This document shows, piece by piece, positions 1 through 64,000 of a stretch of 64,000 nt of DNA. Position 1 is the stretch's first letter, and each line of letters opens with the position of its first letter. The DNA comes from Christiangramia sediminis (lineage in GTDB: Bacteria > Bacteroidota > Bacteroidia > Flavobacteriales > Flavobacteriaceae). Under the pieces are notes generated by a model that had not been told where the DNA came from, made no database searches, and saw nothing but the letters and a program-made list of their open reading frames with translations. The stretch spans positions 434,001 to 498,000 of the forward strand of contig NZ_JAJBZG010000005.1 of the NCBI RefSeq assembly GCF_020552705.1, read 5' to 3'. Both the position numbers and the translations under genes were made by a program.

Positions 1-722
1 ATCACAAATGCAATTCCCGCAACCATTATGGGCCAGCCGTATTTCCACATTTGCCTGAAAATAGAGAAATCAAAAGTGATCTTTGTTTTAAAGAAATAGG
101 GTAATAAAAGTAAAAAAGTTACAGCACTCGCGGCCAGATTGGCAATGAATATATATCCTACAATATCTTTAGGTCCGTAATTATCTAATACAAACTGCGG
201 GGCGAACTGAGGATAATCTCTTACAAACCATAAAAAATAAACATTTAGAGTTACAACTATCAGAATATTGATGATCTTGATCCCGGCAAATTTTACCGGC
301 CTGCCAGTTGCCCTCAAATAAGCAAAAGGAACCACTACCAGGGTATCCAACACCAATACACTAAAAAGTAACCTGAAGTAAAATGGATCCAGATCCATCA
401 GCGCAATTAGGTCATCCTGGAAGATAAATACACCTATAGCAAATAAGATCGTACTTACAGTAAGTGCTATAAAAGCTGTAGAAAACACATTGGATTTTTC
501 CTTTGCCCGGCTAAAGAATCTAAAAAAGGAAGTTTCCATCCCATAGGTAAGCAGTACATTAAAAAAAGCCGCCCAGACATAGAATACAGTATTAACCGAA
601 TATTCTTCAGCAGGCAATACTTCAGTATGCAACGGCACCAGTATAAAATTCATTAATCTGGGAAATACCGTTGCAAAACCGTAAATAAGAGTGTCTTGAA
701 AAAATCTTTTTAAAGTACTCAA
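1..722 (-). CDS. Polysaccharide (O-antigen type) flippase, N-terminal part, cut by window edge
   Basis: About 240 N-terminal residues are visible and the C-terminus lies beyond the left edge. The translation has repeated hydrophobic segments typical of the MATE/Wzx polysaccharide exporter superfamily. It opens with an amphipathic stretch (STLKRFFQDTLIYGFATVFP) followed by PRLMNFILVPLHTEVL, a common opening of flavobacterial lipopolysaccharide flippases. The likely role is moving lipid-linked sugar units across the inner membrane. The best start is a TTG at 722, because no in-frame ATG lies close upstream. A lipoprotein gene lies 60 bases upstream on the same strand. Exact substrate unknown. 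Confidence 0.75.
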   Translation of the reverse strand, partial: MSTLKRFFQDTLIYGFATVFPRLMNFILVPLHTEVLPAEEYSVNTVFYVWAAFFNVLLTYGMETSFFRFFSRAKEKSNVFSTAFIALTVSTILFAIGVFIFQDDLIALMDLDPFYFRLLFSVLVLDTLVVVPFAYLRATGRPVKFAGIKIINILIVVTLNVYFLWFVRDYPQFAPQFVLDNYGPKDIVGYIFIANLAASAVTFLLLLPYFFKTKITFDFSIFRQMWKYGWPIMVAGIAFV

Positions 723-782
723 CAGGAGCAGGTTGGTTTACTACAAATATCTGAATAAATCAGCATTATAAAAGCTTTCGCA

Positions 783-1226
783 TTATTCCTTTTCCACAAT
801 CCCTGTTAGTTTGTAATATTTGAGCTTATCATATTGAGTGAAAACCAGAATAGCTTCATCCTCGTCTATAGAAAATGGGCTTTCTTCAGGTAATTGCGGG
901 GGTCTATTCCCGTATTCTTCCTTAGGATCCTCATGCATGATCATATCCTCGCTTCCCATGCGGAAATTTGCGACATAAAGATTCGGTTTTTCTTCGCTCT
1001 TATTCAATTCAGATTTCATCCCATGAAAATAAACAGCATCCATAGTGATCCTTTGATCCTGAATTGCTGCCACAGGAATATTTAACTGAATTCCATTAGA
1101 AGTATAGGTATAATAAACCTCATTGAATTGAGCCGGAGCACGTTCCTGAAGATCTTTATTACTACCGCAAGAGGCAAAAAGAGTCAGAATAAAGATTCCG
1201 GTCATTAAGTGTAGTGCATTTTTCAT
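783..1226 (-). CDS. Small hypothetical lipoprotein
   Basis: 147 residues. The N-terminus is a lipoprotein signal peptide: Met-Lys, a hydrophobic run, then the lipobox LFASC with the lipidated Cys at about residue 20, followed by GSNKD. The rest is hydrophilic with no recognised catalytic motif. The mature protein should be anchored to a membrane facing the periplasm. It starts downstream of the atpG terminator, so it is probably transcribed separately from the ATP synthase genes. I do not recognise the family; function unknown. Confidence 0.7.
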   Translation of the reverse strand: MKNALHLMTGIFILTLFASCGSNKDLQERAPAQFNEVYYTYTSNGIQLNIPVAAIQDQRITMDAVYFHGMKSELNKSEEKPNLYVANFRMGSEDMIMHEDPKEEYGNRPPQLPEESPFSIDEDEAILVFTQYDKLKYYKLTGIVEKE

Positions 1227-1271
1227 ATTATATGGTTTTTCGAGTTGAAGTTATAAAAACAAAACCCATAC

Positions 1272-1302
1272 CAAATAAAAAAGCCCTCTAAATTGAGGGC
1301 TT
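1272..1302 (-). terminator. Rho-independent terminator of the atp operon
   Basis: Read on the minus strand, GCCCTC, a 6-base loop and GAGGGC (1283-1300) are followed by a T-rich run (TTTTTTATTT). It lies about 60 bases after the atpG stop and before the next minus-strand gene. Confidence 0.85.
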
Positions 1303-1333
1303 AATATATTTGTAATTTATAGTTACCGGATTG

Positions 1334-1360
1334 AGATTCCTCGCTACGCTCGGAATGACA
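1334..1360. repeat. Short near-palindromic intergenic repeat
   Basis: The core ATTCCTCGCTACGCTCGGAAT is an imperfect palindrome with ATTCC/GGAAT arms. I recognise this kind of sequence as a common dispersed intergenic element in Bacteroidota genomes. Only this copy was noticed in the window. It sits just after the atpG stop codon. Confidence 0.5.
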
Positions 1361-1362
1361 AA

Positions 1363-2223
1363 CTATCCGTTCAATGCCTCTGCTCCACCAACGATCTCTA
1401 ATATTTCGTTAGTAATAGATGCCTGTCTTGCCTTGTTATAAGAAAGTTTAAGATCATCTCGAAGCTCTGTTGCGTTCTCTGTCGCTTTGTGCATGGCCGT
1501 CATACGTGCACCGTGCTCTGAAGCAAATGAATCCCTAAGCGCTTTAAATAATTGCATTTTCAAAGATTTAGGTATAAGCTCTTTTACGATCTCCACCTTA
1601 GATGGCTCAAAAAGATAATCCAGTTGTTTGTTCTGTTCAGAATCAAATTTTTCGATAGGCAAAAACTGTTCATGCTTAACAACTTGCGTGGCGGCATTTT
1701 TAAACTGGTTGTACACCAGAACAATCTTATCGTACTTCTCATCAAGAAAAAGTTGCATCAATTCTTCGGCTATCACTGAAGCATTTTCAAAGCTCAGATC
1801 CTCATAGATATCATTGTTATTCTTATGAATATCATATTCCTTTTTCAAAATATCGTTGGCCTTTTTTCCAAGGCTATAGATATCTATATTTTTAGCTTTA
1901 TAATCGTTCTTAGCCTTGTACTTTACAGCTTTTATTATATTAGTGTTAAAAGCTCCGGCCAATCCTTTGTTTGATGAAATAGCAACAATCAAAACATTTT
2001 TCAACTCGCGATCCTCTGCATATTTACTACCCTCATCATCATCTAATGTAGCACTTAAATCTTGTAGCAATTGAGTAAGCTTTTCAGAATAGGGACGCAT
2101 TTGGGTAATTGCATCCTGAGCCCTGTTCAATTTTGCAGCTGATACCATTTTCATGGCTTTAGTAATCTGCATCGTTGAGGAAACTGAAGTGATCCTGCTA
2201 CGTAATTCTTTTAAGTTTGCCAT
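1363..2223 (-). CDS. atpG: F1Fo ATP synthase subunit gamma
   Basis: 286 residues, normal length for the rotating central stalk that couples Fo rotation to catalysis in F1. The N-terminal helix (ELRSRITSVSSTMQITKAMK) and the C-terminal helix (NKARQASITNEILEIVGGAEAL) carry the family's conserved patches; together they form the coiled-coil rotor. Last gene of the operon, followed by a clear terminator. The 90-base gap to atpA is larger than the other gaps in the operon and holds palindromic repeats. Very secure call. Confidence 0.98.
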   Translation of the reverse strand: MANLKELRSRITSVSSTMQITKAMKMVSAAKLNRAQDAITQMRPYSEKLTQLLQDLSATLDDDEGSKYAEDRELKNVLIVAISSNKGLAGAFNTNIIKAVKYKAKNDYKAKNIDIYSLGKKANDILKKEYDIHKNNNDIYEDLSFENASVIAEELMQLFLDEKYDKIVLVYNQFKNAATQVVKHEQFLPIEKFDSEQNKQLDYLFEPSKVEIVKELIPKSLKMQLFKALRDSFASEHGARMTAMHKATENATELRDDLKLSYNKARQASITNEILEIVGGAEALNG

Positions 2224-2313
2224 AAGCCCCTCTTAATCTCCCCAAAGGGGAGAAATTAGTATTCAATTTTATAATCTAACCCCTCCCCCTCGGGGAGGAT
2301 GGGAGGGGCCTTA
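2224..2313. repeat. Two GC-rich palindromes between atpA and atpG
   Basis: A perfect 7-bp stem TCTCCCC-AAA-GGGGAGA lies at 2237-2253. A second inverted pair, CCCCTCCC (2280-2287) with GGGAGGGG (2301-2308), follows; it has an alternative inner pairing around the CTCGGGGAGG segment. They fill the gap between two co-transcribed genes and are far more GC-rich than the surroundings, like REP-type intergenic elements. Neither is followed by a T-run, so they are not simple terminators. Confidence 0.7.
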
Positions 2314-3894
2314 CTAGTTCTTGTATTTAGCTGAAAGTTCTTTCGCAGCCTGAGTTAAAGTATCAATTACTTCATCTGTCAGTTTTCCTGCCTTAAGAGT
2401 ATCCAGTGTATCTCTGTGCTTAGCATCAAGATATTCTAAATAATCCCTTTCAAATTCTTTAACCTTATCTACAGGTACATCTCTTAACAGGTTTTTAGAA
2501 CCTGCATAAATGATCGCGATCTGGTCTTCTACCGGATAAGGATCATTTTGTCCCTGCTTAAGGATCTCCACGTTACGCTTACCTTTTTCAATCACATTCC
2601 TGGTAGCTGCATCAAGGTCAGATCCAAACTTAGCAAATGCTTCAAGTTCGCGATACTGAGCCTGGTCCAGTTTTAAGGTACCCGCAACTTTCTTCATAGA
2701 CTTAATCTGAGCGTTACCACCCACACGAGATACTGAAATACCCACATCAATTGCAGGACGTACACCCGAGTTAAATAAGTCTGAAGTTAAGAAGATCTGC
2801 CCATCTGTAATCGAAATTACGTTCGTTGGAATATATGCTGAAACGTCACCTGCCTGAGTTTCAATAATAGGAAGCGCTGTAAGTGAACCACCACCTTTTA
2901 CCTTGTCTTTAAGACTGTCTGGAAGGTCGTTCATTTGCTTTGCGATCGCATCATCATTAATAACTTTTGCAGAACGCTCTAATAATCTTGAATGAAGAAA
3001 GAATACATCCCCAGGATATGCTTCACGTCCTGGTGGACGACGAAGTAACAGGGAAACCTCACGATATGCTACCGCCTGCTTAGAAAGATCATCATAAACG
3101 ATCAATGCAGGACGACCTGTATCTCTAAAATATTCCCCAATTGCTGCACCTGCAAAAGGAGCATATACCTGCATTGGAGCGGGATCTGATGCATTCGCCG
3201 CAACAATAGTTGTATAGGCTAAAGCACCTTTATCTTCAAGAGTCTTAGCAATTGCCGCAACTGTAGAAGCTTTCTGACCAATAGCCACATATATACAGTA
3301 TACTGGTTCCCCAGCATCGTAAAATTCTTTCTGGTTTAGAATAGTATCAATACAAACAACGGTTTTACCGGTTTGACGGTCACCAATCACCAATTCACGT
3401 TGTCCTCTTCCTACCGGTACCATGGCATCGATAGATTTGATTCCCGTTTGAAGTGGTTCAGTTACTGGCTGACGGAAAATTACCCCCGGAGCTTTACGCT
3501 CAAGTGGCATTTCAAAAGTCTCCCCTTCAATTGCACCTTTCCCATCAATTGGAGCTCCTAATGTATCAACCACACGGCCAACAATTCCTTCTCCAACATT
3601 AATAGAAGCAATACGCTGAGTTCTTTTTACTGTAGAACCCTCTTTGATCTCGTTTGCAGGACCTAAAAGTACTACTCCAATATTGTCTTCTTCCAGGTTT
3701 AGAACGATCCCTTCAAGACCGCTTTCAAATTGAACCAATTCTCCATATTGAGCATTAGCGAGTCCATAAATGTTAGCAATACCGTCACCTACGGTTAGAA
3801 CGGTACCTACTTCATCTAAAGAGGCCTTGGATTCAAAACCTGATAATTGTTGTTTTAATATTGCTGATACTTCAGCAGGATTTACTTCTGCCAT
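2314..3894 (-). CDS. atpA: F1Fo ATP synthase subunit alpha
   Basis: 526 residues, slightly longer than the usual 500-515. The Walker A motif GDRQTGKT is at residues 171-178, and the alpha/beta signature [10 protein letters not shown] is in the C-terminal half. Alpha alternates with beta in the F1 hexamer and holds the non-catalytic nucleotide sites. The gene sits between atpH (44 bases upstream) and atpG. The catalytic beta subunit gene is not adjacent, as known for other Bacteroidota in which atpD-atpC is a separate operon. Confidence 0.98.
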
Positions 3895-3938
3895 AATTAT
3901 TCAAGATAAAATGCCACATTAACATGTGACGGTTTTAA

Positions 3939-4493
3939 TTAAATTTTTGAAACGTATGTATTGTCTTTTAATTCTCTTTTTAGCCTGGTAAGGTTGCGGG
4001 AAATACTTGCATCATATTGCAAATCCCCCACTCTTAACACAAAACCACCGATGATGTTTTCATCAACGATACTCTTAAGACTGGCTTTTGAACCTGTTAA
4101 TTCTTTCACCTTCGCGAGAATTACAGCTTCAAGTTCTTTATCAAGAGGTACTGCAGTGGTAACAACCGCCTGCTGTACATTATTCATTTCATTATGTAAA
4201 ATAATATACTGCCTGGCTACCAAATGAAGAATATTAATTCTGCCATTTTCTAACAAGACATTAATCGCACCTTTGGATACCGCATTAAGATCCTTGAAAA
4301 TTTCAAGCAAGGCGCTCTTCTTAATACTATCTTTTACTACAGGACTGGTAAGCATATTTTCAAGATCCCTGCTGTTTAGAACAGTTTTGGAAATTGAGAT
4401 CATATCCTCATTTACAGCTTCCGCCGAATTCTTATCCTTTGCTAAAGAAAGGATCGCCTTTGCGTAACGTTGTGCAGCTCTGGTTCCTCTCAT
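3939..4493 (-). CDS. atpH: F1Fo ATP synthase subunit delta
   Basis: 184 residues, the usual length for the delta (OSCP-like) subunit that ties the peripheral stalk to the top of F1. The N-terminus (RAAQRYAKAILSLAKDKN) matches the six-helix domain start. The C-terminal patch IIGGFVLRVGDLQYDASI is the family signature. Only 3 bases separate it from atpF, implying translational coupling. Confidence 0.96.
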   Translation of the reverse strand: MRGTRAAQRYAKAILSLAKDKNSAEAVNEDMISISKTVLNSRDLENMLTSPVVKDSIKKSALLEIFKDLNAVSKGAINVLLENGRINILHLVARQYIILHNEMNNVQQAVVTTAVPLDKELEAVILAKVKELTGSKASLKSIVDENIIGGFVLRVGDLQYDASISRNLTRLKRELKDNTYVSKI

Positions 4494-4496
4494 AAC

Positions 4497-4991
4497 TTAG
4501 TTTAGCTTAGCATCACCAATCATCTTTTCAATCATTTGGTGTTGTTCATTTTTACCTGAAAGTTCCTTACGAACTATTTTTTCAGCGATCTCCACTGAAA
4601 GTTCAGCTACATGATTTTTTAATTCAGCCATTGCAGATTGCTTTTCAAGCTCAATGCTTCTTTTTGCGTCTGCAACGATCTTATCAGCTTTTACCTTAGC
4701 CTCTTCAGAAGCATCAGCAATCACTTTTTCTTTTAACTCACGGGCTTCTTTAAGGATCGCATCTCTTTCAGCACGAGCTTCTTTCATCAACTGCTCGTTA
4801 TCTGATTTAAGATTCTGCATTTCCTTACGTGCATTTTCAGCTGAAGCCAACGCATCGTTAATAGATTGTTCTCTGTTCCTTACTGAACTAAGAATAGGTT
4901 TCCAGGCGAATTTCGCCATAAGGAAAAGCAATACTAAAAAAACGATGGTTTGCCAGAAGAACAAGCCAATTTCGGGAGTTATTAAATCCAT
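4497..4991 (-). CDS. atpF: F1Fo ATP synthase subunit b
   Basis: 164 residues. One N-terminal membrane helix (about residues 8-27, LFFWQTIVFLVLLFLMAKFAW) is followed by a long charged helix rich in Ala, Glu, Lys and Arg, the peripheral-stalk coiled coil. The start ATG at 4991 places the membrane segment correctly. It lies between atpE and atpH in the standard c-b-delta order. Only one b gene is present, so the stalk is expected to be a b2 homodimer. Confidence 0.96.
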   Translation of the reverse strand: MDLITPEIGLFFWQTIVFLVLLFLMAKFAWKPILSSVRNREQSINDALASAENARKEMQNLKSDNEQLMKEARAERDAILKEARELKEKVIADASEEAKVKADKIVADAKRSIELEKQSAMAELKNHVAELSVEIAEKIVRKELSGKNEQHQMIEKMIGDAKLN

Positions 4992-5075
4992 AGTGTTAAA
5001 TAATAATAGTTAAAAACATCATTTAAAGAAGTCCTTTCGCAACCAACCGTTGCGAAAGGGACTCTTTGAAATTAA

Positions 5076-5315
<240 letters not shown>

Positions 5316-5321
5316 TTAAAA

Positions 5322-6422
5322 TTAATGATGTTCATGTTCCTCAACTGCCATCCCGATAAATAGAGCCGACAGAATCGTAAAAATAAACGCTTGAAGGAAT
5401 GCTACTAACAATTCCAGTACTGTTATAAATAAGGCAAAGGGAACCGAAACTCCTGCAATACCTGCATTTTCTAATATAAATATCAATCCAATTAAACTTA
5501 GAATGATAATATGCCCTGCAGTAATGTTCGCAAAAAGACGAATCATAAGTGCTGCAGGTTTAATAAGCAATCCTAGTCCTTCTACAATAGCAAGAATAGG
5601 TTTTACCCATGTTGGAATACCCGGCATCCAAAAGGTGTGCTTATAAAAATCCTTATTTCCGTTAAAGATCATAATTAACATGGTAAAAAGACCTAAAGAA
5701 ACGGTTACGGCGATATTACCTGTTACGTTAGCCGCACCTGGTAATAACCCCATCAAATTCGTGATCCAGATAAAGAAGAATACCGATAATAAAAACGGCA
5801 TAAACTTCATATATTTTTTTTCTCCAATCTGAGGCAATGCGATCTCATCTCTAACAAAAAGAACCAATGTTTCTAAAACATTATTAAAGCCTTTTGGTGC
5901 ATGTTCATTCTTTTTATGGTGTCTTGCCAGGCTCGTAAAGAAAAGAAGCATTAAGATCACCGTAAGGAACATTGCGGCCACGTTCTTTGTAATAGAAAGA
6001 TCCCAGGGCTTAGAGGCATTTACAGGATGGTGTTCCGCATCAAATTCTACAGCTTCAGCACCAGCATCCAGTCTATAGATATCTTCATGAAGATTTACGA
6101 AACGCATTCCGTCTTTTTCTACTACATGCTGCCCTTCGGTATCATGATGAAACTCACTGGACATAAAAGTTACCAGCCCACCTTCAGTATAAAGTATCAC
6201 AGGCAACGGAAGAGTAACTGAGTTCTCACCTCCACCAAAGAAATGCCATTCGTGAGCATCCCCAATATGATGCATAATCATCTCGGTCGCGTTAAACTCT
6301 TCTCCAGCCTCCTGAAGTGACTTATGCTCCTGCTCCTGTTCCTGAGCAACGGTAAACAAAGGGAAAATGGCAAATGCTAATGCAAAGTACAAGCTAATCA
6401 CTAAAGATTTCTGTGCTGTCAT
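5322..6422 (-). CDS. atpB: F1Fo ATP synthase subunit a, long N-terminal form
   Basis: 366 residues, about 100 longer than E. coli subunit a. The extra length is N-terminal: a signal-peptide-like segment (about 5-26) and a His/Glu-rich region, then the membrane part from about residue 150. The essential Arg is Arg295 in MIRLFANITAGH, part of the proton half-channels. The His-rich end EEHEHH is typical of the Bacteroidota form. It is the first gene downstream of a TACCTTTG promoter and leads atpEFHAG. Confidence 0.95.
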   Translation of the reverse strand: MTAQKSLVISLYFALAFAIFPLFTVAQEQEQEHKSLQEAGEEFNATEMIMHHIGDAHEWHFFGGGENSVTLPLPVILYTEGGLVTFMSSEFHHDTEGQHVVEKDGMRFVNLHEDIYRLDAGAEAVEFDAEHHPVNASKPWDLSITKNVAAMFLTVILMLLFFTSLARHHKKNEHAPKGFNNVLETLVLFVRDEIALPQIGEKKYMKFMPFLLSVFFFIWITNLMGLLPGAANVTGNIAVTVSLGLFTMLIMIFNGNKDFYKHTFWMPGIPTWVKPILAIVEGLGLLIKPAALMIRLFANITAGHIIILSLIGLIFILENAGIAGVSVPFALFITVLELLVAFLQAFIFTILSALFIGMAVEEHEHH

Positions 6423-6465
6423 AGTACCTATTCTACTTAAAAATTATGGGCTCTAAATTTCCGTG

Positions 6466-6493
6466 CAAAGGTATACTTTTCTTTTTTATCTGA
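6466..6493 (-). promoter_or_regulatory. Probable promoter of atpBEFHAG
   Basis: On the minus strand a TACCTTTG box (6466-6473) fits the Bacteroidota -7 consensus TAnnTTTG. A TTTC, one mismatch from TTTG, lies 18 bases upstream. The box is about 43 bases before the atpB start, in a 135-base gap after the preceding gene. Confidence 0.6.
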
Positions 6494-6557
6494 AAGCCCG
6501 CCGTATATTTTTTTAGGTGTTTCGGCAATTTTAACGATTTTACTGAAAGACAGTTCG

Positions 6558-6941
6558 TTAATTAATATTTATAAGCTTTACAGCATAAATGGTTTCGAAA
6601 ATAAGAAACAGGAAATATGGAATAAAAAATGCGATCATATCCTGAAATGGATTAGGCACATCGTTAAGCATCATAGGCAGGAGAAAGAGTACTGCAGCTA
6701 ACATCTTTAAAAGACTACAGGCCATAAAGGCAAATCCCGTCTTATCGCTAAAAGATTTTTGCACAAAAGCGAGAAAGAGATAAATAAGAAAAGTGGCAGT
6801 AACGTGAAAAGCATACACCGCAATTGTAGAATAATAAAATTCAATCTCTAAAAGATAATTTACAATTGAAAATTGGATTACGAAGAGTAAAATAGAGAAC
6901 GGAATAAAAATTTTAAGAAATGGAGTTAATTTGGCTTTCAT
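6558..6941 (-). CDS. Small four-helix membrane protein, AtpI-like position (DUF6168-like)
   Basis: 127 residues with four predicted membrane helices (about 9-28, 38-60, 70-93 and 103-124) and few charges. Position, size and topology resemble the AtpI protein that precedes atpB in many bacteria, and flavobacterial relatives are named DUF6168 in my memory. AtpI-type proteins help assemble the c-ring or supply magnesium; transferring that role here is inference from position only. It starts directly at the end of the AtpZ-like gene (no gap). Confidence 0.6.
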   Translation of the reverse strand: MKAKLTPFLKIFIPFSILLFVIQFSIVNYLLEIEFYYSTIAVYAFHVTATFLIYLFLAFVQKSFSDKTGFAFMACSLLKMLAAVLFLLPMMLNDVPNPFQDMIAFFIPYFLFLIFETIYAVKLININ

Positions 6942-7157
6942 TTATTCGTCTTCATTCAAATTTTTAACCGAGCGATATACCTGGTAAAGGGCTATAAAAA
7001 CTCCCAATAACGATAAAGAGATGGTATAGGCGGAATATTTATTCGGGAATTTTTCGTCCAGCCAGATTCCAAGAAATACTCCCGCTGCTATAATAATGCC
7101 CATTTGAAGCGCAATATTAACAAATCCCAGATATTTATTACGCTGATCTTTTTTCAT
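6942..7157 (-). CDS. AtpZ/AtpI family protein
   Basis: 71 residues with two membrane helices separated by a short acidic/basic loop (LDEKFPNKY). The pattern GVFLGIWLDEKF is typical of the AtpZ (AtpR/AtpI-like) family found upstream of ATP synthase genes. Known relatives assist ATP synthase assembly or ion supply. It overlaps the bactofilin gene upstream by 20 bases and abuts the next small membrane gene, so these are read as one transcript. Confidence 0.75.
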   Translation of the reverse strand: MKKDQRNKYLGFVNIALQMGIIIAAGVFLGIWLDEKFPNKYSAYTISLSLLGVFIALYQVYRSVKNLNEDE

Positions 7158-7536
7158 TTTCCTTTTTGAGTGGCTTTACCCCGGCATTCATTTCACAGGT
7201 AGCATTAAAAACGGCTCCTGGTTCTACAGCGAGTTTAGCTGCTATTACCTCCCCCTCAATATTAGCTTGAGCTCTCAGGCTAAGCGTACCTTTAACAAAT
7301 AGCTTACCTTTAAAACTTCCTTCAATATCAGCATTTTCACACTCTAAACTGCCGTTGATCAATCCTCCTTCGCTTATAACAACTTTGCCCGGGGTTTTTA
7401 AGCTTCCTTCCAGGGTTCCTTCAATCCTGAAGCAGCCTTTCCCGGAAATTTCGCCGGTAATAAGTGTTCCCGCAGCTATTCTATTTTGTTCATTTTGATT
7501 GGTTGAAGTTTTGTTCTTTTTCGTCTCAGAAAACAT
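7138..7536 (-). CDS. Bactofilin-family polymer-forming cytoskeletal protein
   Basis: 132 residues. The centre (about 25-110) is a chain of short beta repeats with G and A/V every few residues (GTLEGSLKTPGKVVISEGG), the right-handed beta-helix of bactofilins, which polymerise without nucleotide into membrane-associated filaments. Flanking tails are polar and Lys/Asn-rich. It lies 11 bases after the SprE/PorW-like gene and overlaps the AtpZ-like gene. In other bacteria bactofilins position cell-wall enzymes; the partner here is unknown. Confidence 0.85.
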   Translation of the reverse strand: MFSETKKNKTSTNQNEQNRIAAGTLITGEISGKGCFRIEGTLEGSLKTPGKVVISEGGLINGSLECENADIEGSFKGKLFVKGTLSLRAQANIEGEVIAAKLAVEPGAVFNATCEMNAGVKPLKKENEKRSA

Positions 7537-7547
7537 AGTGGCAGGCT

Positions 7548-10088
7548 TTAATTATTGTCCAGATAATTTCTTAAATTTTTCTTAATTTGTACAATTCTAT
7601 AATTTTCTGCGGACATTACAAAAGCTTCTCTGGCAATTTTATAGTTTTTATTCTCTCGTAATAATTCCTGAAACCCAAGTGACCTGGATCTGGTCTGTAA
7701 TCCATGAACTACTACGAAATTACGGTCAATGTCATAAGTATCTACCGAAACACTTAAATTTTTGTAGCTTAATTCTGATAAAGCTTTTTCTAAAGAATCC
7801 TTCAATTTCATTGCCTGTCCCGATTCGATATTTTCAACAGGATAGATCAATTTAAAATTAGTTTGAAGACTATCTGCTGCAAACTCAAGATTCTTTAATT
7901 CCGGAATTGTCTTATTGATAATATCCTGAGCTTTTTGTCCTTCCTGTGTTTGCGGATAGGTTGCCGCAACATAACCTAAAGCCTTTTCATAAGCATCTAC
8001 TCCCATAAGTCGTGCCGTAGCTCTTGCTTTTAAAAGCTCGAATTTAGGAACAATAGGATCTCCCGTAAAACGCCCAACATATTCATTCGCACTTTTGATC
8101 ACTTCTTCATATTCCTGATCTTCATAACGGCGATACAACTTATTATAAAGCACCTCCGGACTATTCTCGTCTACCTGAATACTTTCTGGATTAGTAATAA
8201 AGGCTGCATACCTGGAATCTGAATAATTCTGAAGGATATCATTCCTAATTTCTTCCTGCTCCCTCAATCTTCCCTGTGCACCATAGATATTATACAGATT
8301 ATATTTTGCAGGGAGTATTAAACGCTCCTGAGGTTCATTTTGCAGAAGGAATTCAAGCCTTTCCGCCGCCAGATCATATTCGCCATAATTCTCATTGTAA
8401 ATGACTCCTAACTGATAATACGCCAAATTTTGCTGTGTGGCCAAACTATCTAAAACTGAACGTTCCCCGGGAATCTGACTTACATAGGTCATGGGGTCAT
8501 AAAGCGGATCGTTATCCAGGTTTATATCCATTAATCGTTCCTGAGGATTAATTGAGCTCTGGTTTAAGGCTGTAGAACCCCATCTCCAATTATCAGCAAG
8601 CTCTCGGCTCCCCCAAACACGCATAAATTCCTGAGCTCCTCTGGACACACGAATTGGATTATAAAAGTAAAACGAATTGCCAGAATTAGCCTGCCCCGCC
8701 GGGGGCACATTTGCTGAAGGAAAATTATTTTCCGGGCCGATACTCGCGGTATAAACCGGTAACTCCCCGGCCTCCATATCCTTTATCGCTTTAGCTTTAA
8801 GTGCATCGGTATATTCAGTGAAATAGGCTATACGTTCTTCTTCAGAAAGCCCCGACAATCTTAAAATACTATCGGTCTCCTCTGCTATCTGTTCATATTT
8901 GATAACATCATCAAGATTCGTTCTTTTTTTCTTAATTGTTCTGTATTCCAATAGACCCGGTGACATATAGGTAAGTGTACTGTCAAAATACTTCCCGGCA
9001 TCCTGATATTTTGCCCGGTCAAAATTAATATTGGCCAGAATTTCGTAATTAATGGATTTCAAGTAGATATCACTGGATGGTGATCTTAGTGATTTATTGT
9101 AATATTCTAAAGCAGTTTCAGTAGAATCCAGCCTGCTGTAATATTCTCCAAGCTGAAAATAGATCTTATCAAGATATGGCCTATTCTCGCGATCCTGCTC
9201 CAATTCAGTTAAAAGATCAAGCAGGTATTGGTTATTTCCGGAGTTAAAATCAAAGTTCCTGGCCTTCTGGACCTGCGCATTCACGTAATAAATTCGGGGA
9301 GATTTTCGGTTTAATTCGATCACCTCATCAAAAGCAGCATTTGCCGTAGAGGTCTCTCCAAGACGATTGTGGAGCTGACCCAGAATATAAAAATACCGCC
9401 CCTTTTCTTCATTAATATCAGTAAAATCTGCTGCGTTATATAAGGGAGTTACTGCACTATCTAAATGCTTCAGGTTGATGTAAGCCTGCGCAAGACTCGC
9501 ACTGGCATCGGCAATATCCTCATCTTCCAGCCGGTCTGATTCCAGTATCTTTTTAAGATTCTTTATGGCAAGTTTCTCATTTCCAATCCTGATATTGGTC
9601 TTTTCGCGCCATATCCTGGCGTGATTAATATTGTCGCTGGCAGGATAACGATAAAGGATATAATTGAAAGCATCTAAAGCCGGGATAAACCGCTGATCGA
9701 AATATCTGGCCTTTCCCAGTAAAAGATAGGCTTCATCCATTTGAGGATTGCGTTCTTTTCCGCTGATCTGCATAGAATGCTTTTGAATAGCCTTGACCGC
9801 TTTTTCCTCCGCTCTTCCAAAATTCTGATTTCTTACACTATCTGGTAGCAAAATTTTATCATCTACATCCAGTCTTTCTACGGGGAGTATATCCCAGTAA
9901 TTATCAGCATAATTTTGATTGATTTCCTCCCTGCCCTGTTCTATCGCCAGCTGGCCGTTATACAAGGCATTATATTCCGCAGTTACTGCGTGATAATTTC
10001 TATTTATAAAAGTATCCTTCTTCCTGGAACAGCTAAAGATCACTGCAGAAAGGACAAGAAAAAGAGTAAATCGCGTAAACGTATTCAA
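7548..10088 (-). CDS. sprE: TPR lipoprotein, SprE/PorW-type (type IX secretion and gliding)
   Basis: 846 residues. The lipoprotein signal peptide has its lipidated Cys at residue 20 (AVIFSC). Behind it are many tetratricopeptide repeats, for example around 120-330 and 550-720, with patterns such as ALDAFNYILYRYP and ALEYYNKSL. Length, lipidation and TPR content match Flavobacterium johnsoniae SprE and Porphyromonas PorW, which are needed for type IX secretion and, in gliders, motility. Orthology is inferred from architecture and opening sequence rather than alignment. It heads the run leading into bactofilin and the ATP synthase genes. Confidence 0.75.
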   Translation of the reverse strand: MNTFTRFTLFLVLSAVIFSCSRKKDTFINRNYHAVTAEYNALYNGQLAIEQGREEINQNYADNYWDILPVERLDVDDKILLPDSVRNQNFGRAEEKAVKAIQKHSMQISGKERNPQMDEAYLLLGKARYFDQRFIPALDAFNYILYRYPASDNINHARIWREKTNIRIGNEKLAIKNLKKILESDRLEDEDIADASASLAQAYINLKHLDSAVTPLYNAADFTDINEEKGRYFYILGQLHNRLGETSTANAAFDEVIELNRKSPRIYYVNAQVQKARNFDFNSGNNQYLLDLLTELEQDRENRPYLDKIYFQLGEYYSRLDSTETALEYYNKSLRSPSSDIYLKSINYEILANINFDRAKYQDAGKYFDSTLTYMSPGLLEYRTIKKKRTNLDDVIKYEQIAEETDSILRLSGLSEEERIAYFTEYTDALKAKAIKDMEAGELPVYTASIGPENNFPSANVPPAGQANSGNSFYFYNPIRVSRGAQEFMRVWGSRELADNWRWGSTALNQSSINPQERLMDINLDNDPLYDPMTYVSQIPGERSVLDSLATQQNLAYYQLGVIYNENYGEYDLAAERLEFLLQNEPQERLILPAKYNLYNIYGAQGRLREQEEIRNDILQNYSDSRYAAFITNPESIQVDENSPEVLYNKLYRRYEDQEYEEVIKSANEYVGRFTGDPIVPKFELLKARATARLMGVDAYEKALGYVAATYPQTQEGQKAQDIINKTIPELKNLEFAADSLQTNFKLIYPVENIESGQAMKLKDSLEKALSELSYKNLSVSVDTYDIDRNFVVVHGLQTRSRSLGFQELLRENKNYKIAREAFVMSAENYRIVQIKKNLRNYLDNN

Positions 10089-10182
10089 AATGAACCAATT
10101 GTGGGTATCATGAATAACTTTGATACAACTAGTTTAGTATGTAAAAGTAAACTTCTTTTTCTAAAGTCCAATAAGGCTCTTT

Positions 10183-10893
10183 CTAGCTTTCGGCGATTTC
10201 TCTTGAAAAGTATTGCTCCAGTTCATTAAGGGTGGCTTCTGAAGTTTCCATATCCCGAACAATAATTCCTTTGTCCAGGACCACGATGCGCTCACAAACT
10301 TCAGTGACATGAATTAGATCGTGGCTGGAAATAAGCACTGTAGTTCCTGATGTTTTTGAAAGTTCTTTCAGTAGTTTTTTAAGCCGTATTTGTGTGGTAG
10401 GATCCAGATTTGCAAAAGGCTCATCAAGGATCACGACTTCAGGATCGCCAATTAAAGCGGCAACGATCCCTACTTTCTTCTGATTTCCCTTAGAAAGATC
10501 CCTGAGGTATTTCTTACGCCCTATGATCTCCCCATTGAACAGATCTTCAAACTGGGTAAGAAAAGAGTCAATATCTGCTTTATTTCTATTCCGAAGATCC
10601 CCAATAAAGTAAAAATATTCTTCAGGAGTCAGGTAGCCAATGAGAAAACTTTCATCTATAAAGGAAGAAGTAAATGGTTTCCAGTCTTCACTTTGACTTA
10701 CGGTAATTTCGTTATTGAAAATATTACCGGTGGTAGGCTGAATAAGATCTAATAACAGGCTAAAAAAGGTTGTTTTCCCTGCTCCGTTATTTCCCACGAG
10801 ACCGAAATTCTGCCCTGAAGGAATATCCAGATGTTCAATATCTAACACCTTATTGCCACTATATACTTTCGAAAGATTCGTTGCTGTTATCAT
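10183..10893 (-). CDS. ABC transporter ATP-binding protein
   Basis: 236 residues. Walker A is GNNGAGKTT (about 35-43), the signature is LSKGNQKK, Walker B is VVILDEPFANLDP and the H-loop is SSHD. The signature is the LSKG variant common in ATPases of drug- or lipid-export-like ABC-2 systems. It starts 10 bases after the DUF5687 gene ends, so the two probably form one exporter: this subunit hydrolyses ATP at the cytoplasmic face. Substrate unknown. Confidence 0.92.
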   Translation of the reverse strand: MITATNLSKVYSGNKVLDIEHLDIPSGQNFGLVGNNGAGKTTFFSLLLDLIQPTTGNIFNNEITVSQSEDWKPFTSSFIDESFLIGYLTPEEYFYFIGDLRNRNKADIDSFLTQFEDLFNGEIIGRKKYLRDLSKGNQKKVGIVAALIGDPEVVILDEPFANLDPTTQIRLKKLLKELSKTSGTTVLISSHDLIHVTEVCERIVVLDKGIIVRDMETSEATLNELEQYFSREIAES

Positions 10894-10903
10894 TATAAAA
10901 TTT

Positions 10904-12388
10904 TTAATCTCCTTTTTGTTTAAACCCCTGAATCGTCACATATTTTCTCTGGCGGTATTTTTGAGCCAGGAAAGTTAGAATTGATGGTCTTAATAATAAA
11001 CCAATTATTCCCAGACCTGCAATTACTCCTAAGGCTGCTTCATAATTCACAAACTTATTTACCAGCCAGAAGAAAAATATTGGAAGTACCAGCAATGGTA
11101 GGCTCACCAACCATTGTGAAGCTCCTGTTCCCTGGTAATTCATAAACGGACTCTTATCTAAATCTATCGCCTTTTTGTTGAAAGAACCCGCGAAGAGGAG
11201 CATGGGAACATTAACCCCCATATTGTAAAGTGCACAGGCTAAATTTAGTAACAGAATATTCCATCCAAAATAAACATAGGGTGTGGTTAAAATGGCCAAA
11301 ACCACCACGCTAAAAGTGATAAGTCCCATTTTTGATGCCAGGTACTGTTGCATCGGGATATTCTGAGCCATGATCATCTGGTAATAAGAAGCATCCCAGG
11401 AAGGCACGAACTGTCCAAAATTGATCATGAAAATTCCTGTCATAAAAATACCAACAAAAACAAAGAATGCCGGCATTTCCTGATAGGTATCATTCGGATA
11501 AAAAATAAGTCCGTAGCCTAAAATAATAAGTGACAGATAGATCGTGGTTTTCGGCCTTTTATTTCTCCAGATAAGTTTAAGATCCTGCTGAAGAAAAGGC
11601 GCGATACTTCCAAATTTCTTAGTCCAGCTAAATTCTGCGGTGCTGGCCGCTTTGCTTTTTCCCTTCAAGCCGGCATCCAGATAAAATTTTCCGAATAGAT
11701 TTTTATAGTTCCAGATATACAGGAGAATCAATAATAAAACCGGGATGATTGCCAAAAGTGGCTGAGAATAAATATAATTAAATATCCTTCCAAAATAATC
11801 GGTTAGCTGGAAAAGCTCCAGGTAATCTAAAAGAGCCAGAATTAAACCCACAACAATCACCGGAAGCAAAGCCTTGAGATTATCTGTAAATCGCTTTTTT
11901 ATTATAAAATTGAGGTAATTAATACACAGGGTGGAAGTATAGATTGCAAGCATCCATCCCAGCATATTTGCCGCAGGATAATCTTCTCTTATGATACAAA
12001 AGAGGCCGAAAGGCACTATTAGCAGTAAAGGGAGGGAATTATAAAAAGAAAAAAGTGATTTTACTAAAACGAAATTAACCACTTTACTTTTTTTAACGGG
12101 CAGGATCATTAGAGATTTAATATCTATAACCGGCAGGGTTTGCAATAAAAATCTAAAAAGCAGTTCAAAAGAAAAATAGGTAAGAATAAAACCATTTACG
12201 ACTCTTAGGGGATCAGCGTCCGGATAAATTTCTTTTAACATAGGAAAGAGTGCAATCCCAAGAAAAAGAAACATTGCTGAAAAGTATAAAGCAAGGAAAG
12301 CCATAAGGATTTTAAGACCCAGACTTTTTCCAAAACTGGCCGATCTAAGGAAGGATTTCCACTCGAGCCAGACGAATTTCTTAAACAT
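10904..12388 (-). CDS. ABC-2-like membrane protein (DUF5687)
   Basis: 494 residues with about ten hydrophobic helices spread over the whole length. The N-terminus FVWLEWKSFLRSASFG is characteristic of the DUF5687 family as I remember it. It is paired with the downstream ATPase, so it is best read as the permease half of an ABC exporter. No substrate-binding protein or third component lies nearby. Confidence 0.75.
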   Translation of the reverse strand: MFKKFVWLEWKSFLRSASFGKSLGLKILMAFLALYFSAMFLFLGIALFPMLKEIYPDADPLRVVNGFILTYFSFELLFRFLLQTLPVIDIKSLMILPVKKSKVVNFVLVKSLFSFYNSLPLLLIVPFGLFCIIREDYPAANMLGWMLAIYTSTLCINYLNFIIKKRFTDNLKALLPVIVVGLILALLDYLELFQLTDYFGRIFNYIYSQPLLAIIPVLLLILLYIWNYKNLFGKFYLDAGLKGKSKAASTAEFSWTKKFGSIAPFLQQDLKLIWRNKRPKTTIYLSLIILGYGLIFYPNDTYQEMPAFFVFVGIFMTGIFMINFGQFVPSWDASYYQMIMAQNIPMQQYLASKMGLITFSVVVLAILTTPYVYFGWNILLLNLACALYNMGVNVPMLLFAGSFNKKAIDLDKSPFMNYQGTGASQWLVSLPLLVLPIFFFWLVNKFVNYEAALGVIAGLGIIGLLLRPSILTFLAQKYRQRKYVTIQGFKQKGD

Positions 12389-12459
12389 AAAAATCGTTAT
12401 TTATTTAATTGGTAGAGAAATTTAAACTTTTGTTACATTTCTAAAACCACCATACTTTG

Positions 12460-12467
12460 TATTTTTG
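12460..12467 (+). promoter_or_regulatory. -7 box for the reductase-ferredoxin gene
   Basis: TATTTTTG matches TAnnTTTG and lies 17 bases before the ATG at 12485. No convincing -33 TTG at the expected spacing was found. Confidence 0.5.
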
Positions 12468-12484
12468 CGCACAAACAAAAAATA

Positions 12485-13534
12485 ATGAGTAAGTTTTATC
12501 CGCTAAAAATAAAGGAAATAATTCGCGAAACCTCTCAGGCGGTGAGTTTATCTTTTGAAATTCCAGAAAACCTGAAAGAAGAATTTAATTTTTCCGCAGG
12601 ACAATATATTACGATCAGGACCAAAATTGATGGTGAAGAACTAAGAAGAGCCTATTCTTTATGTTCGGCGCCAAATTCAGAAGAATTTAAAGTAACGGTT
12701 AAGGAGGTAGAAGGCGGAAAATTTTCAGTAATTGCCAATAATAAACTAAGTGCGGGAGATATTCTTGAAGTTCATCCTCCTGAAGGAAAATTTATTTTTA
12801 CCCCGGGTGAAGAAAGGAAAAATTATGCAGCCTTTGCTGCAGGTAGCGGGATAACGCCTGTTCTTTCTATCATAAAAACTGTGCTTCGCGATGAAGCTCA
12901 CAGTAAATTTGTGCTCACTTACGGAAATAAATCTATAGACGATACCATTTTCTTCAAGGAGCTTCTGCAGTTACAATCACAATTTCCTCATAGATTATTT
13001 GTAGAATTCGTGTACAGCAGAACCAGGGAAGAAAATTCACATTTTGGACGTATTGAGACCAGTACGGTTAATTACGTTATAAAGAATAAGTTTAAGGACC
13101 ATCCATTTGACAAATTCTATTTATGCGGACCGGAAGCCATGATCAATCATGTTTCTGGGGTGCTTAAAACAAATGGGGTAAGCGAAGATCAAATTCAATT
13201 TGAACTTTTCACGGCGACTGCGGAAGAAAAAGAGATTGAAGGTGATACAGACGGGCAAACCGCGGTCACAATTACAGTTGATGACGAGGAATTTTCATTT
13301 TCTATGGACAGAAAAGCGGTGGTGCTTGATATCGCCCTGGAAAATGATATTGATGTACCTTACTCATGCCAGGGAGGTATTTGCAGTAGTTGTATGGCCA
13401 GAATAACTGAGGGTAAGGCAGAAATGAGTAAAAACCAGATCCTCACAGAAGATGAGATCGAAGAAGGTTTTATTCTAACCTGCCAGGCACATCCCACAAC
13501 CCCGACCTTAAAAGTTGATTTCGACGACGTTTAA
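12485..13534 (+). CDS. Ferredoxin-NAD(P)H reductase fused to 2Fe-2S ferredoxin (PaaE-like)
   Basis: 349 residues in three parts. An FAD domain (about 1-105) carries RAYSLCSAP. An NAD(P) domain (about 105-240) carries GSGITPVLSI and CGPEAMI. A C-terminal plant-type ferredoxin has CQGGICSSC plus a distal Cys, giving the Cx4Cx2C...C ligands of a [2Fe-2S] cluster. It should pass electrons from NAD(P)H to an oxygenase, desaturase or reductase partner. The order matches phenylacetyl-CoA epoxygenase reductase, but no paa oxygenase genes are near, so the partner is unknown. Single-gene unit with its own promoter and terminator. Confidence 0.88.
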   Translation: MSKFYPLKIKEIIRETSQAVSLSFEIPENLKEEFNFSAGQYITIRTKIDGEELRRAYSLCSAPNSEEFKVTVKEVEGGKFSVIANNKLSAGDILEVHPPEGKFIFTPGEERKNYAAFAAGSGITPVLSIIKTVLRDEAHSKFVLTYGNKSIDDTIFFKELLQLQSQFPHRLFVEFVYSRTREENSHFGRIETSTVNYVIKNKFKDHPFDKFYLCGPEAMINHVSGVLKTNGVSEDQIQFELFTATAEEKEIEGDTDGQTAVTITVDDEEFSFSMDRKAVVLDIALENDIDVPYSCQGGICSSCMARITEGKAEMSKNQILTEDEIEEGFILTCQAHPTTPTLKVDFDDV

Positions 13535-13585
13535 ATAAAAAAATTCTAAAATCCCGATAGTTGAAGGTAATATTTCACTGATTTG

Positions 13586-13614
13586 ATTCGAAAACAGATA
13601 TCGAATTTTTTTAT
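13586..13614 (+). terminator. Terminator after the reductase-ferredoxin gene
   Basis: ATTCGA and TCGAAT arms (13586-13606) around a 9-base loop are followed by TTTTTTATTT. It lies about 50 bases after the stop. Confidence 0.7.
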
Positions 13615-13615
13615 T

Positions 13616-13672
13616 TCCCCTCACCCGGAACTAAAAAAACAGTTCCGATCTCTCCAATGGAGAGGTGAAAAG
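13616..13672. repeat. Compound intergenic palindrome
   Basis: Two hairpins, GGAACT/AGTTCC (13627-13646) and CTCTCC/GGAGAG (13650-13664), lie inside an outer TCACC/GGTGA pair, giving a cloverleaf-like fold between two convergent genes. It resembles dispersed flavobacterial intergenic repeats and may also end minus-strand transcription. Confidence 0.6.
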
Positions 13673-13688
13673 GTTACAGTCTGTTTAA

Positions 13689-14756
13689 TTAGAGGTTCTC
13701 GAGGACTTTTTGAATAACTTTCTCCGGAGGAATACTGCGCATGACATCTTCGTAGCCCTCCGGGACTTTATTTCCGTAAACTGAAGTAGGGATCTTGGGA
13801 TAAAGATCAAGATCAGGCAAAATACAGTTCTCCATGGGTTGATTAAAGGCCTTAAAGCCGGTATAGGGATGGGTTACACCCCAAATACTCACCACCGGGA
13901 CTCCGTAAATAGCCGCTAAATGGGCATTCCCGCTATCCATGGAAAGCATTGCATCAAGGTTGGAAATAAGGCTTAGTTCTTCCGTAAACCTCAACTTACC
14001 CACTACACTTATTACATTTGGAAATTTTTGTTCCCAGTTTTCAAGTTTTTCTTTTTCCGAAGCACCACCTCCAAATAGAATAATCTTGATATTTCCCCGG
14101 GAAGATAGCGTCGCAAGCACCTCTTCCATAAGATCTTCAGGATAGCATTTAGAGTCATGTTGTGCAAATGGGGCGATCCCAAGCCATTTTTGAGACTGCT
14201 TTCCCACAATATCGTATACCTTGGAAAGAAGTTTTCTTTTAGGAGGTGGCGAATATTCTGAAAGATCCAGCGGAAAACCTAAATTTTCAAAAACATCGGC
14301 ATAACGCTGGTGTGATGACTTTAGCTGCTTAAATTCTTTATTATTCTCACGGGTAATAGCTTTCTTTTCCGCCCTGCCTTTATCAATTTGTTTAAAAGGT
14401 ATTCCGTAGAAATAGAATAGAGACCTCAGCACATTGGTGCGCAATACATCATGAAGATCGGCCACGGCATCAATTTCTTCATCACGAAGTTCGGTTGCCA
14501 GGGTTCCAAGACCAATCACCCCGCTATGTACGCCATTTAGATCGGCTTCATAAATGGTAACGTTAGGTAAATGGCTAAAAAGTGGTCTGAAAAAATGTTT
14601 GGTAAGCACGGTAACATTCAAATGAGGGTATTTATGCACTAATACACTTAGCACCGGCACCGTCATGGCAACATCACCCATGGCAGAAAAGCGTATCGCT
14701 AAAATATGCTGCACTTTTCCGCTGTTATCAGCCGAAAGATCTCCCGAGCTACTCAT
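13689..14756 (-). CDS. Glycosyltransferase family 9 (heptosyltransferase-like)
   Basis: 355 residues. It begins HILAIRFSAMGDVAMTVPVL, the usual GT9 N-terminus, and contains the C-domain patch SMDSGNAHLAAIYGVPVVSIWG that binds the nucleotide-sugar donor. Members of this GT-B fold family add heptose or related sugars to the lipopolysaccharide core at the cytoplasmic side of the inner membrane. It is 6 bases downstream of the DUF4254 gene, a pair often seen together in flavobacteria. Actual donor and acceptor unknown. Confidence 0.88.
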   Translation of the reverse strand: MSSSGDLSADNSGKVQHILAIRFSAMGDVAMTVPVLSVLVHKYPHLNVTVLTKHFFRPLFSHLPNVTIYEADLNGVHSGVIGLGTLATELRDEEIDAVADLHDVLRTNVLRSLFYFYGIPFKQIDKGRAEKKAITRENNKEFKQLKSSHQRYADVFENLGFPLDLSEYSPPPKRKLLSKVYDIVGKQSQKWLGIAPFAQHDSKCYPEDLMEEVLATLSSRGNIKIILFGGGASEKEKLENWEQKFPNVISVVGKLRFTEELSLISNLDAMLSMDSGNAHLAAIYGVPVVSIWGVTHPYTGFKAFNQPMENCILPDLDLYPKIPTSVYGNKVPEGYEDVMRSIPPEKVIQKVLENL

Positions 14757-14762
14757 CTTAAT

Positions 14763-15371
14763 TTATTTATTACCTCGAAGTACCGGGTTTAGTTCTTCAT
14801 CATTGTACATTTTCATCTGCTTGTACACCTTCATATATTTTTCTCCTTTAGAGATAGAATCCAGTAACTGATTGATCGCGGTAGAAAGATCTACTCTTTG
14901 TTCCAATAACACATCCAGCTTGGCTTTACATTTCATCTGGTGTTCCTGGGAAGCATCTTTTCTATTAGCTTCTTCAGCCATATGATAGATCTTTAGTGCG
15001 AGGATAGAAAGTCTGTCTATTGCCCAGGCAGGGCTTTCAGAGTTGATGGTAGCATCAGTATTAGTTTCCACCTCTTTATATTTTTCAAGGAAATAGCTAT
15101 CAATATATTCCACCGTATCGGTACGATCCTGGTTGGAAGCATCGATCTGTCTTTTAAGACTTAAGGCTGCAACAGGATCTATATTCTGGTCACGAATAAT
15201 ATCTTCATAATGCCATTGCACGGTATCTATCCAGCATTTTCTATATAAAAGATGCTCCAAAAGATCTTTTTCGGCATCATAAGGATTTTTAAACTCCTGG
15301 TCTACACTGTCTTTTTCGTGGTATTTTTCAATTACTTTCTGAAAAATTTTATTTGCTTTATCTGAAAACAT
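14763..15371 (-). CDS. DUF4254 protein, partner of the GT9 gene
   Basis: 202 residues, soluble, mainly helical, with no signal peptide. The pattern LLYRKCWIDTVQWHYEDIIR and a central RQIDASNQDRTD region identify the DUF4254 family as I remember it. Family function is not established. Tight spacing to the glycosyltransferase suggests a role in lipopolysaccharide or surface-sugar synthesis, but this is inference. Confidence 0.75.
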   Translation of the reverse strand: MFSDKANKIFQKVIEKYHEKDSVDQEFKNPYDAEKDLLEHLLYRKCWIDTVQWHYEDIIRDQNIDPVAALSLKRQIDASNQDRTDTVEYIDSYFLEKYKEVETNTDATINSESPAWAIDRLSILALKIYHMAEEANRKDASQEHQMKCKAKLDVLLEQRVDLSTAINQLLDSISKGEKYMKVYKQMKMYNDEELNPVLRGNK

Positions 15372-15491
15372 AGATTTTTATTTCTTCTGATTCTTGAATT
15401 AAATACTACTGAAATTGTTAAGATTTCAGCGTACACAAAGATATTATTTTTAAAACGAGTATAGGTTCTAACTTGGATTAAACATTACCAT

Positions 15492-16415
15492 CTACACAAA
15501 AAATGCCACTAAGAAAGGCATCACAATTAAGGTAACGAGAATGATCTCTTTCAATATCTTATCCTTTTTACTGTCAAAATAATTTGAAGAAATAATACTT
15601 AAGGGCACGAAAAAGAAGATCAATTCACTTCCGTTTTTAGTGGGGGCAAATAAGGCTACTGCCGCTGCCACCAGTAATGTGAAAAATATCATGCTCAAAA
15701 CCGGTCTTCTGTTAATACTGGCTTTCTGGATAGAAGAAAAATATTGAAACAAAGTCCAGATGAGTAAGCCCAGAATGACACTTAAAGGAATCAGTAATTT
15801 TAGATCGCCATATTTAGAAAAATCGAAATTACTAGCCTCAAACCAGTCTGAAAATGTATAGAACTGATCATTAAAAATAAGATGAAAACAGATGGTGAGA
15901 GACACTACCGACCCAAATGCAACAAAGGGGATGAGCCAGTTCTTAAAGTTGGAGGCAAAGTTGAGTATAGCGAAAAACACCACCAGAAAGAAAAGCGCCG
16001 ACCAAAAATGATATAAAGTGGCAATGCTGATCCAGAAAGTAGCATCGAAAATCTTTTTCTGAATAAATTTATGAGACCTTAAGCTTATAATTCTTCGCAT
16101 GGCAAAAAGCACACACAGGTTGGAAATTATAGCTGATTCATTCTTCAATAGATTGCTGAAGGAAATACAAAATAACGCAAACAATAAGGTTTTATAGGCA
16201 CTACGCTTGGTAAGTTCATTTTTTTTAGCAATAAAATTTAGAACCAGCAAGCTTAGAATAAGCAAAAGTAAGACCCCTAATCTCTCCAAAAATTCCAGCC
16301 AGTCAAAACCCTCTGTCCAGTTAATAAAATTAGCTCCAATGTAAAAAATACAGAGCAAAAGAATGATCACCGAGAGGTTTATAGGTTTTGATTTACTAAA
16401 AAAGCTTGTTAGCAT
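15492..16415 (-). CDS. Multi-pass membrane protein (DUF6427)
   Basis: 307 residues with about eight to nine hydrophobic helices and short loops. The opening MLTSFFSKSKPINLSVIILL fits the flavobacterial DUF6427 family as remembered. No catalytic motif is visible. It is transcribed divergently from the small DUF6341 gene, with the two starts only 43 bases apart. Function unknown; an envelope role is only a guess. Confidence 0.65.
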   Translation of the reverse strand: MLTSFFSKSKPINLSVIILLLCIFYIGANFINWTEGFDWLEFLERLGVLLLLILSLLVLNFIAKKNELTKRSAYKTLLFALFCISFSNLLKNESAIISNLCVLFAMRRIISLRSHKFIQKKIFDATFWISIATLYHFWSALFFLVVFFAILNFASNFKNWLIPFVAFGSVVSLTICFHLIFNDQFYTFSDWFEASNFDFSKYGDLKLLIPLSVILGLLIWTLFQYFSSIQKASINRRPVLSMIFFTLLVAAAVALFAPTKNGSELIFFFVPLSIISSNYFDSKKDKILKEIILVTLIVMPFLVAFFV

Positions 16416-16435
16416 TCGGGTTTTTTATATTTTTG
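16405..16435 (+). promoter_or_regulatory. Promoter of the DUF6341 gene
   Basis: CTTG (16405-16408) and TATTTTTG (16428-16435) are separated by 19 bases, within the 17-23 range described for Flavobacterium promoters. The -33 element lies inside the start of the divergent DUF6427 gene. Confidence 0.65.
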
Positions 16436-16458
16436 TACTCACAAACAAAGTTTACACA

Positions 16459-16689
16459 ATGAAAGATTTTTTTGAAGGTATAGAGTGGCTTGTTGAATTT
16501 ACACTTCTAAATCCTCTTGATGAATTAAGAGCGCTTGAGTTGGATTCATGGTTTCTTGCAAATATCCTTAACTGGGTTTTCATGATCGTTGGGGTACTTG
16601 CTTTCCTTTACTGGATGAAGCAATTAAAAACTTTCAACGATAGAAATGAGGAGAATAGAGAATCTACTTCTCACTCTTTCCTAGGATAA
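16459..16689 (+). CDS. Small single-helix membrane protein (DUF6341)
   Basis: 76 residues. The start at 16459 (MKDFFEGIEWLVEF) is preferred over an upstream in-frame ATG because the promoter lies between the two. One membrane helix is at about residues 30-50 (ANILNWVFMIVGVLAFLYWM), followed by a polar tail. It matches the DUF6341 family from memory. Its last 9 bases overlap the end of convergent purD. Function unknown. Confidence 0.7.
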   Translation: MKDFFEGIEWLVEFTLLNPLDELRALELDSWFLANILNWVFMIVGVLAFLYWMKQLKTFNDRNEENRESTSHSFLG

Positions 16690-17952
16690 ATCAAAACCTA
16701 TATCCTTTCTAAAATACATCTTATCAAATTGTAGTTTTTCTGCACTTTGATAAGATTTTTTTAGTGCCTTTTTGTAATCATCTCCAAAAGAAGTTAAGGC
16801 AATTACTCTCCCTCCACTAGTCACCACCTTATCTTCATCTTTTTTAGTTCCAGCATGAAAAACGATGGAATCTTCAATTTCTTTTATTCCTGAAATTATT
16901 TTTCCCTTTTCGTAAGATTCAGGATATCCACCTGAAACGATCATTACAGTAGCTGCCGATCTCGGATCTATCTCTAAATTAGCCTGATCAAGTTCAACAT
17001 CCCAGGTTTTTTCAAGTAACTCAACAAGGTCTGTTTTTATCCTGGGAAGTACTACTTCGGTTTCAGGATCCCCCATTCTTACATTATATTCAATAACAAA
17101 AGGCTCCTCTCCTACTTTTATCAATCCAATGAAAATAAATCCTTTATAGTCGATCTCTTCTTTCGCCAGACCATTCACGGTAGGTTTTACAATTCGTTCT
17201 TCGATCTTATGCATCAAAGTATCATCTGCAAACGGAACCGGGGAAACAGCTCCCATCCCACCAGTATTCAAGCCGGTATCTCCTTCTCCAATCCTCTTGT
17301 AATCTTTTGCGGTAGGTAATATTTTATAGTTCTTACCATCTGTTAGTACAAAAACGCTCAGTTCTATTCCATCCAGAAATTCTTCTATCACCACTTTTCT
17401 ACTTGCGGCTCCAAATTTACCGGAAAGCATATTCTCCAGTTCTTTCTTAGCCTCATCCAGATCGTCTATGATCAAAACGCCTTTTCCTGCGGCAAGTCCG
17501 TCAGCTTTTAAAACATAAGGAGGTTTTAATGTTTCAAGGAAATTCTTCCCCGCCCCCAGACTTTCAAAACTGAAGCTTTCATAGGCTGCTGTTGGAATCT
17601 GGTGCATTGCCATAAATTCTTTCGCACGCTCCTTGCTTCCTTCTAAAAGTGCGCCATGGCTTGAAGGACCAATAATCTGAATATCCCTCAGCCGGTCATC
17701 ATTAGCAAAATAATCTACAATTCCTTTCACCAATGGATCTTCCGGCCCAACCACGATCATTTGAATATCTTTTTCCAAAGCTGTATTTCCAACTGCAGCA
17801 AAATCTATAGGATTCAGCGGCAGATTTTCAGCGATCTCTGCTGTTCCGGCATTTCCGGGTGCAACATAAAGCTTGCTGCATTTACTGCTTTGAGCGATCT
17901 TGTATGCAAAAGTATGCTCTCGCCCACCGGAGCCAAGGATAAGAATATTCAT
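16681..17952 (-). CDS. purD: Phosphoribosylamine-glycine ligase
   Basis: 423 residues, normal for PurD, which joins glycine to phosphoribosylamine with ATP in the second step of purine synthesis. The N-terminus ILILGSGGREHTFAYKI and the ATP-grasp motifs, including EYNVRMGDPETEVVLPR, are diagnostic. It is a lone gene, with no other pur genes in the window and no riboswitch-like leader seen. It converges with the DUF6341 gene with a 9-base overlap. Confidence 0.97.
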   Translation of the reverse strand: MNILILGSGGREHTFAYKIAQSSKCSKLYVAPGNAGTAEIAENLPLNPIDFAAVGNTALEKDIQMIVVGPEDPLVKGIVDYFANDDRLRDIQIIGPSSHGALLEGSKERAKEFMAMHQIPTAAYESFSFESLGAGKNFLETLKPPYVLKADGLAAGKGVLIIDDLDEAKKELENMLSGKFGAASRKVVIEEFLDGIELSVFVLTDGKNYKILPTAKDYKRIGEGDTGLNTGGMGAVSPVPFADDTLMHKIEERIVKPTVNGLAKEEIDYKGFIFIGLIKVGEEPFVIEYNVRMGDPETEVVLPRIKTDLVELLEKTWDVELDQANLEIDPRSAATVMIVSGGYPESYEKGKIISGIKEIEDSIVFHAGTKKDEDKVVTSGGRVIALTSFGDDYKKALKKSYQSAEKLQFDKMYFRKDIGFDLS

Positions 17953-18037
17953 GTGCTTGTAATTTTAAATCTTGCATCAAAAATAATTGTTTGTAAATTG
18001 AAGCACCAATAAATTCGTTAAAAAAGCTTTTCTGCCC

Positions 18038-19348
18038 TTGGATTGGTTTAAACTTTCGTTACAGCTTAATAAATTCCCGATAGAAAGGGCCCAAAAGACT
18101 TTGGAAGAAATTCAGAATATTCCTGAAAGAGATTATACTGAATATCAAAAAAAACGTAAGAATGCGATAATAGATTACCACATCCAGCATAACGATTTTT
18201 ACCGCGAATTCTTTAAATGGGATGGGTTTGATGACTGGAAGCATGTTCCTATCATGAAAAAATCTGATCTTCAGCATCCCTTAAAAGAACGCTTAAGCTC
18301 TACTTATAATACCAAAACAGCTTATATTGGTAAAACTTCAGGGAGCAGCGGACATCCATTTATTTTTGCCAAGAACAGGTTTGCCCATGCCTTAAGCTGG
18401 GCAGGATTTCAGGATAGGTATCGTTGGTATGATATAGACCTCAACAAATCCTTACAAGCCAGGTTTTATGGTATTCCCCTTGATTTCTACGGAAATATCC
18501 AGGAACGTTTAAAAGACAGAATAAGCCTGAGAAGAAGGTTCAATATTTTTGACCTCAGTGAGAAGAAAATGGAAGCTTTTCTGGAAAGATTCAAAAATTC
18601 AGATTTTAATTACCTGAATGGTTATACCAGTGCTATTGTGCTTTTTGCGAGGTTTTTAAAGGATAAGGGGCTTATTTTAAAAGAGCTTTGCCCAAGCCTG
18701 AATATCTGCATCGTAACTTCTGAAAGGCTTTTTGAAAAAGATAAGGAGCTTATTGAAAGTTCACTGGGCGTACCGGTCATCAATGAGTATGGTGCCAGTG
18801 AAGTGGGTTTGATCGCTTTTGAAGATTCAGAAAATCAATGGATCGTTAATTCGGAAGATCTTTATATCGAGATCCTGGATGATGACGATAATATTCTTCC
18901 CTATGGTAATGAGGGTCGGGTGGTGATAACCTCCCTTTATAATAAAGCCCATCCAATGATACGCTATGATATTGGGGATATTGGATGCCTTTCTGAAAAA
19001 AGTACGCTCAAAAAGCCAATTCTTGAAAAATTAATTGGAAGAACCAACGATATTGCCCGCTTACCGGATGGTAAAGTGGTTCCCGGACTTACATTTTATT
19101 ACGTTACCAAAACCATTATTGAAGACAATGGGCACATCAAGGAGTTTGTAATTATTCAAACCGAAATGGATGAGTTTAAGATTGAATATGTGAGTAAGCA
19201 TGAATTTACCCACGATCAGAGAAGCAAAATTCTAGAAGCTATTGCCACTTATGTTGGTGAAAATCTAAAAATCGTCTTTGAGAGAAAGGATATTTTAAAA
19301 CGCAGTCGCAGTGGTAAACTCAAGCAATTTACTTCTCATTTGAAATAG
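18038..19348 (+). CDS. PaaK/CapK-like AMP-forming adenylating enzyme
   Basis: 436 residues. The adenylate-forming motif KTSGSSGHPFIF is at about residues 98-109, and NEYGASEVGLIAFE is the second nucleotide-binding patch. The C-terminal domain carries LIGRTNDIARLPDGKVVPG. The family activates a carboxylic acid as acyl-AMP and usually passes it to CoA. Close relatives lie in surface-polysaccharide loci (CapK), which fits the adjacent convergent glycosyltransferase. The start is a TTG at 18038. Substrate unknown; phenylacetate is unlikely because no paa genes are present. Confidence 0.8.
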   Translation: MDWFKLSLQLNKFPIERAQKTLEEIQNIPERDYTEYQKKRKNAIIDYHIQHNDFYREFFKWDGFDDWKHVPIMKKSDLQHPLKERLSSTYNTKTAYIGKTSGSSGHPFIFAKNRFAHALSWAGFQDRYRWYDIDLNKSLQARFYGIPLDFYGNIQERLKDRISLRRRFNIFDLSEKKMEAFLERFKNSDFNYLNGYTSAIVLFARFLKDKGLILKELCPSLNICIVTSERLFEKDKELIESSLGVPVINEYGASEVGLIAFEDSENQWIVNSEDLYIEILDDDDNILPYGNEGRVVITSLYNKAHPMIRYDIGDIGCLSEKSTLKKPILEKLIGRTNDIARLPDGKVVPGLTFYYVTKTIIEDNGHIKEFVIIQTEMDEFKIEYVSKHEFTHDQRSKILEAIATYVGENLKIVFERKDILKRSRSGKLKQFTSHLK

Positions 19349-20114
19349 GCTTCACCTGTTTGGATTTTACAAAGAATTGCTCATTTAAAAATATTAGCAT
19401 TCTCCAGATACTCTGAAAATACCCGTAATTGAGTATGCTGTGGTATACTTTGAAATTGTATTTAAGCATTTCAAGCTTATTGGTAGAAATAGAATTTTTT
19501 CTAACACGGTAAATTGCCAATGATTCCTGGATACCTTCAATGGGACCCCCCTCTTCTATCACCTTAAGCCATAAAGCCCAGTCCTGCCGTTTGGAAATCT
19601 CAGGACAGTAGATCTTACCGAGGATATTCACATTGTAAATACCGGTTAGATTTCCTACATAATTCGCCTTTAATAACTTGTCATAATGAAGCACGGGCAA
19701 TGCCTGGATCTTTTTATTAAGCTTTTCTCCTTTTTCATTGATGAGCTCATAACTGGAAAAACAGGCTGCAACATTAGGTTTAGAAAGTACTTTTAGCTGC
19801 TTTTTAAGCTTTTTAGGTTCCCATTGGTCATCTGCGTCAAGAAATGCAATAAACTGGCCAGAAGCGGCTTTAATGCCCTTGTTACGACTGTTATGAGTGC
19901 CGGAGTTGGTAGAATTTACAAGAAGACGAATGCGGTCATCCTTTGAAGAAAATTTTTCAATGATCTTTTTCGTAGAATCTGAAGAAGCATCATCAACAAT
20001 TAAAAGTTCCCACTGAGAATAGGTCTGAGCAATGACAGATTGGATAGATTCAGTAATAAAGGCCTCCGAGTTGTATGCAGGCATTATAACTGATACTATT
20101 CCCTTATTACTCAT
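19329..20114 (-). CDS. Glycosyltransferase family 2
   Basis: 261 residues of GT-A type. The N-terminus SVIMPAYNSEAFITESIQSV, then VDDASSD and the metal-binding DADDQW (about residue 95), are the classical GT2 features. It transfers a sugar from a nucleotide donor to a growing envelope glycan. It follows the UDP-glucuronate decarboxylase-like gene with only one base between, ending the seven-gene run. Its 3' end overlaps the convergent PaaK-like gene by 20 bases. Confidence 0.93.
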   Translation of the reverse strand: MSNKGIVSVIMPAYNSEAFITESIQSVIAQTYSQWELLIVDDASSDSTKKIIEKFSSKDDRIRLLVNSTNSGTHNSRNKGIKAASGQFIAFLDADDQWEPKKLKKQLKVLSKPNVAACFSSYELINEKGEKLNKKIQALPVLHYDKLLKANYVGNLTGIYNVNILGKIYCPEISKRQDWALWLKVIEEGGPIEGIQESLAIYRVRKNSISTNKLEMLKYNFKVYHSILNYGYFQSIWRMLIFLNEQFFVKSKQVKPISNEK

Positions 20115-20115
20115 T

Positions 20116-21105
20116 TTAGCGTCTAATGTGTTTTGAAAAGTCTTTATGCTCTCTTTTTTCTAATTCACCTTCACTTAGATTTTTAAAATAATCATAAGTG
20201 ATCTTCATTCCTTCTGCCCTGGAAACTTTGGGTTCCCAACCCAGTATTTCCCTTGCTCGCGAAATATCAGGCTGTCTCTGCATAGGATCATCTTTTGGAA
20301 GTTCCTTAAAAACGATTTTTTGATCTGTCCCGGTAAGTTTAATGATCTCATCGGCAAAATCCAAAATACTGATCTCATCAGGATTTCCAATATTTACAGG
20401 ATCTGAATAATCGCTTAAGAGAAGTCTGTAAATCCCTTCTACCTGATCGTCTACAAAGCAAAATGACCTCGTTTGGGAGCCATCTCCAAAAACGGTAAGA
20501 TCTTCTCCTCTTAACGCCTGACCAATAAAGGCGGGAATCACCCGACCATCATTGAGCCTCATTCTTGGGCCATAGGTATTGAATATCCTGGCAATTCTGG
20601 TTTCCAAACCATGAAACCGATGATAGGCCATAGTAATTGATTCCTGAAAACGCTTTGCTTCATCATAAACCCCTCTAGGTCCTATGGCATTTACATTTCC
20701 GTAATATTCTTCATTTTGAGGATGCACCAGGGGATCGCCATACACCTCTGAAGTGGAAGCAATAAGGATCCTGGCCTTTTTCTCTTTCGCTAATCCAAGG
20801 CAATGATGGGTTCCAAAAGAACCAACTTTCAATGTTTGAATTGGAATTTTTAAGTAATCTATAGGACTGGCTGGCGAAGCAAAATGTAGAATATAATCCA
20901 GATTACCGGCAACATGAACAAACTTGGTAATATCATGATGATGAAACTCGAAATTAGGAAGTTTCATCAGATGTTCGATATTTTTAAGATCGCCGGTGAT
21001 GAGATTATCCATCCCAATAACCTCATAACCTTCTTTTAAAAAGCGGTCGCAAAGGTGCGAGCCTAGAAAACCTGCAGCACCGGTAATTAGTATTCTTTTA
21101 GCCAT
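20116..21105 (-). CDS. UDP-glucuronate decarboxylase-like NAD-dependent sugar dehydratase/epimerase
   Basis: 329 residues, extended SDR fold. The NAD site is [11 protein letters not shown] (about 8-18), and the catalytic pair is Tyr and Lys in [26 protein letters not shown] and [11 protein letters not shown] are typical of UDP-xylose synthase (UXS), which turns UDP-glucuronate into UDP-xylose. A related 4,6-dehydratase is possible, but the [10 protein letters not shown] patch favours UXS. It lies between rfbD and the GT2 gene. Confidence 0.87.
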
Positions 21106-21121
21106 TTATATTCTCTGATAA

Positions 21122-21973
21122 TTAATCAATCGTATCTATAAGCTCATGAAGACTGGTTTTCCAGTGTTTCACGGGACCAAATTGCTGAATGACCATTTCT
21201 TTCGAAAGTACACTATATTCAGGTCTTACCGCCAAGGTCTTAAAAAATCCCGTCTTATTCAATTGAACCTGATCCATTTTTCCGGAATATTTCAGAATTT
21301 CTTCTGCGAAATCGTACCAGGTGGCTTCGCCTTCATTGCTAAAATGGTATAACCCAAAGGCCTGGGATCCAGAATTGATTATTTTGAATACAAATTCTGC
21401 AAGGTCATTGGCATTGGTGGGAGTTCCAATTTGCGAGGTAGTAATATTCAATTCAGCTTTATCTTCAGCTTTCCGTAGAATTGTCCGGAAGAAATTATGT
21501 CCAAATTCAGAATAAAGCCAGGAGGTTCTTAGAATAAAATAATTATCCATTAATGAGTGAATCGCTTTCTCTCCTTTTAATTTTGAAGCACCATAAACGT
21601 TGATAGGATCAACCTCATCAGTCTCTTTGTAGGGCTCTTTAGACTGCCCGTTGAAAACATAATCTGTAGAAAAATGAAATAAAACCGCTTTATATTCTTT
21701 GCATATCTCGGCTAGATTTCTGGCTGCTTCTGAATTCACTAAAAAGGCTTTGTCCTTTTCATTTTCGGCCTGCTCCACATTGGTATAGGCAGCGGTATTT
21801 ATACAAAAATCAATTTGATGTTCCCCGAAAAACTGCTGTAAATCGGCTCTTGATGTAATATCGAGTTCCTTAGAAGTACAGAATAGAAATTTAAAATTTG
21901 GATATTTTTTTGACTGTTTATGGAAACACTGTCCTAACTGACCATTGGCACCTGTTACTAAAATTGTTTTCAT
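21122..21973 (-). CDS. rfbD: dTDP-4-dehydrorhamnose reductase
   Basis: 283 residues. The nucleotide site is VTGANGQLGQ (about 5-14), and the SDR catalytic motif is YGASKLKGE with the Tyr/Lys pair. It reduces dTDP-4-keto-L-rhamnose to dTDP-L-rhamnose, the last step of rhamnose donor synthesis. Its start overlaps the rfbC stop by 4 bases (translational coupling). rfbA and rfbB are not in the window. Confidence 0.93.
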   Translation of the reverse strand: MKTILVTGANGQLGQCFHKQSKKYPNFKFLFCTSKELDITSRADLQQFFGEHQIDFCINTAAYTNVEQAENEKDKAFLVNSEAARNLAEICKEYKAVLFHFSTDYVFNGQSKEPYKETDEVDPINVYGASKLKGEKAIHSLMDNYFILRTSWLYSEFGHNFFRTILRKAEDKAELNITTSQIGTPTNANDLAEFVFKIINSGSQAFGLYHFSNEGEATWYDFAEEILKYSGKMDQVQLNKTGFFKTLAVRPEYSVLSKEMVIQQFGPVKHWKTSLHELIDTID

Positions 21974-22515
21974 CCAAAAGTTTCCTTAAAAGTGGGTAAA
22001 ACCTTGTCTTTTTCAGATAATATCATTTCCCTTTCCGGAAAATTCCAGTCTATGTTCAGGTCTGGATCATTAAAAATTATACCTGATTCTGAACCGGGTG
22101 TATAGTACTGGTCACATTTATAGGCAAACACAGATTTTTCTGATAGGGTGAGAAACCCATGACCAAAACCTATGGGTACATATAACTGATAAAGGTTCTC
22201 ATCATCCAGAATGACAGAAAATACCTTTTTAAAAGTCGGAGAATCGGGTCTAAGATCTACTACCACATCCAGAACTTTTCCGTAGAGCACCCGCACGATC
22301 TTCGTTTGGGCAAATTCGCCTTTTTGATAATGCATGCCGCGAAGCACTCCATATCTTGAAACCGACTGGTTGTCCTGAACAAATTCTTCATCTATGCCAG
22401 AAAGTTCTGCAAAGCGTTTGCGTTGATAGGTCTCCAGGAAAATACCGCGGTGATCCTCGAATATTCTGGGTTTTAAAAGAAAACAATCTTTTAAAGGTGT
22501 TTCTTCTACCTGCAT
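21970..22515 (-). CDS. rfbC: dTDP-4-dehydrorhamnose 3,5-epimerase
   Basis: 181 residues, a cupin-fold epimerase of normal length. GVLRGMHYQ carries the catalytic His, with further family patches VVDLRPDSPTFKK and YVPIGFGHGFLTLS. It converts dTDP-4-keto-6-deoxyglucose into the L-rhamno form used by rfbD. It follows the DUF6909 gene by 10 bases. Confidence 0.95.
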   Translation of the reverse strand: MQVEETPLKDCFLLKPRIFEDHRGIFLETYQRKRFAELSGIDEEFVQDNQSVSRYGVLRGMHYQKGEFAQTKIVRVLYGKVLDVVVDLRPDSPTFKKVFSVILDDENLYQLYVPIGFGHGFLTLSEKSVFAYKCDQYYTPGSESGIIFNDPDLNIDWNFPEREMILSEKDKVLPTFKETFG

Positions 22516-22525
22516 TTGTCTTGAT

Positions 22526-24214
22526 TTATGAATTAAAAATTTGTTCCAGGATCTTTTCCGTAATTAAATAAGTGGGTTTAACACCTGAAGTTCCCAGACC
22601 TCCAGAGGCAAGGGTGCTGCCAGTTTCTAAAGGATTATCTGATGCATAATAGGCATATCTTACCTTGACGTTTTCATCAATGCTTCCTCTTAATCTGGAA
22701 GCCGCCTGTATAGCTTTCTGATAATGTGCGCCCTCCATTTCAAGACCACATACATTCCAGGTAGAATCATGGAAAAATCTTAAAATATCTTTATTCTGAA
22801 GGGAAGTTCCCAGTACAGTGATCATTGCACCATCTACCACATTAATATCATGACCTTCAAGGTGTGATTTTTTTAGCTCATTTTTAAATGGATAATTATC
22901 TGCGGTGCCTTCAAACAGGTGTGCATCCGGGATCATTATATCTCCTTTGCCCCCTTCAAGAATTCCGGCTTTCCCCATGATGGAAATTGACTTCACATTC
23001 ATTTTAACCTCCATATCCTTATAACTGAAAGGTTTCAGAAGTTCGTCCATGGTTTCATAAGCCTGTTCCCCAAAGGCATAATCCATTACTATGATCACCG
23101 GTTTTTCTTCGGTCTTAAGATCGCTAAATTTAGTTCCGCTAAATCCTTCCTCCAGCTGAGCGGTATCAAAGACCTGCACATCTATATTGGTACCGCTTTT
23201 ATCTTCGATAAAAAACATCCCCTTATCCAGTGCAGCTTTGGTCACTTTATTTCTTAAAGCTCCGTTCCCGCTATCACTTAATTCCTCATAAATATCCAGC
23301 GGTTTCTTTTTCTTTAATTCAGTTTTAAGGGCGGTAGGAGTGTACAAAGTATTCATGACACTGTGCATATTGGCACTAATAATATGGATGGGTCTATCCA
23401 TAAGCTTATTTTCAATAAGCTTTAGTTTAATGTCATTAGACCAGATTTCTCCGTGTATATGATGGCCCAGCCTTTCTCTAAGCACAGGGCTAAAGGTGAT
23501 GATCCTTTTTTCATTCTGTATTGCCTCCCGAATAGCCATTTTCCCCAGAGACCATATCACTCTAAGAAACCGATCTGGATTATTTGGGGAGGAAAATTTG
23601 GGATAGAGTCCGCTAATTTCATGGAAAGTCCTTCCCAAAATACTGGCCGTATGGGTAAGGGCTACCTCGCGCTGTGCCTGGGTTAAGCTTTCAGTTTGAG
23701 TTACGGCAGTCTCCAGTTTTTCCCAATCACGGTTTACACTACCATCTTCGTCTATTAACACCCTTTTCATGATCTTATGAGATTCAATAAAAAGGAAGGT
23801 GAGGTGGGTTAGAATGTCATAGATCTCCGATCTTCCGCGAGTGATCTCAATATTCATCTGCTCCTCATCGATTCTGTAACAATTCCTTCTTCGTTTTGGT
23901 GGAACTATCGGTTTAAAATGAGAATTCCCATAGCCCTCATCACTGGTAAGGTTAATAAATCGACATTCTTCAATTCCCTGCGGAAGCCTGTCTATTACAT
24001 ATAACAATCCTTCAAGTTCCGCTTTGTCATTGGCAATAGAACCGTAGATTTCAGGTCTTAGTGTTAGTAAGGACTCTCTTAAAGTTTCTCCTGAAACACC
24101 CATTGGTTTATAGAAACCTCTGTTAAAAAGGTGTCTCATAGTGATATACATGCGTTCAATAGCTCCAGAACTCTCCTGTGCTCTTGTTCTGCCCTGTAAT
24201 TTTAATATAGACAT
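22526..24214 (-). CDS. DUF6909-like protein with nucleoside-phosphorylase-like C-terminus
   Basis: 562 residues, soluble, with no signal peptide or membrane helix. The N-terminal half is helical, including RMYITMRHLFNRGFYKPMG and a basic PPKRRRN patch. From about residue 385 the pattern changes to an alpha/beta fold: PVIIVMDYAFGEQA, GKGDIMIPDAHLFEGTADNY, then MITVLGTS and CGLEMEGAHYQKAIQAA. The last segment resembles the GxxMEGA element of purine phosphorylases and MTA/SAH nucleosidases. I recall the family as DUF6909; the enzymatic reading is my inference. It sits tightly between a GH3 ligase and rfbC. Confidence 0.6.
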   Translation of the reverse strand: MSILKLQGRTRAQESSGAIERMYITMRHLFNRGFYKPMGVSGETLRESLLTLRPEIYGSIANDKAELEGLLYVIDRLPQGIEECRFINLTSDEGYGNSHFKPIVPPKRRRNCYRIDEEQMNIEITRGRSEIYDILTHLTFLFIESHKIMKRVLIDEDGSVNRDWEKLETAVTQTESLTQAQREVALTHTASILGRTFHEISGLYPKFSSPNNPDRFLRVIWSLGKMAIREAIQNEKRIITFSPVLRERLGHHIHGEIWSNDIKLKLIENKLMDRPIHIISANMHSVMNTLYTPTALKTELKKKKPLDIYEELSDSGNGALRNKVTKAALDKGMFFIEDKSGTNIDVQVFDTAQLEEGFSGTKFSDLKTEEKPVIIVMDYAFGEQAYETMDELLKPFSYKDMEVKMNVKSISIMGKAGILEGGKGDIMIPDAHLFEGTADNYPFKNELKKSHLEGHDINVVDGAMITVLGTSLQNKDILRFFHDSTWNVCGLEMEGAHYQKAIQAASRLRGSIDENVKVRYAYYASDNPLETGSTLASGGLGTSGVKPTYLITEKILEQIFNS

Positions 24215-24223
24215 AGTAGTTTT

Positions 24224-25717
24224 TTAAATAATCTCTTTTAGTTTATCTGCAATTTTACGATCGTTAGAAAGCCTTGGAAGCTTATTCTGACCTCCAAGCT
24301 TGCCAATAGATTTCATATAATCCTGAAAGGCATTTTGCGGAACCCTGGTGACTTTTAATCGTTGAAGAATGTTCCCTTCAATAAGATCCAGATAATAGGA
24401 ATTTTGTTTCTGTAAAGATTTGTCGATAATTTCAGCAAATTTATTCAAATCTACTGGTTCCTGCTCAAATTCCACAAACCATTCATGGAATGGAAGCTCT
24501 TCTCCTTCTGGATTTATTTGTGGTGCTACCGTAAATTCGCTAATAGCGGCACCGGTTTCTTTAACTGCCTCCTGCATGGCTTCTTCCACTTCTTTAGCAA
24601 TCACATGCTCTCCGAAAGCAGAAATAAAATGCTTAATCCGGCCCGAAACTATAACACGGTAAGGTTTTACACAAGTAAACTGAACCGTATCTCCAATATT
24701 ATAGGCCCAGAGTCCGGCTGTAGAAGAAATGATCATCACATAATTTACATTTACCTCAACATCCTTCAATAATAACCTTTTCGGGTCCTCATCGTAAAAT
24801 TCATCAGCTTTTATAAACTCATAGAACATTCCCGAATCCAGCTGAAGTAGCATTCCCTTTTCATCCTGCCTGTCCTGAAAAGCAAAAAAACCTTCAGAAG
24901 CCGGGTAAAGTTCAATACTATCTACTTTTCGACCGATCAAATTTTCAAATTTGGAGCGATAGGGTTCGTAGTTGACTCCGCCGTAAATAAACAGGTCAAA
25001 ATTGGGAAAAATCTCCCCTACTTTTTTTCCGGTTTTGTCAATTAGCCTTTCAAAATACATCTGCACCCATGAAGGGATACCGCTAATTACAGACATATCT
25101 TCCTTCACCGTTTCCTCAACGATGGCATAAACTTTATCCTCCCAGTCTTCAATACAGTTTGTTTCCCAGCTGGGCATTCTGTTTTTCTGCAAATAGGCGG
25201 GAACATAATGAGCAACGATCCCGGAAAGTCGTCCCAGTTTAACTCCATTTTTTTCATCCAGCTCAGGGCTGCCCTGCAGAAAGATCATTTTACCGTCTAC
25301 AAACTTCGATTTTCCGGTATCTTCAATATAACATAGAATGGCATTTCTCGCAGCATTAATATGCGTGGGCATCGATTCTTTGGTAAGCGGAATATATTTG
25401 GCACCGCTGGTAGTGCCCGAAGTTTTTGCATAATACAATGGTTTCCCCGGCCAGAGAATATCCTCCTGCCCTTCAACCATTAAATCTACATAAGGCTTAA
25501 GTTCTTCGTAATCCCTTATCGGAATATTTTTTATAAAATCTGAATGGGAATGGATCTCTTTAAAATTATGCTCCTTACCAAATTTGGTATGGTTTGCTTT
25601 TTTAATGAGTTCACGAAAAACTTTATCCTGGGTCTCATGAGGATTGGAAGCCCAGCGATCTATTTTTTTTCTGATATAGGATGCAAATATTTTAGCTGCG
25701 AAAGATTTTATAGACAT
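24224..25717 (-). CDS. GH3-family acyl-adenylating enzyme
   Basis: 497 residues. The GH3 motifs are present in order: the ATP loop KTSGTTSGAKYIPLT (about 98-112), YPASEGFFAF (about 275) and YRVIVSGRIKHFISAFGEHV (about 350). In plants GH3 enzymes adenylate an acid such as indole acetate or jasmonate and join it to an amino acid. Bacterial members are widespread but mostly of unknown substrate. It lies 3 bases after an M23 peptidase gene and 9 before DUF6909, inside an envelope-sugar operon. Confidence 0.9.
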   Translation of the reverse strand: MSIKSFAAKIFASYIRKKIDRWASNPHETQDKVFRELIKKANHTKFGKEHNFKEIHSHSDFIKNIPIRDYEELKPYVDLMVEGQEDILWPGKPLYYAKTSGTTSGAKYIPLTKESMPTHINAARNAILCYIEDTGKSKFVDGKMIFLQGSPELDEKNGVKLGRLSGIVAHYVPAYLQKNRMPSWETNCIEDWEDKVYAIVEETVKEDMSVISGIPSWVQMYFERLIDKTGKKVGEIFPNFDLFIYGGVNYEPYRSKFENLIGRKVDSIELYPASEGFFAFQDRQDEKGMLLQLDSGMFYEFIKADEFYDEDPKRLLLKDVEVNVNYVMIISSTAGLWAYNIGDTVQFTCVKPYRVIVSGRIKHFISAFGEHVIAKEVEEAMQEAVKETGAAISEFTVAPQINPEGEELPFHEWFVEFEQEPVDLNKFAEIIDKSLQKQNSYYLDLIEGNILQRLKVTRVPQNAFQDYMKSIGKLGGQNKLPRLSNDRKIADKLKEII

Positions 25718-25720
25718 AGA

Positions 25721-26596
25721 TTAGTTGAAATCAATATATTCTGAAGGATCTACAGGATTCCCTTCATTCCAAAGTTCAAAGTGAAGATGGGGCCCGGTAG
25801 TTAATTCTCCCGTATTTCCTGCTGTAGCGATCACTTCACCACCCCGAACCATATCTCCCTGGGACTTGGTAAGGGAAGCATTATGTTTATACACAGAAAT
25901 CAAGCCGTAGCTATGCTCAATAAGAATTACATAGCCTGTCCCCGCAGTCCATTCAGCGAAGATCACCCTGCCATCGGCTACAGATTTTATGGGAGAATTT
26001 CTGGTAGTCACAATATCAACAGCATAGTGTTTATCCTTAATATTATAAGATTCAGAAATAGAACCTTTTACCGGCGGAAAAAGTGAAAAATTAATATTGT
26101 CTGTGGCTGTGGGTAGGATATTATATTTATCCTCCTGAGCAACTTCTTCTCTTAAAAGTGAATCAGCCTTTATTCTATTTATTTCCTCATATTCAACATC
26201 TGTAATGGGCTGACTCAATATTGAATCCCGATTTAATTGATCCAGATCCAGTTCTCCGGTAAGAGCATTCTTTATAGAATTCAAATATTGATCGTTCAGT
26301 CTAAGTACAGTCTGAAGGGAATCTGAGGTATAGGCAAGGTTGGCTGCTTTTTCTTTGAGCTGGGCACTTGAATAGCCCGGTATATACTCACGTAAGGGGG
26401 TAAAAGCAATTAAAATAGTTGTGGCCAAAATTAAAAAGATCACCGATAAACCTACCGCAACAAAAACATTGAGGCGGGTTAATCTAAATGAAAAACGTTC
26501 TTCAAAAGTATCTTCGTTAAGCACAACCATTCTGTACTTATGAAGCAGCTTTTTTGTGAACTTCTTTTTTGTTTTTTTCTCCTTAGCCATAGCCAT
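25721..26596 (-). CDS. M23 family cell-wall endopeptidase, membrane-anchored
   Basis: 291 residues. A basic cytoplasmic start (Lys-rich, 1-37) leads into one membrane helix (about 48-70), then a coiled linker and a C-terminal LytM domain (about 180-290). Zinc ligands are visible as HYAVDI and HLHFE, the classic HxxxD and HxH pattern, with TAGNTGELTTGPH between them. It should cut peptidoglycan cross-links or act as a regulator of such cutting, in the periplasm. It is the first gene of the seven-gene run and is divergent from tatA. Confidence 0.93.
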   Translation of the reverse strand: MAMAKEKKTKKKFTKKLLHKYRMVVLNEDTFEERFSFRLTRLNVFVAVGLSVIFLILATTILIAFTPLREYIPGYSSAQLKEKAANLAYTSDSLQTVLRLNDQYLNSIKNALTGELDLDQLNRDSILSQPITDVEYEEINRIKADSLLREEVAQEDKYNILPTATDNINFSLFPPVKGSISESYNIKDKHYAVDIVTTRNSPIKSVADGRVIFAEWTAGTGYVILIEHSYGLISVYKHNASLTKSQGDMVRGGEVIATAGNTGELTTGPHLHFELWNEGNPVDPSEYIDFN

Positions 26597-26721
26597 AATT
26601 AAGTATTACAAAGATAAATTAAATAATTTCCCGCCATATAACCCCAATGGACTTATTAAAATAGGTAATTAGGGATTATTAATTTATTGTCTTCTTAACG
26701 TTTAAATTGCTTAATTCTTGC

Positions 26722-26729
26722 TAAGTTTG
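26722..26729 (+). promoter_or_regulatory. -7 box for tatA
   Basis: TAAGTTTG matches TAnnTTTG, 19 bases before the tatA ATG. No clear -33 TTG at standard spacing. Confidence 0.5.
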
Positions 26730-26748
26730 TAGAACTAAATTAAAAGAC

Positions 26749-26958
26749 ATGAACGCATTTATTTTGCCTTTGGCTATAGGAGCACCACAAATAATTTTAA
26801 TTGTAGTGGTGATATTGTTGCTTTTTGGGGGCCGTAAAATTCCTGAATTAATGAGAGGTCTTGGTAGCGGAATTAAAGAATTTAAAGATGCTTCTAAGGA
26901 TGATGAGAATGGAACAAATCCAGATGAAAGTAAAAAAGTTCCAGGCGAGAATAAATAA
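26749..26958 (+). CDS. tatA: Twin-arginine translocase subunit TatA/TatE
   Basis: 69 residues. One N-terminal membrane helix (about 10-25) ends at the FGGRKIPEL hinge, followed by an amphipathic helix ([14 protein letters not shown]) and a polar tail. This is the TatA/E pattern; oligomers form the pore that passes folded proteins through the inner membrane. tatC is not in the window. Single-gene unit with its own promoter and a strong terminator. Confidence 0.94.
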
Positions 26959-26975
26959 TTGCCGTTTCTATATAA

Positions 26976-27010
26976 AAAATAAAACCCAACTTTTCAGTTG
27001 GGTTTTTTAT
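26976..27010. terminator. Bidirectional terminator between tatA and the DUF4837 gene
   Basis: AACCCAAC and GTTGGGTT arms (26983-27004) around TTTTCA, with TTTTTTATTT after it on the plus strand and a T-rich stretch on the minus strand. It serves both convergent genes. Confidence 0.88.
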
Positions 27011-27994
27011 TTATTCAATTTTCGCTGACTGCAGTATCGCATCGAGTTCAAAAATATTATCTCGTTTACTTCGTGAAGGTGAGAATACAAAACCTTCCAG
27101 AATTAAAAATCTATCATTTTCTTCATCTTTCACCGCATAATTCACAAAAGGACCTGCCATAAAATCGTTTTGAACTTCCCATGTTCCACGAGTTTCATAA
27201 GCAAATTTACCGTCTATCTCAGTTTCGAATAGATAAGGTGCATAAGCCTTTTCTGTGATCATATAAGAGTCTTCCAACCTTCCCGGTATTTGCGCCTTGC
27301 CAATAGAATCTCTCATCTTAATAATATTGGAAATAACGCTGGAATCGTTCTCAATTTGACTAATAGGAACTTCGTAAACAAGAATTTCCATACTTCCTTT
27401 GGGGATCTCTTTTCTTATCCAGGAGAAATGCTCTTCCTCCTTCGCATATCTATAAGCTGAAGGAAATTTAAGGTTTACACCAAATTTCTCATTTAAAGCA
27501 TCATCCTTTTTCAGAGACTTTCTTATTCTCCTTTGTTTTTCGGTTAATTCCGTTTTTTTAAGGATATTAATAATAGAATCAGCTTCTTTATTGATAACCT
27601 CGATAATTTCACCGGAATTTTCACCCTGAATTACGATCCCGGTTTGCGGTCTCGAAAATTCATCATTTATAAGGTCCATGCCTTTATTTCCACCTTCTTC
27701 AATCTTAAGAAAGATACGGCTATTTCTAACGAAGCCTGTAAAGGTTTCCGGGGGAATTTGACTTAAACTGAACAAAGGTTCTTCCTGAGGCAGCCCATCA
27801 ACCGGAGCGGCAAGATTAGTCCTGATCGCCTCTCCTACTTCTCCCTCCCAAAGTTGATTATTTATTACTACGGTAAGCTGATTGATATTTCCAGAAGAAT
27901 CAGTTAAGATTCTGTCATTTTTACTGGATTTTTCATCGTTTTTACAGGAAATTAAAAAGAAAATACTTGCTAGCAGGATTAGGCTACGTTTCAT
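27011..27994 (-). CDS. DUF4837 family lipoprotein
   Basis: 327 residues. The lipoprotein signal peptide has its lipidated Cys at residue 17 (FFLISC). The mature part is polar and mixed alpha/beta, with a central GVNLKFPSAYRYAKEEEHFSWIRKEIPKGS region that matches my memory of DUF4837, a Bacteroidota family of unknown function. It lies 25 bases after the LysM transglycosylase gene, so the pair may act together at the cell wall. Confidence 0.72.
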   Translation of the reverse strand: MKRSLILLASIFFLISCKNDEKSSKNDRILTDSSGNINQLTVVINNQLWEGEVGEAIRTNLAAPVDGLPQEEPLFSLSQIPPETFTGFVRNSRIFLKIEEGGNKGMDLINDEFSRPQTGIVIQGENSGEIIEVINKEADSIINILKKTELTEKQRRIRKSLKKDDALNEKFGVNLKFPSAYRYAKEEEHFSWIRKEIPKGSMEILVYEVPISQIENDSSVISNIIKMRDSIGKAQIPGRLEDSYMITEKAYAPYLFETEIDGKFAYETRGTWEVQNDFMAGPFVNYAVKDEENDRFLILEGFVFSPSRSKRDNIFELDAILQSAKIE

Positions 27995-28019
27995 TTTTTC
28001 GGTTTTGGTTTAATACCTT

Positions 28020-29606
28020 TCAACCCTTGGAAAGTTTAAGTTTCATTCCCGGTTTAAGGCTATTTGTGTTCATATCATTCCATGACCTCAAATTTTGTAC
28101 CGTAACGCCGGGGAACTTCTTTGAAATACTCCAAAGGGAGTCTCCGTTCTTTACTGTGTACACTCTTGAATCTGAACTTTTTCCTGAACCGGATGCATTT
28201 GAACTTGAAGCAACTTCTACCGGTTTTCGGGGATAGATGGTTAAATACTGGCCTACCCGAAGGTTGTTACTTCTCATATTATTCCAGCTCTTGATGCTGC
28301 TAATACCAACTCCGTATTTCTCCGCTATTTTTCCTAAATAATCTCCGCTCCTAACTTTATACCGAATTCGGTCTTCGGTTTCAACATACTGCGGAAGGTC
28401 CTTCTTTTCTTCAGCTTTCTGATTCTCTACAAAATCGTAAATAGCGCTCTCATTAGAAACAAATTTACCTGTGGCTGGCTTCGGAAGTCTTAAACTGTAC
28501 TTTTCGTCTTCTACAAATGGAATAATATCAAGTTTATAGCTTGGGTTTAAAAACTGTAACATTTCCTTTTCAACACCTGTTATTTTGGTAATTTGATCAA
28601 AAGAGAGTAATTGTTTTACCTGAATGGTATCTGTTTCAAAGTACACTACATCTGGGTTTGGTGGCTGAAAATTATGCTCATCGGCATACTCGAATAAATA
28701 CAGAGTGGCCAGGAATGCAGGAACATATCCAGCTGTTTCACGTGGAAGAAATCTTCTCAAATGCCAGTAATCTGTAGAACCACCGCTCCTTCTAATCGCT
28801 TTTGAAACATTCCCCGGACCGGAGTTATAAGATGCCAGTACAAGGTCCCAGTCACCAAATACTTTATAAAGACTCGCCAGGTATTGCGCGGCTGCTTCAG
28901 TGGCTCTTTCAGGATCCATACGTTCATCTACATAAGAACTAACATCAAGGCCATGCATTTTTCCGGTAGTGAACATAAATTGCCACAAACCGGTTGCCCC
29001 TACCCTGGATTTTGCCCTGGGATTTAAAGCAGATTCAACTATAGCCAGGTATTTTATCTCTAAAGGAATATCATATTTATCCAGTTCCTGCTCAAACATG
29101 GGAAAATAATAGGTACTCAAAGCCATTAAGCGTTCCATCCCTTGCTTATTCCTTTTAAGATAGGATTTTATAACACTTTCAAGAATCGGATTATATTCTA
29201 CGTTAAAGGGAGTTCTTGCATTCAGTTTGGCAAGACGGGCCTTTAGGGTATCGGTAGGAAGCTCTTTATATACTACATCTTCATAATCTTGCTCTCTGAT
29301 ACTTTTCTGCATTGTTTCAAAAAGCTCTGAATTTGTTAATTCTAGCTTCCATAAAGAATCTATGGTTTTAGCGCGGGGAAGATCCTGGAGTTTTACCTTT
29401 GAAGAATCCCTGATAACTGCAGAGATAGGTAATTTATCTCTAAATTCAGGGTCAGGCTGAGCTAGCTTTATTTCTGTATCGTCGCTTTTCTGAAATATCT
29501 GAACGCGGAAATTAGCTTTTTCTACTCTCTCCTTGTTCTGTTTTTCCTGAGCCAGAGTAGAAATTCCAGCCAGGAGCAACACCATTAAAATTTTTCGTTT
29601 CAGCAT
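28020..29606 (-). CDS. LysM lytic murein transglycosylase (MltD-like)
   Basis: 528 residues. A signal peptide (about 1-19) is followed by an N-terminal helical region, then a type 1 lytic transglycosylase domain (about 170-300). The catalytic Glu is in IVESALNPRAKS, with GATGLWQFM and ASYNSGPGNV as further motifs. Two LysM repeats follow (about 410-455 and 480-526, YKVRSGDYLGKIAEKYGV and YTVKNGDSLWSISKKFPG). It cleaves glycan strands in the periplasm. It lies 49 bases downstream of pgk on the same strand. Confidence 0.94.
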   Translation of the reverse strand: MLKRKILMVLLLAGISTLAQEKQNKERVEKANFRVQIFQKSDDTEIKLAQPDPEFRDKLPISAVIRDSSKVKLQDLPRAKTIDSLWKLELTNSELFETMQKSIREQDYEDVVYKELPTDTLKARLAKLNARTPFNVEYNPILESVIKSYLKRNKQGMERLMALSTYYFPMFEQELDKYDIPLEIKYLAIVESALNPRAKSRVGATGLWQFMFTTGKMHGLDVSSYVDERMDPERATEAAAQYLASLYKVFGDWDLVLASYNSGPGNVSKAIRRSGGSTDYWHLRRFLPRETAGYVPAFLATLYLFEYADEHNFQPPNPDVVYFETDTIQVKQLLSFDQITKITGVEKEMLQFLNPSYKLDIIPFVEDEKYSLRLPKPATGKFVSNESAIYDFVENQKAEEKKDLPQYVETEDRIRYKVRSGDYLGKIAEKYGVGISSIKSWNNMRSNNLRVGQYLTIYPRKPVEVASSSNASGSGKSSDSRVYTVKNGDSLWSISKKFPGVTVQNLRSWNDMNTNSLKPGMKLKLSKG

Positions 29607-29655
29607 ATATTCATTTTACATTAACAAACGAAAAGTTAGCAATATTCGTACCTCT

Positions 29656-30840
29656 TTAATTTTTAATTGCCTCAATTCCTGGTAAGGATTTTCCTTCCAA
29701 CATCTCAAGCATAGCGCCACCGCCGGTAGAAACGTAACTTACCTTATCTTCCAGTCCGAATTTTTTAACAGCTGCTACTGAATCTCCTCCTCCAACAAGA
29801 GAAAAAGCACCATTCTTCGTGGCTTCAGCAATAGCCTGTCCTAGTTGTATAGTTCCCTGGGCAAAAGTGTCCATCTCAAAAACGCCCAAAGGACCGTTCC
29901 ATAGAATTATCTTAGAATTCTTGATCACATTAGAAAAATTTCTAATTGTTTCTGGACCTACATCAAGTCCCATCCAACCGTCAGGAATATTATCTACACT
30001 TTCAGTTTGAGTGCTGGCCTGTTCTGAAAAGCTATCTGCAATGATAGAATCTACCGGCAAATGTACCTCCACTCCTTTTTCTTTAGCTTTTTTAAGGATT
30101 TCCAAAGCCAGTTCCTGTTTATCATCTTCTACCAGAGAAGTTCCAATATGTCCTCCCTGAGCTTTGATGAAGGTATAGGTCATTCCACCACCAATTATCA
30201 AATGGTCAATTTTATCCAGAATATTTTCTATAACGGTGATCTTGGAAGATACTTTTGCTCCACCCAGAACAGCGGTCACAGGTTTTTCGGTACTATTAAG
30301 AACCTTATCCAAACTTTTTATTTCTTTCGCAAGTAGATACCCGAAACATTTATCTTCAAAAAACTTAGCTACAACTGTCGTAGAGGCGTGAGCTCTGTGA
30401 GCGGTTCCAAACGCATCATTCACATAGATATCCCCTAATTTTGAAAGATTTCTGGCAAAATCCTCATCTCCATTAGTTTCTTCTTCATGAAATCGAAGAT
30501 TTTCAAGTAAGAGAATTTCACCTGGTTGTAAGGCATTCGCTGCTTTTTCAACCTCTTCGCCAATACTATCCTCAACAAATTTAACTTCAACACCCATTAC
30601 TTCAGACACCTTACTGCTAATATGTTGCAGGGAATACTTACTTTCTTTTCCCTTTGGTCTTCCTAAATGAGACATCAGGACAACACTACCACCATCTTCC
30701 AGAATTTTAATAATCGTGGGCTTGGCCGCTTCAATACGATTTGCATCTGTCACTTTTCTATCTTCATCCAACGGAACATTAAAATCCACTCTTATAAGTG
30801 CTCTTTTATTATTAAAATTGTAGTCGTCTATAGTTTTCAT
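29656..30840 (-). CDS. pgk: Phosphoglycerate kinase
   Basis: 394 residues, standard length. It contains RVDFNVPLD near the N-terminus, GGAKVSSKI in the centre and the nucleotide-binding [13 protein letters not shown] near the C-terminus. It makes ATP from 1,3-bisphosphoglycerate in glycolysis and runs in reverse in gluconeogenesis. It stands apart from gap or other glycolytic genes, and is divergent from holB. Confidence 0.98.
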
Positions 30841-30944
30841 CCGTATTCTTATTTATTATTATTGGGTAAGATGCAATTCTCCGTATTTCAGTTTTAATAC
30901 TATCTAAATAGCATTATTGCTCATTTCTTAGGATTGCTTTCTTA

Positions 30945-30952
30945 CAAATATA
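30945..30952 (-). promoter_or_regulatory. -7 box for pgk
   Basis: TATATTTG on the minus strand, about 105 bases before the pgk ATG, implying a leader of roughly 100 bases. No leader structure was recognised. Confidence 0.45.
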
Positions 30953-30986
30953 ATTTTTTCCGAAGATAATAAAGCTTATATAATTT

Positions 30987-30994
30987 TATATTTG
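30987..30994 (+). promoter_or_regulatory. -7 box immediately before the holB start
   Basis: TATATTTG ends only three bases before the ATG at 30998. If used, transcription would begin at or just around the start codon. Confidence 0.45.
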
Positions 30995-30997
30995 CCT

Positions 30998-32155
30998 ATG
31001 CTTTTTAATGATGTAATAGGTCTTCCGCATATAAAAAATCACCTGACGACCACGGCAGACAGAAACAGGATTCCGCATGCACAGCTTTTTACCGGTAAGC
31101 CCGGAAGTGGTGCTTTACCTATGGCTATTGCCTATGCGCAATATATTTTATGTAAAAACACCGGGGGAGAGAATAACGATGAAACTGCTGCAAACTGCAA
31201 TCTGAAATTCAGAAATTTCTCTCATCCAGATCTGCATTTTGCCTTTCCGGTTGCAGCCAATGATAAGGTAAAAAGTCATCCGGTTTCTTCTCATTTTCTT
31301 GATGAGTGGAGAAATTTTCTGAAAACCAATGCGTACGGAAGTCTGTATGATTGGTATCAAAGTCTGGGAGTTGAAAACAAACAGGGAAAGATTGGAGTTG
31401 ATGAGGCTCAGAATATCGTTAAATCTTTATCCTTAAAAGCTTATGAAGGCGGATTTAAGGTAATGATCATCTGGATGGCTGAAAAAATGAATACCGAAGC
31501 CGCTAACAAATTGCTTAAATTAATTGAAGAACCCCCAAATAATACTGTTTTCATCTTAATTGCTGAAGATGAAGAACAAATTATTCAAACCATACGTTCA
31601 AGGTGTCAGAGTCTGTACTTTCCTCCGTTAAGCGAATCTGATATTGCCGAAAACCTGGAGAAAAGAGAAAATTGCAATCCGGCTATAGCTAAAAAGATCG
31701 CGCATCAGGCAAATGGAGATTATACAAAAGCTACTCATATTTTAAGAAAGAATGCCGGAGACGAACAATTTGAGGCCTGGTTTATAAGCTGGATAAGAAG
31801 TGCTTTTAAAGCCAAAGGAAATAAATCTACCGTACTGGAACTTGTAGCATGGAGTGAAGAAATTGCGGCTTTGGGACGTGAAACCCAAAAAAGCTTTCTA
31901 CTGTATTGTATTGATTTTTTCCGTCAGTCCTTATTAATGAATTATAAGGCAAAAACACTGGTTTATTTGGAACCTTCTGCTGAAAAATTTAAACTTGAAA
32001 ATTTTGCTCCATATGTCCACGGAAATAATATTATAGAAATAACCGATGCATTGGAAACAGCCATTTATCATATTGAACGAAACGGTAATTCTAAAATAAT
32101 CCTAACCGATCTATCAATTAGACTAACCAGATTTTTACATAAAAAAGCAGCTTAA
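30998..32155 (+). CDS. holB: DNA polymerase III delta' subunit
   Basis: 385 residues from the ATG at 30998 (MLFNDVIGLPHIKNHL); an in-frame TTG two codons earlier is less likely. It is an AAA+ clamp-loader subunit. The P-loop region reads GKPGSGALP, lacking the usual Lys-Thr, and the SRC sensor is present in IRSRCQSL. Degenerate ATP binding is known for delta'. Only two Cys are seen in the region where many homologues have a four-Cys zinc module. It loads the sliding clamp during replication. It lies 2 bases before the DoxX-like gene. Confidence 0.88.
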   Translation: MLFNDVIGLPHIKNHLTTTADRNRIPHAQLFTGKPGSGALPMAIAYAQYILCKNTGGENNDETAANCNLKFRNFSHPDLHFAFPVAANDKVKSHPVSSHFLDEWRNFLKTNAYGSLYDWYQSLGVENKQGKIGVDEAQNIVKSLSLKAYEGGFKVMIIWMAEKMNTEAANKLLKLIEEPPNNTVFILIAEDEEQIIQTIRSRCQSLYFPPLSESDIAENLEKRENCNPAIAKKIAHQANGDYTKATHILRKNAGDEQFEAWFISWIRSAFKAKGNKSTVLELVAWSEEIAALGRETQKSFLLYCIDFFRQSLLMNYKAKTLVYLEPSAEKFKLENFAPYVHGNNIIEITDALETAIYHIERNGNSKIILTDLSIRLTRFLHKKAA

Positions 32156-32157
32156 AC

Positions 32158-32553
32158 ATGGACAATCTAACAACTAACATCCCCGAAATTTTAATCCTTC
32201 TCTTTATTCTTATTACATTTTTACAATCAGGAATAGACAAGGCAGCAGACTGGAAGGGAAACACAGGATGGTTAAAAGAGCATTTTTCAGGAACTATATT
32301 ATCTGGAATGGTTCCGCTAATGGTCGGGATCATAATGATCATTGAAATAATTACGGGAATCCTTGCTATAGCGGCGATTTTTCACCTTTTCGCTTATGAT
32401 GATTCAACATTTGCTCTTTATACCTGCGTGCTGGCCTGCGTAACTCTATTAATGCTATTATTTGGCCAACGTATTGCAAAAGACTACGCCGGGGCATTTA
32501 CACTTACCGGATATTTTATAGTTTCAATTTTCGGAGTTTATATCCTGAGTTAA
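32158..32553 (+). CDS. DoxX-like small membrane protein
   Basis: 131 residues with four membrane helices (about 9-27, 49-75, 83-103 and 110-129). The start ILILLFILITFLQSGIDKAADW fits the DoxX-like superfamily, whose members are linked to redox or membrane homeostasis, usually without defined chemistry. It follows holB directly and ends in a strong bidirectional terminator. Function here unknown. Confidence 0.65.
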   Translation: MDNLTTNIPEILILLFILITFLQSGIDKAADWKGNTGWLKEHFSGTILSGMVPLMVGIIMIIEIITGILAIAAIFHLFAYDDSTFALYTCVLACVTLLMLLFGQRIAKDYAGAFTLTGYFIVSIFGVYILS

Positions 32554-32570
32554 ATTGGAACTAGAATGTA

Positions 32571-32608
32571 ATAAAAAAGGCTTCAGAAAAATCTGAAGCC
32601 TTTTTTAT
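32571..32608. terminator. Bidirectional terminator
   Basis: GGCTTCAGA and TCTGAAGCC (32579-32600) form a 9-bp perfect stem with a four-base loop. T-runs follow on both strands, ending the DoxX-like gene (plus) and the OmpH-like gene (minus). Confidence 0.92.
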
Positions 32609-32624
32609 TTGATTGAAATACAAA

Positions 32625-33182
32625 CTATTCTTCGCTTTCGCTCGTTTCTACTTCGGTTTCAGTTTCTTCAGCTCCATCATATCCTTCGTTCAATTCAGAA
32701 AGAATATCCTGGGTTATATCTAAACCTTCTTCGGCATACATAATGTTAGCGCTTTCGTTAGATCCAAAGATATAAGTGTAATTTTTCTCCTTACCGTAAT
32801 CTTTTACGTAGTCCTTGATTTTAGTTACCAAAGAATCCATTACCGTATTACTTTCTTCTCTAAGACGATTCCCTACCATCTGCTGTTGTTGCTGAAGCAT
32901 TTGTTGCTTCTGCATTAATTCCTGCTCTTTGGCTTTACGGTCAGTTTCAGACATAGAACCCATTTGAGATTGATATTCCTGAACTTCAGCCTGGAATTCC
33001 TGAGCTGCAGCATCTAATTGTTTTCTAACAGAATCAGACTTGGAAGTGAAGTTAGCTTCTACTTCTTTCATCTCCTTGTATTCCTTAATTAGAACTGTTG
33101 TATCAACGTAAGCCGTTTTTTGTTCATTACACGATACCATCAAAATTGCAATTGCTGCAACACCAATAATTTGTTTGATCAT
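32625..33182 (-). CDS. OmpH/Skp-like periplasmic chaperone, lipidated
   Basis: 185 residues from the ATG at 33182. An upstream in-frame start would place the promoter inside the gene. A lipoprotein-type signal (ILMVSC, Cys about residue 18) precedes a long Gln/Lys/Glu-rich helical hairpin (about 45-130) with a QQQQQ run, then a small conserved end (YTYIFGSNESANIMYAEEG) typical of OmpH/Skp. Skp proteins escort outer-membrane proteins across the periplasm. The very acidic tail (ETEVETSESEE) is unusual. It has its own promoter with an upstream palindrome. Confidence 0.8.
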   Translation of the reverse strand: MIKQIIGVAAIAILMVSCNEQKTAYVDTTVLIKEYKEMKEVEANFTSKSDSVRKQLDAAAQEFQAEVQEYQSQMGSMSETDRKAKEQELMQKQQMLQQQQQMVGNRLREESNTVMDSLVTKIKDYVKDYGKEKNYTYIFGSNESANIMYAEEGLDITQDILSELNEGYDGAEETETEVETSESEE

Positions 33183-33202
33183 AATTTTTTCGTTTTGAGT
33201 CG

Positions 33203-33231
33203 CAAATGTATAAAAGTATTTTTTGTACAAA
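33203..33231 (-). promoter_or_regulatory. Promoter of the OmpH-like gene
   Basis: On the minus strand, TTTG (33228-33231) and TACATTTG (33203-33210) are spaced by 17 bases. This is among the best Bacteroidota promoter matches in the window, about 20 bases before the start codon. Confidence 0.75.
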
Positions 33232-33241
33232 AGCAGAAATT

Positions 33242-33261
33242 AAATTAGTTATAACTAATTT
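33242..33261. promoter_or_regulatory. 20-bp perfect palindrome upstream of the OmpH-like promoter
   Basis: AAATTAGTTATAACTAATTT is self-complementary over all 20 bases. It ends about 10 bases upstream of the -33 element, a common place for an activator or repressor dimer site. No T-run follows, so it is not a terminator. Confidence 0.5.
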
Positions 33262-33379
33262 TGATTATAAAAAATATTGAAATAGATTTTCATTATTAAT
33301 TTAGTGACATTATAAGGCTTATCTATGAACGAACTGAATCTCGTGGCATAATTTGCCTAATTATGATTATGAAACCCGC

Positions 33380-34261
33380 TTAAATCGCTTTAAAATGAGT
33401 TTCAGGATCTTTTTTAAAGAAATAGGTTATAGAAGAATACTCTCCAGATCGTTTTGCTTGGTGATTTGAAATAAATCCTCTATAAAAGGCATTAATCAAA
33501 TTGGAACTACCAGGTTTATTTTTCTCACTTAAAAGGCTTACGTAATAAGAATCAAATTTGAGAGGTTTTTCTTCCACTAGTCTAAATCCAAGGTGAGAAA
33601 ATTTCTCTTTAATTCCATTTCTTGAAAAATGCCAAAGATGTCGGGGCACATCCCAGGCCGCCCAATTTTCATTATAATATTTTGAATCATAAGAATTGTA
33701 ATTGGGAACTGCAATTATCAATAAGCCATCATCCTTTAATAATTTCCTGAATTCGGCAACCTTAATCTCAAAATCGGGAATATGTTCCAGAACATGCCAT
33801 AGAGTAATTACATCGTAATTGAGGTTGGTCAATTCAGAAAGTTCAGATTTTAAATTAAGGCCTTTCAAAATCCCAAGCTCGCGAGCAGTGCTATTTGGCT
33901 CTACTCCTTCCACATTCCAGAGAAACTTTTTTATGGTATTTAAAAATTCTCCAGTACCTGCCCCATAATCTAAAATACTACCTTGCTTAATATATCCTCT
34001 TATCCACGTTGTTTTTTTGGAAAGCATGTGAGATTTCACGAGATGATAAATTTTATCCTGAAGACTATTTTCAGAATCTGAGTGAGAAATATAATCCTCA
34101 CTATCGTAATATCTAGATAAATTATCGGGAAGAGGCTGCGTCCTTAAAATACCTTTTTGATATTCTTTAATTTCAAATTTTTCTCCACTCACTAAGTGAT
34201 CTGTGCAAATCAAATTTGATCCAGTTTTAATTTGAGAATTATCTTTATTTGTTTTAATCAA
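33380..34261 (-). CDS. Class I SAM-dependent methyltransferase
   Basis: 293 residues. The SAM-binding motif I is ILDYGAGTGEFL (about 96-107), followed by VITLWHVLEHIPD and LLIIAVPNYNSYDSKYY, a pattern of the Methyltransf_23/UbiG-like group often acting on sugars or small molecules. The N-terminal part (CTDHLVSGEKFEI) keeps the shape of flavobacterial relatives but no paired-Cys zinc motif. It follows mnmG on the same strand across a 37-base gap that contains a parS-like site. Substrate unknown. Confidence 0.8.
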   Translation of the reverse strand: MIKTNKDNSQIKTGSNLICTDHLVSGEKFEIKEYQKGILRTQPLPDNLSRYYDSEDYISHSDSENSLQDKIYHLVKSHMLSKKTTWIRGYIKQGSILDYGAGTGEFLNTIKKFLWNVEGVEPNSTARELGILKGLNLKSELSELTNLNYDVITLWHVLEHIPDFEIKVAEFRKLLKDDGLLIIAVPNYNSYDSKYYNENWAAWDVPRHLWHFSRNGIKEKFSHLGFRLVEEKPLKFDSYYVSLLSEKNKPGSSNLINAFYRGFISNHQAKRSGEYSSITYFFKKDPETHFKAI

Positions 34262-34275
34262 TTCAACTCGATATT

Positions 34276-34291
34276 TGTTCCACGTGGAACA
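34276..34291. other. parS-like centromere site 1
   Basis: TGTTCCACGTGGAACA is a perfect 16-bp palindrome. It matches the widely conserved ParB-binding parS consensus (TGTTnCACGTGnAACA form) in all fixed positions. It lies in the gap between mnmG and the methyltransferase gene. Confidence 0.8.
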
Positions 34292-34298
34292 CTAATAA

Positions 34299-36170
34299 TT
34301 ATCTTCCCATATAAACTAACAATACTGAAATATCATTCGGACTAACCCCGCTAATCCTTGATGCCTGAGAAACTGTGGCGGGTTGAACTTTTTTCAACTT
34401 TTCGCGAGCTTCATAAGACATGGATTTGATATTAGAATAATCAAAGTTTTGAGGAATTTTGACATCTTCTAAGCGATTCAGTTTATCGGCGTTATTTTTT
34501 TCCTTTTGGATATATCCGGAATACTTGACCTGGATTTCGGTTTGTTCAATCATCTCTTCATTAAGTTCATTTTCATGAATGAACTCCTCTACTCCACTAA
34601 AATTCTTCACATCCTCCATAGTGATCTGGGGTCTGGAAAATACTTTAAACACTTTATCGCTTTGTTTCATTGGAGATGATTTTCTTTTCTCCAAAACTGG
34701 ATTTGCTTCTTCAGGAACCACACTCAAATCTTTAAGAAATTCAACGAACTTAAAAGATTTCTCTTTTTTCTGTTCCATTTTTCTCATTCGATCTTCTGAA
34801 GCCAGACCTAAATTATAAGATCTTTCAGTTAATCTAAAATCGGCATTATCTTGTCTTAAAAGCGTACGATATTCGGCACGAGAAGTAAACATTCTATAAG
34901 GCTCTTCTGTTCCTTTGGTAATAAGATCATCAATTAAAACTCCAATATAGGCCTCATTACGTTTTAAGATAAATTCATCTTTTTCCTGCACTTTAAGGGC
35001 AGCATTTATCCCGGCCATCATTCCCTGGCAAGCGGCTTCTTCATATCCTGTAGTACCGTTAATCTGACCAGCAAAATATAGGCCATCAATCAATTTGGTT
35101 TCAAGCGTATGCTTTAACTGGGTAGGTGGAAAATAATCATATTCTATAGCATAGCCGGGTCTAAAGAATTTTACATTTTCAAAACCAGCTACAGATCGTA
35201 AAGCTTTAAATTGAACATCCTCTGGTAAAGAAGTTGAAAATCCATTTACATAAACCTCCACCGTATTCCATCCTTCCGGTTCAACAAATAGTTGATGTCT
35301 GTCCTTATCCGCAAACCGATTAATCTTATCTTCGATTGAAGGGCAATATCTTGGCCCGATACTCTGGATCCTCCCATTAAACATCGGGGAGCGATCAAAG
35401 CCTTCTTTAAGAATTTCGTGAACCTCGTTTGAGGTATAAGTCATATGACAGGAACGCTGTTTGGAAAGTGGTTTGGTTTCATCAGAATAAGAAAACTTAC
35501 CGGGAATATCATCACCGGGTTGTTCGGTCATTTTTGAATAATCCAGGGATCTTCCATCTACCCTTGGAGGAGTTCCGGTTTTCATTCTTCCGGCTTCAAA
35601 ACCTACATCTATCAAATCTTTGGTGATTCCAGTGGCAGCTCTTTCACCTGCTCTACCTCCACCAAATTGTTTATCTCCAATATGAATAAGTCCGTTTAAA
35701 AAAGTACCATTTGTACAAACCACGCTTTTACCAAAAACTTCAAGACCCAGGGAAGTTCTAACCCCTATAACTTTATCCTTTTCAATTATGAGTCCGGCAA
35801 CCATTTCCTGGTAGAAATCAAGATTTGGAGTTTGTTCTAATTTTAATCTCCAGTCCTCGGCAAATCGCATCCTATCACTTTGGACTCTTGGACTCCACAT
35901 TGCAGGTCCTTTAGATTTATTAAGCATTTTGAACTGGATAGCACTGGTATCACTTACAATACCACTATAACCTCCCATCGCATCGATCTCCCTTACGATC
36001 TGTCCCTTGGCAATTCCACCCATAGCGGGATTACAGCTCATTTGAGCAATGTTTTGAAGATTCATAGTAATGAGAAGGGTTTTGCTACCCATATTTGCCG
36101 CGGCTGCTGCGGCTTCACTACCGGCATGCCCAGCTCCAACTACAATAACATCATACTGCTTTTCGAACAT
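34299..36170 (-). CDS. mnmG: tRNA uridine-5-carboxymethylaminomethyl modification enzyme, FAD subunit
   Basis: 623 residues, standard length. The FAD motif is VVGAGHAGSEAAAAAANMG (about 10-28), with the family patches PAMGGIAKGQIVREIDAMGG and GRAGERAATGIT. With MnmE it modifies uridine 34 of certain tRNAs, which supports reading accuracy. It is bracketed by two identical parS-like sites. In many bacteria this gene (old name gidA) lies close to the replication origin. Confidence 0.98.
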   Translation of the reverse strand: MFEKQYDVIVVGAGHAGSEAAAAAANMGSKTLLITMNLQNIAQMSCNPAMGGIAKGQIVREIDAMGGYSGIVSDTSAIQFKMLNKSKGPAMWSPRVQSDRMRFAEDWRLKLEQTPNLDFYQEMVAGLIIEKDKVIGVRTSLGLEVFGKSVVCTNGTFLNGLIHIGDKQFGGGRAGERAATGITKDLIDVGFEAGRMKTGTPPRVDGRSLDYSKMTEQPGDDIPGKFSYSDETKPLSKQRSCHMTYTSNEVHEILKEGFDRSPMFNGRIQSIGPRYCPSIEDKINRFADKDRHQLFVEPEGWNTVEVYVNGFSTSLPEDVQFKALRSVAGFENVKFFRPGYAIEYDYFPPTQLKHTLETKLIDGLYFAGQINGTTGYEEAACQGMMAGINAALKVQEKDEFILKRNEAYIGVLIDDLITKGTEEPYRMFTSRAEYRTLLRQDNADFRLTERSYNLGLASEDRMRKMEQKKEKSFKFVEFLKDLSVVPEEANPVLEKRKSSPMKQSDKVFKVFSRPQITMEDVKNFSGVEEFIHENELNEEMIEQTEIQVKYSGYIQKEKNNADKLNRLEDVKIPQNFDYSNIKSMSYEAREKLKKVQPATVSQASRISGVSPNDISVLLVYMGR

Positions 36171-36189
36171 ATCCTATTCTATTTCTTTT

Positions 36190-36621
36190 CTATTGTTCCA
36201 CGTGGAACAATTCAATTTTTTCTTCTTCCTTGCGTCGCATTAATTCTTTCTCCCTTTCAGTTTTATCTTTAAAACCGCAGAAATGTAAAATTCCATGAAT
36301 TAATACTCTTTTCAATTCATCTGTAAATTGAGTTCGGAAATTTTCAGCATTATCGAGGACTCTCTCCGTACTTATAAAAATATCGCCCTGTAAAATATTC
36401 CCGACTGTGTTGTCGAAACTGATTATATCAGTATAGGTATCATGGGAAAGATATTCCAGATTGATCTTGTGGAGATATTCGTCATCACAGAAAATAAAAC
36501 TGATGTCGCCAACAAATTTTTTCTCAGACTCAATAGCTCTTTCTATCCACTGACGATATTCCTGTTCATTTTCAAGAACAAAATCATTCTCGCTAAAAAA
36601 ATTAATCTCTCCCTTTTCCAA
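36190..36621 (-). CDS. ybeY: Endoribonuclease YbeY (rRNA maturation)
   Basis: 143 residues. The metal site reads HGILHFCGFKDK, where most homologues have HGxLHLxGYDH, so the third His is replaced. I believe this Lys-Asp form is usual in Bacteroidota. YbeY trims 16S rRNA and takes part in ribosome quality control. Its last residues (FHVEQ) are encoded by the second parS-like palindrome. The start overlaps the end of the DUF4175 gene by 20 bases. Confidence 0.92.
   Translation of the reverse strand: MEKGEINFFSENDFVLENEQEYRQWIERAIESEKKFVGDISFIFCDDEYLHKINLEYLSHDTYTDIISFDNTVGNILQGDIFISTERVLDNAENFRTQFTDELKRVLIHGILHFCGFKDKTEREKELMRRKEEEKIELFHVEQ
36194..36209. other. parS-like centromere site 2, inside the ybeY end
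   Basis: A second perfect copy of TGTTCCACGTGGAACA, 1.9 kb from the first and on the other side of mnmG. It overlaps the last codons and approaches the stop of ybeY. Confidence 0.8.
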
Positions 36622-39600
36622 AATAATCCTTTACTTTCTCTCTGTAAATTTGCCGCAAAGGTAAGATTTGTCTGTTTAAAATTTCAGTAGAATTAAAATA
36701 TTCTTTTGCGTTATCAATCTGATTCTGAAGACTGTTTGCATAATCGATCCTATTGGTTTCAGATTTTCTTTTATCATCTGTTCCCTGCAATTTAAATGCC
36801 TTTTCAAATTTCAATAATTCATATTGTAATTTCTGCATTCTCTTGACAGTCTCAGGATCAAATCCCTTGTCTAATAATTGCTCTTCTATTTTCTGCATTT
36901 CCTCTGTGGGATTATAACCAGGTTTTTCACCGTTTTCTTCCAGTAACTTTTCCATCTGCATACGTAACATTTGCTGCTCCTTATAGATTTCATACAGTTC
37001 CCCACTTTCGCCTTCTCCTTCACCCGGTTGCGACTCACCTTCCTGTTCAGGTCGGGGTTTTCCTTCAGTACCCTCCTTCATCTCCTGCATCAATTTTTCC
37101 TGTTTCTGAATAATATCCTGAAGCTGGAACTCCTCTCCTCCCTTTCCTTCTCCTGCCTGGGGATTAGCCATCATCTGTTGCATGGAACCAAGAATTTGGT
37201 AGAGTAAATTCGCAAGATCATTTGCTCCCGTAACTACATATTGCTGACTAGCGGTTCCCTGTGAAATCTCGTTCTCTGAAAGTCTCTCTATAGATTTTTC
37301 AAGGTCAAATTCGACATTGGTCAACTTATCTGTAATCACTTCATTGACCATGGGATTCCTCATAGCCAGCATATACAGGCTGTCATCAATATGCCTGAAA
37401 TTTTCCCTTAAATTACTTTGTTCTTTAAGCTTCCCCGCATACTTCGGATTGTTCTGCTGAATGTCTTTAAAATCATCCAGTAAATCTTCCTGTTCAAATG
37501 AAAAAACGATTAAATTATCGAGAATCTGTCGAAGCATTTCAGCATCTGCCTCTAGTTGCTCGCCAGCCTGCATCATCGCAGATTCTTGCATTTGCTGGCT
37601 CATTTGCTTCATTTTTTTGGAAGCATCTTTTTGCTTTTGTTGAGCGTCAGATTTTTTATTCTGTTCTAATTGTTCTTTTGCGTCCTTCTGGTCGTTCTCG
37701 ATGCTCTCTTCATTTTCTTCTTCCCTGTTCAAATCCTCTGGTTGCTTTAAAGCTTCGTTTTCTTTTTCCAGCTTGTCCATCTCCTCCTGAAATTCTTGAA
37801 ACTTTTCATTAAGGTTCTCCTGATTTTCTGAATTATTTTCTTCGGAATCTTCAGAAAGTTGCTCCTGTTCTTCCGCAAGATTTTCCAGGTCCCGGGCAAG
37901 TTTCTGTTTCTTTTCTGCTACATAATACCTTTTTGTAAGCTCCAACAATTGTTCAAGATTTCGCTGGTTGCTTTTATTTTGTTTAGAAAGTTTATCCAGC
38001 TTTTTACCAAGATCTTCCTTTTGGATCTTTTCTGAATATTTCTGAAGTTCCTCCAATAAACTTTCATTTTCTTCCAGTCTTTTTTCGTTGTTCTCAAGAC
38101 GCTTGCTCAATTCCTTTTCCATGGTTGAATTTTCTACATTCTCATTCTCTTCCAAACTTTTCTTAAGTTTTTCAGAATAAGATTTCATCATTTCATTCTG
38201 CTTTTTCTGACGCTTCAAAAATTCCTCTAGCTTCTTTCTTTCGCTATAATTCAATTCTTCTCTTTCTTTTTCAAGTCTCGAGATCTCTTCTAATTCTTCC
38301 TCAGATTTTTCAAACTCGGTCAACTTTTCACCCATATTTTTTATAGCATCATTCTGTTCCTGCAGCTTTTCATTCTCCAGTTCATCAGCAGATTTTTTTC
38401 TATAGGAAAATGTTTCAGACCTGGAAGATTTTGCCCCGTTGACTGCATCATTATCATAGACCAGAAAGAAATAGTTATAACTTGAACCGCTTTCAAGCGC
38501 AATATTTCCCGGAAAACTGAAATGGAATTCATCAAAACTCTCCTTAGATACCGGGATATTGATGGTTTCGGGATCTTCTTTATTTTCTTCAGAATAATAT
38601 ACCAATTCTAACCTGCTTAAGCCGTAATCATCTGAAATATCCCCCTTAAAATATTGTATATCAGTATTTAATGAGTCTTTTTCAGTTCTTACAGCGATCT
38701 CAGGATATTCATCTTTGATGATCTTAACCGTATAATCAAGATTTTCGTAATTCTTAATAAGCCTATTGGACGAACTCACTGAATATGTCAAATTTGTAAC
38801 CAGTGTCCTTTCAAAAACGGCTTTATTATTTAAAGCCTTAAGCTGTATAAGAGAATCTGGTAATTTGAAGTTGATCGTTTCAACATTACGAGTAATGAAA
38901 TTCCAGTTTATACGGGTTCCTTCTGGAACACTTACATTCCCGGTCCCGGATAAATTTTCATCCTTCATTCCAGTATATTCAGGATAATCCAGAAGCATTT
39001 CAAAATTCAATAATTTCGGCACTTTTATCACCTCCAACATATAATCTTCTGACACAACCTCGTTAGATTGTAATTGAAATTCAAGATCCTCATTAAGATC
39101 TGTAAAAGAATATTCAAAAACTCCTGGAGAGGTCTGCTTCATAAAATTTTCATTTCCATTAACCAGTAGCTGTACAATTTCAGGGTTAAAATCCCCAACA
39201 GTCTGAATCTTAATATTAAAGTTCTCCCCTTCCCTGGCCGATAAATCATTATTCTGAATGATAAAATTAAAAGGAGCCGGCTTCAAATACACTTTATTAT
39301 AATCTGAGATCCTCCCAAAACTATGGGTAATAGCATCAGCTTCGCCAGCGACCACAAGACCAATGATGATCAATAATGGTAAAAACACATACCTAAGATG
39401 TTTCCTGTTCTTTTTAAAATCTATCGCACGGGAAAATGGGATTGGAGTAAGCTCTTTAGATCGCTGGTTTATACTCGCCAGCAAAAGATCTGATTGTTTT
39501 GAATTATTTTTTAGTTGAAGTAAATTGGTAAGTTTATCATTTACTTCGGGAAAATGATTTCCGATGATTTCTGAAGCCTGATATTCGTCGATTCCACGGG

Positions 39601-39853
39601 AAATTTTCAAAAGTTTAAATAATGGAATACCCACAAATTTGAAGAGAAGTCCTAATTCAACAAGAATGAATAGCAAAAATAAAATACCCCTTCCCGTGGT
39701 GGAAAGCCAGAAGAGATATTCCAGACCAACTACAAGCAGAAAATAAATGAGACCAGTCGCAATAAACAAAAGGCTTCCTTTAAGTATTAGATTGAGATAA
39801 TACTTTTTAATAAAAGCCTCCAGCTTTTCCTGCACCAATCCAAAATTCTCCAT
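36602..39853 (-). CDS. Very large membrane-anchored coiled-coil protein (DUF4175)
   Basis: 1083 residues. Membrane helices lie at about 22-45, 50-75 and 147-167. A beta-rich, Ig-like region follows (about 190-480, with VPKLLNFEMLLDYPEYTGM). From about 490 to 790 it is an extreme Glu/Lys/Asn/Gln coiled coil, then a Gln/Met-rich stretch and a helical C-terminus. This matches the Bacteroidota family DUF4175. The bulk is probably periplasmic, spanning a long distance. Function unknown. It is divergent from gltX and overlaps ybeY. Confidence 0.8.
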   Translation of the reverse strand: MENFGLVQEKLEAFIKKYYLNLILKGSLLFIATGLIYFLLVVGLEYLFWLSTTGRGILFLLFILVELGLLFKFVGIPLFKLLKISRGIDEYQASEIIGNHFPEVNDKLTNLLQLKNNSKQSDLLLASINQRSKELTPIPFSRAIDFKKNRKHLRYVFLPLLIIIGLVVAGEADAITHSFGRISDYNKVYLKPAPFNFIIQNNDLSAREGENFNIKIQTVGDFNPEIVQLLVNGNENFMKQTSPGVFEYSFTDLNEDLEFQLQSNEVVSEDYMLEVIKVPKLLNFEMLLDYPEYTGMKDENLSGTGNVSVPEGTRINWNFITRNVETINFKLPDSLIQLKALNNKAVFERTLVTNLTYSVSSSNRLIKNYENLDYTVKIIKDEYPEIAVRTEKDSLNTDIQYFKGDISDDYGLSRLELVYYSEENKEDPETINIPVSKESFDEFHFSFPGNIALESGSSYNYFFLVYDNDAVNGAKSSRSETFSYRKKSADELENEKLQEQNDAIKNMGEKLTEFEKSEEELEEISRLEKEREELNYSERKKLEEFLKRQKKQNEMMKSYSEKLKKSLEENENVENSTMEKELSKRLENNEKRLEENESLLEELQKYSEKIQKEDLGKKLDKLSKQNKSNQRNLEQLLELTKRYYVAEKKQKLARDLENLAEEQEQLSEDSEENNSENQENLNEKFQEFQEEMDKLEKENEALKQPEDLNREEENEESIENDQKDAKEQLEQNKKSDAQQKQKDASKKMKQMSQQMQESAMMQAGEQLEADAEMLRQILDNLIVFSFEQEDLLDDFKDIQQNNPKYAGKLKEQSNLRENFRHIDDSLYMLAMRNPMVNEVITDKLTNVEFDLEKSIERLSENEISQGTASQQYVVTGANDLANLLYQILGSMQQMMANPQAGEGKGGEEFQLQDIIQKQEKLMQEMKEGTEGKPRPEQEGESQPGEGEGESGELYEIYKEQQMLRMQMEKLLEENGEKPGYNPTEEMQKIEEQLLDKGFDPETVKRMQKLQYELLKFEKAFKLQGTDDKRKSETNRIDYANSLQNQIDNAKEYFNSTEILNRQILPLRQIYREKVKDYFGKGRD

Positions 39854-39941
39854 TTAAAAGCAATGTTTCCTTAAAAATACAATAAAATTAGATCTTATTC
39901 AGGATGCCAGCTTCAGGTTTAGGATTGGATTAATAAGGTTG

Positions 39942-39949
39942 TATCTTTG
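39942..39949 (+). promoter_or_regulatory. -7 box for gltX
   Basis: TATCTTTG, 20 bases before the gltX ATG; the -33 element is not clear. Confidence 0.5.
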
Positions 39950-39969
39950 CAAGCAAAAATCAGAAAAAT

Positions 39970-41487
39970 ATGTCTTCTAAAGTAAGAGTAAGATTTGCTC
40001 CAAGCCCCACCGGACCATTGCATATTGGTGGCGTAAGAACAGCCTTATATAATTATTTATTTGCTAAAAAACACGGCGGAGATTTTGTGTTGAGAATTGA
40101 AGATACAGATCAAAACCGGTATGTGGAAGGAGCTGAAGATTATATTATTGAATCCCTTAACTGGTGCGGAATTCCTTATGATGAAGGCCCCGGAAAAGAA
40201 AAGGGATATGGCCCCTACAGGCAAAGTGAGCGTAAGGATAAATACCGTGAATATGCTGAAAAGCTCATCGAATCTGGAGATGCTTATTATGCATTTGATA
40301 CGGCAGATGAGTTGGACGCACACCGAAAAGATCATGAAGAAAAAGGTAAAACTTTTATCTATAACTGGCATAACCGTCAAAAACTAAAAAATTCGCTTTC
40401 TCTTTCAGAGGAAGAGGTTCAGCAAAAAATTGATGCCGAGGAAGCTTATGTAATTCGTTTTAAATCTCCCCAGGACGAAACTTTGCATTTAAAAGATGTG
40501 ATTCGTGGAGAGATGGAGATAGATACAAACATCCTTGATGATAAAGTGCTTTTTAAAAGCGACGGGATGCCTACCTATCACCTGGCAAATATTGTAGATG
40601 ATCATCTTATGGAGATCACCCATGTAATTCGTGGGGAAGAATGGCTTCCATCTCTTGCCTTACACTATATGCTCTACAGGGCATTTGGATGGAATGCGCC
40701 TGAATTTGCACATCTTCCGCTAATACTTAAACCTCAGGGAAAAGGAAAACTAAGCAAAAGGGATGGCGAAAAAATGGGATTCCCGGTATTTCCTTTAGAA
40801 TGGAAGGATCCAAAGTCGGGTGAAATTTCTGCGGGATACAAAGAAGAAGGATATTTTCCTGAAGCTGTGGTAAACATGCTTGCATTTTTAGGCTGGAATC
40901 CTGGAACAGAACAGGAATTTTTCGAATTAGAAGAATTGACCAAAGCTTTTGAACTGGAAAGAGTTCATAAAGGAGGTGCCAAATTTGATCCTGAAAAGAC
41001 AAAGTGGTTTCAGCAGCATTATATTCAGCTTGCCGATAATGATTTCCTGGCGGGAGAATTTGAAAAATATCTGGTAAAAAAAGATATCACTGCCGATAAA
41101 AAATATATTTCTGATGTAGTTGCACTTATCAAGGAACGAGTAGTATTTGTTGAAGATTTCTGGGAGCAGGGATACTTTTTCTTTATTGCGCCTACCTCTT
41201 TTGACCCGAAAGATTCAAAAAAGGCCTGGAAAGAGGATACCTCTGAGCTTATGAAGGAATTAAAAGAATTTCTTAAGTCTGTTGAAGATTTTAAGGCAGA
41301 ACCACTTCAGGAAGCAGTAAAAGAATGGATAAAGAGTAAAGAAATAGGTTTTGGAAAAGTAATGATGCCTTTAAGAATCGCACTTGTAGGTGCTTTACAG
41401 GGACCAGATCTTTATAAAATCGCTGAATTTATCGGTAAAGAAGAAAGTATAGATCGTATTCAGAATGCGATTGAAACTTTAAAGTAA
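39970..41487 (+). CDS. gltX: Glutamyl-tRNA synthetase
   Basis: 505 residues. The class I signature PTGPLHIGG (about 12-20) and the KMSKS-type loop KLSKRDG (about 262-268) are both present. It charges tRNA-Glu, and if no GatCAB-dependent tRNA-Gln route exists, only tRNA-Glu: a separate glnS is present 2.3 kb away, so glutamine is charged directly. Single-gene unit with promoter and terminator. Confidence 0.97.
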   Translation: MSSKVRVRFAPSPTGPLHIGGVRTALYNYLFAKKHGGDFVLRIEDTDQNRYVEGAEDYIIESLNWCGIPYDEGPGKEKGYGPYRQSERKDKYREYAEKLIESGDAYYAFDTADELDAHRKDHEEKGKTFIYNWHNRQKLKNSLSLSEEEVQQKIDAEEAYVIRFKSPQDETLHLKDVIRGEMEIDTNILDDKVLFKSDGMPTYHLANIVDDHLMEITHVIRGEEWLPSLALHYMLYRAFGWNAPEFAHLPLILKPQGKGKLSKRDGEKMGFPVFPLEWKDPKSGEISAGYKEEGYFPEAVVNMLAFLGWNPGTEQEFFELEELTKAFELERVHKGGAKFDPEKTKWFQQHYIQLADNDFLAGEFEKYLVKKDITADKKYISDVVALIKERVVFVEDFWEQGYFFFIAPTSFDPKDSKKAWKEDTSELMKELKEFLKSVEDFKAEPLQEAVKEWIKSKEIGFGKVMMPLRIALVGALQGPDLYKIAEFIGKEESIDRIQNAIETLK

Positions 41488-41508
41488 GTAATTTCAAAAT
41501 AATTTTAG

Positions 41509-41541
41509 AACCGGTTTCTCTTCAAAAGGAGCCGGTTTTTT
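41509..41541 (+). terminator. Terminator of gltX
   Basis: AACCGG (41509-41514) pairs with CCGGTT (41532-41537) across a 17-base loop with some internal pairing, then a T-run. Confidence 0.75.
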
Positions 41542-41603
41542 ATTTTATAAAGATTCAGTCTTTTATGCTTAAATTGAAGCATTCTTAATTTAATAATTAA
41601 TTC

Positions 41604-42566
41604 ATGCTTAATTTAGTGTTATTACCCATTCTGGGAGTTTTTTTACTTCTCATTATTTTTTCGGGAATCTTTATCGTAAAACAACAAACCTCAGCAGTGA
41701 TTGAGAGATTCGGGAAATTTACCAGTATTAGAAGTTCCGGTCTTCAACTAAAAATTCCTTTGATAGACCAGGTGGCGGGAAGGATAAATTTAAAAGTTCA
41801 GCAACTGGATGTAATGGTGGAGACCAAAACAAAGGATAATGTTTTTGTAAAACTTAAGATCTCTGTGCAGTTCCAGGTTCGGCAGGATAATGTATATGAT
41901 GCCTTCTACAAGCTTGAAAGCCCTCACGACCAGATAACTTCTTATGTATTTGATGTAGTACGTGCAGAAGTGCCTAAAATGAAGCTGGACGATGTCTTTG
42001 AGCGGAAAGATGACATCGCAATCGCGGTAAACCGGGAATTGAATGAAGCCATGGGTGATTACGGGTATGATATTATTAGAACACTGGTGACAGATATTGA
42101 CCCTGATGAAAAGGTAAAAGCAGCCATGAACCGAATTAATGCCGCCGAAAGAGAAAAAGTAGCTGCAGAATATGATGGCGAGGCAGAACGAATACGAATT
42201 GTGGCCAAAGCAAGAGCTGAAGCTGAAAGTAAGCGATTACAAGGCCAGGGTATTGCCGATCAACGAAGGGAGATTGCCAGAGGACTTGAGGAAAGTGTTG
42301 ATGTTTTGAACAATGTTGGAATTAACTCACAGGAAGCTTCCGCATTGATCGTGGTAACCCAGCACTATGATACTTTACAGGCTATTGGAGAGCAAACAAA
42401 CAGTAATTTGATATTACTTCCAAACTCACCCCAGGCAGGCAGCGAAATGCTAAATAATATGGTCGCTTCCTTTACGGCTTCCAATCAAATTGGGGAGGCT
42501 ATGAAGGAACAGAACCTAAAAAAGTCAGAGGGATTGAAAAATAAACCTAAGGATAAAAATGAGTAA
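41604..42566 (+). CDS. SPFH/stomatin-prohibitin family membrane protein
   Basis: 320 residues. One N-terminal membrane helix (about 3-25) leads into an SPFH domain (about 25-200, AVIERFGKFTSIRSSGLQLKIP) and an Ala/Glu-rich helix with RINAAEREKVAAEYDGEAER, then a flexible tail. Relatives oligomerise at the inner membrane and organise lipids and proteases. Length and AEREK region match the HflK/stomatin-like group rather than flotillin. It ends in a bidirectional terminator. Confidence 0.9.
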   Translation: MLNLVLLPILGVFLLLIIFSGIFIVKQQTSAVIERFGKFTSIRSSGLQLKIPLIDQVAGRINLKVQQLDVMVETKTKDNVFVKLKISVQFQVRQDNVYDAFYKLESPHDQITSYVFDVVRAEVPKMKLDDVFERKDDIAIAVNRELNEAMGDYGYDIIRTLVTDIDPDEKVKAAMNRINAAEREKVAAEYDGEAERIRIVAKARAEAESKRLQGQGIADQRREIARGLEESVDVLNNVGINSQEASALIVVTQHYDTLQAIGEQTNSNLILLPNSPQAGSEMLNNMVASFTASNQIGEAMKEQNLKKSEGLKNKPKDKNE

Positions 42567-42605
42567 GCTTTCCTTAAGGTAAGATGGAAATTACATATAA
42601 AATTC

Positions 42606-42641
42606 AATAAAAAAAGCCTCCCAATTGGAGGCTTTTTAATC
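42606..42641. terminator. Bidirectional terminator
   Basis: GCCTCC and GGAGGC (42616-42632) around CAATT, flanked by A-rich and T-rich runs so that either strand has a T-tract. It ends the SPFH gene and the convergent DUF6327-like gene. Confidence 0.9.
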
Positions 42642-42655
42642 TTACATATATTTTT

Positions 42656-42892
42656 TTATCTATTTCTGTTCGAGGTGGCGACGTCCTTCACTCCCATAAT
42701 TTTTGAAACCGCTTTAAGAATTAATGCTTTTTGAGCAATAGAACCCAAGGCATTACGCATAAGCGACATAGGAGACAAGCTTTCTTTGGTTTGATCTAAA
42801 CTAAGTTTAATCTCTTCCTTATCTATCTCTGTCTGCAGTTTTAGGATCTTAAGATCCTTGTCTATTTCTTCAAAAGATGAATATACTCTCAT
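42656..42892 (-). CDS. Small helical protein (DUF6327-like)
   Basis: 78 residues, all-helical and charged, beginning MRVYSSFEEIDKDLKILKLQ. I associate this opening with DUF6327, found beside holin-like and YtxH genes in flavobacteria. No membrane helix is clear, though SMSPMSLMRNALGSIAQKAL could be amphipathic. It overlaps the upstream holin-like gene by 4 bases. Function unknown, probably part of an envelope stress trio. Confidence 0.6.
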   Translation of the reverse strand: MRVYSSFEEIDKDLKILKLQTEIDKEEIKLSLDQTKESLSPMSLMRNALGSIAQKALILKAVSKIMGVKDVATSNRNR

Positions 42893-43251
42893 TCGTCGTC
42901 GGTATCGTTAAAAACTGATTTTGAGAATTTTCTTAGAATTAACTTTTCAATAGGCTCTTTTCCGAAGATAAAAATAAGAACAAAGACTATCATATAGAAG
43001 CCTCCGACAATAAAATAACCGGAACTTGGGACCCCTATTGCCTCGCTAATTACAATTGCAACAGCAAAAGAAAGCATTATACCAGCAGTACTTAAAAGAA
43101 AACCCATGACCAGGAAGCGAACTAAGGATGTTGCTCCCTTCATTCCCTGCCTAAAGGCCCTAAGCTTATAATATTCAGAATTACTTTGCATGTAAGACTG
43201 AATATTATTATTTAAATCATGAACACTGTTGGATAGTTTTTCAAATGCCAT
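42889..43251 (-). CDS. Holin-like membrane protein (YqjE/phage holin superfamily III type)
   Basis: 120 residues. An amphipathic N-terminus (about 1-35) is followed by two membrane helices (about 45-70 and 78-100, FLVMGFLLSTAGIMLSFAVAI) and a basic tail. The shape matches the YqjE/DUF1469 group called phage holin family by annotation pipelines, but no phage genes are around. It lies between the YtxH and DUF6327-like genes in one tight unit. Confidence 0.72.
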   Translation of the reverse strand: MAFEKLSNSVHDLNNNIQSYMQSNSEYYKLRAFRQGMKGATSLVRFLVMGFLLSTAGIMLSFAVAIVISEAIGVPSSGYFIVGGFYMIVFVLIFIFGKEPIEKLILRKFSKSVFNDTDDE

Positions 43252-43258
43252 ATAAAGA

Positions 43259-43633
43259 TTATACTACAGCCTTATCAGGTGATTTTCCACCAGATTTGCT
43301 TGATTTATCTTTTTGCAATTTAGCATTTTGTTTTCTTAATTCCTCAAGTTTCGTTTCCATAGCAGCTAAAATATCATCTGCTTTATGACTGGCTGAAGAT
43401 AGAGTTTCTTCCAATCTCACTTCAAAATCTACCCTTGCCTTTTTAGCTTTCTCACTAAGGTTAGAACTCGTTTCGTGATAACGTTTGTTGAGATTATCGC
43501 GGGTTTGTTGAGCATCCTTTTTAAGCTTTTTGCGCGTTTTATCGCCGCTATCTGGAGCATAGAGTAATCCTACTCCGGCCCCGATAGCCGCTCCTGTAAT
43601 TAATGCTAAAAGGGTATTTCCTGTACTTGCCAT
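43259..43633 (-). CDS. YtxH-domain protein
   Basis: 124 residues. A short N-terminal hydrophobic glycine-rich helix (about 6-28, LLALITGAAIGAGVGLLYAP) is followed by a charged helical region rich in Lys and Ala and a Ser/Lys-rich end. This is the YtxH stress-protein layout. It is the first gene of a three-gene unit (YtxH, holin-like, DUF6327-like) under its own promoter. Its role is probably protective at the membrane under stress; no direct evidence here. Confidence 0.82.
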   Translation of the reverse strand: MASTGNTLLALITGAAIGAGVGLLYAPDSGDKTRKKLKKDAQQTRDNLNKRYHETSSNLSEKAKKARVDFEVRLEETLSSASHKADDILAAMETKLEELRKQNAKLQKDKSSKSGGKSPDKAVV

Positions 43634-43663
43634 AAGTTTTTGAATTTTAAGTTATTATTCTCC

Positions 43664-43671
43664 CAAAGATA
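43664..43671 (-). promoter_or_regulatory. -7 box for the YtxH trio
   Basis: TATCTTTG on the minus strand, about 30 bases before the ATG. A 10-bp palindrome TAACCGGTTA lies farther upstream, near 43698-43707. Confidence 0.5.
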
Positions 43672-43759
43672 ACAGATGCAATTACCTTTCGTTGTTAATA
43701 ACCGGTTAATATGTTAAAAATCCTATGCTAAATTATTCTTAAAGGAAATTAGTATAAAA

Positions 43760-45439
43760 CTAATTTTTGATCTTAGCCCAGGAATCACGCAAACTAACAG
43801 TTCTATTAAAAACTGGTTTCTCGACAGTGGAATCTCTATCCACGCAAAAATATCCTATACGTTGAAACTGTACTTTATCCTGCTCTTTAGCATCTTTAAG
43901 GCTGGGTTCGAGGTATCCTGTAACTATTTGTAAGGATTCAGGATTCACAAAATCAAGATAATCCCTGTCTTTTACAGCATCTGGAGCTTCCTCGGTAAAC
44001 AAACGGTCATAAAGCCTTATTTCAGCTTCAATAGCATGCTTAACCGATACCCAGTGTAATGTTCCCTTCACTTTTCTCAAAGATTCTTCGGTACCACTAC
44101 CACTTTTACTCTTTGGATCATAGGTACAGTGGATCTCAGTAATATTACCATCAGCATCTTTTACTACACTTTCGCCCTTGATGATATAGGCATTTTTAAG
44201 CCTTACTTCTTTTTCCAGGGTCAAACGGAAAAATTTCCTGTTTGCACTTTCCTTAAAGTCTTCTCTTTCGATATATAGTTCACGGGAAAATGGAACCTTT
44301 CTGCTGCCTGCAGACTCATCTTCAGGATTATTTTCAGCATCCAGCCATTCTTCTTCTCCCTCAGGATAATTAGTGATCACAAGTTTAACGGGATCTAGAA
44401 CCCCCATTACACGTGGTGCAGTTTTGTTTAGATCCTCCCTGGCACAGAATTCAAGATGAGATACATCAATTAGATTCTCTCTCTTCCCTACTCCGATAGA
44501 ATCGGCAAATTTCCTAATTGAATCCGGAGTATAACCTCTTCTTCTTAAACCGGAAATAGTTGGCATTCTTGGATCATCCCATGATTCTACAAATCCTTTT
44601 TCAACCAGTTGAAGTAATTTTCTCTTACTAACGATTGTATGACTTAAATTTCTTCGGGCAAATTCGCGTTGTTTCGGTTCAAAATCTCCTGGTTTGCTAA
44701 CTTTTTCAATAAACCAGTTATAAAGTTCACGGTGAGGTAAGAATTCCAGGGTACAAAATGAATGTGAAACCTGTTCTATAAAATCACTTTCTCCATGTGC
44801 CCAGTCATACATAGGATAGATCTTCCAGTCTCCGCCGGTACGGTGGTGGCTTTTATGCAAACACCTGTACATCACAGGATCTCTCATCAACATATTCGAG
44901 GCCTCCATATCTATCTTAGCACGTAACACATCCCTTTTTTCAGGTGTTTCGCCATTCTTCATCTTTTCAAAAAGATCAAGATTTTCTTCTACGGAACGAT
45001 TTCTAAATGGACTTTCTTTTCCCGGTTGGGTAGGAGTTCCTTTCTGTTCCGCTATTTCTTCGGAAGTCTGACTGTCTACATAAGCATCACCATTTTTGAT
45101 CATTTCTACCGCCCAGTCATAAAGCTGTTGAAAATAATCTGATGCATAACATTCCTTTGCCCAAGTAAAACCAAGCCATTCAATATCCTTTTTAATGGCA
45201 TCTACATATTCCTGCTCTTCTTTCGCCGGATTTGTATCATCAAAGCGAAGATTTACCGGAGCATTATAAGTCTCTCCAAGTCCGAAATTCAGACAAATTG
45301 AAGATGCATGCCCAATGTGAAGATATCCGTTTGGTTCCGGTGGAAACCGGAATTTCAGGTCTTCTTTTTTATAATTAGTACTTAGATCCTCTTCTATAAT
45401 TTGCTCAATAAAATTGAGCGACTTTTTTCCTTCCGCCAT
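43760..45439 (-). CDS. glnS: Glutaminyl-tRNA synthetase
   Basis: 559 residues. The class I motifs are GYLHIGHASS (about 34-43) and VSKRKLLQLV (the KMSKS loop), with a C-terminal anticodon-binding beta-barrel. It charges tRNA-Gln directly, so the organism does not need the GatCAB amidotransferase route for Gln. It is the last minus-strand gene before a divergent ZIP-like gene. Confidence 0.97.
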   Translation of the reverse strand: MAEGKKSLNFIEQIIEEDLSTNYKKEDLKFRFPPEPNGYLHIGHASSICLNFGLGETYNAPVNLRFDDTNPAKEEQEYVDAIKKDIEWLGFTWAKECYASDYFQQLYDWAVEMIKNGDAYVDSQTSEEIAEQKGTPTQPGKESPFRNRSVEENLDLFEKMKNGETPEKRDVLRAKIDMEASNMLMRDPVMYRCLHKSHHRTGGDWKIYPMYDWAHGESDFIEQVSHSFCTLEFLPHRELYNWFIEKVSKPGDFEPKQREFARRNLSHTIVSKRKLLQLVEKGFVESWDDPRMPTISGLRRRGYTPDSIRKFADSIGVGKRENLIDVSHLEFCAREDLNKTAPRVMGVLDPVKLVITNYPEGEEEWLDAENNPEDESAGSRKVPFSRELYIEREDFKESANRKFFRLTLEKEVRLKNAYIIKGESVVKDADGNITEIHCTYDPKSKSGSGTEESLRKVKGTLHWVSVKHAIEAEIRLYDRLFTEEAPDAVKDRDYLDFVNPESLQIVTGYLEPSLKDAKEQDKVQFQRIGYFCVDRDSTVEKPVFNRTVSLRDSWAKIKN

Positions 45440-45459
45440 AACTGATTTAAAATAGAAGG

Positions 45460-45467
45460 CAAATTTA
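45460..45467 (-). promoter_or_regulatory. -7 box for glnS
   Basis: TAAATTTG on the minus strand, 20 bases before the glnS start. Confidence 0.5.
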
Positions 45468-45552
45468 TCAAATTTTAAATCGAAACAGACAGCTTAAACT
45501 TATTAGTATCACTAAAATTGAATAACTTCGGAATATTAACCTAATTAACAAC

Positions 45553-46269
45553 ATGCAGGATATCTATAAAATCATTTTATACTCCGCATTTTCAGGTATA
45601 ACCGTATTTCTTGGCGGTCTTCTTTCTAAATATTTTGGTGGAGATTATAAATCTAATAAAAGAAAAACTGAACTATTCCATTTTATTACTGCTTTTGGAG
45701 GAGGTATTCTAATCGCAGCGATCGCTTTAGTGCTAGTCCCGCGGGGAATGGAAGAGCTAGACCTTTTCATATTGATACTGGCTTTTATTAGTGGTGCGAT
45801 CGTCGTTTTTCTCATTGATAGGAAATTGGAAAGATCTGGGAATTCACTTTCCCAACTAATGGCCATGCTTTTAGATTTTATACCTGAAGCTATAGCCCTT
45901 GGTGCTATTTTCGCCGCTGAGCCAAAAACAGGGGTTTTGCTAGCCATATTTATAGGACTACAGAATTTACCTGAATCCTTTAACTCGTTTCAGGACCTAA
46001 AATCAACTGGATATAGTGATAAAAAAAGCCTGATAGTACTCTTTTTTCTAAGTTTTTCAGGGATTATAGGAGCGGTCATTGGATTTATTTTCCTAAAAGA
46101 TCTTCCGCAAGTCACTGCATTTCTTATGGTCTTTGCAAGTGGTGGGATTTTATATCTTATCTTCCAGGATATTGCCCCCAATGTTAAACTGAAAAAATCC
46201 TGGTTACCTGCCCTGGGAGCTAATCTGGGATTTTTAATAGGAATGATTGGAGAAAAGCTGATTCAATAA
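45553..46269 (+). CDS. ZIP-like membrane protein with altered metal motifs
   Basis: 238 residues with seven to eight membrane helices. Topology and the paired PE motifs (LDFIPEAIALG, about 116-126, and GLQNLPESFNSFQ, about 140-152) resemble ZIP metal transporters, whose motifs normally read HNxPEG and HExPEG. Here the metal-binding His positions are replaced by Asp and Gln. It may move a different ion or have lost transport. It is divergent from glnS and followed by folB after a 41-base gap. Confidence 0.65.
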   Translation: MQDIYKIILYSAFSGITVFLGGLLSKYFGGDYKSNKRKTELFHFITAFGGGILIAAIALVLVPRGMEELDLFILILAFISGAIVVFLIDRKLERSGNSLSQLMAMLLDFIPEAIALGAIFAAEPKTGVLLAIFIGLQNLPESFNSFQDLKSTGYSDKKSLIVLFFLSFSGIIGAVIGFIFLKDLPQVTAFLMVFASGGILYLIFQDIAPNVKLKKSWLPALGANLGFLIGMIGEKLIQ

Positions 46270-46290
46270 TCGAAAAAATATTTGAGCGTT

Positions 46291-46298
46291 TATCTTTG
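46291..46298 (+). promoter_or_regulatory. -7 box for folB
   Basis: TATCTTTG, only 12 bases before the GTG start of folB. It implies a very short leader. Confidence 0.5.
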
Positions 46299-46310
46299 TA
46301 AAAAAAATTA

Positions 46311-46667
46311 GTGGGAGTTATTAAACTTAAAAATATCAAGGTCTTTTCATATCATGGGTGTCTTGATGAAGAAGGTAAAATAGGAAGCGATTATCGTGTA
46401 GATCTAAAAGTTCATGGAGATCTTTCTAATTCGGCCAAGACCGATAAATTGGCAGATACTATAGATTATGTTCATTTGAACAGGATTGTAAAGGAAGAAA
46501 TGGCGATACGATCAAAATTACTGGAGACCGTGGCTGAAAGGATACTGAATCGTGTGATGCAGGAACTCATTATGGTTCAGAAAGCTAAGGTGGATGTTTC
46601 AAAAATTAATCCGCCTATTGGGGGAAATGTATCCATGGTAACTGTAAGCAGGACGAAATCCCGCTAG
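46311..46667 (+). CDS. folB: Dihydroneopterin aldolase
   Basis: 118 residues from a GTG start. The start KLKNIKVFSYHGCLDEEGKIG carries the conserved HG at the active site, and the family Lys is near the C-terminus (NPPIGGN). It splits dihydroneopterin into the pterin precursor of folate and glycolaldehyde. Length is standard. It is followed by tRNA-Cys; no other folate genes lie nearby. Confidence 0.93.
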   Translation: MGVIKLKNIKVFSYHGCLDEEGKIGSDYRVDLKVHGDLSNSAKTDKLADTIDYVHLNRIVKEEMAIRSKLLETVAERILNRVMQELIMVQKAKVDVSKINPPIGGNVSMVTVSRTKSR

Positions 46668-46674
46668 ATTTTAG

Positions 46675-46704
46675 TTTTCAAACTTAAAATTTTTATTACA
46701 TTTG
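46675..46704 (+). promoter_or_regulatory. Promoter of tRNA-Cys
   Basis: TTTT (46675-46678) and TACATTTG (46697-46704) are 18 bases apart, with the predicted start about 10 bases before the mature tRNA. Confidence 0.6.
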
Positions 46705-46718
46705 CCAACCCTATATAG

Positions 46719-46789
46719 GGCATCGTGGCCGAGTGGCTAGGCAGAGGTCTGCAAAACCTTGTACAGCGGTTCGAATCCGCTCGATGCCT
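46719..46789 (+). tRNA. tRNA-Cys (anticodon GCA)
   Basis: 71 bases fold into a full cloverleaf. The acceptor stem is GGCATCG with CGATGCC, the D arm has GCC/GGC, and the anticodon stem is GAGGT/ACCTT with loop CTGCAAA (anticodon GCA at 46751-46753). The T arm is AGCGG/CCGCT with loop TTCGAAT. No CCA is encoded at the 3' end, so it is added after transcription. Confidence 0.97.
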
Positions 46790-46794
46790 CAACA

Positions 46795-46825
46795 AAGCTT
46801 CCTTTAACCGGGAAGCTTTTTTTAT
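46795..46825 (+). terminator. Terminator of tRNA-Cys
   Basis: AAGCTTCC (46795-46802) pairs with GGAAGCTT (46811-46818), followed by TTTTTTATTTATT. It lies 5 bases after the tRNA. Confidence 0.85.
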
Positions 46826-46830
46826 TTATT

Positions 46831-47556
46831 TTAATCGGTAATTCCTATATCTTCAAGTTTTCCCATCAAAGAATCCTGAGGAGTTATTTCTTCAATCTGA
46901 TCTTTAATTTCATCTACCTGGCTGGGAAACATTCCCTGAAAAATCAATACACCTCCAAAAACAATCAACAGGATGCTAATTCCTTTTTTCATAACATAGA
47001 TCCTGTTAGGAGTGAGTTTTCTATTTAATTTTTTAGCCAGAAGTATCTTGAAAATATCAACAATAAGATAAGTTACCAATACGCTTGATAGAAAAATGGA
47101 TACCCTGGTGGTCTCCATTTCCATTTTAGGACCGAATACGATGATAACTCCCAGCCAGAAGCCCAATACTCCAATATTGATGAAATTAAGCAGGAAACCC
47201 TTTGCAAAGAGCCCAAAATAATCGCTTTTACTTAGTTTACGTATTTCAGGCCTGTCATCTTCTGTTTGAATCGTCTTTTTAGTCTGAAGAAAACTCATTA
47301 GTCCGTATGTAGCCAGGATCATACCTCCAAAGATAAATAAGGCGGGATCATCCTTTAAACTTTCTAAGAGTTTAGTAGTACTGAAGTAGGCAATGGCAAT
47401 AAAAATAACATCTGCCAGAATTACCCCAAGATCTAATGAAAAAGCCGCTCTAAATCCTTTGATAGCTGCAGTTTCCAGTAAAACGAAAAATACCGGACCA
47501 AATAAAAAAGCTAAAAAAAGACCTAGCGGTAATGCTGCTAAAACGTCCTGTAACAT
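46831..47556 (-). CDS. LysE/RhtB-family exporter
   Basis: 241 residues with six membrane helices. The start LAALPLGLFLAFLFGPVFFVLLETAAIKG contains the family's G-P-x-F pattern in helix 1. It exports an amino acid or related small molecule; substrate cannot be told. The C-terminal tail (QVDEIKDQIEEITPQDSLMG) is a polar extension beyond the transport core. It converges on tRNA-Cys. Confidence 0.8.
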   Translation of the reverse strand: MLQDVLAALPLGLFLAFLFGPVFFVLLETAAIKGFRAAFSLDLGVILADVIFIAIAYFSTTKLLESLKDDPALFIFGGMILATYGLMSFLQTKKTIQTEDDRPEIRKLSKSDYFGLFAKGFLLNFINIGVLGFWLGVIIVFGPKMEMETTRVSIFLSSVLVTYLIVDIFKILLAKKLNRKLTPNRIYVMKKGISILLIVFGGVLIFQGMFPSQVDEIKDQIEEITPQDSLMGKLEDIGITD

Positions 47557-47573
47557 ACAGTTAAGTTGTTTTG

Positions 47574-47581
47574 CAAATGTA
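47574..47581 (-). promoter_or_regulatory. -7 box for the LysE-family gene
   Basis: TACATTTG on the minus strand, 17 bases before the start; a TTTC element lies 18 bases upstream. Confidence 0.55.
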
Positions 47582-47654
47582 AACTTTTTGTGCTTTTAGG
47601 AAATTCTGTCTTTTTAGAACCTAAAAAACTAAATATAAGTACAATTAAATATGA

Positions 47655-49859
47655 TTAATTTGCCTCTACTTCTTCTCTATTTCCAAGTAAGGTAAAATCT
47701 AAATGCCTTTTAACCAGATCGGCATTTTTTACTTTCACATATACTTCATCACCAAGGGTATAGGTTTGTCCGGTACGTTTCCCAACCACTGCGAATTCAT
47801 CAGCATTATATTCATAATGATCATCGTTCATATCTCTTAAACGTATCATTCCTTCACATTTGTTCTCTACGATCTCAACAAAAATACCCCACTCGGTCAC
47901 TCCAGAAATTACTCCAAGAAACTCTTCATTCTCATGATCCTGCATGAATTTTACCTGCATATATTTAATAGAATCCCTTTCCGCATTGGTGGCAAGATTT
48001 TCCATTTCGCTGCTGTGATGACATTTTGCTTCATATTCTTCTTCACTGACAGATTTTGCCCCATCCAGATAATGTTGCAGTAGTCTATGCACCATCACAT
48101 CTGGATATCTTCTAATGGGTGAAGTAAAATGTGTATAATAATCGAAAGCTAAACCGTAGTGCCCAATATTCTCAGTTCCGTAATAGGCTTTACTCATTGT
48201 ACGAATAGCAAGTGTATCTACCATATTTTGCTCTTTTCTTCCCTGAACATCCTCTAATAATTTGTTCAATGAAGAAGTAGTCGTACTTCTATCTTTAAGA
48301 TTAAGTTTGTGACCAAATCTTCCCACAATTGTTTGAAGAGAAGCTAATTTCTGATCGTCCGGCTCATCGTGGCATCTATATACAAAAGTCTTTTTAGAAC
48401 TCTGTTTTCCTATATATTCAGCTACTTTTCTATTGGCCAGTAACATAAATTCCTCGATGAGTTTATTCGCCTCTTTTGCGGTTTTAAAGAAAACCCCTAC
48501 CGGATTATTCTCTTCATTCAGATTGAATTTCACTTCAACTTTATCAAAAGAAAGAGCTCCATCTTTCATTCTTCTGGCACGCATTTTCTTTGCAAGCCTG
48601 TTTAAAGTAACCACAGCTTCTACCACTGCACCTCTAACGGAATATGCATGTTTTCTAATGGAAACATCTTCAGGAATTGTTCCGGTACCGGTTTCCAGAA
48701 TATGCTGGGCTTCTTCGTAGGCAAAGCGTTCGTCTGAATAAGTTACCGTTCTACCAAACCATTGATTCTTAACATTGGCGCTATCATCGATTTCAAAAAC
48801 TGCTGAAAATGTAAACTTTTCTTCCTTCGGCCTTAAAGAACAGGCATTATTAGAAAGAATCTCCGGTAACATAGGAACTACCCTGTCTACCAAGTAAACT
48901 GAAGTCGCTCTTTCATAAGCTTCCTCATCCAGAATTGTTCCGGGTTGGAGATAATGGGAAACATCAGCAATATGAATTCCTATTTCATAATTTCCATTTT
49001 CAAGTCTTTCAAAACTTAAAGCATCATCAAAATCTTTCGCATCTTTGGGATCTATCGTAAAAGTAAGTACATCCCGCATGTCCCTTCTTTTATTTATCTC
49101 TTCTTCATTGATAGAAGTATCTATCTTATTTGCATACTCTTCAACTTCTTCCGGAAAATCATGAGGCAAGCCGTATTGAGCAAGTATTGAATGTATTTCA
49201 GTATTATGTTCCCCGGGAGTTCCAAGTACTCTGGTAATCTTCCCTAATGGAGAATCAGCTTTTTTAGGCCATTCTTCGAATTCTACTACGACTTTATCTC
49301 CATTTTCAGCTCCGTTTAATTTATTTCCGGAAATGAAAAAATCTGTGTACATAGATTTATCATCAATAACCACAAAACCAAAGTCTTTTTTCTGTTGAAG
49401 GGTTCCAACAAATTCGGTCTTTTTTCTTTTTAATATTTTGGTTATTTCACCTTCAGATCTTTTTCTTCTTCTGCGGTTATACACATAAATTTCTACCGTA
49501 TCCCCATCAAAAGCGGCATTAAGATCTTTATTTGCTATAAATACATCATCTGCAAATTCTTCAACCATCACATAGCCATAGCCTTTGGTGGTGAGATCCA
49601 GAACCCCGGTATAATAGTTTTTGTTGCCTTCTATTTTAAATTTACCGCGTTCAGCTTCTTCTATTTCTTTTTTGGCGGCTAACTGGGCAAGTTTTTTAAT
49701 TATTTGATTTCTACTGCTGGCATCATTAACTCCTAAAATGGAAGCTATTTGTTTGTAGTTATATGTTTTTCCTGAGTTATTACGAAGTATATCGATGATA
49801 CTTCTGGAAAGATTGCCTTGTATTTTAGTTGTCGTTTTCTTCTTTTTATTCATTATCAC
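47655..49859 (-). CDS. rnr: Ribonuclease R
   Basis: 734 residues. N-terminal helix-turn-helix and cold-shock-like domains are followed by the RNB catalytic domain with DPKDAKDFDDALS (about 268-280, metal-binding Asp residues) and HYGLAFDYYTHFTSPIRRYPD, then a C-terminal S1 domain (about 640-725). It degrades structured RNA 3' to 5' and takes part in quality control and cold response. It starts with basic MIMNKKKKTTTK. Confidence 0.96.
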   Translation of the reverse strand: MIMNKKKKTTTKIQGNLSRSIIDILRNNSGKTYNYKQIASILGVNDASSRNQIIKKLAQLAAKKEIEEAERGKFKIEGNKNYYTGVLDLTTKGYGYVMVEEFADDVFIANKDLNAAFDGDTVEIYVYNRRRRKRSEGEITKILKRKKTEFVGTLQQKKDFGFVVIDDKSMYTDFFISGNKLNGAENGDKVVVEFEEWPKKADSPLGKITRVLGTPGEHNTEIHSILAQYGLPHDFPEEVEEYANKIDTSINEEEINKRRDMRDVLTFTIDPKDAKDFDDALSFERLENGNYEIGIHIADVSHYLQPGTILDEEAYERATSVYLVDRVVPMLPEILSNNACSLRPKEEKFTFSAVFEIDDSANVKNQWFGRTVTYSDERFAYEEAQHILETGTGTIPEDVSIRKHAYSVRGAVVEAVVTLNRLAKKMRARRMKDGALSFDKVEVKFNLNEENNPVGVFFKTAKEANKLIEEFMLLANRKVAEYIGKQSSKKTFVYRCHDEPDDQKLASLQTIVGRFGHKLNLKDRSTTTSSLNKLLEDVQGRKEQNMVDTLAIRTMSKAYYGTENIGHYGLAFDYYTHFTSPIRRYPDVMVHRLLQHYLDGAKSVSEEEYEAKCHHSSEMENLATNAERDSIKYMQVKFMQDHENEEFLGVISGVTEWGIFVEIVENKCEGMIRLRDMNDDHYEYNADEFAVVGKRTGQTYTLGDEVYVKVKNADLVKRHLDFTLLGNREEVEAN

Positions 49860-50077
49860 TTAGTATAGGATAAAATTACGCCATAAATATCAGACATAAA
49901 CTTTTTCATTTTAAAGTTTTGTTAAGGAGACTTATTTAAAAAGCATTGATTATCAAAATGTTCTAATAAATTATTTTTTTAATCTTTTTAACATTCTATA
50001 TTTTAATTTCTTAATTTTTTCTTAATTTAGATATAACATTTCCCAAGACCAGCCCCCGTAATTTTAGGACGTTATTT

Positions 50078-50248
50078 ATGAAAATAAGCAAGTCAACAAA
50101 ATACTCGGCAATATTTTTTCTCATTTTCATTATTGGGCTTATTTTTTTTGTGGCTATCATTCACAAATCCTTAAATAAAAAGACCGAAATCTTTTTAGAA
50201 ACTGAAAATAATTCCAGACAGACAGCAGCTTTAAGTATTGAAGAATAA
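50078..50248 (+). CDS. Small single-helix membrane protein
   Basis: A 56-residue reading frame from ATG at 50078 to TAA at 50246-50248. It opens MKISKSTKYSA, has one strong hydrophobic helix (IFFLIFIIGLIFFVAIIH, about 12-29), then a Lys-rich turn and a polar acidic tail. This is the pattern of a genuine small inner-membrane protein with the positive-inside rule met. I do not recognise the family. It lies 31 bases upstream of the DUF2007-like gene and may be co-transcribed with it. Confidence 0.55.
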   Translation: MKISKSTKYSAIFFLIFIIGLIFFVAIIHKSLNKKTEIFLETENNSRQTAALSIEE

Positions 50249-50279
50249 AGCCTATCTTTAATAAGCTTAATTCCCTGTT

Positions 50280-50522
50280 ATGAAAGCTTATAAATGCCTG
50301 GCTATTTTTACTTATCCTCACGAATATTTAGTACTTCAACTACAGTTCAATAAATACGGTATACGGCATTATTTCCAGAATGAGACGCTGGTAGGTCTTC
50401 TTCCTCTATCCTCTTTTGCCTTTGGCGGAATTCGTCTTATGGTTCATCCTTTAGATATTTCAAAAGCAAAACAAATAATAGATTCTTTAAATGACAAATC
50501 ATCCAATCTCAGGATCGTTTAA
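50280..50522 (+). CDS. DUF2007-like putative signal-transducing protein
   Basis: 80 residues. It has the compact beta-alpha-beta shape of the DUF2007 group: YPHEYLVLQLQFNKYGIRHYFQNE followed by FGGIRLMVHPLDISKAKQIIDSL. This resembles a small ferredoxin-like or ACT-like fold. Function is not established for the family. It may form a two-gene unit with the small membrane protein, upstream of the AT-rich gap. Confidence 0.65.
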   Translation: MKAYKCLAIFTYPHEYLVLQLQFNKYGIRHYFQNETLVGLLPLSSFAFGGIRLMVHPLDISKAKQIIDSLNDKSSNLRIV

Positions 50523-51046
50523 TTAGCTTTAGTTATAAACATTATATATTATATTATTTATTTCTTCTTTTTATAAAAATTTAAATGATGGTATATGATA
50601 GGGTGTTAATTTGTAGAATAATTTTATGGAGTAATATTAGGTATTTCACTTGTAAGTTTTTGATAACAGTTTATCAACATAGCTGTAAATTCATAAGTGA
50701 TTGATTTCGTTAGCTTTTTAAGATTTACTTAACAGAAGTTCATAAAATTGTTTTAAGAATGTTTATTGAAAACTTTGATATGAACACTTGTCAATAACAT
50801 GTTTTTTTATGCTCATAACTATCTCAAATTTTCCAGACTTATAATTAGATTTATTCAACTTTATGTTGGTATTGTTATTATTTTCTTAATAAACAAATTT
50901 CTTTATAAGTAAATCATCATAGGTTCTTCACAATTAGGTGTCAATATTAAAAGCCTGAAAATTAAGCGATTCGATAAAGTAATTAACAATGAAAATAAAG
51001 CGGGTTAATAGTGTCTTTTTTTAACTTTGCAGCAAACAACATAACG
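50523..51046. other. AT-rich 524-base non-coding gap, candidate replication origin
   Basis: This is the only gap over 300 bases, with roughly four fifths A+T and no credible gene. Near matches to the DnaA box TTATnCACA are TTATCAACA (50671-50679), TTCTTCACA (50924-50932) and, on the minus strand, TTATTGACA (50789-50797) with a relative at 50939-50947. Two boxes lie back to back as the inverted pair TTGATAA (50660-50666) and TTATCAA (50671-50677). Long A/T tracts could unwind. An untranslated RNA or a long regulatory region are alternatives. Gene directions do not flip clearly here, which weakens the origin reading. Confidence 0.35.
51022..51029 (+). promoter_or_regulatory. -7 box for rpiB
   Basis: TAACTTTG, 17 bases before the rpiB ATG at 51047; no good -33 element. 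Confidence 0.5.
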
Positions 51047-51487
51047 ATGAAAATATCTATTGGAAATGATCATGCCGGTACCGGTTATAAAAAGATGATC
51101 CAGGAAAAGCTCGAATCTTTGGGGCACACAGTTACTAATTATGGAACAAATTCTGATGATAGTGTAGATTATCCAGATTTTGTACATCCCGTGGCAGAAG
51201 ATGTTGAGAATAAAAAGGCCGACCTGGGTATTATTGTATGCGGAAGTGGTAACGGTGCTAATATGACTGCCAACAAACACCAGGGCGTTAGATCTGCACT
51301 TTGCTGGAATACGGAAATTGCAAAACTTGCCCGGGAACATAATGATGCTAATATCTTAAGTATTCCTGCGAGATTTGTTTCTGAAGAACTGGCTACTGAA
51401 ATGACTGAAACCTTTGTAAATACTGAATTTGAAGGTGGTCGTCACCAAAGGAGAGTAGATAAGATTCCCGCAAAAAAGTACTGTTAA
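51047..51487 (+). CDS. rpiB: Ribose-5-phosphate isomerase B
   Basis: 146 residues from ATG 51047, chosen over an upstream in-frame ATG because the -7 box lies between the two. It begins KISIGNDHAGTGYK with the LacAB/RpiB active-site His and contains VCGSGNGANMTANKHQGVR, where homologues have the catalytic Cys and phosphate-binding loop. It interconverts ribose and ribulose 5-phosphate. It is followed by the GNAT gene after 6 bases. Confidence 0.95.
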   Translation: MKISIGNDHAGTGYKKMIQEKLESLGHTVTNYGTNSDDSVDYPDFVHPVAEDVENKKADLGIIVCGSGNGANMTANKHQGVRSALCWNTEIAKLAREHNDANILSIPARFVSEELATEMTETFVNTEFEGGRHQRRVDKIPAKKYC

Positions 51488-51493
51488 TAACCT

Positions 51494-51940
51494 ATGAGTT
51501 TAAAAATAGAAGTAAAAAAGTTCAGTGAATTAAACCTCACTGAACTTTACGATATTTTGCAATTAAGATCTGAAGTATTTGTAGTGGAACAGGATTGTGT
51601 TTACCAGGATATAGATGGTAAAGACAATGAAGCCTTACATATTATTGGATATAAAAATGACCAGATTGTTGCTTATACCCGATGTTTCAAACCGGGATAT
51701 TATTTTGATGAAGCTGCCATAGGACGTGTGGTGGTAAAAGATACTGAAAGGAAGTATGGTTTTGGCCATGAAATTATGAAGGCTTCAGACAAAGCAATTA
51801 AAGAGCATTACAAAACCTCCAATATCAAACTATCTGCTCAGCAATACCTCATCAAATTTTATGAATCTCATGGATATGTAACTACCGGTGAGGGATATCT
51901 TGAAGATGGGATCCCGCATATTGCTATGATCAAAGATTAG
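51494..51940 (+). CDS. GNAT family N-acetyltransferase (ElaA-like)
   Basis: 148 residues. The pattern LYDILQLRSEVFVVEQDCVYQDIDG near the start and IGRVVVKDTERKYGFGHEIM (acetyl-CoA loop) fit the ElaA-like branch of GNAT. It should acetylate an amine on a small molecule or protein. It lies 6 bases downstream of rpiB, and its stop overlaps the convergent sterol-desaturase-like gene by 4 bases. Confidence 0.88.
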   Translation: MSLKIEVKKFSELNLTELYDILQLRSEVFVVEQDCVYQDIDGKDNEALHIIGYKNDQIVAYTRCFKPGYYFDEAAIGRVVVKDTERKYGFGHEIMKASDKAIKEHYKTSNIKLSAQQYLIKFYESHGYVTTGEGYLEDGIPHIAMIKD

Positions 51941-52755
51941 TTCTTTGTTTTGATGTTGCGGTTGAAGGGAATTCCCAATTGATATTTTATATTATCGGCA
52001 TTTTTATCTTCTACAATGTCAATTCCGTAGCGGATATTTTCAGTCTTCTCATATACAAAAGTCCCAAAGATCCTATCCCAGATACTAAGCATATTTCCGT
52101 AGTTACTATCGGTCCACGGTAACTGATAATGATGATGAAATTTATGCATATTCGGGGTAACAATTACATAGCTTAGGCCCTTATCTATAAACTCCGGAAG
52201 TTTAATATTAGCATGTGTAAAGTAAGTAAAGAAGACACTTAAAATACGATAGAACAAATAAAAAGCAACCGGCATTCCGGTGATGATCACTGCGATCAAA
52301 GCAAAGCTTTCCCGAATTATAAAATCAAAAGGATGATGTCGTGTGCCGGTGGTAGCATCTACATGTGTATCTGTATGATGAATAAGGTGTAATCTCCACA
52401 TCCATTTGACCTTATGAAGCAGGAAATGGACAAAATATTGCGCGATTAGATCCAGCATCATAATGGCAAGGATAAGCTCTAACCAAATGGGCAGCGCTAT
52501 TAATTGCAACAAACCAAACTGGGAATTCTCAAGCCAAATAAATATTCCTACGGTTAATAATCCGAATAATATATTTATTGCTAAGACAAATCCGAGAAGT
52601 AGAAAATTGGTTTTGGCATGTTTCCATTTATTATACCTGAATTTTACCAAAGCATAATAACCTTCTAAGATCCAGAATCCTCCAAGGACAAATACTATCC
52701 ATACCAGCTTCTGCCAGTTGGGCATTGCTTCAAAAAAGAATAGAAAATTTTCCAA
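51937..52755 (-). CDS. Sterol desaturase/fatty acid hydroxylase family protein
   Basis: 272 residues with four to five membrane helices. The three His clusters are HFLLH, HLIHHTDTH and HKFHHH, which bind the di-iron centre. Such enzymes use oxygen to hydroxylate lipids, carotenoids or ether lipids. Bacteroidota often use them to make hydroxylated lipids, but the substrate cannot be told. It follows the S41 protease gene by 10 bases. The ferredoxin-reductase fusion at 12485 could in principle supply electrons, but this is speculation. Confidence 0.88.
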   Translation of the reverse strand: MENFLFFFEAMPNWQKLVWIVFVLGGFWILEGYYALVKFRYNKWKHAKTNFLLLGFVLAINILFGLLTVGIFIWLENSQFGLLQLIALPIWLELILAIMMLDLIAQYFVHFLLHKVKWMWRLHLIHHTDTHVDATTGTRHHPFDFIIRESFALIAVIITGMPVAFYLFYRILSVFFTYFTHANIKLPEFIDKGLSYVIVTPNMHKFHHHYQLPWTDSNYGNMLSIWDRIFGTFVYEKTENIRYGIDIVEDKNADNIKYQLGIPFNRNIKTKN

Positions 52756-52765
52756 ACTTCAGATC

Positions 52766-54400
52766 TTATTTTAAGATTTTAGAATATTCAGATGGATTAT
52801 TTAAAAGAGATTGGGCCTTGGTTATTTCGGGATTATGCGTTGTATAATATTCGTATAAACCTTCTTTATAAAAATAGCGTTTAATGATCTCATCGGTTAA
52901 TAAACTTACGATCTCAGGTTTTTTATTATCTAATTCCTGTTTTTTAAAGGCAGAGATCTGGGCTCTTATTTTATCTACTTCTGCTGAAATTTCAGTTCTT
53001 AATTCTTCTTCTTCCGCCTTATCCATCATTTCTGTCAATTCTCGCTCCGTAGCGGTTTGATATTTAAAATCTGAAGTTGCCAGGTATTTTTTAAAATCAT
53101 TAAAATCTGAATCGGTAAAACTGAAATCGTTGGGTTTATTTAACTCATGCGAATAGTAATATTTTGTGGCATAATCAAAAATAGCGTCCTGCAACAGCAA
53201 AGATTGGGTTATATCACTAAATTCAGAGGTTTCCAGTTGTACATCGGGTAAAATTCCGCCTCCGTCAAAAACTTTTCTTCCATTACGGGTTGTGAATTCA
53301 TTATAATCTGAAACCTTGGTTCTTACCGCTTCTCCTTCCTCGTTCCTGCTTCTGTAATCCAATGCCTGGATACATCTTCCGCTGGGAGTATAATACCTGG
53401 AAATAGTGATCTTTAACTGGGTTCCATATGCCAGTTCTTTTGGTCTTTGTACAAGTCCTTTTCCAAAACTTCTCGCACCTACAATTACTCCCCTATCCAG
53501 ATCCTGAATGGCCCCGGCCACGATCTCACTCGCTGAGGCACTGCGGCCATTCACCAGAACCACTAAAGGGATCTTGGTATCTATAGGTTCTTTTTCGGTA
53601 AAATATTCGCGGTTGTATTTCTCGATCACAGATTTCGTGGTCACGATTAATTCTCCCTTCGGAATAAAAATATTACTAACATTTATAGCTTCATTCAACA
53701 ATCCGCCTAAATTTCCCCGCAGGTCCAGGATCACTTTATCAGCACCCTGGCTTTTAAGCTCCTTGAAAGCCTGGGATACCTGTGTTGAAGCCTTGGCATT
53801 GAATTTAGAAAGTACGATATATGCCGAATTATCATCCAGTAATTTATAAAAAGGAACCGCATCAAGTTCTACCGAACTGCGTTTTAAACTCGTGGTCTTA
53901 ATCTCCCCCTGTCGCCTAAAAGTGATACTGATATTCGAATCTGGTGCTCCATTAAGCAATTCTCCTGCATCTTCTTTAAAATCAGCCACATTGATATTCC
54001 CGATTTTAATGATCTCATCTCCGGCTTTTAAACCGGCTTTATCGGCAGGATAATCCTTGTAGGCCTCCACAACGGTAATAGCTTCAGGTCCCGTTTTTAC
54101 CAGCGCACCTATTCCCGTGTATTCACCGGCACTATTTATCCTTGCTGCTTCCACATCCTGCTCATTCCAGTAATTGGTATAAGGATCCAATTCTGTTAAC
54201 ATGGATTTTATGGCCGTATCCATGAGATCGGCGGGATTGGTTTCATCAACATAATTCATGTTGATCTCCTTAAAGAGCGTAGTAAAGATCTCTATTTGTT
54301 TAGCGATCTCAAAAAAGTCTGATTTGAAACTTACGGTTCCAATGAATATCCCGATGAGAACTATCGGAAGTATAATAATTCTGCTGATTCGTTTTTTCAT
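52766..54400 (-). CDS. S41 carboxyl-terminal processing protease
   Basis: 544 residues. An N-terminal anchor (about 7-25) is followed by a PDZ domain (about 95-165) and the S41 catalytic domain. The nucleophile Ser is in NGRSASASEIV, and the catalytic Lys in RSFGKGLVQ. A long C-terminal helical extension (about 395-544) is typical of the flavobacterial form. It cuts exported proteins near their C-termini in the periplasm. It lies about 90 bases after rnpA on the same strand. Confidence 0.95.
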   Translation of the reverse strand: MKKRISRIIILPIVLIGIFIGTVSFKSDFFEIAKQIEIFTTLFKEINMNYVDETNPADLMDTAIKSMLTELDPYTNYWNEQDVEAARINSAGEYTGIGALVKTGPEAITVVEAYKDYPADKAGLKAGDEIIKIGNINVADFKEDAGELLNGAPDSNISITFRRQGEIKTTSLKRSSVELDAVPFYKLLDDNSAYIVLSKFNAKASTQVSQAFKELKSQGADKVILDLRGNLGGLLNEAINVSNIFIPKGELIVTTKSVIEKYNREYFTEKEPIDTKIPLVVLVNGRSASASEIVAGAIQDLDRGVIVGARSFGKGLVQRPKELAYGTQLKITISRYYTPSGRCIQALDYRSRNEEGEAVRTKVSDYNEFTTRNGRKVFDGGGILPDVQLETSEFSDITQSLLLQDAIFDYATKYYYSHELNKPNDFSFTDSDFNDFKKYLATSDFKYQTATERELTEMMDKAEEEELRTEISAEVDKIRAQISAFKKQELDNKKPEIVSLLTDEIIKRYFYKEGLYEYYTTHNPEITKAQSLLNNPSEYSKILK

Positions 54401-54493
54401 CTGTTTTGAATTTCTACTTGTTAATAGGTCAGATGTAATTCGCCAGGAAGCATTTTGCTGATATTACAAGGCTTTATGGCTCCTTTCATAAGC

Positions 54494-54862
54494 TTAAATT
54501 TTTTCTCTGAAACTCTCCAAAATTTTCTTCATGCTTCGGTCGAGTTTTTCATAGGTCATTTCTTCTCGTGAAATATGAATGAACATGAAGGCATAAGAAG
54601 AGGATAAATCATTGCTAACAAGGTACTTATTTTTTCTGAAAACTTCTCGCATCATGCGCTTTATTCTATTGCGCTGCACAGCAGTTTTCACAAGTTTCTT
54701 GGGCACCGAAACACCCGTCTTTAATTCAGCATTTTCAGCATTCGCAATGGGTATATATACCAGTTTTAAAGGATAGGATTTAATATTTTTCCCTTCTGCA
54801 AACAGCTGATCTATGAGCTTTTTGCTTTTAAGTTTCTGTGATCTTCCAAAACTTTCGTTCAT
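54494..54862 (-). CDS. rnpA: Ribonuclease P protein component
   Basis: 122 residues, basic. It contains KTGVSVPKKLVKTAVQRNRIKRMMRE, the RNR motif that binds the RNase P RNA. It helps mature the 5' ends of tRNAs. The usual partner rpmH (ribosomal protein L34) is not upstream: that place is taken by the terminator of the M1 peptidase gene. Such separation is common in this group. The rnpB RNA was not seen in the window. Confidence 0.95.
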   Translation of the reverse strand: MNESFGRSQKLKSKKLIDQLFAEGKNIKSYPLKLVYIPIANAENAELKTGVSVPKKLVKTAVQRNRIKRMMREVFRKNKYLVSNDLSSSYAFMFIHISREEMTYEKLDRSMKKILESFREKI

Positions 54863-54887
54863 ACTTCAAAAGTAAGCATCCTGTAAA

Positions 54888-54920
54888 TAAAAAACCCTTT
54901 CGATTGAGGAAAGGGTTTTT
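54888..54920 (-). terminator. Terminator of the MBL-S8-M1 operon
   Basis: AAAAACCCTTT (54890-54900) and AAAGGGTTTTT (54910-54920) form a perfect 11-bp pair around nine bases. On the minus strand it lies 23 bases after the M1 stop and ends in a T-run. Confidence 0.88.
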
Positions 54921-54942
54921 CAATATCTATGTGCAACAAAAA

Positions 54943-56838
54943 CTAGTTACCAGAATCGGTATTTTCAGTTTCAGATTTTTTCCAGGTATTATTATTTCTA
55001 TTAATATCTGCCATTAACTGGGAAGAATCAATTTCAATAGAAGTGATCTCTTTTTCAGAAGCCGGGATCTCAAGCTCATAAGAAGGGAATCCCCAGGCCC
55101 AGTCTTCTTTTACTGTTCTCTTGGTTCCTTCTTTTGCAGGTTTCTCCCATCTCATCATTTGTAATGGGATATAAAAAGTCTCTTTAGAACCATCAGCATA
55201 GGTAACATCAACATCTACAGGCATTGGCATTAAGCCGTTTCTCTGTAAGCTCACTTTTGTCATTTCTCCATCAGCTTCCACAGAGTTAATTGCATAATCT
55301 ATAGTATTGGTTGTTTTTGTCCAGTCCTGGAGATACCAGTCTAGTTCTGCACCAGAAACTTTTTCAGCAATTCTTATAAAGTCATTAGGAGTCGGGTGCT
55401 TAAATTTCCACTCATCATAGTAACGATTAAGGGTTTTAGCTAAATTTTCTTCTCCAATCACATATTCAAGTTGCGCAAGAAACACAGCTCCTTTAGAGTA
55501 TGCCGATGCTCCATAAAGGGCATTAATAGCATAACGATCTGCATGGGTAGATTGTGGTTGTTCTTTACCAGAATTTGCCAGATATCCATAACCTCTATAG
55601 GAACCTTTATGCGGATTTTCAGCATTTGAGCCCATCACAACATTTTCAGCTTTAGAAGAAATATATGAAGTAAAACCTTCATCCATCCATTCATGAATAC
55701 TTTCATTAGTAGCCATTAGATGTTGAAACCAGGCGTGTGCCATTTCGTGAGCAGTAACACCAACCAGACTTCCAAAAGAACGTTCTCCGGTAATTAAAGT
55801 AAGCATGGCATATTCCATACCGCCATCACCACCTTGAACTACTGAATACTGGTCCCATGGATAAGGCCCGATGTGTTCATTAAAATAAGCTAATAATTCA
55901 GCAGTTTTTGGCTGAAGATTCTTCCAGTTCTCTTTGATCTCTTCATTATCCTTGTAAAGGAAATGTAGCACGGTACCATCCTCAGCTACCAAAGTGTCAT
56001 GAATATATTCAGGATCTGCCGCCCAGGTAAAGTCATGTACCTTCGGCGCTTTAAAATGCCAGGTTAGCTTCTCACCCTTGGTCTTATTTACCTTAGTTCC
56101 TTCTTTTTGATATCCATGGCCAATTTCCTGTGGATTCTGAAGGTAACCTGTACTTCCCAGCACATAATCTTTATCTATACTTATTTTAACATCAAAATCT
56201 CCCCATACGCCATGAAACTCACGGCCAATGTAAGAGTCTGCATGCCATCCCTGGAAGTCGTATTCTGCCAGTTTAGGATACCACTGGCTCATGGAAAGTG
56301 CTACACCTTCTGAGCTATTTCGTCCGCTTCTTCTAATTTGTTCCGGCACCTGACCTTCAAATTCCATATTGAAAGTTGTCTTCTCACCAGGTAAAATTGG
56401 CTTGGCCAATTTTACTTCCAGCACGGTTCCTACTTCTTCGTATTGAAGTTCAGCACCGTTCTGAGTTAAAGAGTTAACTCTTAAATAACCGATCTGTTCA
56501 GGAGAAAGTCCGGTGATCCTGCTAACAATTTCAGGATTCTCCTCTGTTCCTTTATTCATGGTCATTCTGCCATCAGGATCGGGAACGCTTTCCAGACGTG
56601 CGTTCATTTCACTATCCGGTTGAAATGCGTTGAAAAAAAGGTGATAGAATACTCTGTCCAGGGTATCACGTGAATTATTAGTGTATACCAATTCCTGAGT
56701 TCCGGTATATTTAAAATTCTCCACATTCATGTCTACTTCCATCTGGTAATCTACATGTTGCTGCCAGTAAGAAGTATTATTCTGGGCTTGTAAAAACCCT
56801 GTGGTAATCAATAAAAAGCTAAATATTATTTTCTTCAT
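54943..56838 (-). CDS. M1 family aminopeptidase
   Basis: 631 residues with a signal peptide (about 1-18, ending LQAQN). The zinc site is HEMAH with the third ligand Glu exactly 18 residues later in MDEGFTSY. The exopeptidase motif GGMEYA is in place of the usual GAMEN. It should be an exported zinc aminopeptidase. It starts 2 bases after the S8 protease gene. No type IX C-terminal sorting domain is visible, so it may stay in the periplasm. Confidence 0.94.
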   Translation of the reverse strand: MKKIIFSFLLITTGFLQAQNNTSYWQQHVDYQMEVDMNVENFKYTGTQELVYTNNSRDTLDRVFYHLFFNAFQPDSEMNARLESVPDPDGRMTMNKGTEENPEIVSRITGLSPEQIGYLRVNSLTQNGAELQYEEVGTVLEVKLAKPILPGEKTTFNMEFEGQVPEQIRRSGRNSSEGVALSMSQWYPKLAEYDFQGWHADSYIGREFHGVWGDFDVKISIDKDYVLGSTGYLQNPQEIGHGYQKEGTKVNKTKGEKLTWHFKAPKVHDFTWAADPEYIHDTLVAEDGTVLHFLYKDNEEIKENWKNLQPKTAELLAYFNEHIGPYPWDQYSVVQGGDGGMEYAMLTLITGERSFGSLVGVTAHEMAHAWFQHLMATNESIHEWMDEGFTSYISSKAENVVMGSNAENPHKGSYRGYGYLANSGKEQPQSTHADRYAINALYGASAYSKGAVFLAQLEYVIGEENLAKTLNRYYDEWKFKHPTPNDFIRIAEKVSGAELDWYLQDWTKTTNTIDYAINSVEADGEMTKVSLQRNGLMPMPVDVDVTYADGSKETFYIPLQMMRWEKPAKEGTKRTVKEDWAWGFPSYELEIPASEKEITSIEIDSSQLMADINRNNNTWKKSETENTDSGN

Positions 56839-56840
56839 TT

Positions 56841-58526
56841 TTAATTGTTTTTCGAAATTTGGTCGGCTAAAATTAATGCGTTATAAAGATTTGCCATCTT
56901 TCCTGAAGTTGACAAACTCTCAAATTTTTCGGTATTATTAGTATCTCCACCCACAATTACGGTTGCTTTGGTAGTAAGCCCGCTATCCATAATGATCTGC
57001 TTAACCTGAGGAGCACTAAGTTGTGGATAATAACCTCTGATAATGGCAGCGATCCCCGCTACGGCCGGAGAAGCCATGGAAGTTCCCTGTAAATATTCAT
57101 AAGTATCATTTGGAGTGGTAGACCAGATCTTGGTTCCCGGGGCAAATACATCCACGTTGGATTTCCCGTAGTTAGAGAAATTGGCCACCATTCCTGAACC
57201 GTATTCGTAATTCAGTGCACCTACCGTAAGAAAATTATCTGCTACTTCCGTAGAATTTTCAGGATCCTGATCATTTGGATAAACTCTTTTGCTATCTAGA
57301 TCAATACCTTCATTCCCCGCAGCATTTACGATAAGCACATCATTTTCGGCAGCATATTTTATCGCATCGATCACCCATTCAGGATTGGGAGAAAAATATT
57401 TACCAAAACTAGTATTGATAACTTTTGCACCATTATCAACCGCGTATCTAATTCCCAATGCGATATCCTTATCATATTCATCACCGTCTGGAACGGCTCT
57501 TACCACCAGGATCTTTGCATTACTTGCAACTCCTTTTATACCAAGATTATTAGAACGATCTGCCGCTATAATACCTGCCACATGGGTCCCGTGTTTAATA
57601 TTTTCTTTATCTGCCTCTGGGCCGGAAACTTCGTTATTTCCATAATCTGTATCGGTAATATCGTAAGGATCATCCCCAACTACAGCACGACCGTCCAGCT
57701 CCATATTAAAATGCGTAGCAAGCCTGTCTTTATAATATTCTATGGCTTCTTCCAGTTCTGTAAGTGCTTTTGGAATATTCTCATTCACATTATACTGAAT
57801 TTGACTAAGAATAGATTTATACTGGGTCATTTGTTGAGACTGAGGTCGGAAATCTGAAAGTTGCTCTTTGGTATAATCTTCGGTCCCTAATTCCGCTGAA
57901 ACCGCCTCATGTGCTGCTGAGATCTGACTCTGAATTTGCAGGTATTGTTCCCGAGTATCAATAGCTTCAGCATATTCTTTATCATATTCAGCCTTTGCAG
58001 CTTTGTAAGTATTGTATTCTTCGCGATCTGCCGTGCTGATACTACTTTCAGCTTTTCCCTCGTATTTAGGCTTTAAGCGCTTATAAATACGGGTATATTC
58101 CATGTTCTCAGCAACAGCATCTCCTAAAAAGTTCCAGCCGTGAACGTCATCAATGTAACCATTGTTATCGTCATCTTTTCCATTGCCTGGAACTTCATCA
58201 GAATTTGTCCAGATCACTGCTTGAAGATCTTCATGTTCAATATCAACCCCACTATCTATCACTCCAACAATTACCGGAGAAGGTTTATTTTTTTTGATGA
58301 TTTCAGCATAAGCTTTATTCACACTCATCCCAGGGATGGTATCATTCACAAGATCTGCATTTGTCCAGTCCTTAAGCTGAACATCGGAAAGATCGCGAAC
58401 CTTTAAAGGAATAGAATCTATATTGCTAACAGGAGTTGAGAGTATCCTGGGAGAGGTACTGCTACATCCGGTTAATATTCCTGCTGTAAGTAGGTATAGA
58501 AATGGTTTAAAAAAAGGTATCTTCAT
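56841..58526 (-). CDS. S8 subtilisin-like lipoprotein protease with a large insert
   Basis: 561 residues. The lipoprotein signal has its Cys at residue 21 (GILTGC). The catalytic triad is Asp91 (IDSGVD), His312 (HGTHVAG) and Ser483 (GTSMASP). The Asp-His distance of about 220 residues is far above the about 32 of subtilisin; the extra part (about 140-275) is helical and charged. It lies between the MBL and M1 genes. A membrane-anchored protease facing the periplasm or surface is inferred. Confidence 0.93.
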   Translation of the reverse strand: MKIPFFKPFLYLLTAGILTGCSSTSPRILSTPVSNIDSIPLKVRDLSDVQLKDWTNADLVNDTIPGMSVNKAYAEIIKKNKPSPVIVGVIDSGVDIEHEDLQAVIWTNSDEVPGNGKDDDNNGYIDDVHGWNFLGDAVAENMEYTRIYKRLKPKYEGKAESSISTADREEYNTYKAAKAEYDKEYAEAIDTREQYLQIQSQISAAHEAVSAELGTEDYTKEQLSDFRPQSQQMTQYKSILSQIQYNVNENIPKALTELEEAIEYYKDRLATHFNMELDGRAVVGDDPYDITDTDYGNNEVSGPEADKENIKHGTHVAGIIAADRSNNLGIKGVASNAKILVVRAVPDGDEYDKDIALGIRYAVDNGAKVINTSFGKYFSPNPEWVIDAIKYAAENDVLIVNAAGNEGIDLDSKRVYPNDQDPENSTEVADNFLTVGALNYEYGSGMVANFSNYGKSNVDVFAPGTKIWSTTPNDTYEYLQGTSMASPAVAGIAAIIRGYYPQLSAPQVKQIIMDSGLTTKATVIVGGDTNNTEKFESLSTSGKMANLYNALILADQISKNN

Positions 58527-58535
58527 AGTATGATT

Positions 58536-59399
58536 TTAGTTAAATAGTTCGTCGAAGGTATGGGTTTTATCAAGTCTCACACCTTTCTCAGTGTGTTTTA
58601 GGCTTATAATTTCATTATGAGCATCGTGCTCCATAAATAAATAATAATTTTCATCTGCCGCAGTTTCCAGAAATTTCTTTTTTTCCGGTAAGGTTAATAA
58701 AGGCCTGGTATCATATCCCATAACGAATGGTAGTGGAATATGGCCGGCTGTTGGCAGTAGATCTGCCATAAAAACAAGTTTTTTCCCTTTATAATCGATG
58801 TGCGGAATCATTTGTTTGTCTGTATGACCATCTACAAATAATACGCCAAATCCAAGATTTTCGGAATTCAAAAAACTTTTATCTTCCTCTCTTTCAATAA
58901 AATGTAGTTTACCACTTTGCTCCATAGGAATAATATTTTCCTTTAAAAAAGAAGCTTTTTCGCGGTCATTGGGCTGGGTTGCCCAAAGCCAGTGCTCTTT
59001 ATTGCTCCAGAATCGGGCATTTTTAAATGCTGGTTCGTACCCTGTTCTATCTTTATTCCACTGAATGCTGCCTCCGCAATGATCAAAATGAAGATGGGTC
59101 ATGAAAATATCGGTAATATCATCCCGATGAAATCCATACTTTTTTAAAGACTTATCTATACTGTGATCTCCCCATGGATAATAATATCCAAAGAATTTTT
59201 CGCTTTGCTTATCCCCCATTCCGGTATCTATGAGCATAAGCCTGTCTCCGTCTTCAATAAGCAAACAACGGGCAGCAATGTCTATCATATTATTAGCATC
59301 TGCCGGATTGGTTCTAGTCCAGAGACTTTTTGGCACCACGCCAAACATAGCACCTCCATCAAGTTTAAAATTTCCGGCTTCAATAGGATATAAGGTCAT
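58536..59399 (-). CDS. Metallo-beta-lactamase fold hydrolase
   Basis: 287 residues from ATG 59399 (MTLYPIEAGNFKLDGG); an upstream in-frame TTG adds nine residues but is less likely. The zinc motif is THLHFDHCGG (HxHxDH), followed by FVDGHTDKQ and a C-terminal EHDAHN. The layout is that of quorum-quenching lactonase and related hydrolases of the MBL fold, but the substrate is unknown. It heads the MBL-S8-M1 unit with a 9-base gap to S8. Confidence 0.87.
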   Translation of the reverse strand: MTLYPIEAGNFKLDGGAMFGVVPKSLWTRTNPADANNMIDIAARCLLIEDGDRLMLIDTGMGDKQSEKFFGYYYPWGDHSIDKSLKKYGFHRDDITDIFMTHLHFDHCGGSIQWNKDRTGYEPAFKNARFWSNKEHWLWATQPNDREKASFLKENIIPMEQSGKLHFIEREEDKSFLNSENLGFGVLFVDGHTDKQMIPHIDYKGKKLVFMADLLPTAGHIPLPFVMGYDTRPLLTLPEKKKFLETAADENYYLFMEHDAHNEIISLKHTEKGVRLDKTHTFDELFN

Positions 59400-59563
59400 T
59401 GCGAAATTTTTAAAAATTCTCTGCAAAATAGAAAATCTTATAGCCTTTTCGAATTATTTTCACTTCATTTAACAACATCATTTTATTGAAAGCCTTGAGA
59501 TAATAAGCTTTCAGAGTAAAACATTTTTAATATTTTTAGCAATTATTAGTAAAAGACGAACTT

Positions 59564-61432
59564 ATGATTGAATTGGCGGGAATAGTGATTCTGGGTATTT
59601 TGGCTCAATGGTTGGCATGGCGATTTAAGATTCCGGCGATTCTACCACTTATCCTTATAGGCCTTGCGGTTGGACCATTATCAACCTTTTTTACGGTAGA
59701 TGGTTCAAAGTTGATTGAACCTATTTGGGATGGTACTTCGGGTTTATTCCCAGGAAAGGGACTTTTTTATTTTGTTTCGCTGGCCATAGGAATTATTCTA
59801 TTTGAAGGTGGACTAACCCTTAGAAAAGGAGAAATTTTAAATGTAGGCCCCGTAATATTAAAGCTAATTACTATAGCGGTGATAGTTACATTTTTTGGTG
59901 CAGGGGTGGCCGCTTATCTTATTTTTGATCTAAGCTGGCAAATTAGTTTTCTTTTTGCCGCCCTTATAATTGTAACTGGACCCACAGTAATTACTCCTAT
60001 TCTTCGGAATATCCCTTTAAAAAAGGATGTTTCAGCAATTTTAAAATGGGAGGGAATTCTTATTGATCCTATTGGGGCGCTAGTGGCGGTATTAATGTTC
60101 GAGTTTATTAGTGCCGGGACTGGAACCGAATTTACTGAAACCGCCTTATTGGAGTTTGGTAAAATTGTTCTTTTTGGTTTTACCTTCGGATTTACCTTTG
60201 CACATGCTCTTGCTTTTGCGATCAAGAAAAATGTGATTCCTCATTATTTATTGAATGTACTTACGCTGGCAACAGTGTTAGGTGTTTTTGTACTTGCAGA
60301 TATGTTCGCTCATGAAAGTGGATTATTGGCCGTAGTGGTTATGGGAATGGTCATGGGAAATATAAACCTGCCAAACCTAAAGGAACTTCTTTATTTCAAG
60401 GAATCTTTAAGTGTGCTGCTTATCTCCATCCTTTTCATCCTTCTGGCTGCGAATATAAACATGGAAGATTTGCTGTTGGTATATGATATAAAAGCCCTGA
60501 TCCTTTTTGCTTCAGTAGTTTTAGTAATAAGACCATTAGGAGTGTTTGTGAGTAGTATTGGATCCTCATTGAAGACCAACGAAAAATTATTTATAAGTTG
60601 GGTAGGTCCTCGTGGTATTGTTGCTGCAGGTATTGCTTCACTTTTCGGGATAGAACTTTCCAATCAGGGCGTACCGGGAGCCGAATATATTACTCCGCTG
60701 GTATTCATGATCGTTTTGGGAACCGTATTGCTTAATGCAACTACCGCAAGATTGTTTGCGCAGTTGGTAGGGGTTTTTCTGAAGAATTCTCAGGGTATCC
60801 TTATTATTGGCGCTTCCACCATTTCCAGGCTAATTGCTTCTTATCTTAAAAAGAATAAAAGACATGTCGTGCTGGTAGATAGTAATGGCGCGAATATTAG
60901 AAAGGCCAGAGAACTGGGACTGGATGCCATACAGGAGAATGTATATTCAGATGATCTTATAAATAATATTGAACTAAGTGACGTAGGATATCTTATGGCA
61001 CTTACGGGTAATACCGAGGTTAACACAAATGCCATTGATAAATTCCGTAAGCATTTTGGTGAAAATGGGTCTTTCAGGGTGGTGTCTTCAGATGAAATGT
61101 ATGATCCTGAAAATAACCCTAAAGAAGGTTTGTTTTCTCAAACCGATGATTACATTAAGCTAACGAATCTTGCCAGAAAGTATCCATCTATCCATGAAAT
61201 AGACCTGAATTCAAAAGAGCACTATGAAGGCCTTATAGAAATTAGCAAGACCGATCCTGATATTATTCCATTGTTTGTTAAAAATAACGAGGACGAATTA
61301 AGTATTATCCCTTCTAACAGTATGGAGGTGGAAATTGAAGAAGGATATATGCTGGTATACCTTGGAAAACAAATAGAACAGGGAGATAGTGAGGAAAAAG
61401 AAAATATTGAAGAGAATTTAAAACAGGATTAG
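59564..61432 (+). CDS. CPA-type cation/proton antiporter with TrkA-N domain
   Basis: 622 residues. Twelve to thirteen membrane helices (about 1-400) of the Kef/NhaP type contain ALIIVTGPTVITPI and WVGPRGIVAAGIA, patterns of CPA1-like Na+ or K+/H+ antiporters. A cytosolic Rossmann-like RCK part follows (about 415-530, ILIIGASTISRLIASYLKK and HVVLVDSN), then a short acidic end. It keeps ion and pH balance. Ion preference unclear. Single-gene unit, convergent with yebC by 3 bases. Confidence 0.92.
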   Translation: MIELAGIVILGILAQWLAWRFKIPAILPLILIGLAVGPLSTFFTVDGSKLIEPIWDGTSGLFPGKGLFYFVSLAIGIILFEGGLTLRKGEILNVGPVILKLITIAVIVTFFGAGVAAYLIFDLSWQISFLFAALIIVTGPTVITPILRNIPLKKDVSAILKWEGILIDPIGALVAVLMFEFISAGTGTEFTETALLEFGKIVLFGFTFGFTFAHALAFAIKKNVIPHYLLNVLTLATVLGVFVLADMFAHESGLLAVVVMGMVMGNINLPNLKELLYFKESLSVLLISILFILLAANINMEDLLLVYDIKALILFASVVLVIRPLGVFVSSIGSSLKTNEKLFISWVGPRGIVAAGIASLFGIELSNQGVPGAEYITPLVFMIVLGTVLLNATTARLFAQLVGVFLKNSQGILIIGASTISRLIASYLKKNKRHVVLVDSNGANIRKARELGLDAIQENVYSDDLINNIELSDVGYLMALTGNTEVNTNAIDKFRKHFGENGSFRVVSSDEMYDPENNPKEGLFSQTDDYIKLTNLARKYPSIHEIDLNSKEHYEGLIEISKTDPDIIPLFVKNNEDELSIIPSNSMEVEIEEGYMLVYLGKQIEQGDSEEKENIEENLKQD

Positions 61433-61435
61433 AGT

Positions 61436-62194
61436 CTATTCTTCTTCCATTTCTGATATTAATTCATCTGTAATTTCAAGATTATGGTAGACGTTTTGCA
61501 CGTCATCGTCGTCTTCAAACTTTTCTACCAGGTTTAAGATCATTTTAGCGTCTTCTACCGGCAATTCTATTGTATTAAGAGGAATTCGCTGTACTTCAGA
61601 ATTTTTCGGCTCTATGTCAAGCTCTTCGAGTTTTGAAGACATGAGTCCGAAATCTGTAAACTCCGTGTAAACCGTCAAAAACTCTTCTTCTTTCTCAAAT
61701 TTAGAAGCTCCGCCTTCGATCAATTCAAGCTCGAATTCTTCCAGGTTCATTTCTATATTTTCTTTCTCAAGAACGAAAACTCCTTTTTTATCGAACAGGA
61801 ACTCCAAAGATCCGTTGGTGCCAAGACTCCCGCCATTCTTTGAAAATATAGATCTTACCGAGGCTACGGTGCGGTTGGTATTATCTGTAGTACATTCAAC
61901 GAAAATGGCGATCCCGTTAGGGCCGTAACCTTCAAAAGTTACTGTTTCATAATTATCGGCATCAGCGCCACTCGCCTTCTTTATAGCACGTTCAATGGTA
62001 TCTTTAGGCATATTCACTCCCTTGGCATTAGAAATCGCATTTCTAAGCGATGGATTGGTTTCAGGATCGGGTCCTCCGCCCTCTTTTACCGCTACCGTAA
62101 TCTCCTTGATCGCCCTGGTAAACTGTTTGGCTCTCTTCTTGTCTTGCGCTCCTTTTCTATGCTTTATATTCGCCCATTTACTATGTCCGGCCAT
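61436..62194 (-). CDS. YebC/PmpR family regulator
   Basis: 252 residues. The N-terminus AGHSKWANIKHRKGAQDKKR is diagnostic, with the FEGYGPNGIAIFVE patch in the middle. Family members regulate transcription or, as shown for some, assist translation of hard stretches such as polyproline. The spacing to lepA upstream is unusually filled by the four-helix-bundle cassette, whose left inverted repeat begins 5 bases before this start. Confidence 0.95.
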   Translation of the reverse strand: MAGHSKWANIKHRKGAQDKKRAKQFTRAIKEITVAVKEGGGPDPETNPSLRNAISNAKGVNMPKDTIERAIKKASGADADNYETVTFEGYGPNGIAIFVECTTDNTNRTVASVRSIFSKNGGSLGTNGSLEFLFDKKGVFVLEKENIEMNLEEFELELIEGGASKFEKEEEFLTVYTEFTDFGLMSSKLEELDIEPKNSEVQRIPLNTIELPVEDAKMILNLVEKFEDDDDVQNVYHNLEITDELISEMEEE

Positions 62195-62198
62195 AATG

Positions 62199-62228
62199 TA
62201 GTCTGTAGTCTTTAGTCGGTAGAATTTT
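62199..62228. repeat. Left inverted repeat of the four-helix-bundle cassette
   Basis: 30 bases that match the reverse complement of 62713-62742 at about 24 positions. They are built from heptads starting TAG, such as TAGTCTT. The repeat starts 5 bases from the yebC start codon. Confidence 0.8.
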
Positions 62229-62351
62229 TACCGGTTATAAATTAAAAATTTGATATAGCTACAAAGTTAAAAAAATGTACTCATGAAGAAAATTGAGTAT
62301 ATTTTATTGTAAGTGAATGGTTTACCATAGTTTTATTTAAAGATTCAAAAG

Positions 62352-62708
62352 ATGGAGAAGTTTAATTTTGAAGAACTAAAGGTGTATCAAAAATCTCTAA
62401 TTTTTATAGATGAGGTATATAAAAAGACTAAAGAATTCCCAAAAGAAGAAATTTATGGGTTGACTTCTCAATTTCACAGAGCAGCTTCTTCTATTGCTTT
62501 AAATATAGCAGAGGGAGCAGGCAGTACTAATCCTGAATTTCGTAGATATTTACAAATTGCATTGAATTCTATAAAAGAATGTGTAGTATGCACAGAAATT
62601 GCTAAACGACAATCCTTTTTAGAAGTTAAGGAATATGAAAAAGCCCGAAAAGATCTTTCAGAATTATCAAAAATGATAACTTCTTTGATGAAATATCTTT
62701 CTAATTAG
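62352..62708 (+). CDS. Four-helix-bundle protein (23S rRNA intervening-sequence type)
   Basis: 118 residues, all helical. The pattern FEELKVYQKSLIFIDEVYKKTKEFP, then YGLTSQFHRAASSIALNIAEGAG, is typical of the four-helix-bundle (IVS) family first found inside 23S rRNA insertions. Free-standing copies are frequent in Bacteroidota. The family's biochemical role is uncertain; related Avd proteins bind nucleic acid in diversity-generating retroelements. It lies on the plus strand between the two minus-strand genes lepA and yebC, within inverted repeats, like an inserted cassette. Confidence 0.9.
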   Translation: MEKFNFEELKVYQKSLIFIDEVYKKTKEFPKEEIYGLTSQFHRAASSIALNIAEGAGSTNPEFRRYLQIALNSIKECVVCTEIAKRQSFLEVKEYEKARKDLSELSKMITSLMKYLSN

Positions 62709-62712
62709 TTTC

Positions 62713-62742
62713 TAAAGTCTACCGGCTAAAGTCTAATGACTA
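62713..62742. repeat. Right inverted repeat of the four-helix-bundle cassette
   Basis: Read as reverse complement it shows the same TAG-initial 7-base periodicity (units such as TAGACTT and TAGCCGG) as the left copy. It ends 2 bases before the lepA stop codon. Confidence 0.8.
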
Positions 62743-62743
62743 A

Positions 62744-64000
62744 TTAATCATTTAACTTAAGAACCGCCATAAATGCTTCCTGCGGGATCTCTACGTTACC
62801 TACCTGGCGCATACGTTTTTTACCTTTTTTCTGCTTTTCAAGTAGCTTTCTTTTACGGGAAATATCACCACCATAACATTTTGCGGTAACATCCTTTCTA
62901 AGTGCTTTTACGGTTTCACGAGCAATGACCTTTGCTCCAATAGCCGCCTGAATAGGAATATCAAATTGCTGTCTTGGAATTAATTCCTTCAGTTTTTCGC
63001 ACATTTTCTTACCAATATCATAGGCATTATCTACGTGTAATAAAGCTGAAAGTGCATCGACAACATTTCCGTTTAATAAAACATCCACTTTTACCAGTTT
63101 AGACTGTCGCAGACCGATTGGTGTATAATCAAAGGAAGCGTAACCTCTGGAAACGGTCTTTAAGCGATCATAAAAATCGAATACGATCTCTGCTAAAGGC
63201 ATGTCAAAAGTTAATTCTACCCTTTCTGTGGTTAAATAGGTCTGATTGGTGATCTCTCCCCTTTTTTCAATACAAAGACCCATCACATTCCCCACATAAT
63301 CTGCTTTGGTAATGATGGTTGCTTTAATAAAAGGCTCTTCTACCCTATTTAAACTTGAAGGTTCCGGAAGGTCTGATGGGTTATTTACCAGGATCACATC
63401 ATCCGGATTTTTATTGGTATATGCCTGGTAAGATACGTTGGGAACCGTAGTAATTACAGTCATATCGAACTCACGTTCCAGTCTTTCCTGAATGATCTCC
63501 AGGTGCAACATTCCCAGGAATCCACAACGGAAACCAAAACCAAGAGCAGCAGAACTTTCAGGAGTAAAAACCAGTGAAGCATCGTTCAACTGAAGTTTTT
63601 CCATAGAAGATCTTAATTCTTCATAATCTTCAGTATCTACCGGATAGATTCCGGCGAAAACCATAGGTTTTACATCCTCGAAACCTGCTACAGCTTCGGT
63701 GGTAGGATTAACGGCACTCGTAATGGTATCTCCCACTTTTACTTCGCGGGCATCTTTGATCCCGGTGATTAGATAACCAACATCCCCGGTTTTGATCTCT
63801 TTCCGCGGAAATTGTTTTAGGCGAAGAGTTCCAACCTCATCGGCATCATATGTTTTATTGGTAGCTACGAATTTAATTTTTTCCCCTTTTTTAATAGAAC
63901 CGTTAATCACTCTAAAATAGGTTTCAACTCCTCTAAACGGGTTGTAAACAGAGTCGAAGATCAAAGCCCTAAGCGGAGCATCGACTTTCCCGCTTGGAGC
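62744..64000 (-). CDS. lepA: Elongation factor 4, C-terminal part, cut by window edge
   Basis: 418 residues plus the stop; about the first 180 residues (GTPase domain) lie beyond the right edge. The sequence shows domain II ([20 protein letters not shown]), the EF-G-like domains and the LepA-specific end [22 protein letters not shown]4 binds the ribosome and affects initiation or back-translocation under stress. The reading frame continues open to base 64000. Confidence 0.97.

Follow-up and report, generated by a model that had tools for sequence, protein, structure and literature searches.

Two parS-like palindromes on either side of mnmG in Christiangramia sediminis and their placement in Flavobacteriaceae

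Palindromes and genes at the mnmG locus

The window analysed here is a stretch of 64,000 nucleotides (contig 1, positions 434001-498000) of the Christiangramia sediminis genome, which was searched as a whole (3,253,906 bases in 5 contigs, 99.94% complete). On the minus strand of the window, ybeY lies upstream of mnmG and a methyltransferase gene lies downstream, and a 16-bp palindrome is found at each end of mnmG. The features are listed below in window coordinates, with the strand given for genes.

28734-28749: a weaker match to parS, TGTTTCACGTGGAAGA, within a transglycosylase/LysM ORF (28020-29606, minus strand)
33380-34261, minus strand: class I methyltransferase gene (Methyltransf_23)
34276-34291: predicted parS site 1, TGTTCCACGTGGAACA, exact match, intergenic, after the mnmG stop and before the methyltransferase ORF
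34299-36170, minus strand: mnmG (gidA), TIGR00136 equivalog with 854 bits against a cut-off of 525, Pfam GIDA
36190-36621, minus strand: ybeY (TIGR00043), encoding the tail LFHVEQ before the stop, the last codons (FHVEQ) being made by site 2
36194-36209: predicted parS site 2, TGTTCCACGTGGAACA, exact match, within the 3' end of ybeY on the upstream side of mnmG
50530-51030: AT-rich conserved noncoding block before rpiB, which we infer to be a candidate oriC

An earlier note on this DNA had described two perfect 16-bp palindromes at 34276-34291 and 36194-36209, one on either side of mnmG. Exact matching confirmed both positions, and the gene between them was identified as mnmG by its TIGR00136 match of 854 bits. 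The exact 16-mer TGTTCCACGTGGAACA occurs twice in the whole 3.25 Mb genome, both times in the window, whereas 0.00045 exact copies are expected genome-wide at an assumed 37.5% G+C, and shuffles of the window gave a mean of 0.13 matches to the 16-mer at up to 3 mismatches. A chance origin of the pair is ruled out by the shuffles, the genome-wide copy number and the composition expectation, in agreement with the claim of the note that such a pair is improbable (about 0.0005 genome-wide copies expected and 2 found).

Both sites contain the exact core GTTYCACGTGRAAC, and the 16-mer is identical to the parS of Pseudomonas putida as printed in a table of PMC7022226, in which the parS of Myxococcus xanthus is given as TGTTCCACGTGGAACG; the suggested fit to the parS consensus is thus upheld. 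At up to 1 mismatch, the core occurs at 4 sites, all in one 55-kb stretch of contig 1 (462.7-517.6 kb), and the 2 exact copies lie among them, so that the sites are not spread evenly round the chromosome. At 2 mismatches, matches are scattered over the genome and about as numerous as those of a reversed-pattern control (24 vs 21).

The third of these sites differs from the 16-mer by 2 mismatches and from the core by 1 (core GTTTCACGTGGAAG at 28735-28748). In 16 of 17 genomes of the same genus, its core letters recur at a distance of 5.4-5.6 kb from the pair; G007 lacks them. Since this site is protein-coding and its neighbouring bases are likewise well kept (in one comparison, with the same-genus genome G006), selection on the DNA is not separable there from selection on the protein. 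Beyond the pair and the third site, the 1-mismatch matches in the genus are chance-like, and the control gives 0-4 of them per genome; the fourth site of the genome studied here (C1:517635) may therefore be due to chance.

We also considered whether the palindromes are hairpins of intrinsic terminators, since site 2 resembles a terminator by score when read on the plus strand. The neighbouring genes, however, are on the minus strand, and the region has about as many terminator-like matches as chance would give (3 vs a mean of 2.4). Moreover, a TTTT within the next 9 bases on the mnmG strand is uncommon, occurring at 11 of the 94 exact sites upstream and at 17 of the 80 downstream. With so few T runs and matches at chance level, the terminator explanation was rejected, and we regard it as extremely improbable.

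Partner proteins and distance from the origin

In ParABS systems, ParB is loaded at parS and then slides in the form of a CTP clamp; the partition complex to which it gives rise is moved by ParA. One ParB was found in the genome by PF17762 (E 2e-37). It is encoded by an ORF of 301 aa, and a ParA ORF of 253 aa lies immediately upstream on the same strand; lack of a ParB gene, which would have spoken against parS, is thus not the case here. The protein matches TIGR00180 with 170 bits (cut-off 58), and its top three matches among PDB sequences are ParB chains (best E 2.4e-54), followed by Noc chains (4.1e-51). Stretches reading GERRYRA and ENIQRQD, which we take to be the CTP-binding motifs, resemble those of solved ParB chains in alignments (we take 7bnk to be Myxococcus ParB).

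By E-value, the best NCBIfam match of the protein is the Noc family TIGR04285, yet this match is below its cut-off (243 vs 315 bits). Noc-binding sites go with Q at the helix position that discriminates ParB from Noc, and with a site resembling ATTTCCCGGGAAAT. Neither was found here: the recognition helix reads KNRS, compared with KERS in the top ParB chain and KGQS in two Noc chains, and the sites are GTTCCACGTGGAAC. At the helix-turn-helix position occupied by Q in the Noc chains, this ParB and the top ParB chain both have R.

Proximity of parS to the parAB genes is common and is not required. In the genome studied here, parB and parS are not adjacent, parB being on another contig. In the single-contig genome G006, parB (C1:892956-893258) is 1.23 Mb from parS if the chromosome is circular, unlike the usual linkage.

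GC skew of the genome was calculated from forty 10-kb samples and the window, together with a continuous read of 164 kb. Left of about 490 kb on contig 1, skew is negative in five of seven samples and in the window quarters, and the two positive samples left of the window (at 250 kb and 400 kb) are rich in plus-strand genes; right of about 490 kb, skew is weakly positive or about zero. While the window alone has no clear cumulative minimum inside it, the cumulative skew of the 164 kb read reaches its minimum at about C1:492-498 kb, 22-30 kb from the pair. A position near the terminus, which the earlier note had named as grounds for doubt, is therefore not what skew indicates; the placement is origin-like. 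The skew of G006, which is collinear with the window at 82-84% identity, was sampled as well; its cumulative minimum is at about 3.48 Mb and its maximum forms a plateau at 1.2-1.7 Mb, roughly opposite. The parS pair of G006, at 3.459-3.461 Mb, is about 20 kb from that minimum.

Two descriptions of Flavobacteriaceae genomes place the origin at or beside mnmG by Ori-Finder and GC skew (PMC12843772, PMC11278836); a figure legend in PMC11278836 carries the opposite labels, with ter at mnmG, contradicting its own text. The sites might bind the segregation protein while the skew switch and the origin are elsewhere, leaving parS away from oriC. Some room for this is given by the skew being sampled; in the genome studied here it is also weak and follows gene direction, with 2 of 7 contig 1 samples left of the window positive. 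The G006 minimum so near to its pair and the roughly opposite maximum speak against such a separation, as do the two species descriptions, and we consider it very unlikely.

The gene dnaA of the genome studied here is on another contig than the sites. As an origin marker, the perfect DnaA box TTATCCACA was discarded: it occurs once in the 164 kb, at window position 57022, and its location inside a subtilase ORF makes it uninformative. The best cluster of TTATNNACA in the 164 kb, with 3 copies in 600 bp (next best 2), is at the block upstream of rpiB, which is 14.3 kb from site 2. This block is present in 15 of 16 sequences of the same genus, and the sixteenth (L299) ends short of it. From these sequence features, the conserved AT-rich noncoding block before rpiB is a candidate oriC.

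Taken together, the copy number, the presence of parAB, the skew and the identity with the P. putida site support the reading of the palindromes as parS. We conclude that the two palindromes are very probably the primary parS sites of this chromosome, at which ParB binding is predicted.

Placement of the sites in genus, family and phylum

Among genomes of the same genus, the exact 16-mer is present in 1 or 2 copies in 24 of 24 (39 genomes searched, 26 with a match), and two exact cores are 1,909-1,920 bp apart in 17 of 17. The survey was then extended to Flavobacteriaceae with one genome per genus (119 genomes). At least one exact core is present in 118 of the 119 and exactly two in 102 (counted by eye), while the reversed-pattern control matched 2 of the 119, once each. 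Four genomes (G137, G068, G089 and G150), in which mnmG is without a match, split or broken, were left unassessed for placement, leaving 115. When up to 1 mismatch is allowed, mnmG has a parS on either side in 113 of these 115, and in 111 the flanking cores are exact. The 115 genomes comprise 35 judged by coordinates with exact cores, of which 34 are bracketed, and 80 judged by DNA sequence at up to 1 mismatch, of which 79 are bracketed. The exceptions are G055 (see below) and G141. In the locus of the latter (L202), a core lies inside mnmG and two more lie 840-877 bp upstream, with none downstream in the stretch examined. The single-contig genome G137 (2.7 Mb) encodes ParB and has neither a MnmG match nor an exact core, with one 1-mismatch match; perhaps an assembly gap or masking accounts for this.

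The 80 genomes judged by sequence and the window give 81 mnmG loci, of which 80 are bracketed at up to 1 mismatch and 78 by exact cores on both sides. Downstream, a site is present in 80 of the 81 (79 exact); upstream, an exact core is present in 80, and the remaining locus, L153, has 1-mismatch sites there. The nearest upstream site is often within tens of bases of the mnmG start. A methyltransferase gene follows mnmG in 78 of the 81 loci, with the downstream site between the two genes in all 78. The spacing of the sites has a median of 1,912 bp over 80 loci and a family range of 1,891-2,386 bp, so a constant distance of 1.9 kb does not hold throughout.

A second set comprised 80 named mnmG loci chosen by similarity to the query, in some of which the contig ends early. 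Among named records, MnmG identity to the window was highest in a metagenome-assembled genome of Christiangramia (formerly Gramella), at 96% over residues 1-423. Exact cores within 1 kb are found on both sides in 59, upstream only in 15, downstream only in 5 and on neither side in 1 (L282, with just 215 bases of upstream sequence). The 15 upstream-only loci include 4 with a 1-mismatch downstream site (L240, L243, L246 and L250), 4 with tandem upstream cores 44-47 bp apart (L268, L269, L270 and L275), L281, whose contig ends early downstream, and L273, with a core inside mnmG. Upstream arrays occur in Flavobacterium, with 7 exact and 5 one-mismatch cores in L222, 7 exact cores in L223 and 6 exact cores in L225; downstream, these loci have 1, 1 and 2 exact cores, respectively. 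Two contigs from metagenome-assembled genomes titled Limnohabitans and Chitinophaga pinensis (L215 and L233) carry an mnmG 78% identical to that of the window and flanking sites like those of Flavobacteriaceae, and are probably mislabelled or mixed bins.

In a phylum sample of 118 genomes, 7 have no exact core. Three of these 7 were viewed at 1 mismatch, and degenerate sites are present at mnmG in G207 and G185 but not in G243; the genome-wide 1-mismatch count of G185, however, is 4, below the 8 of its control. In G207, which is outside the class, the 1-mismatch cores at C5:167891 and C5:169785 enclose mnmG, so the bracket may not be confined to Bacteroidia. Among 16 listed non-family genomes judged by eye, 14 have a site beside mnmG, 3 of them on both sides; in the other two, G216 and G189, the sites are on contigs other than that of mnmG, and G216 has no site at up to 1 mismatch in a 6-kb stretch at mnmG.

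As exact sites were chosen for the analysis of column conservation, their core columns are invariant through that choice. Upstream, conservation ends with the 16-mer: the outer T and A of the upstream site, which were not imposed by the search, are conserved in 93% and 97%, compared with 56-60% for the next bases. The downstream site is looser already in its outermost bases (65% and 75%), which counts against the parS reading. Within a genome, the two sites match in their number of T/A-type half-sites to a degree reached in none of 10,000 shuffles (78 pairs, with kinship uncontrolled).

It might be argued that the upstream site is a mere by-product of the conserved YbeY tail (FHVEQ), since 34 of 80 loci have it within ybeY, always in one and the same reading frame. 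In the other 46, however, the site is beyond the ybeY stop, indicating that conservation applies to the DNA rather than to the peptide. The downstream copy, moreover, is outside ybeY altogether. The YbeY tail was accordingly rejected as the cause for the family as a whole, and as an explanation it has next to no probability in our judgement.

The palindromes might instead be operators of mnmG, bound by ParB or by another factor, with the bracket existing for gene regulation. The flanking of mnmG in 113 of 115 genomes, with the nearest upstream site often only tens of bases away, speaks for this. Genome G055, however, separates the gene from the sites: mnmG is 278 kb from three exact sites, has no exact core in the surrounding 7 kb and has no 1-mismatch match listed nearby, whereas the three sites adjoin a methyltransferase homologue (45% identity to the window methyltransferase over 268 positions). 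Further evidence against operators comes from extra sites further upstream, as in G049 and G067, and from 5 of the 81 loci, in which the downstream site is 466-478 bp from mnmG behind a small ORF. Operators would also leave the origin-like placement unexplained, and we hold regulation of mnmG to be very unlikely indeed. As the sites of G055 stayed with the methyltransferase gene, far from mnmG, the parS sites seem, from this single case, to mark a chromosomal place rather than to serve mnmG.

A predicted two-site centromere and its relation to known systems

Reading the palindromes as parS, we propose that ParB from the parAB pair elsewhere on the chromosome would recognise each 16-bp palindrome, load there as a CTP-dependent clamp, slide and gather over the adjoining DNA. 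ParA would then move the ParB complex, so that newly copied origin regions part. We infer that the layout of one site per side is best and most simply explained by descent from the origin region of an ancestor, together with selection on each site and its place but not on mnmG itself. A stronger reading takes the bracket as a functional unit and not merely an inherited position: the two parS about 1.9 kb apart, with mnmG transcribed in between, would make up the smallest domain for loading ParB clamps, and loading, or transcription through the domain, would depend on mnmG. This appears unlikely to us. If true, a whole bacterial family would have a single 1.9-kb cassette as its centromere.

On our account, mnmG with a palindrome at each end would serve as a simple landmark of centromere and origin for Flavobacteriaceae, in which dnaA need not mark the origin. 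A centromere that mostly has two sites, at the same place in 113 of 115 genera, offers a natural system for the minimal number of parS and for the role of a fixed place, and G055, where mnmG is parted from the sites, separates place from gene.

The parS and ori data on gut bacteria concern species that, to our knowledge, are not Flavobacteriaceae. In that study, which includes two Bacteroidetes, the consensus TGTTTCACGTGAAACA with 2 mismatches allowed gave 1-10 parS per genome, most of them gathered at ori, and the origin is not systematically with dnaA (PMC10197239). The oriC predictions at mnmG in PMC12843772 and PMC11278836 agree with the origin placement here, and parS is not mentioned in the portions of these papers available to us. 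In the literature searched on parS in Bacteroidota, on parS together with mnmG (gidA) and on mnmG together with oriC, we found no description of a parS bracket of mnmG.

Like the ParABS-parS systems of P. putida, P. aeruginosa and M. xanthus, the system described here has a 16-bp palindrome of the same kind, few sites that are near the origin, and both ParA and ParB. Unlike those of Pseudomonas and Myxococcus, its sites are far from parAB, and exactly two exact cores are present in 102 of 119 Flavobacteriaceae genomes, usually one on each side of mnmG. The parS sites are of an ordinary, known kind, but the constancy of their position across Flavobacteriaceae is unusual.
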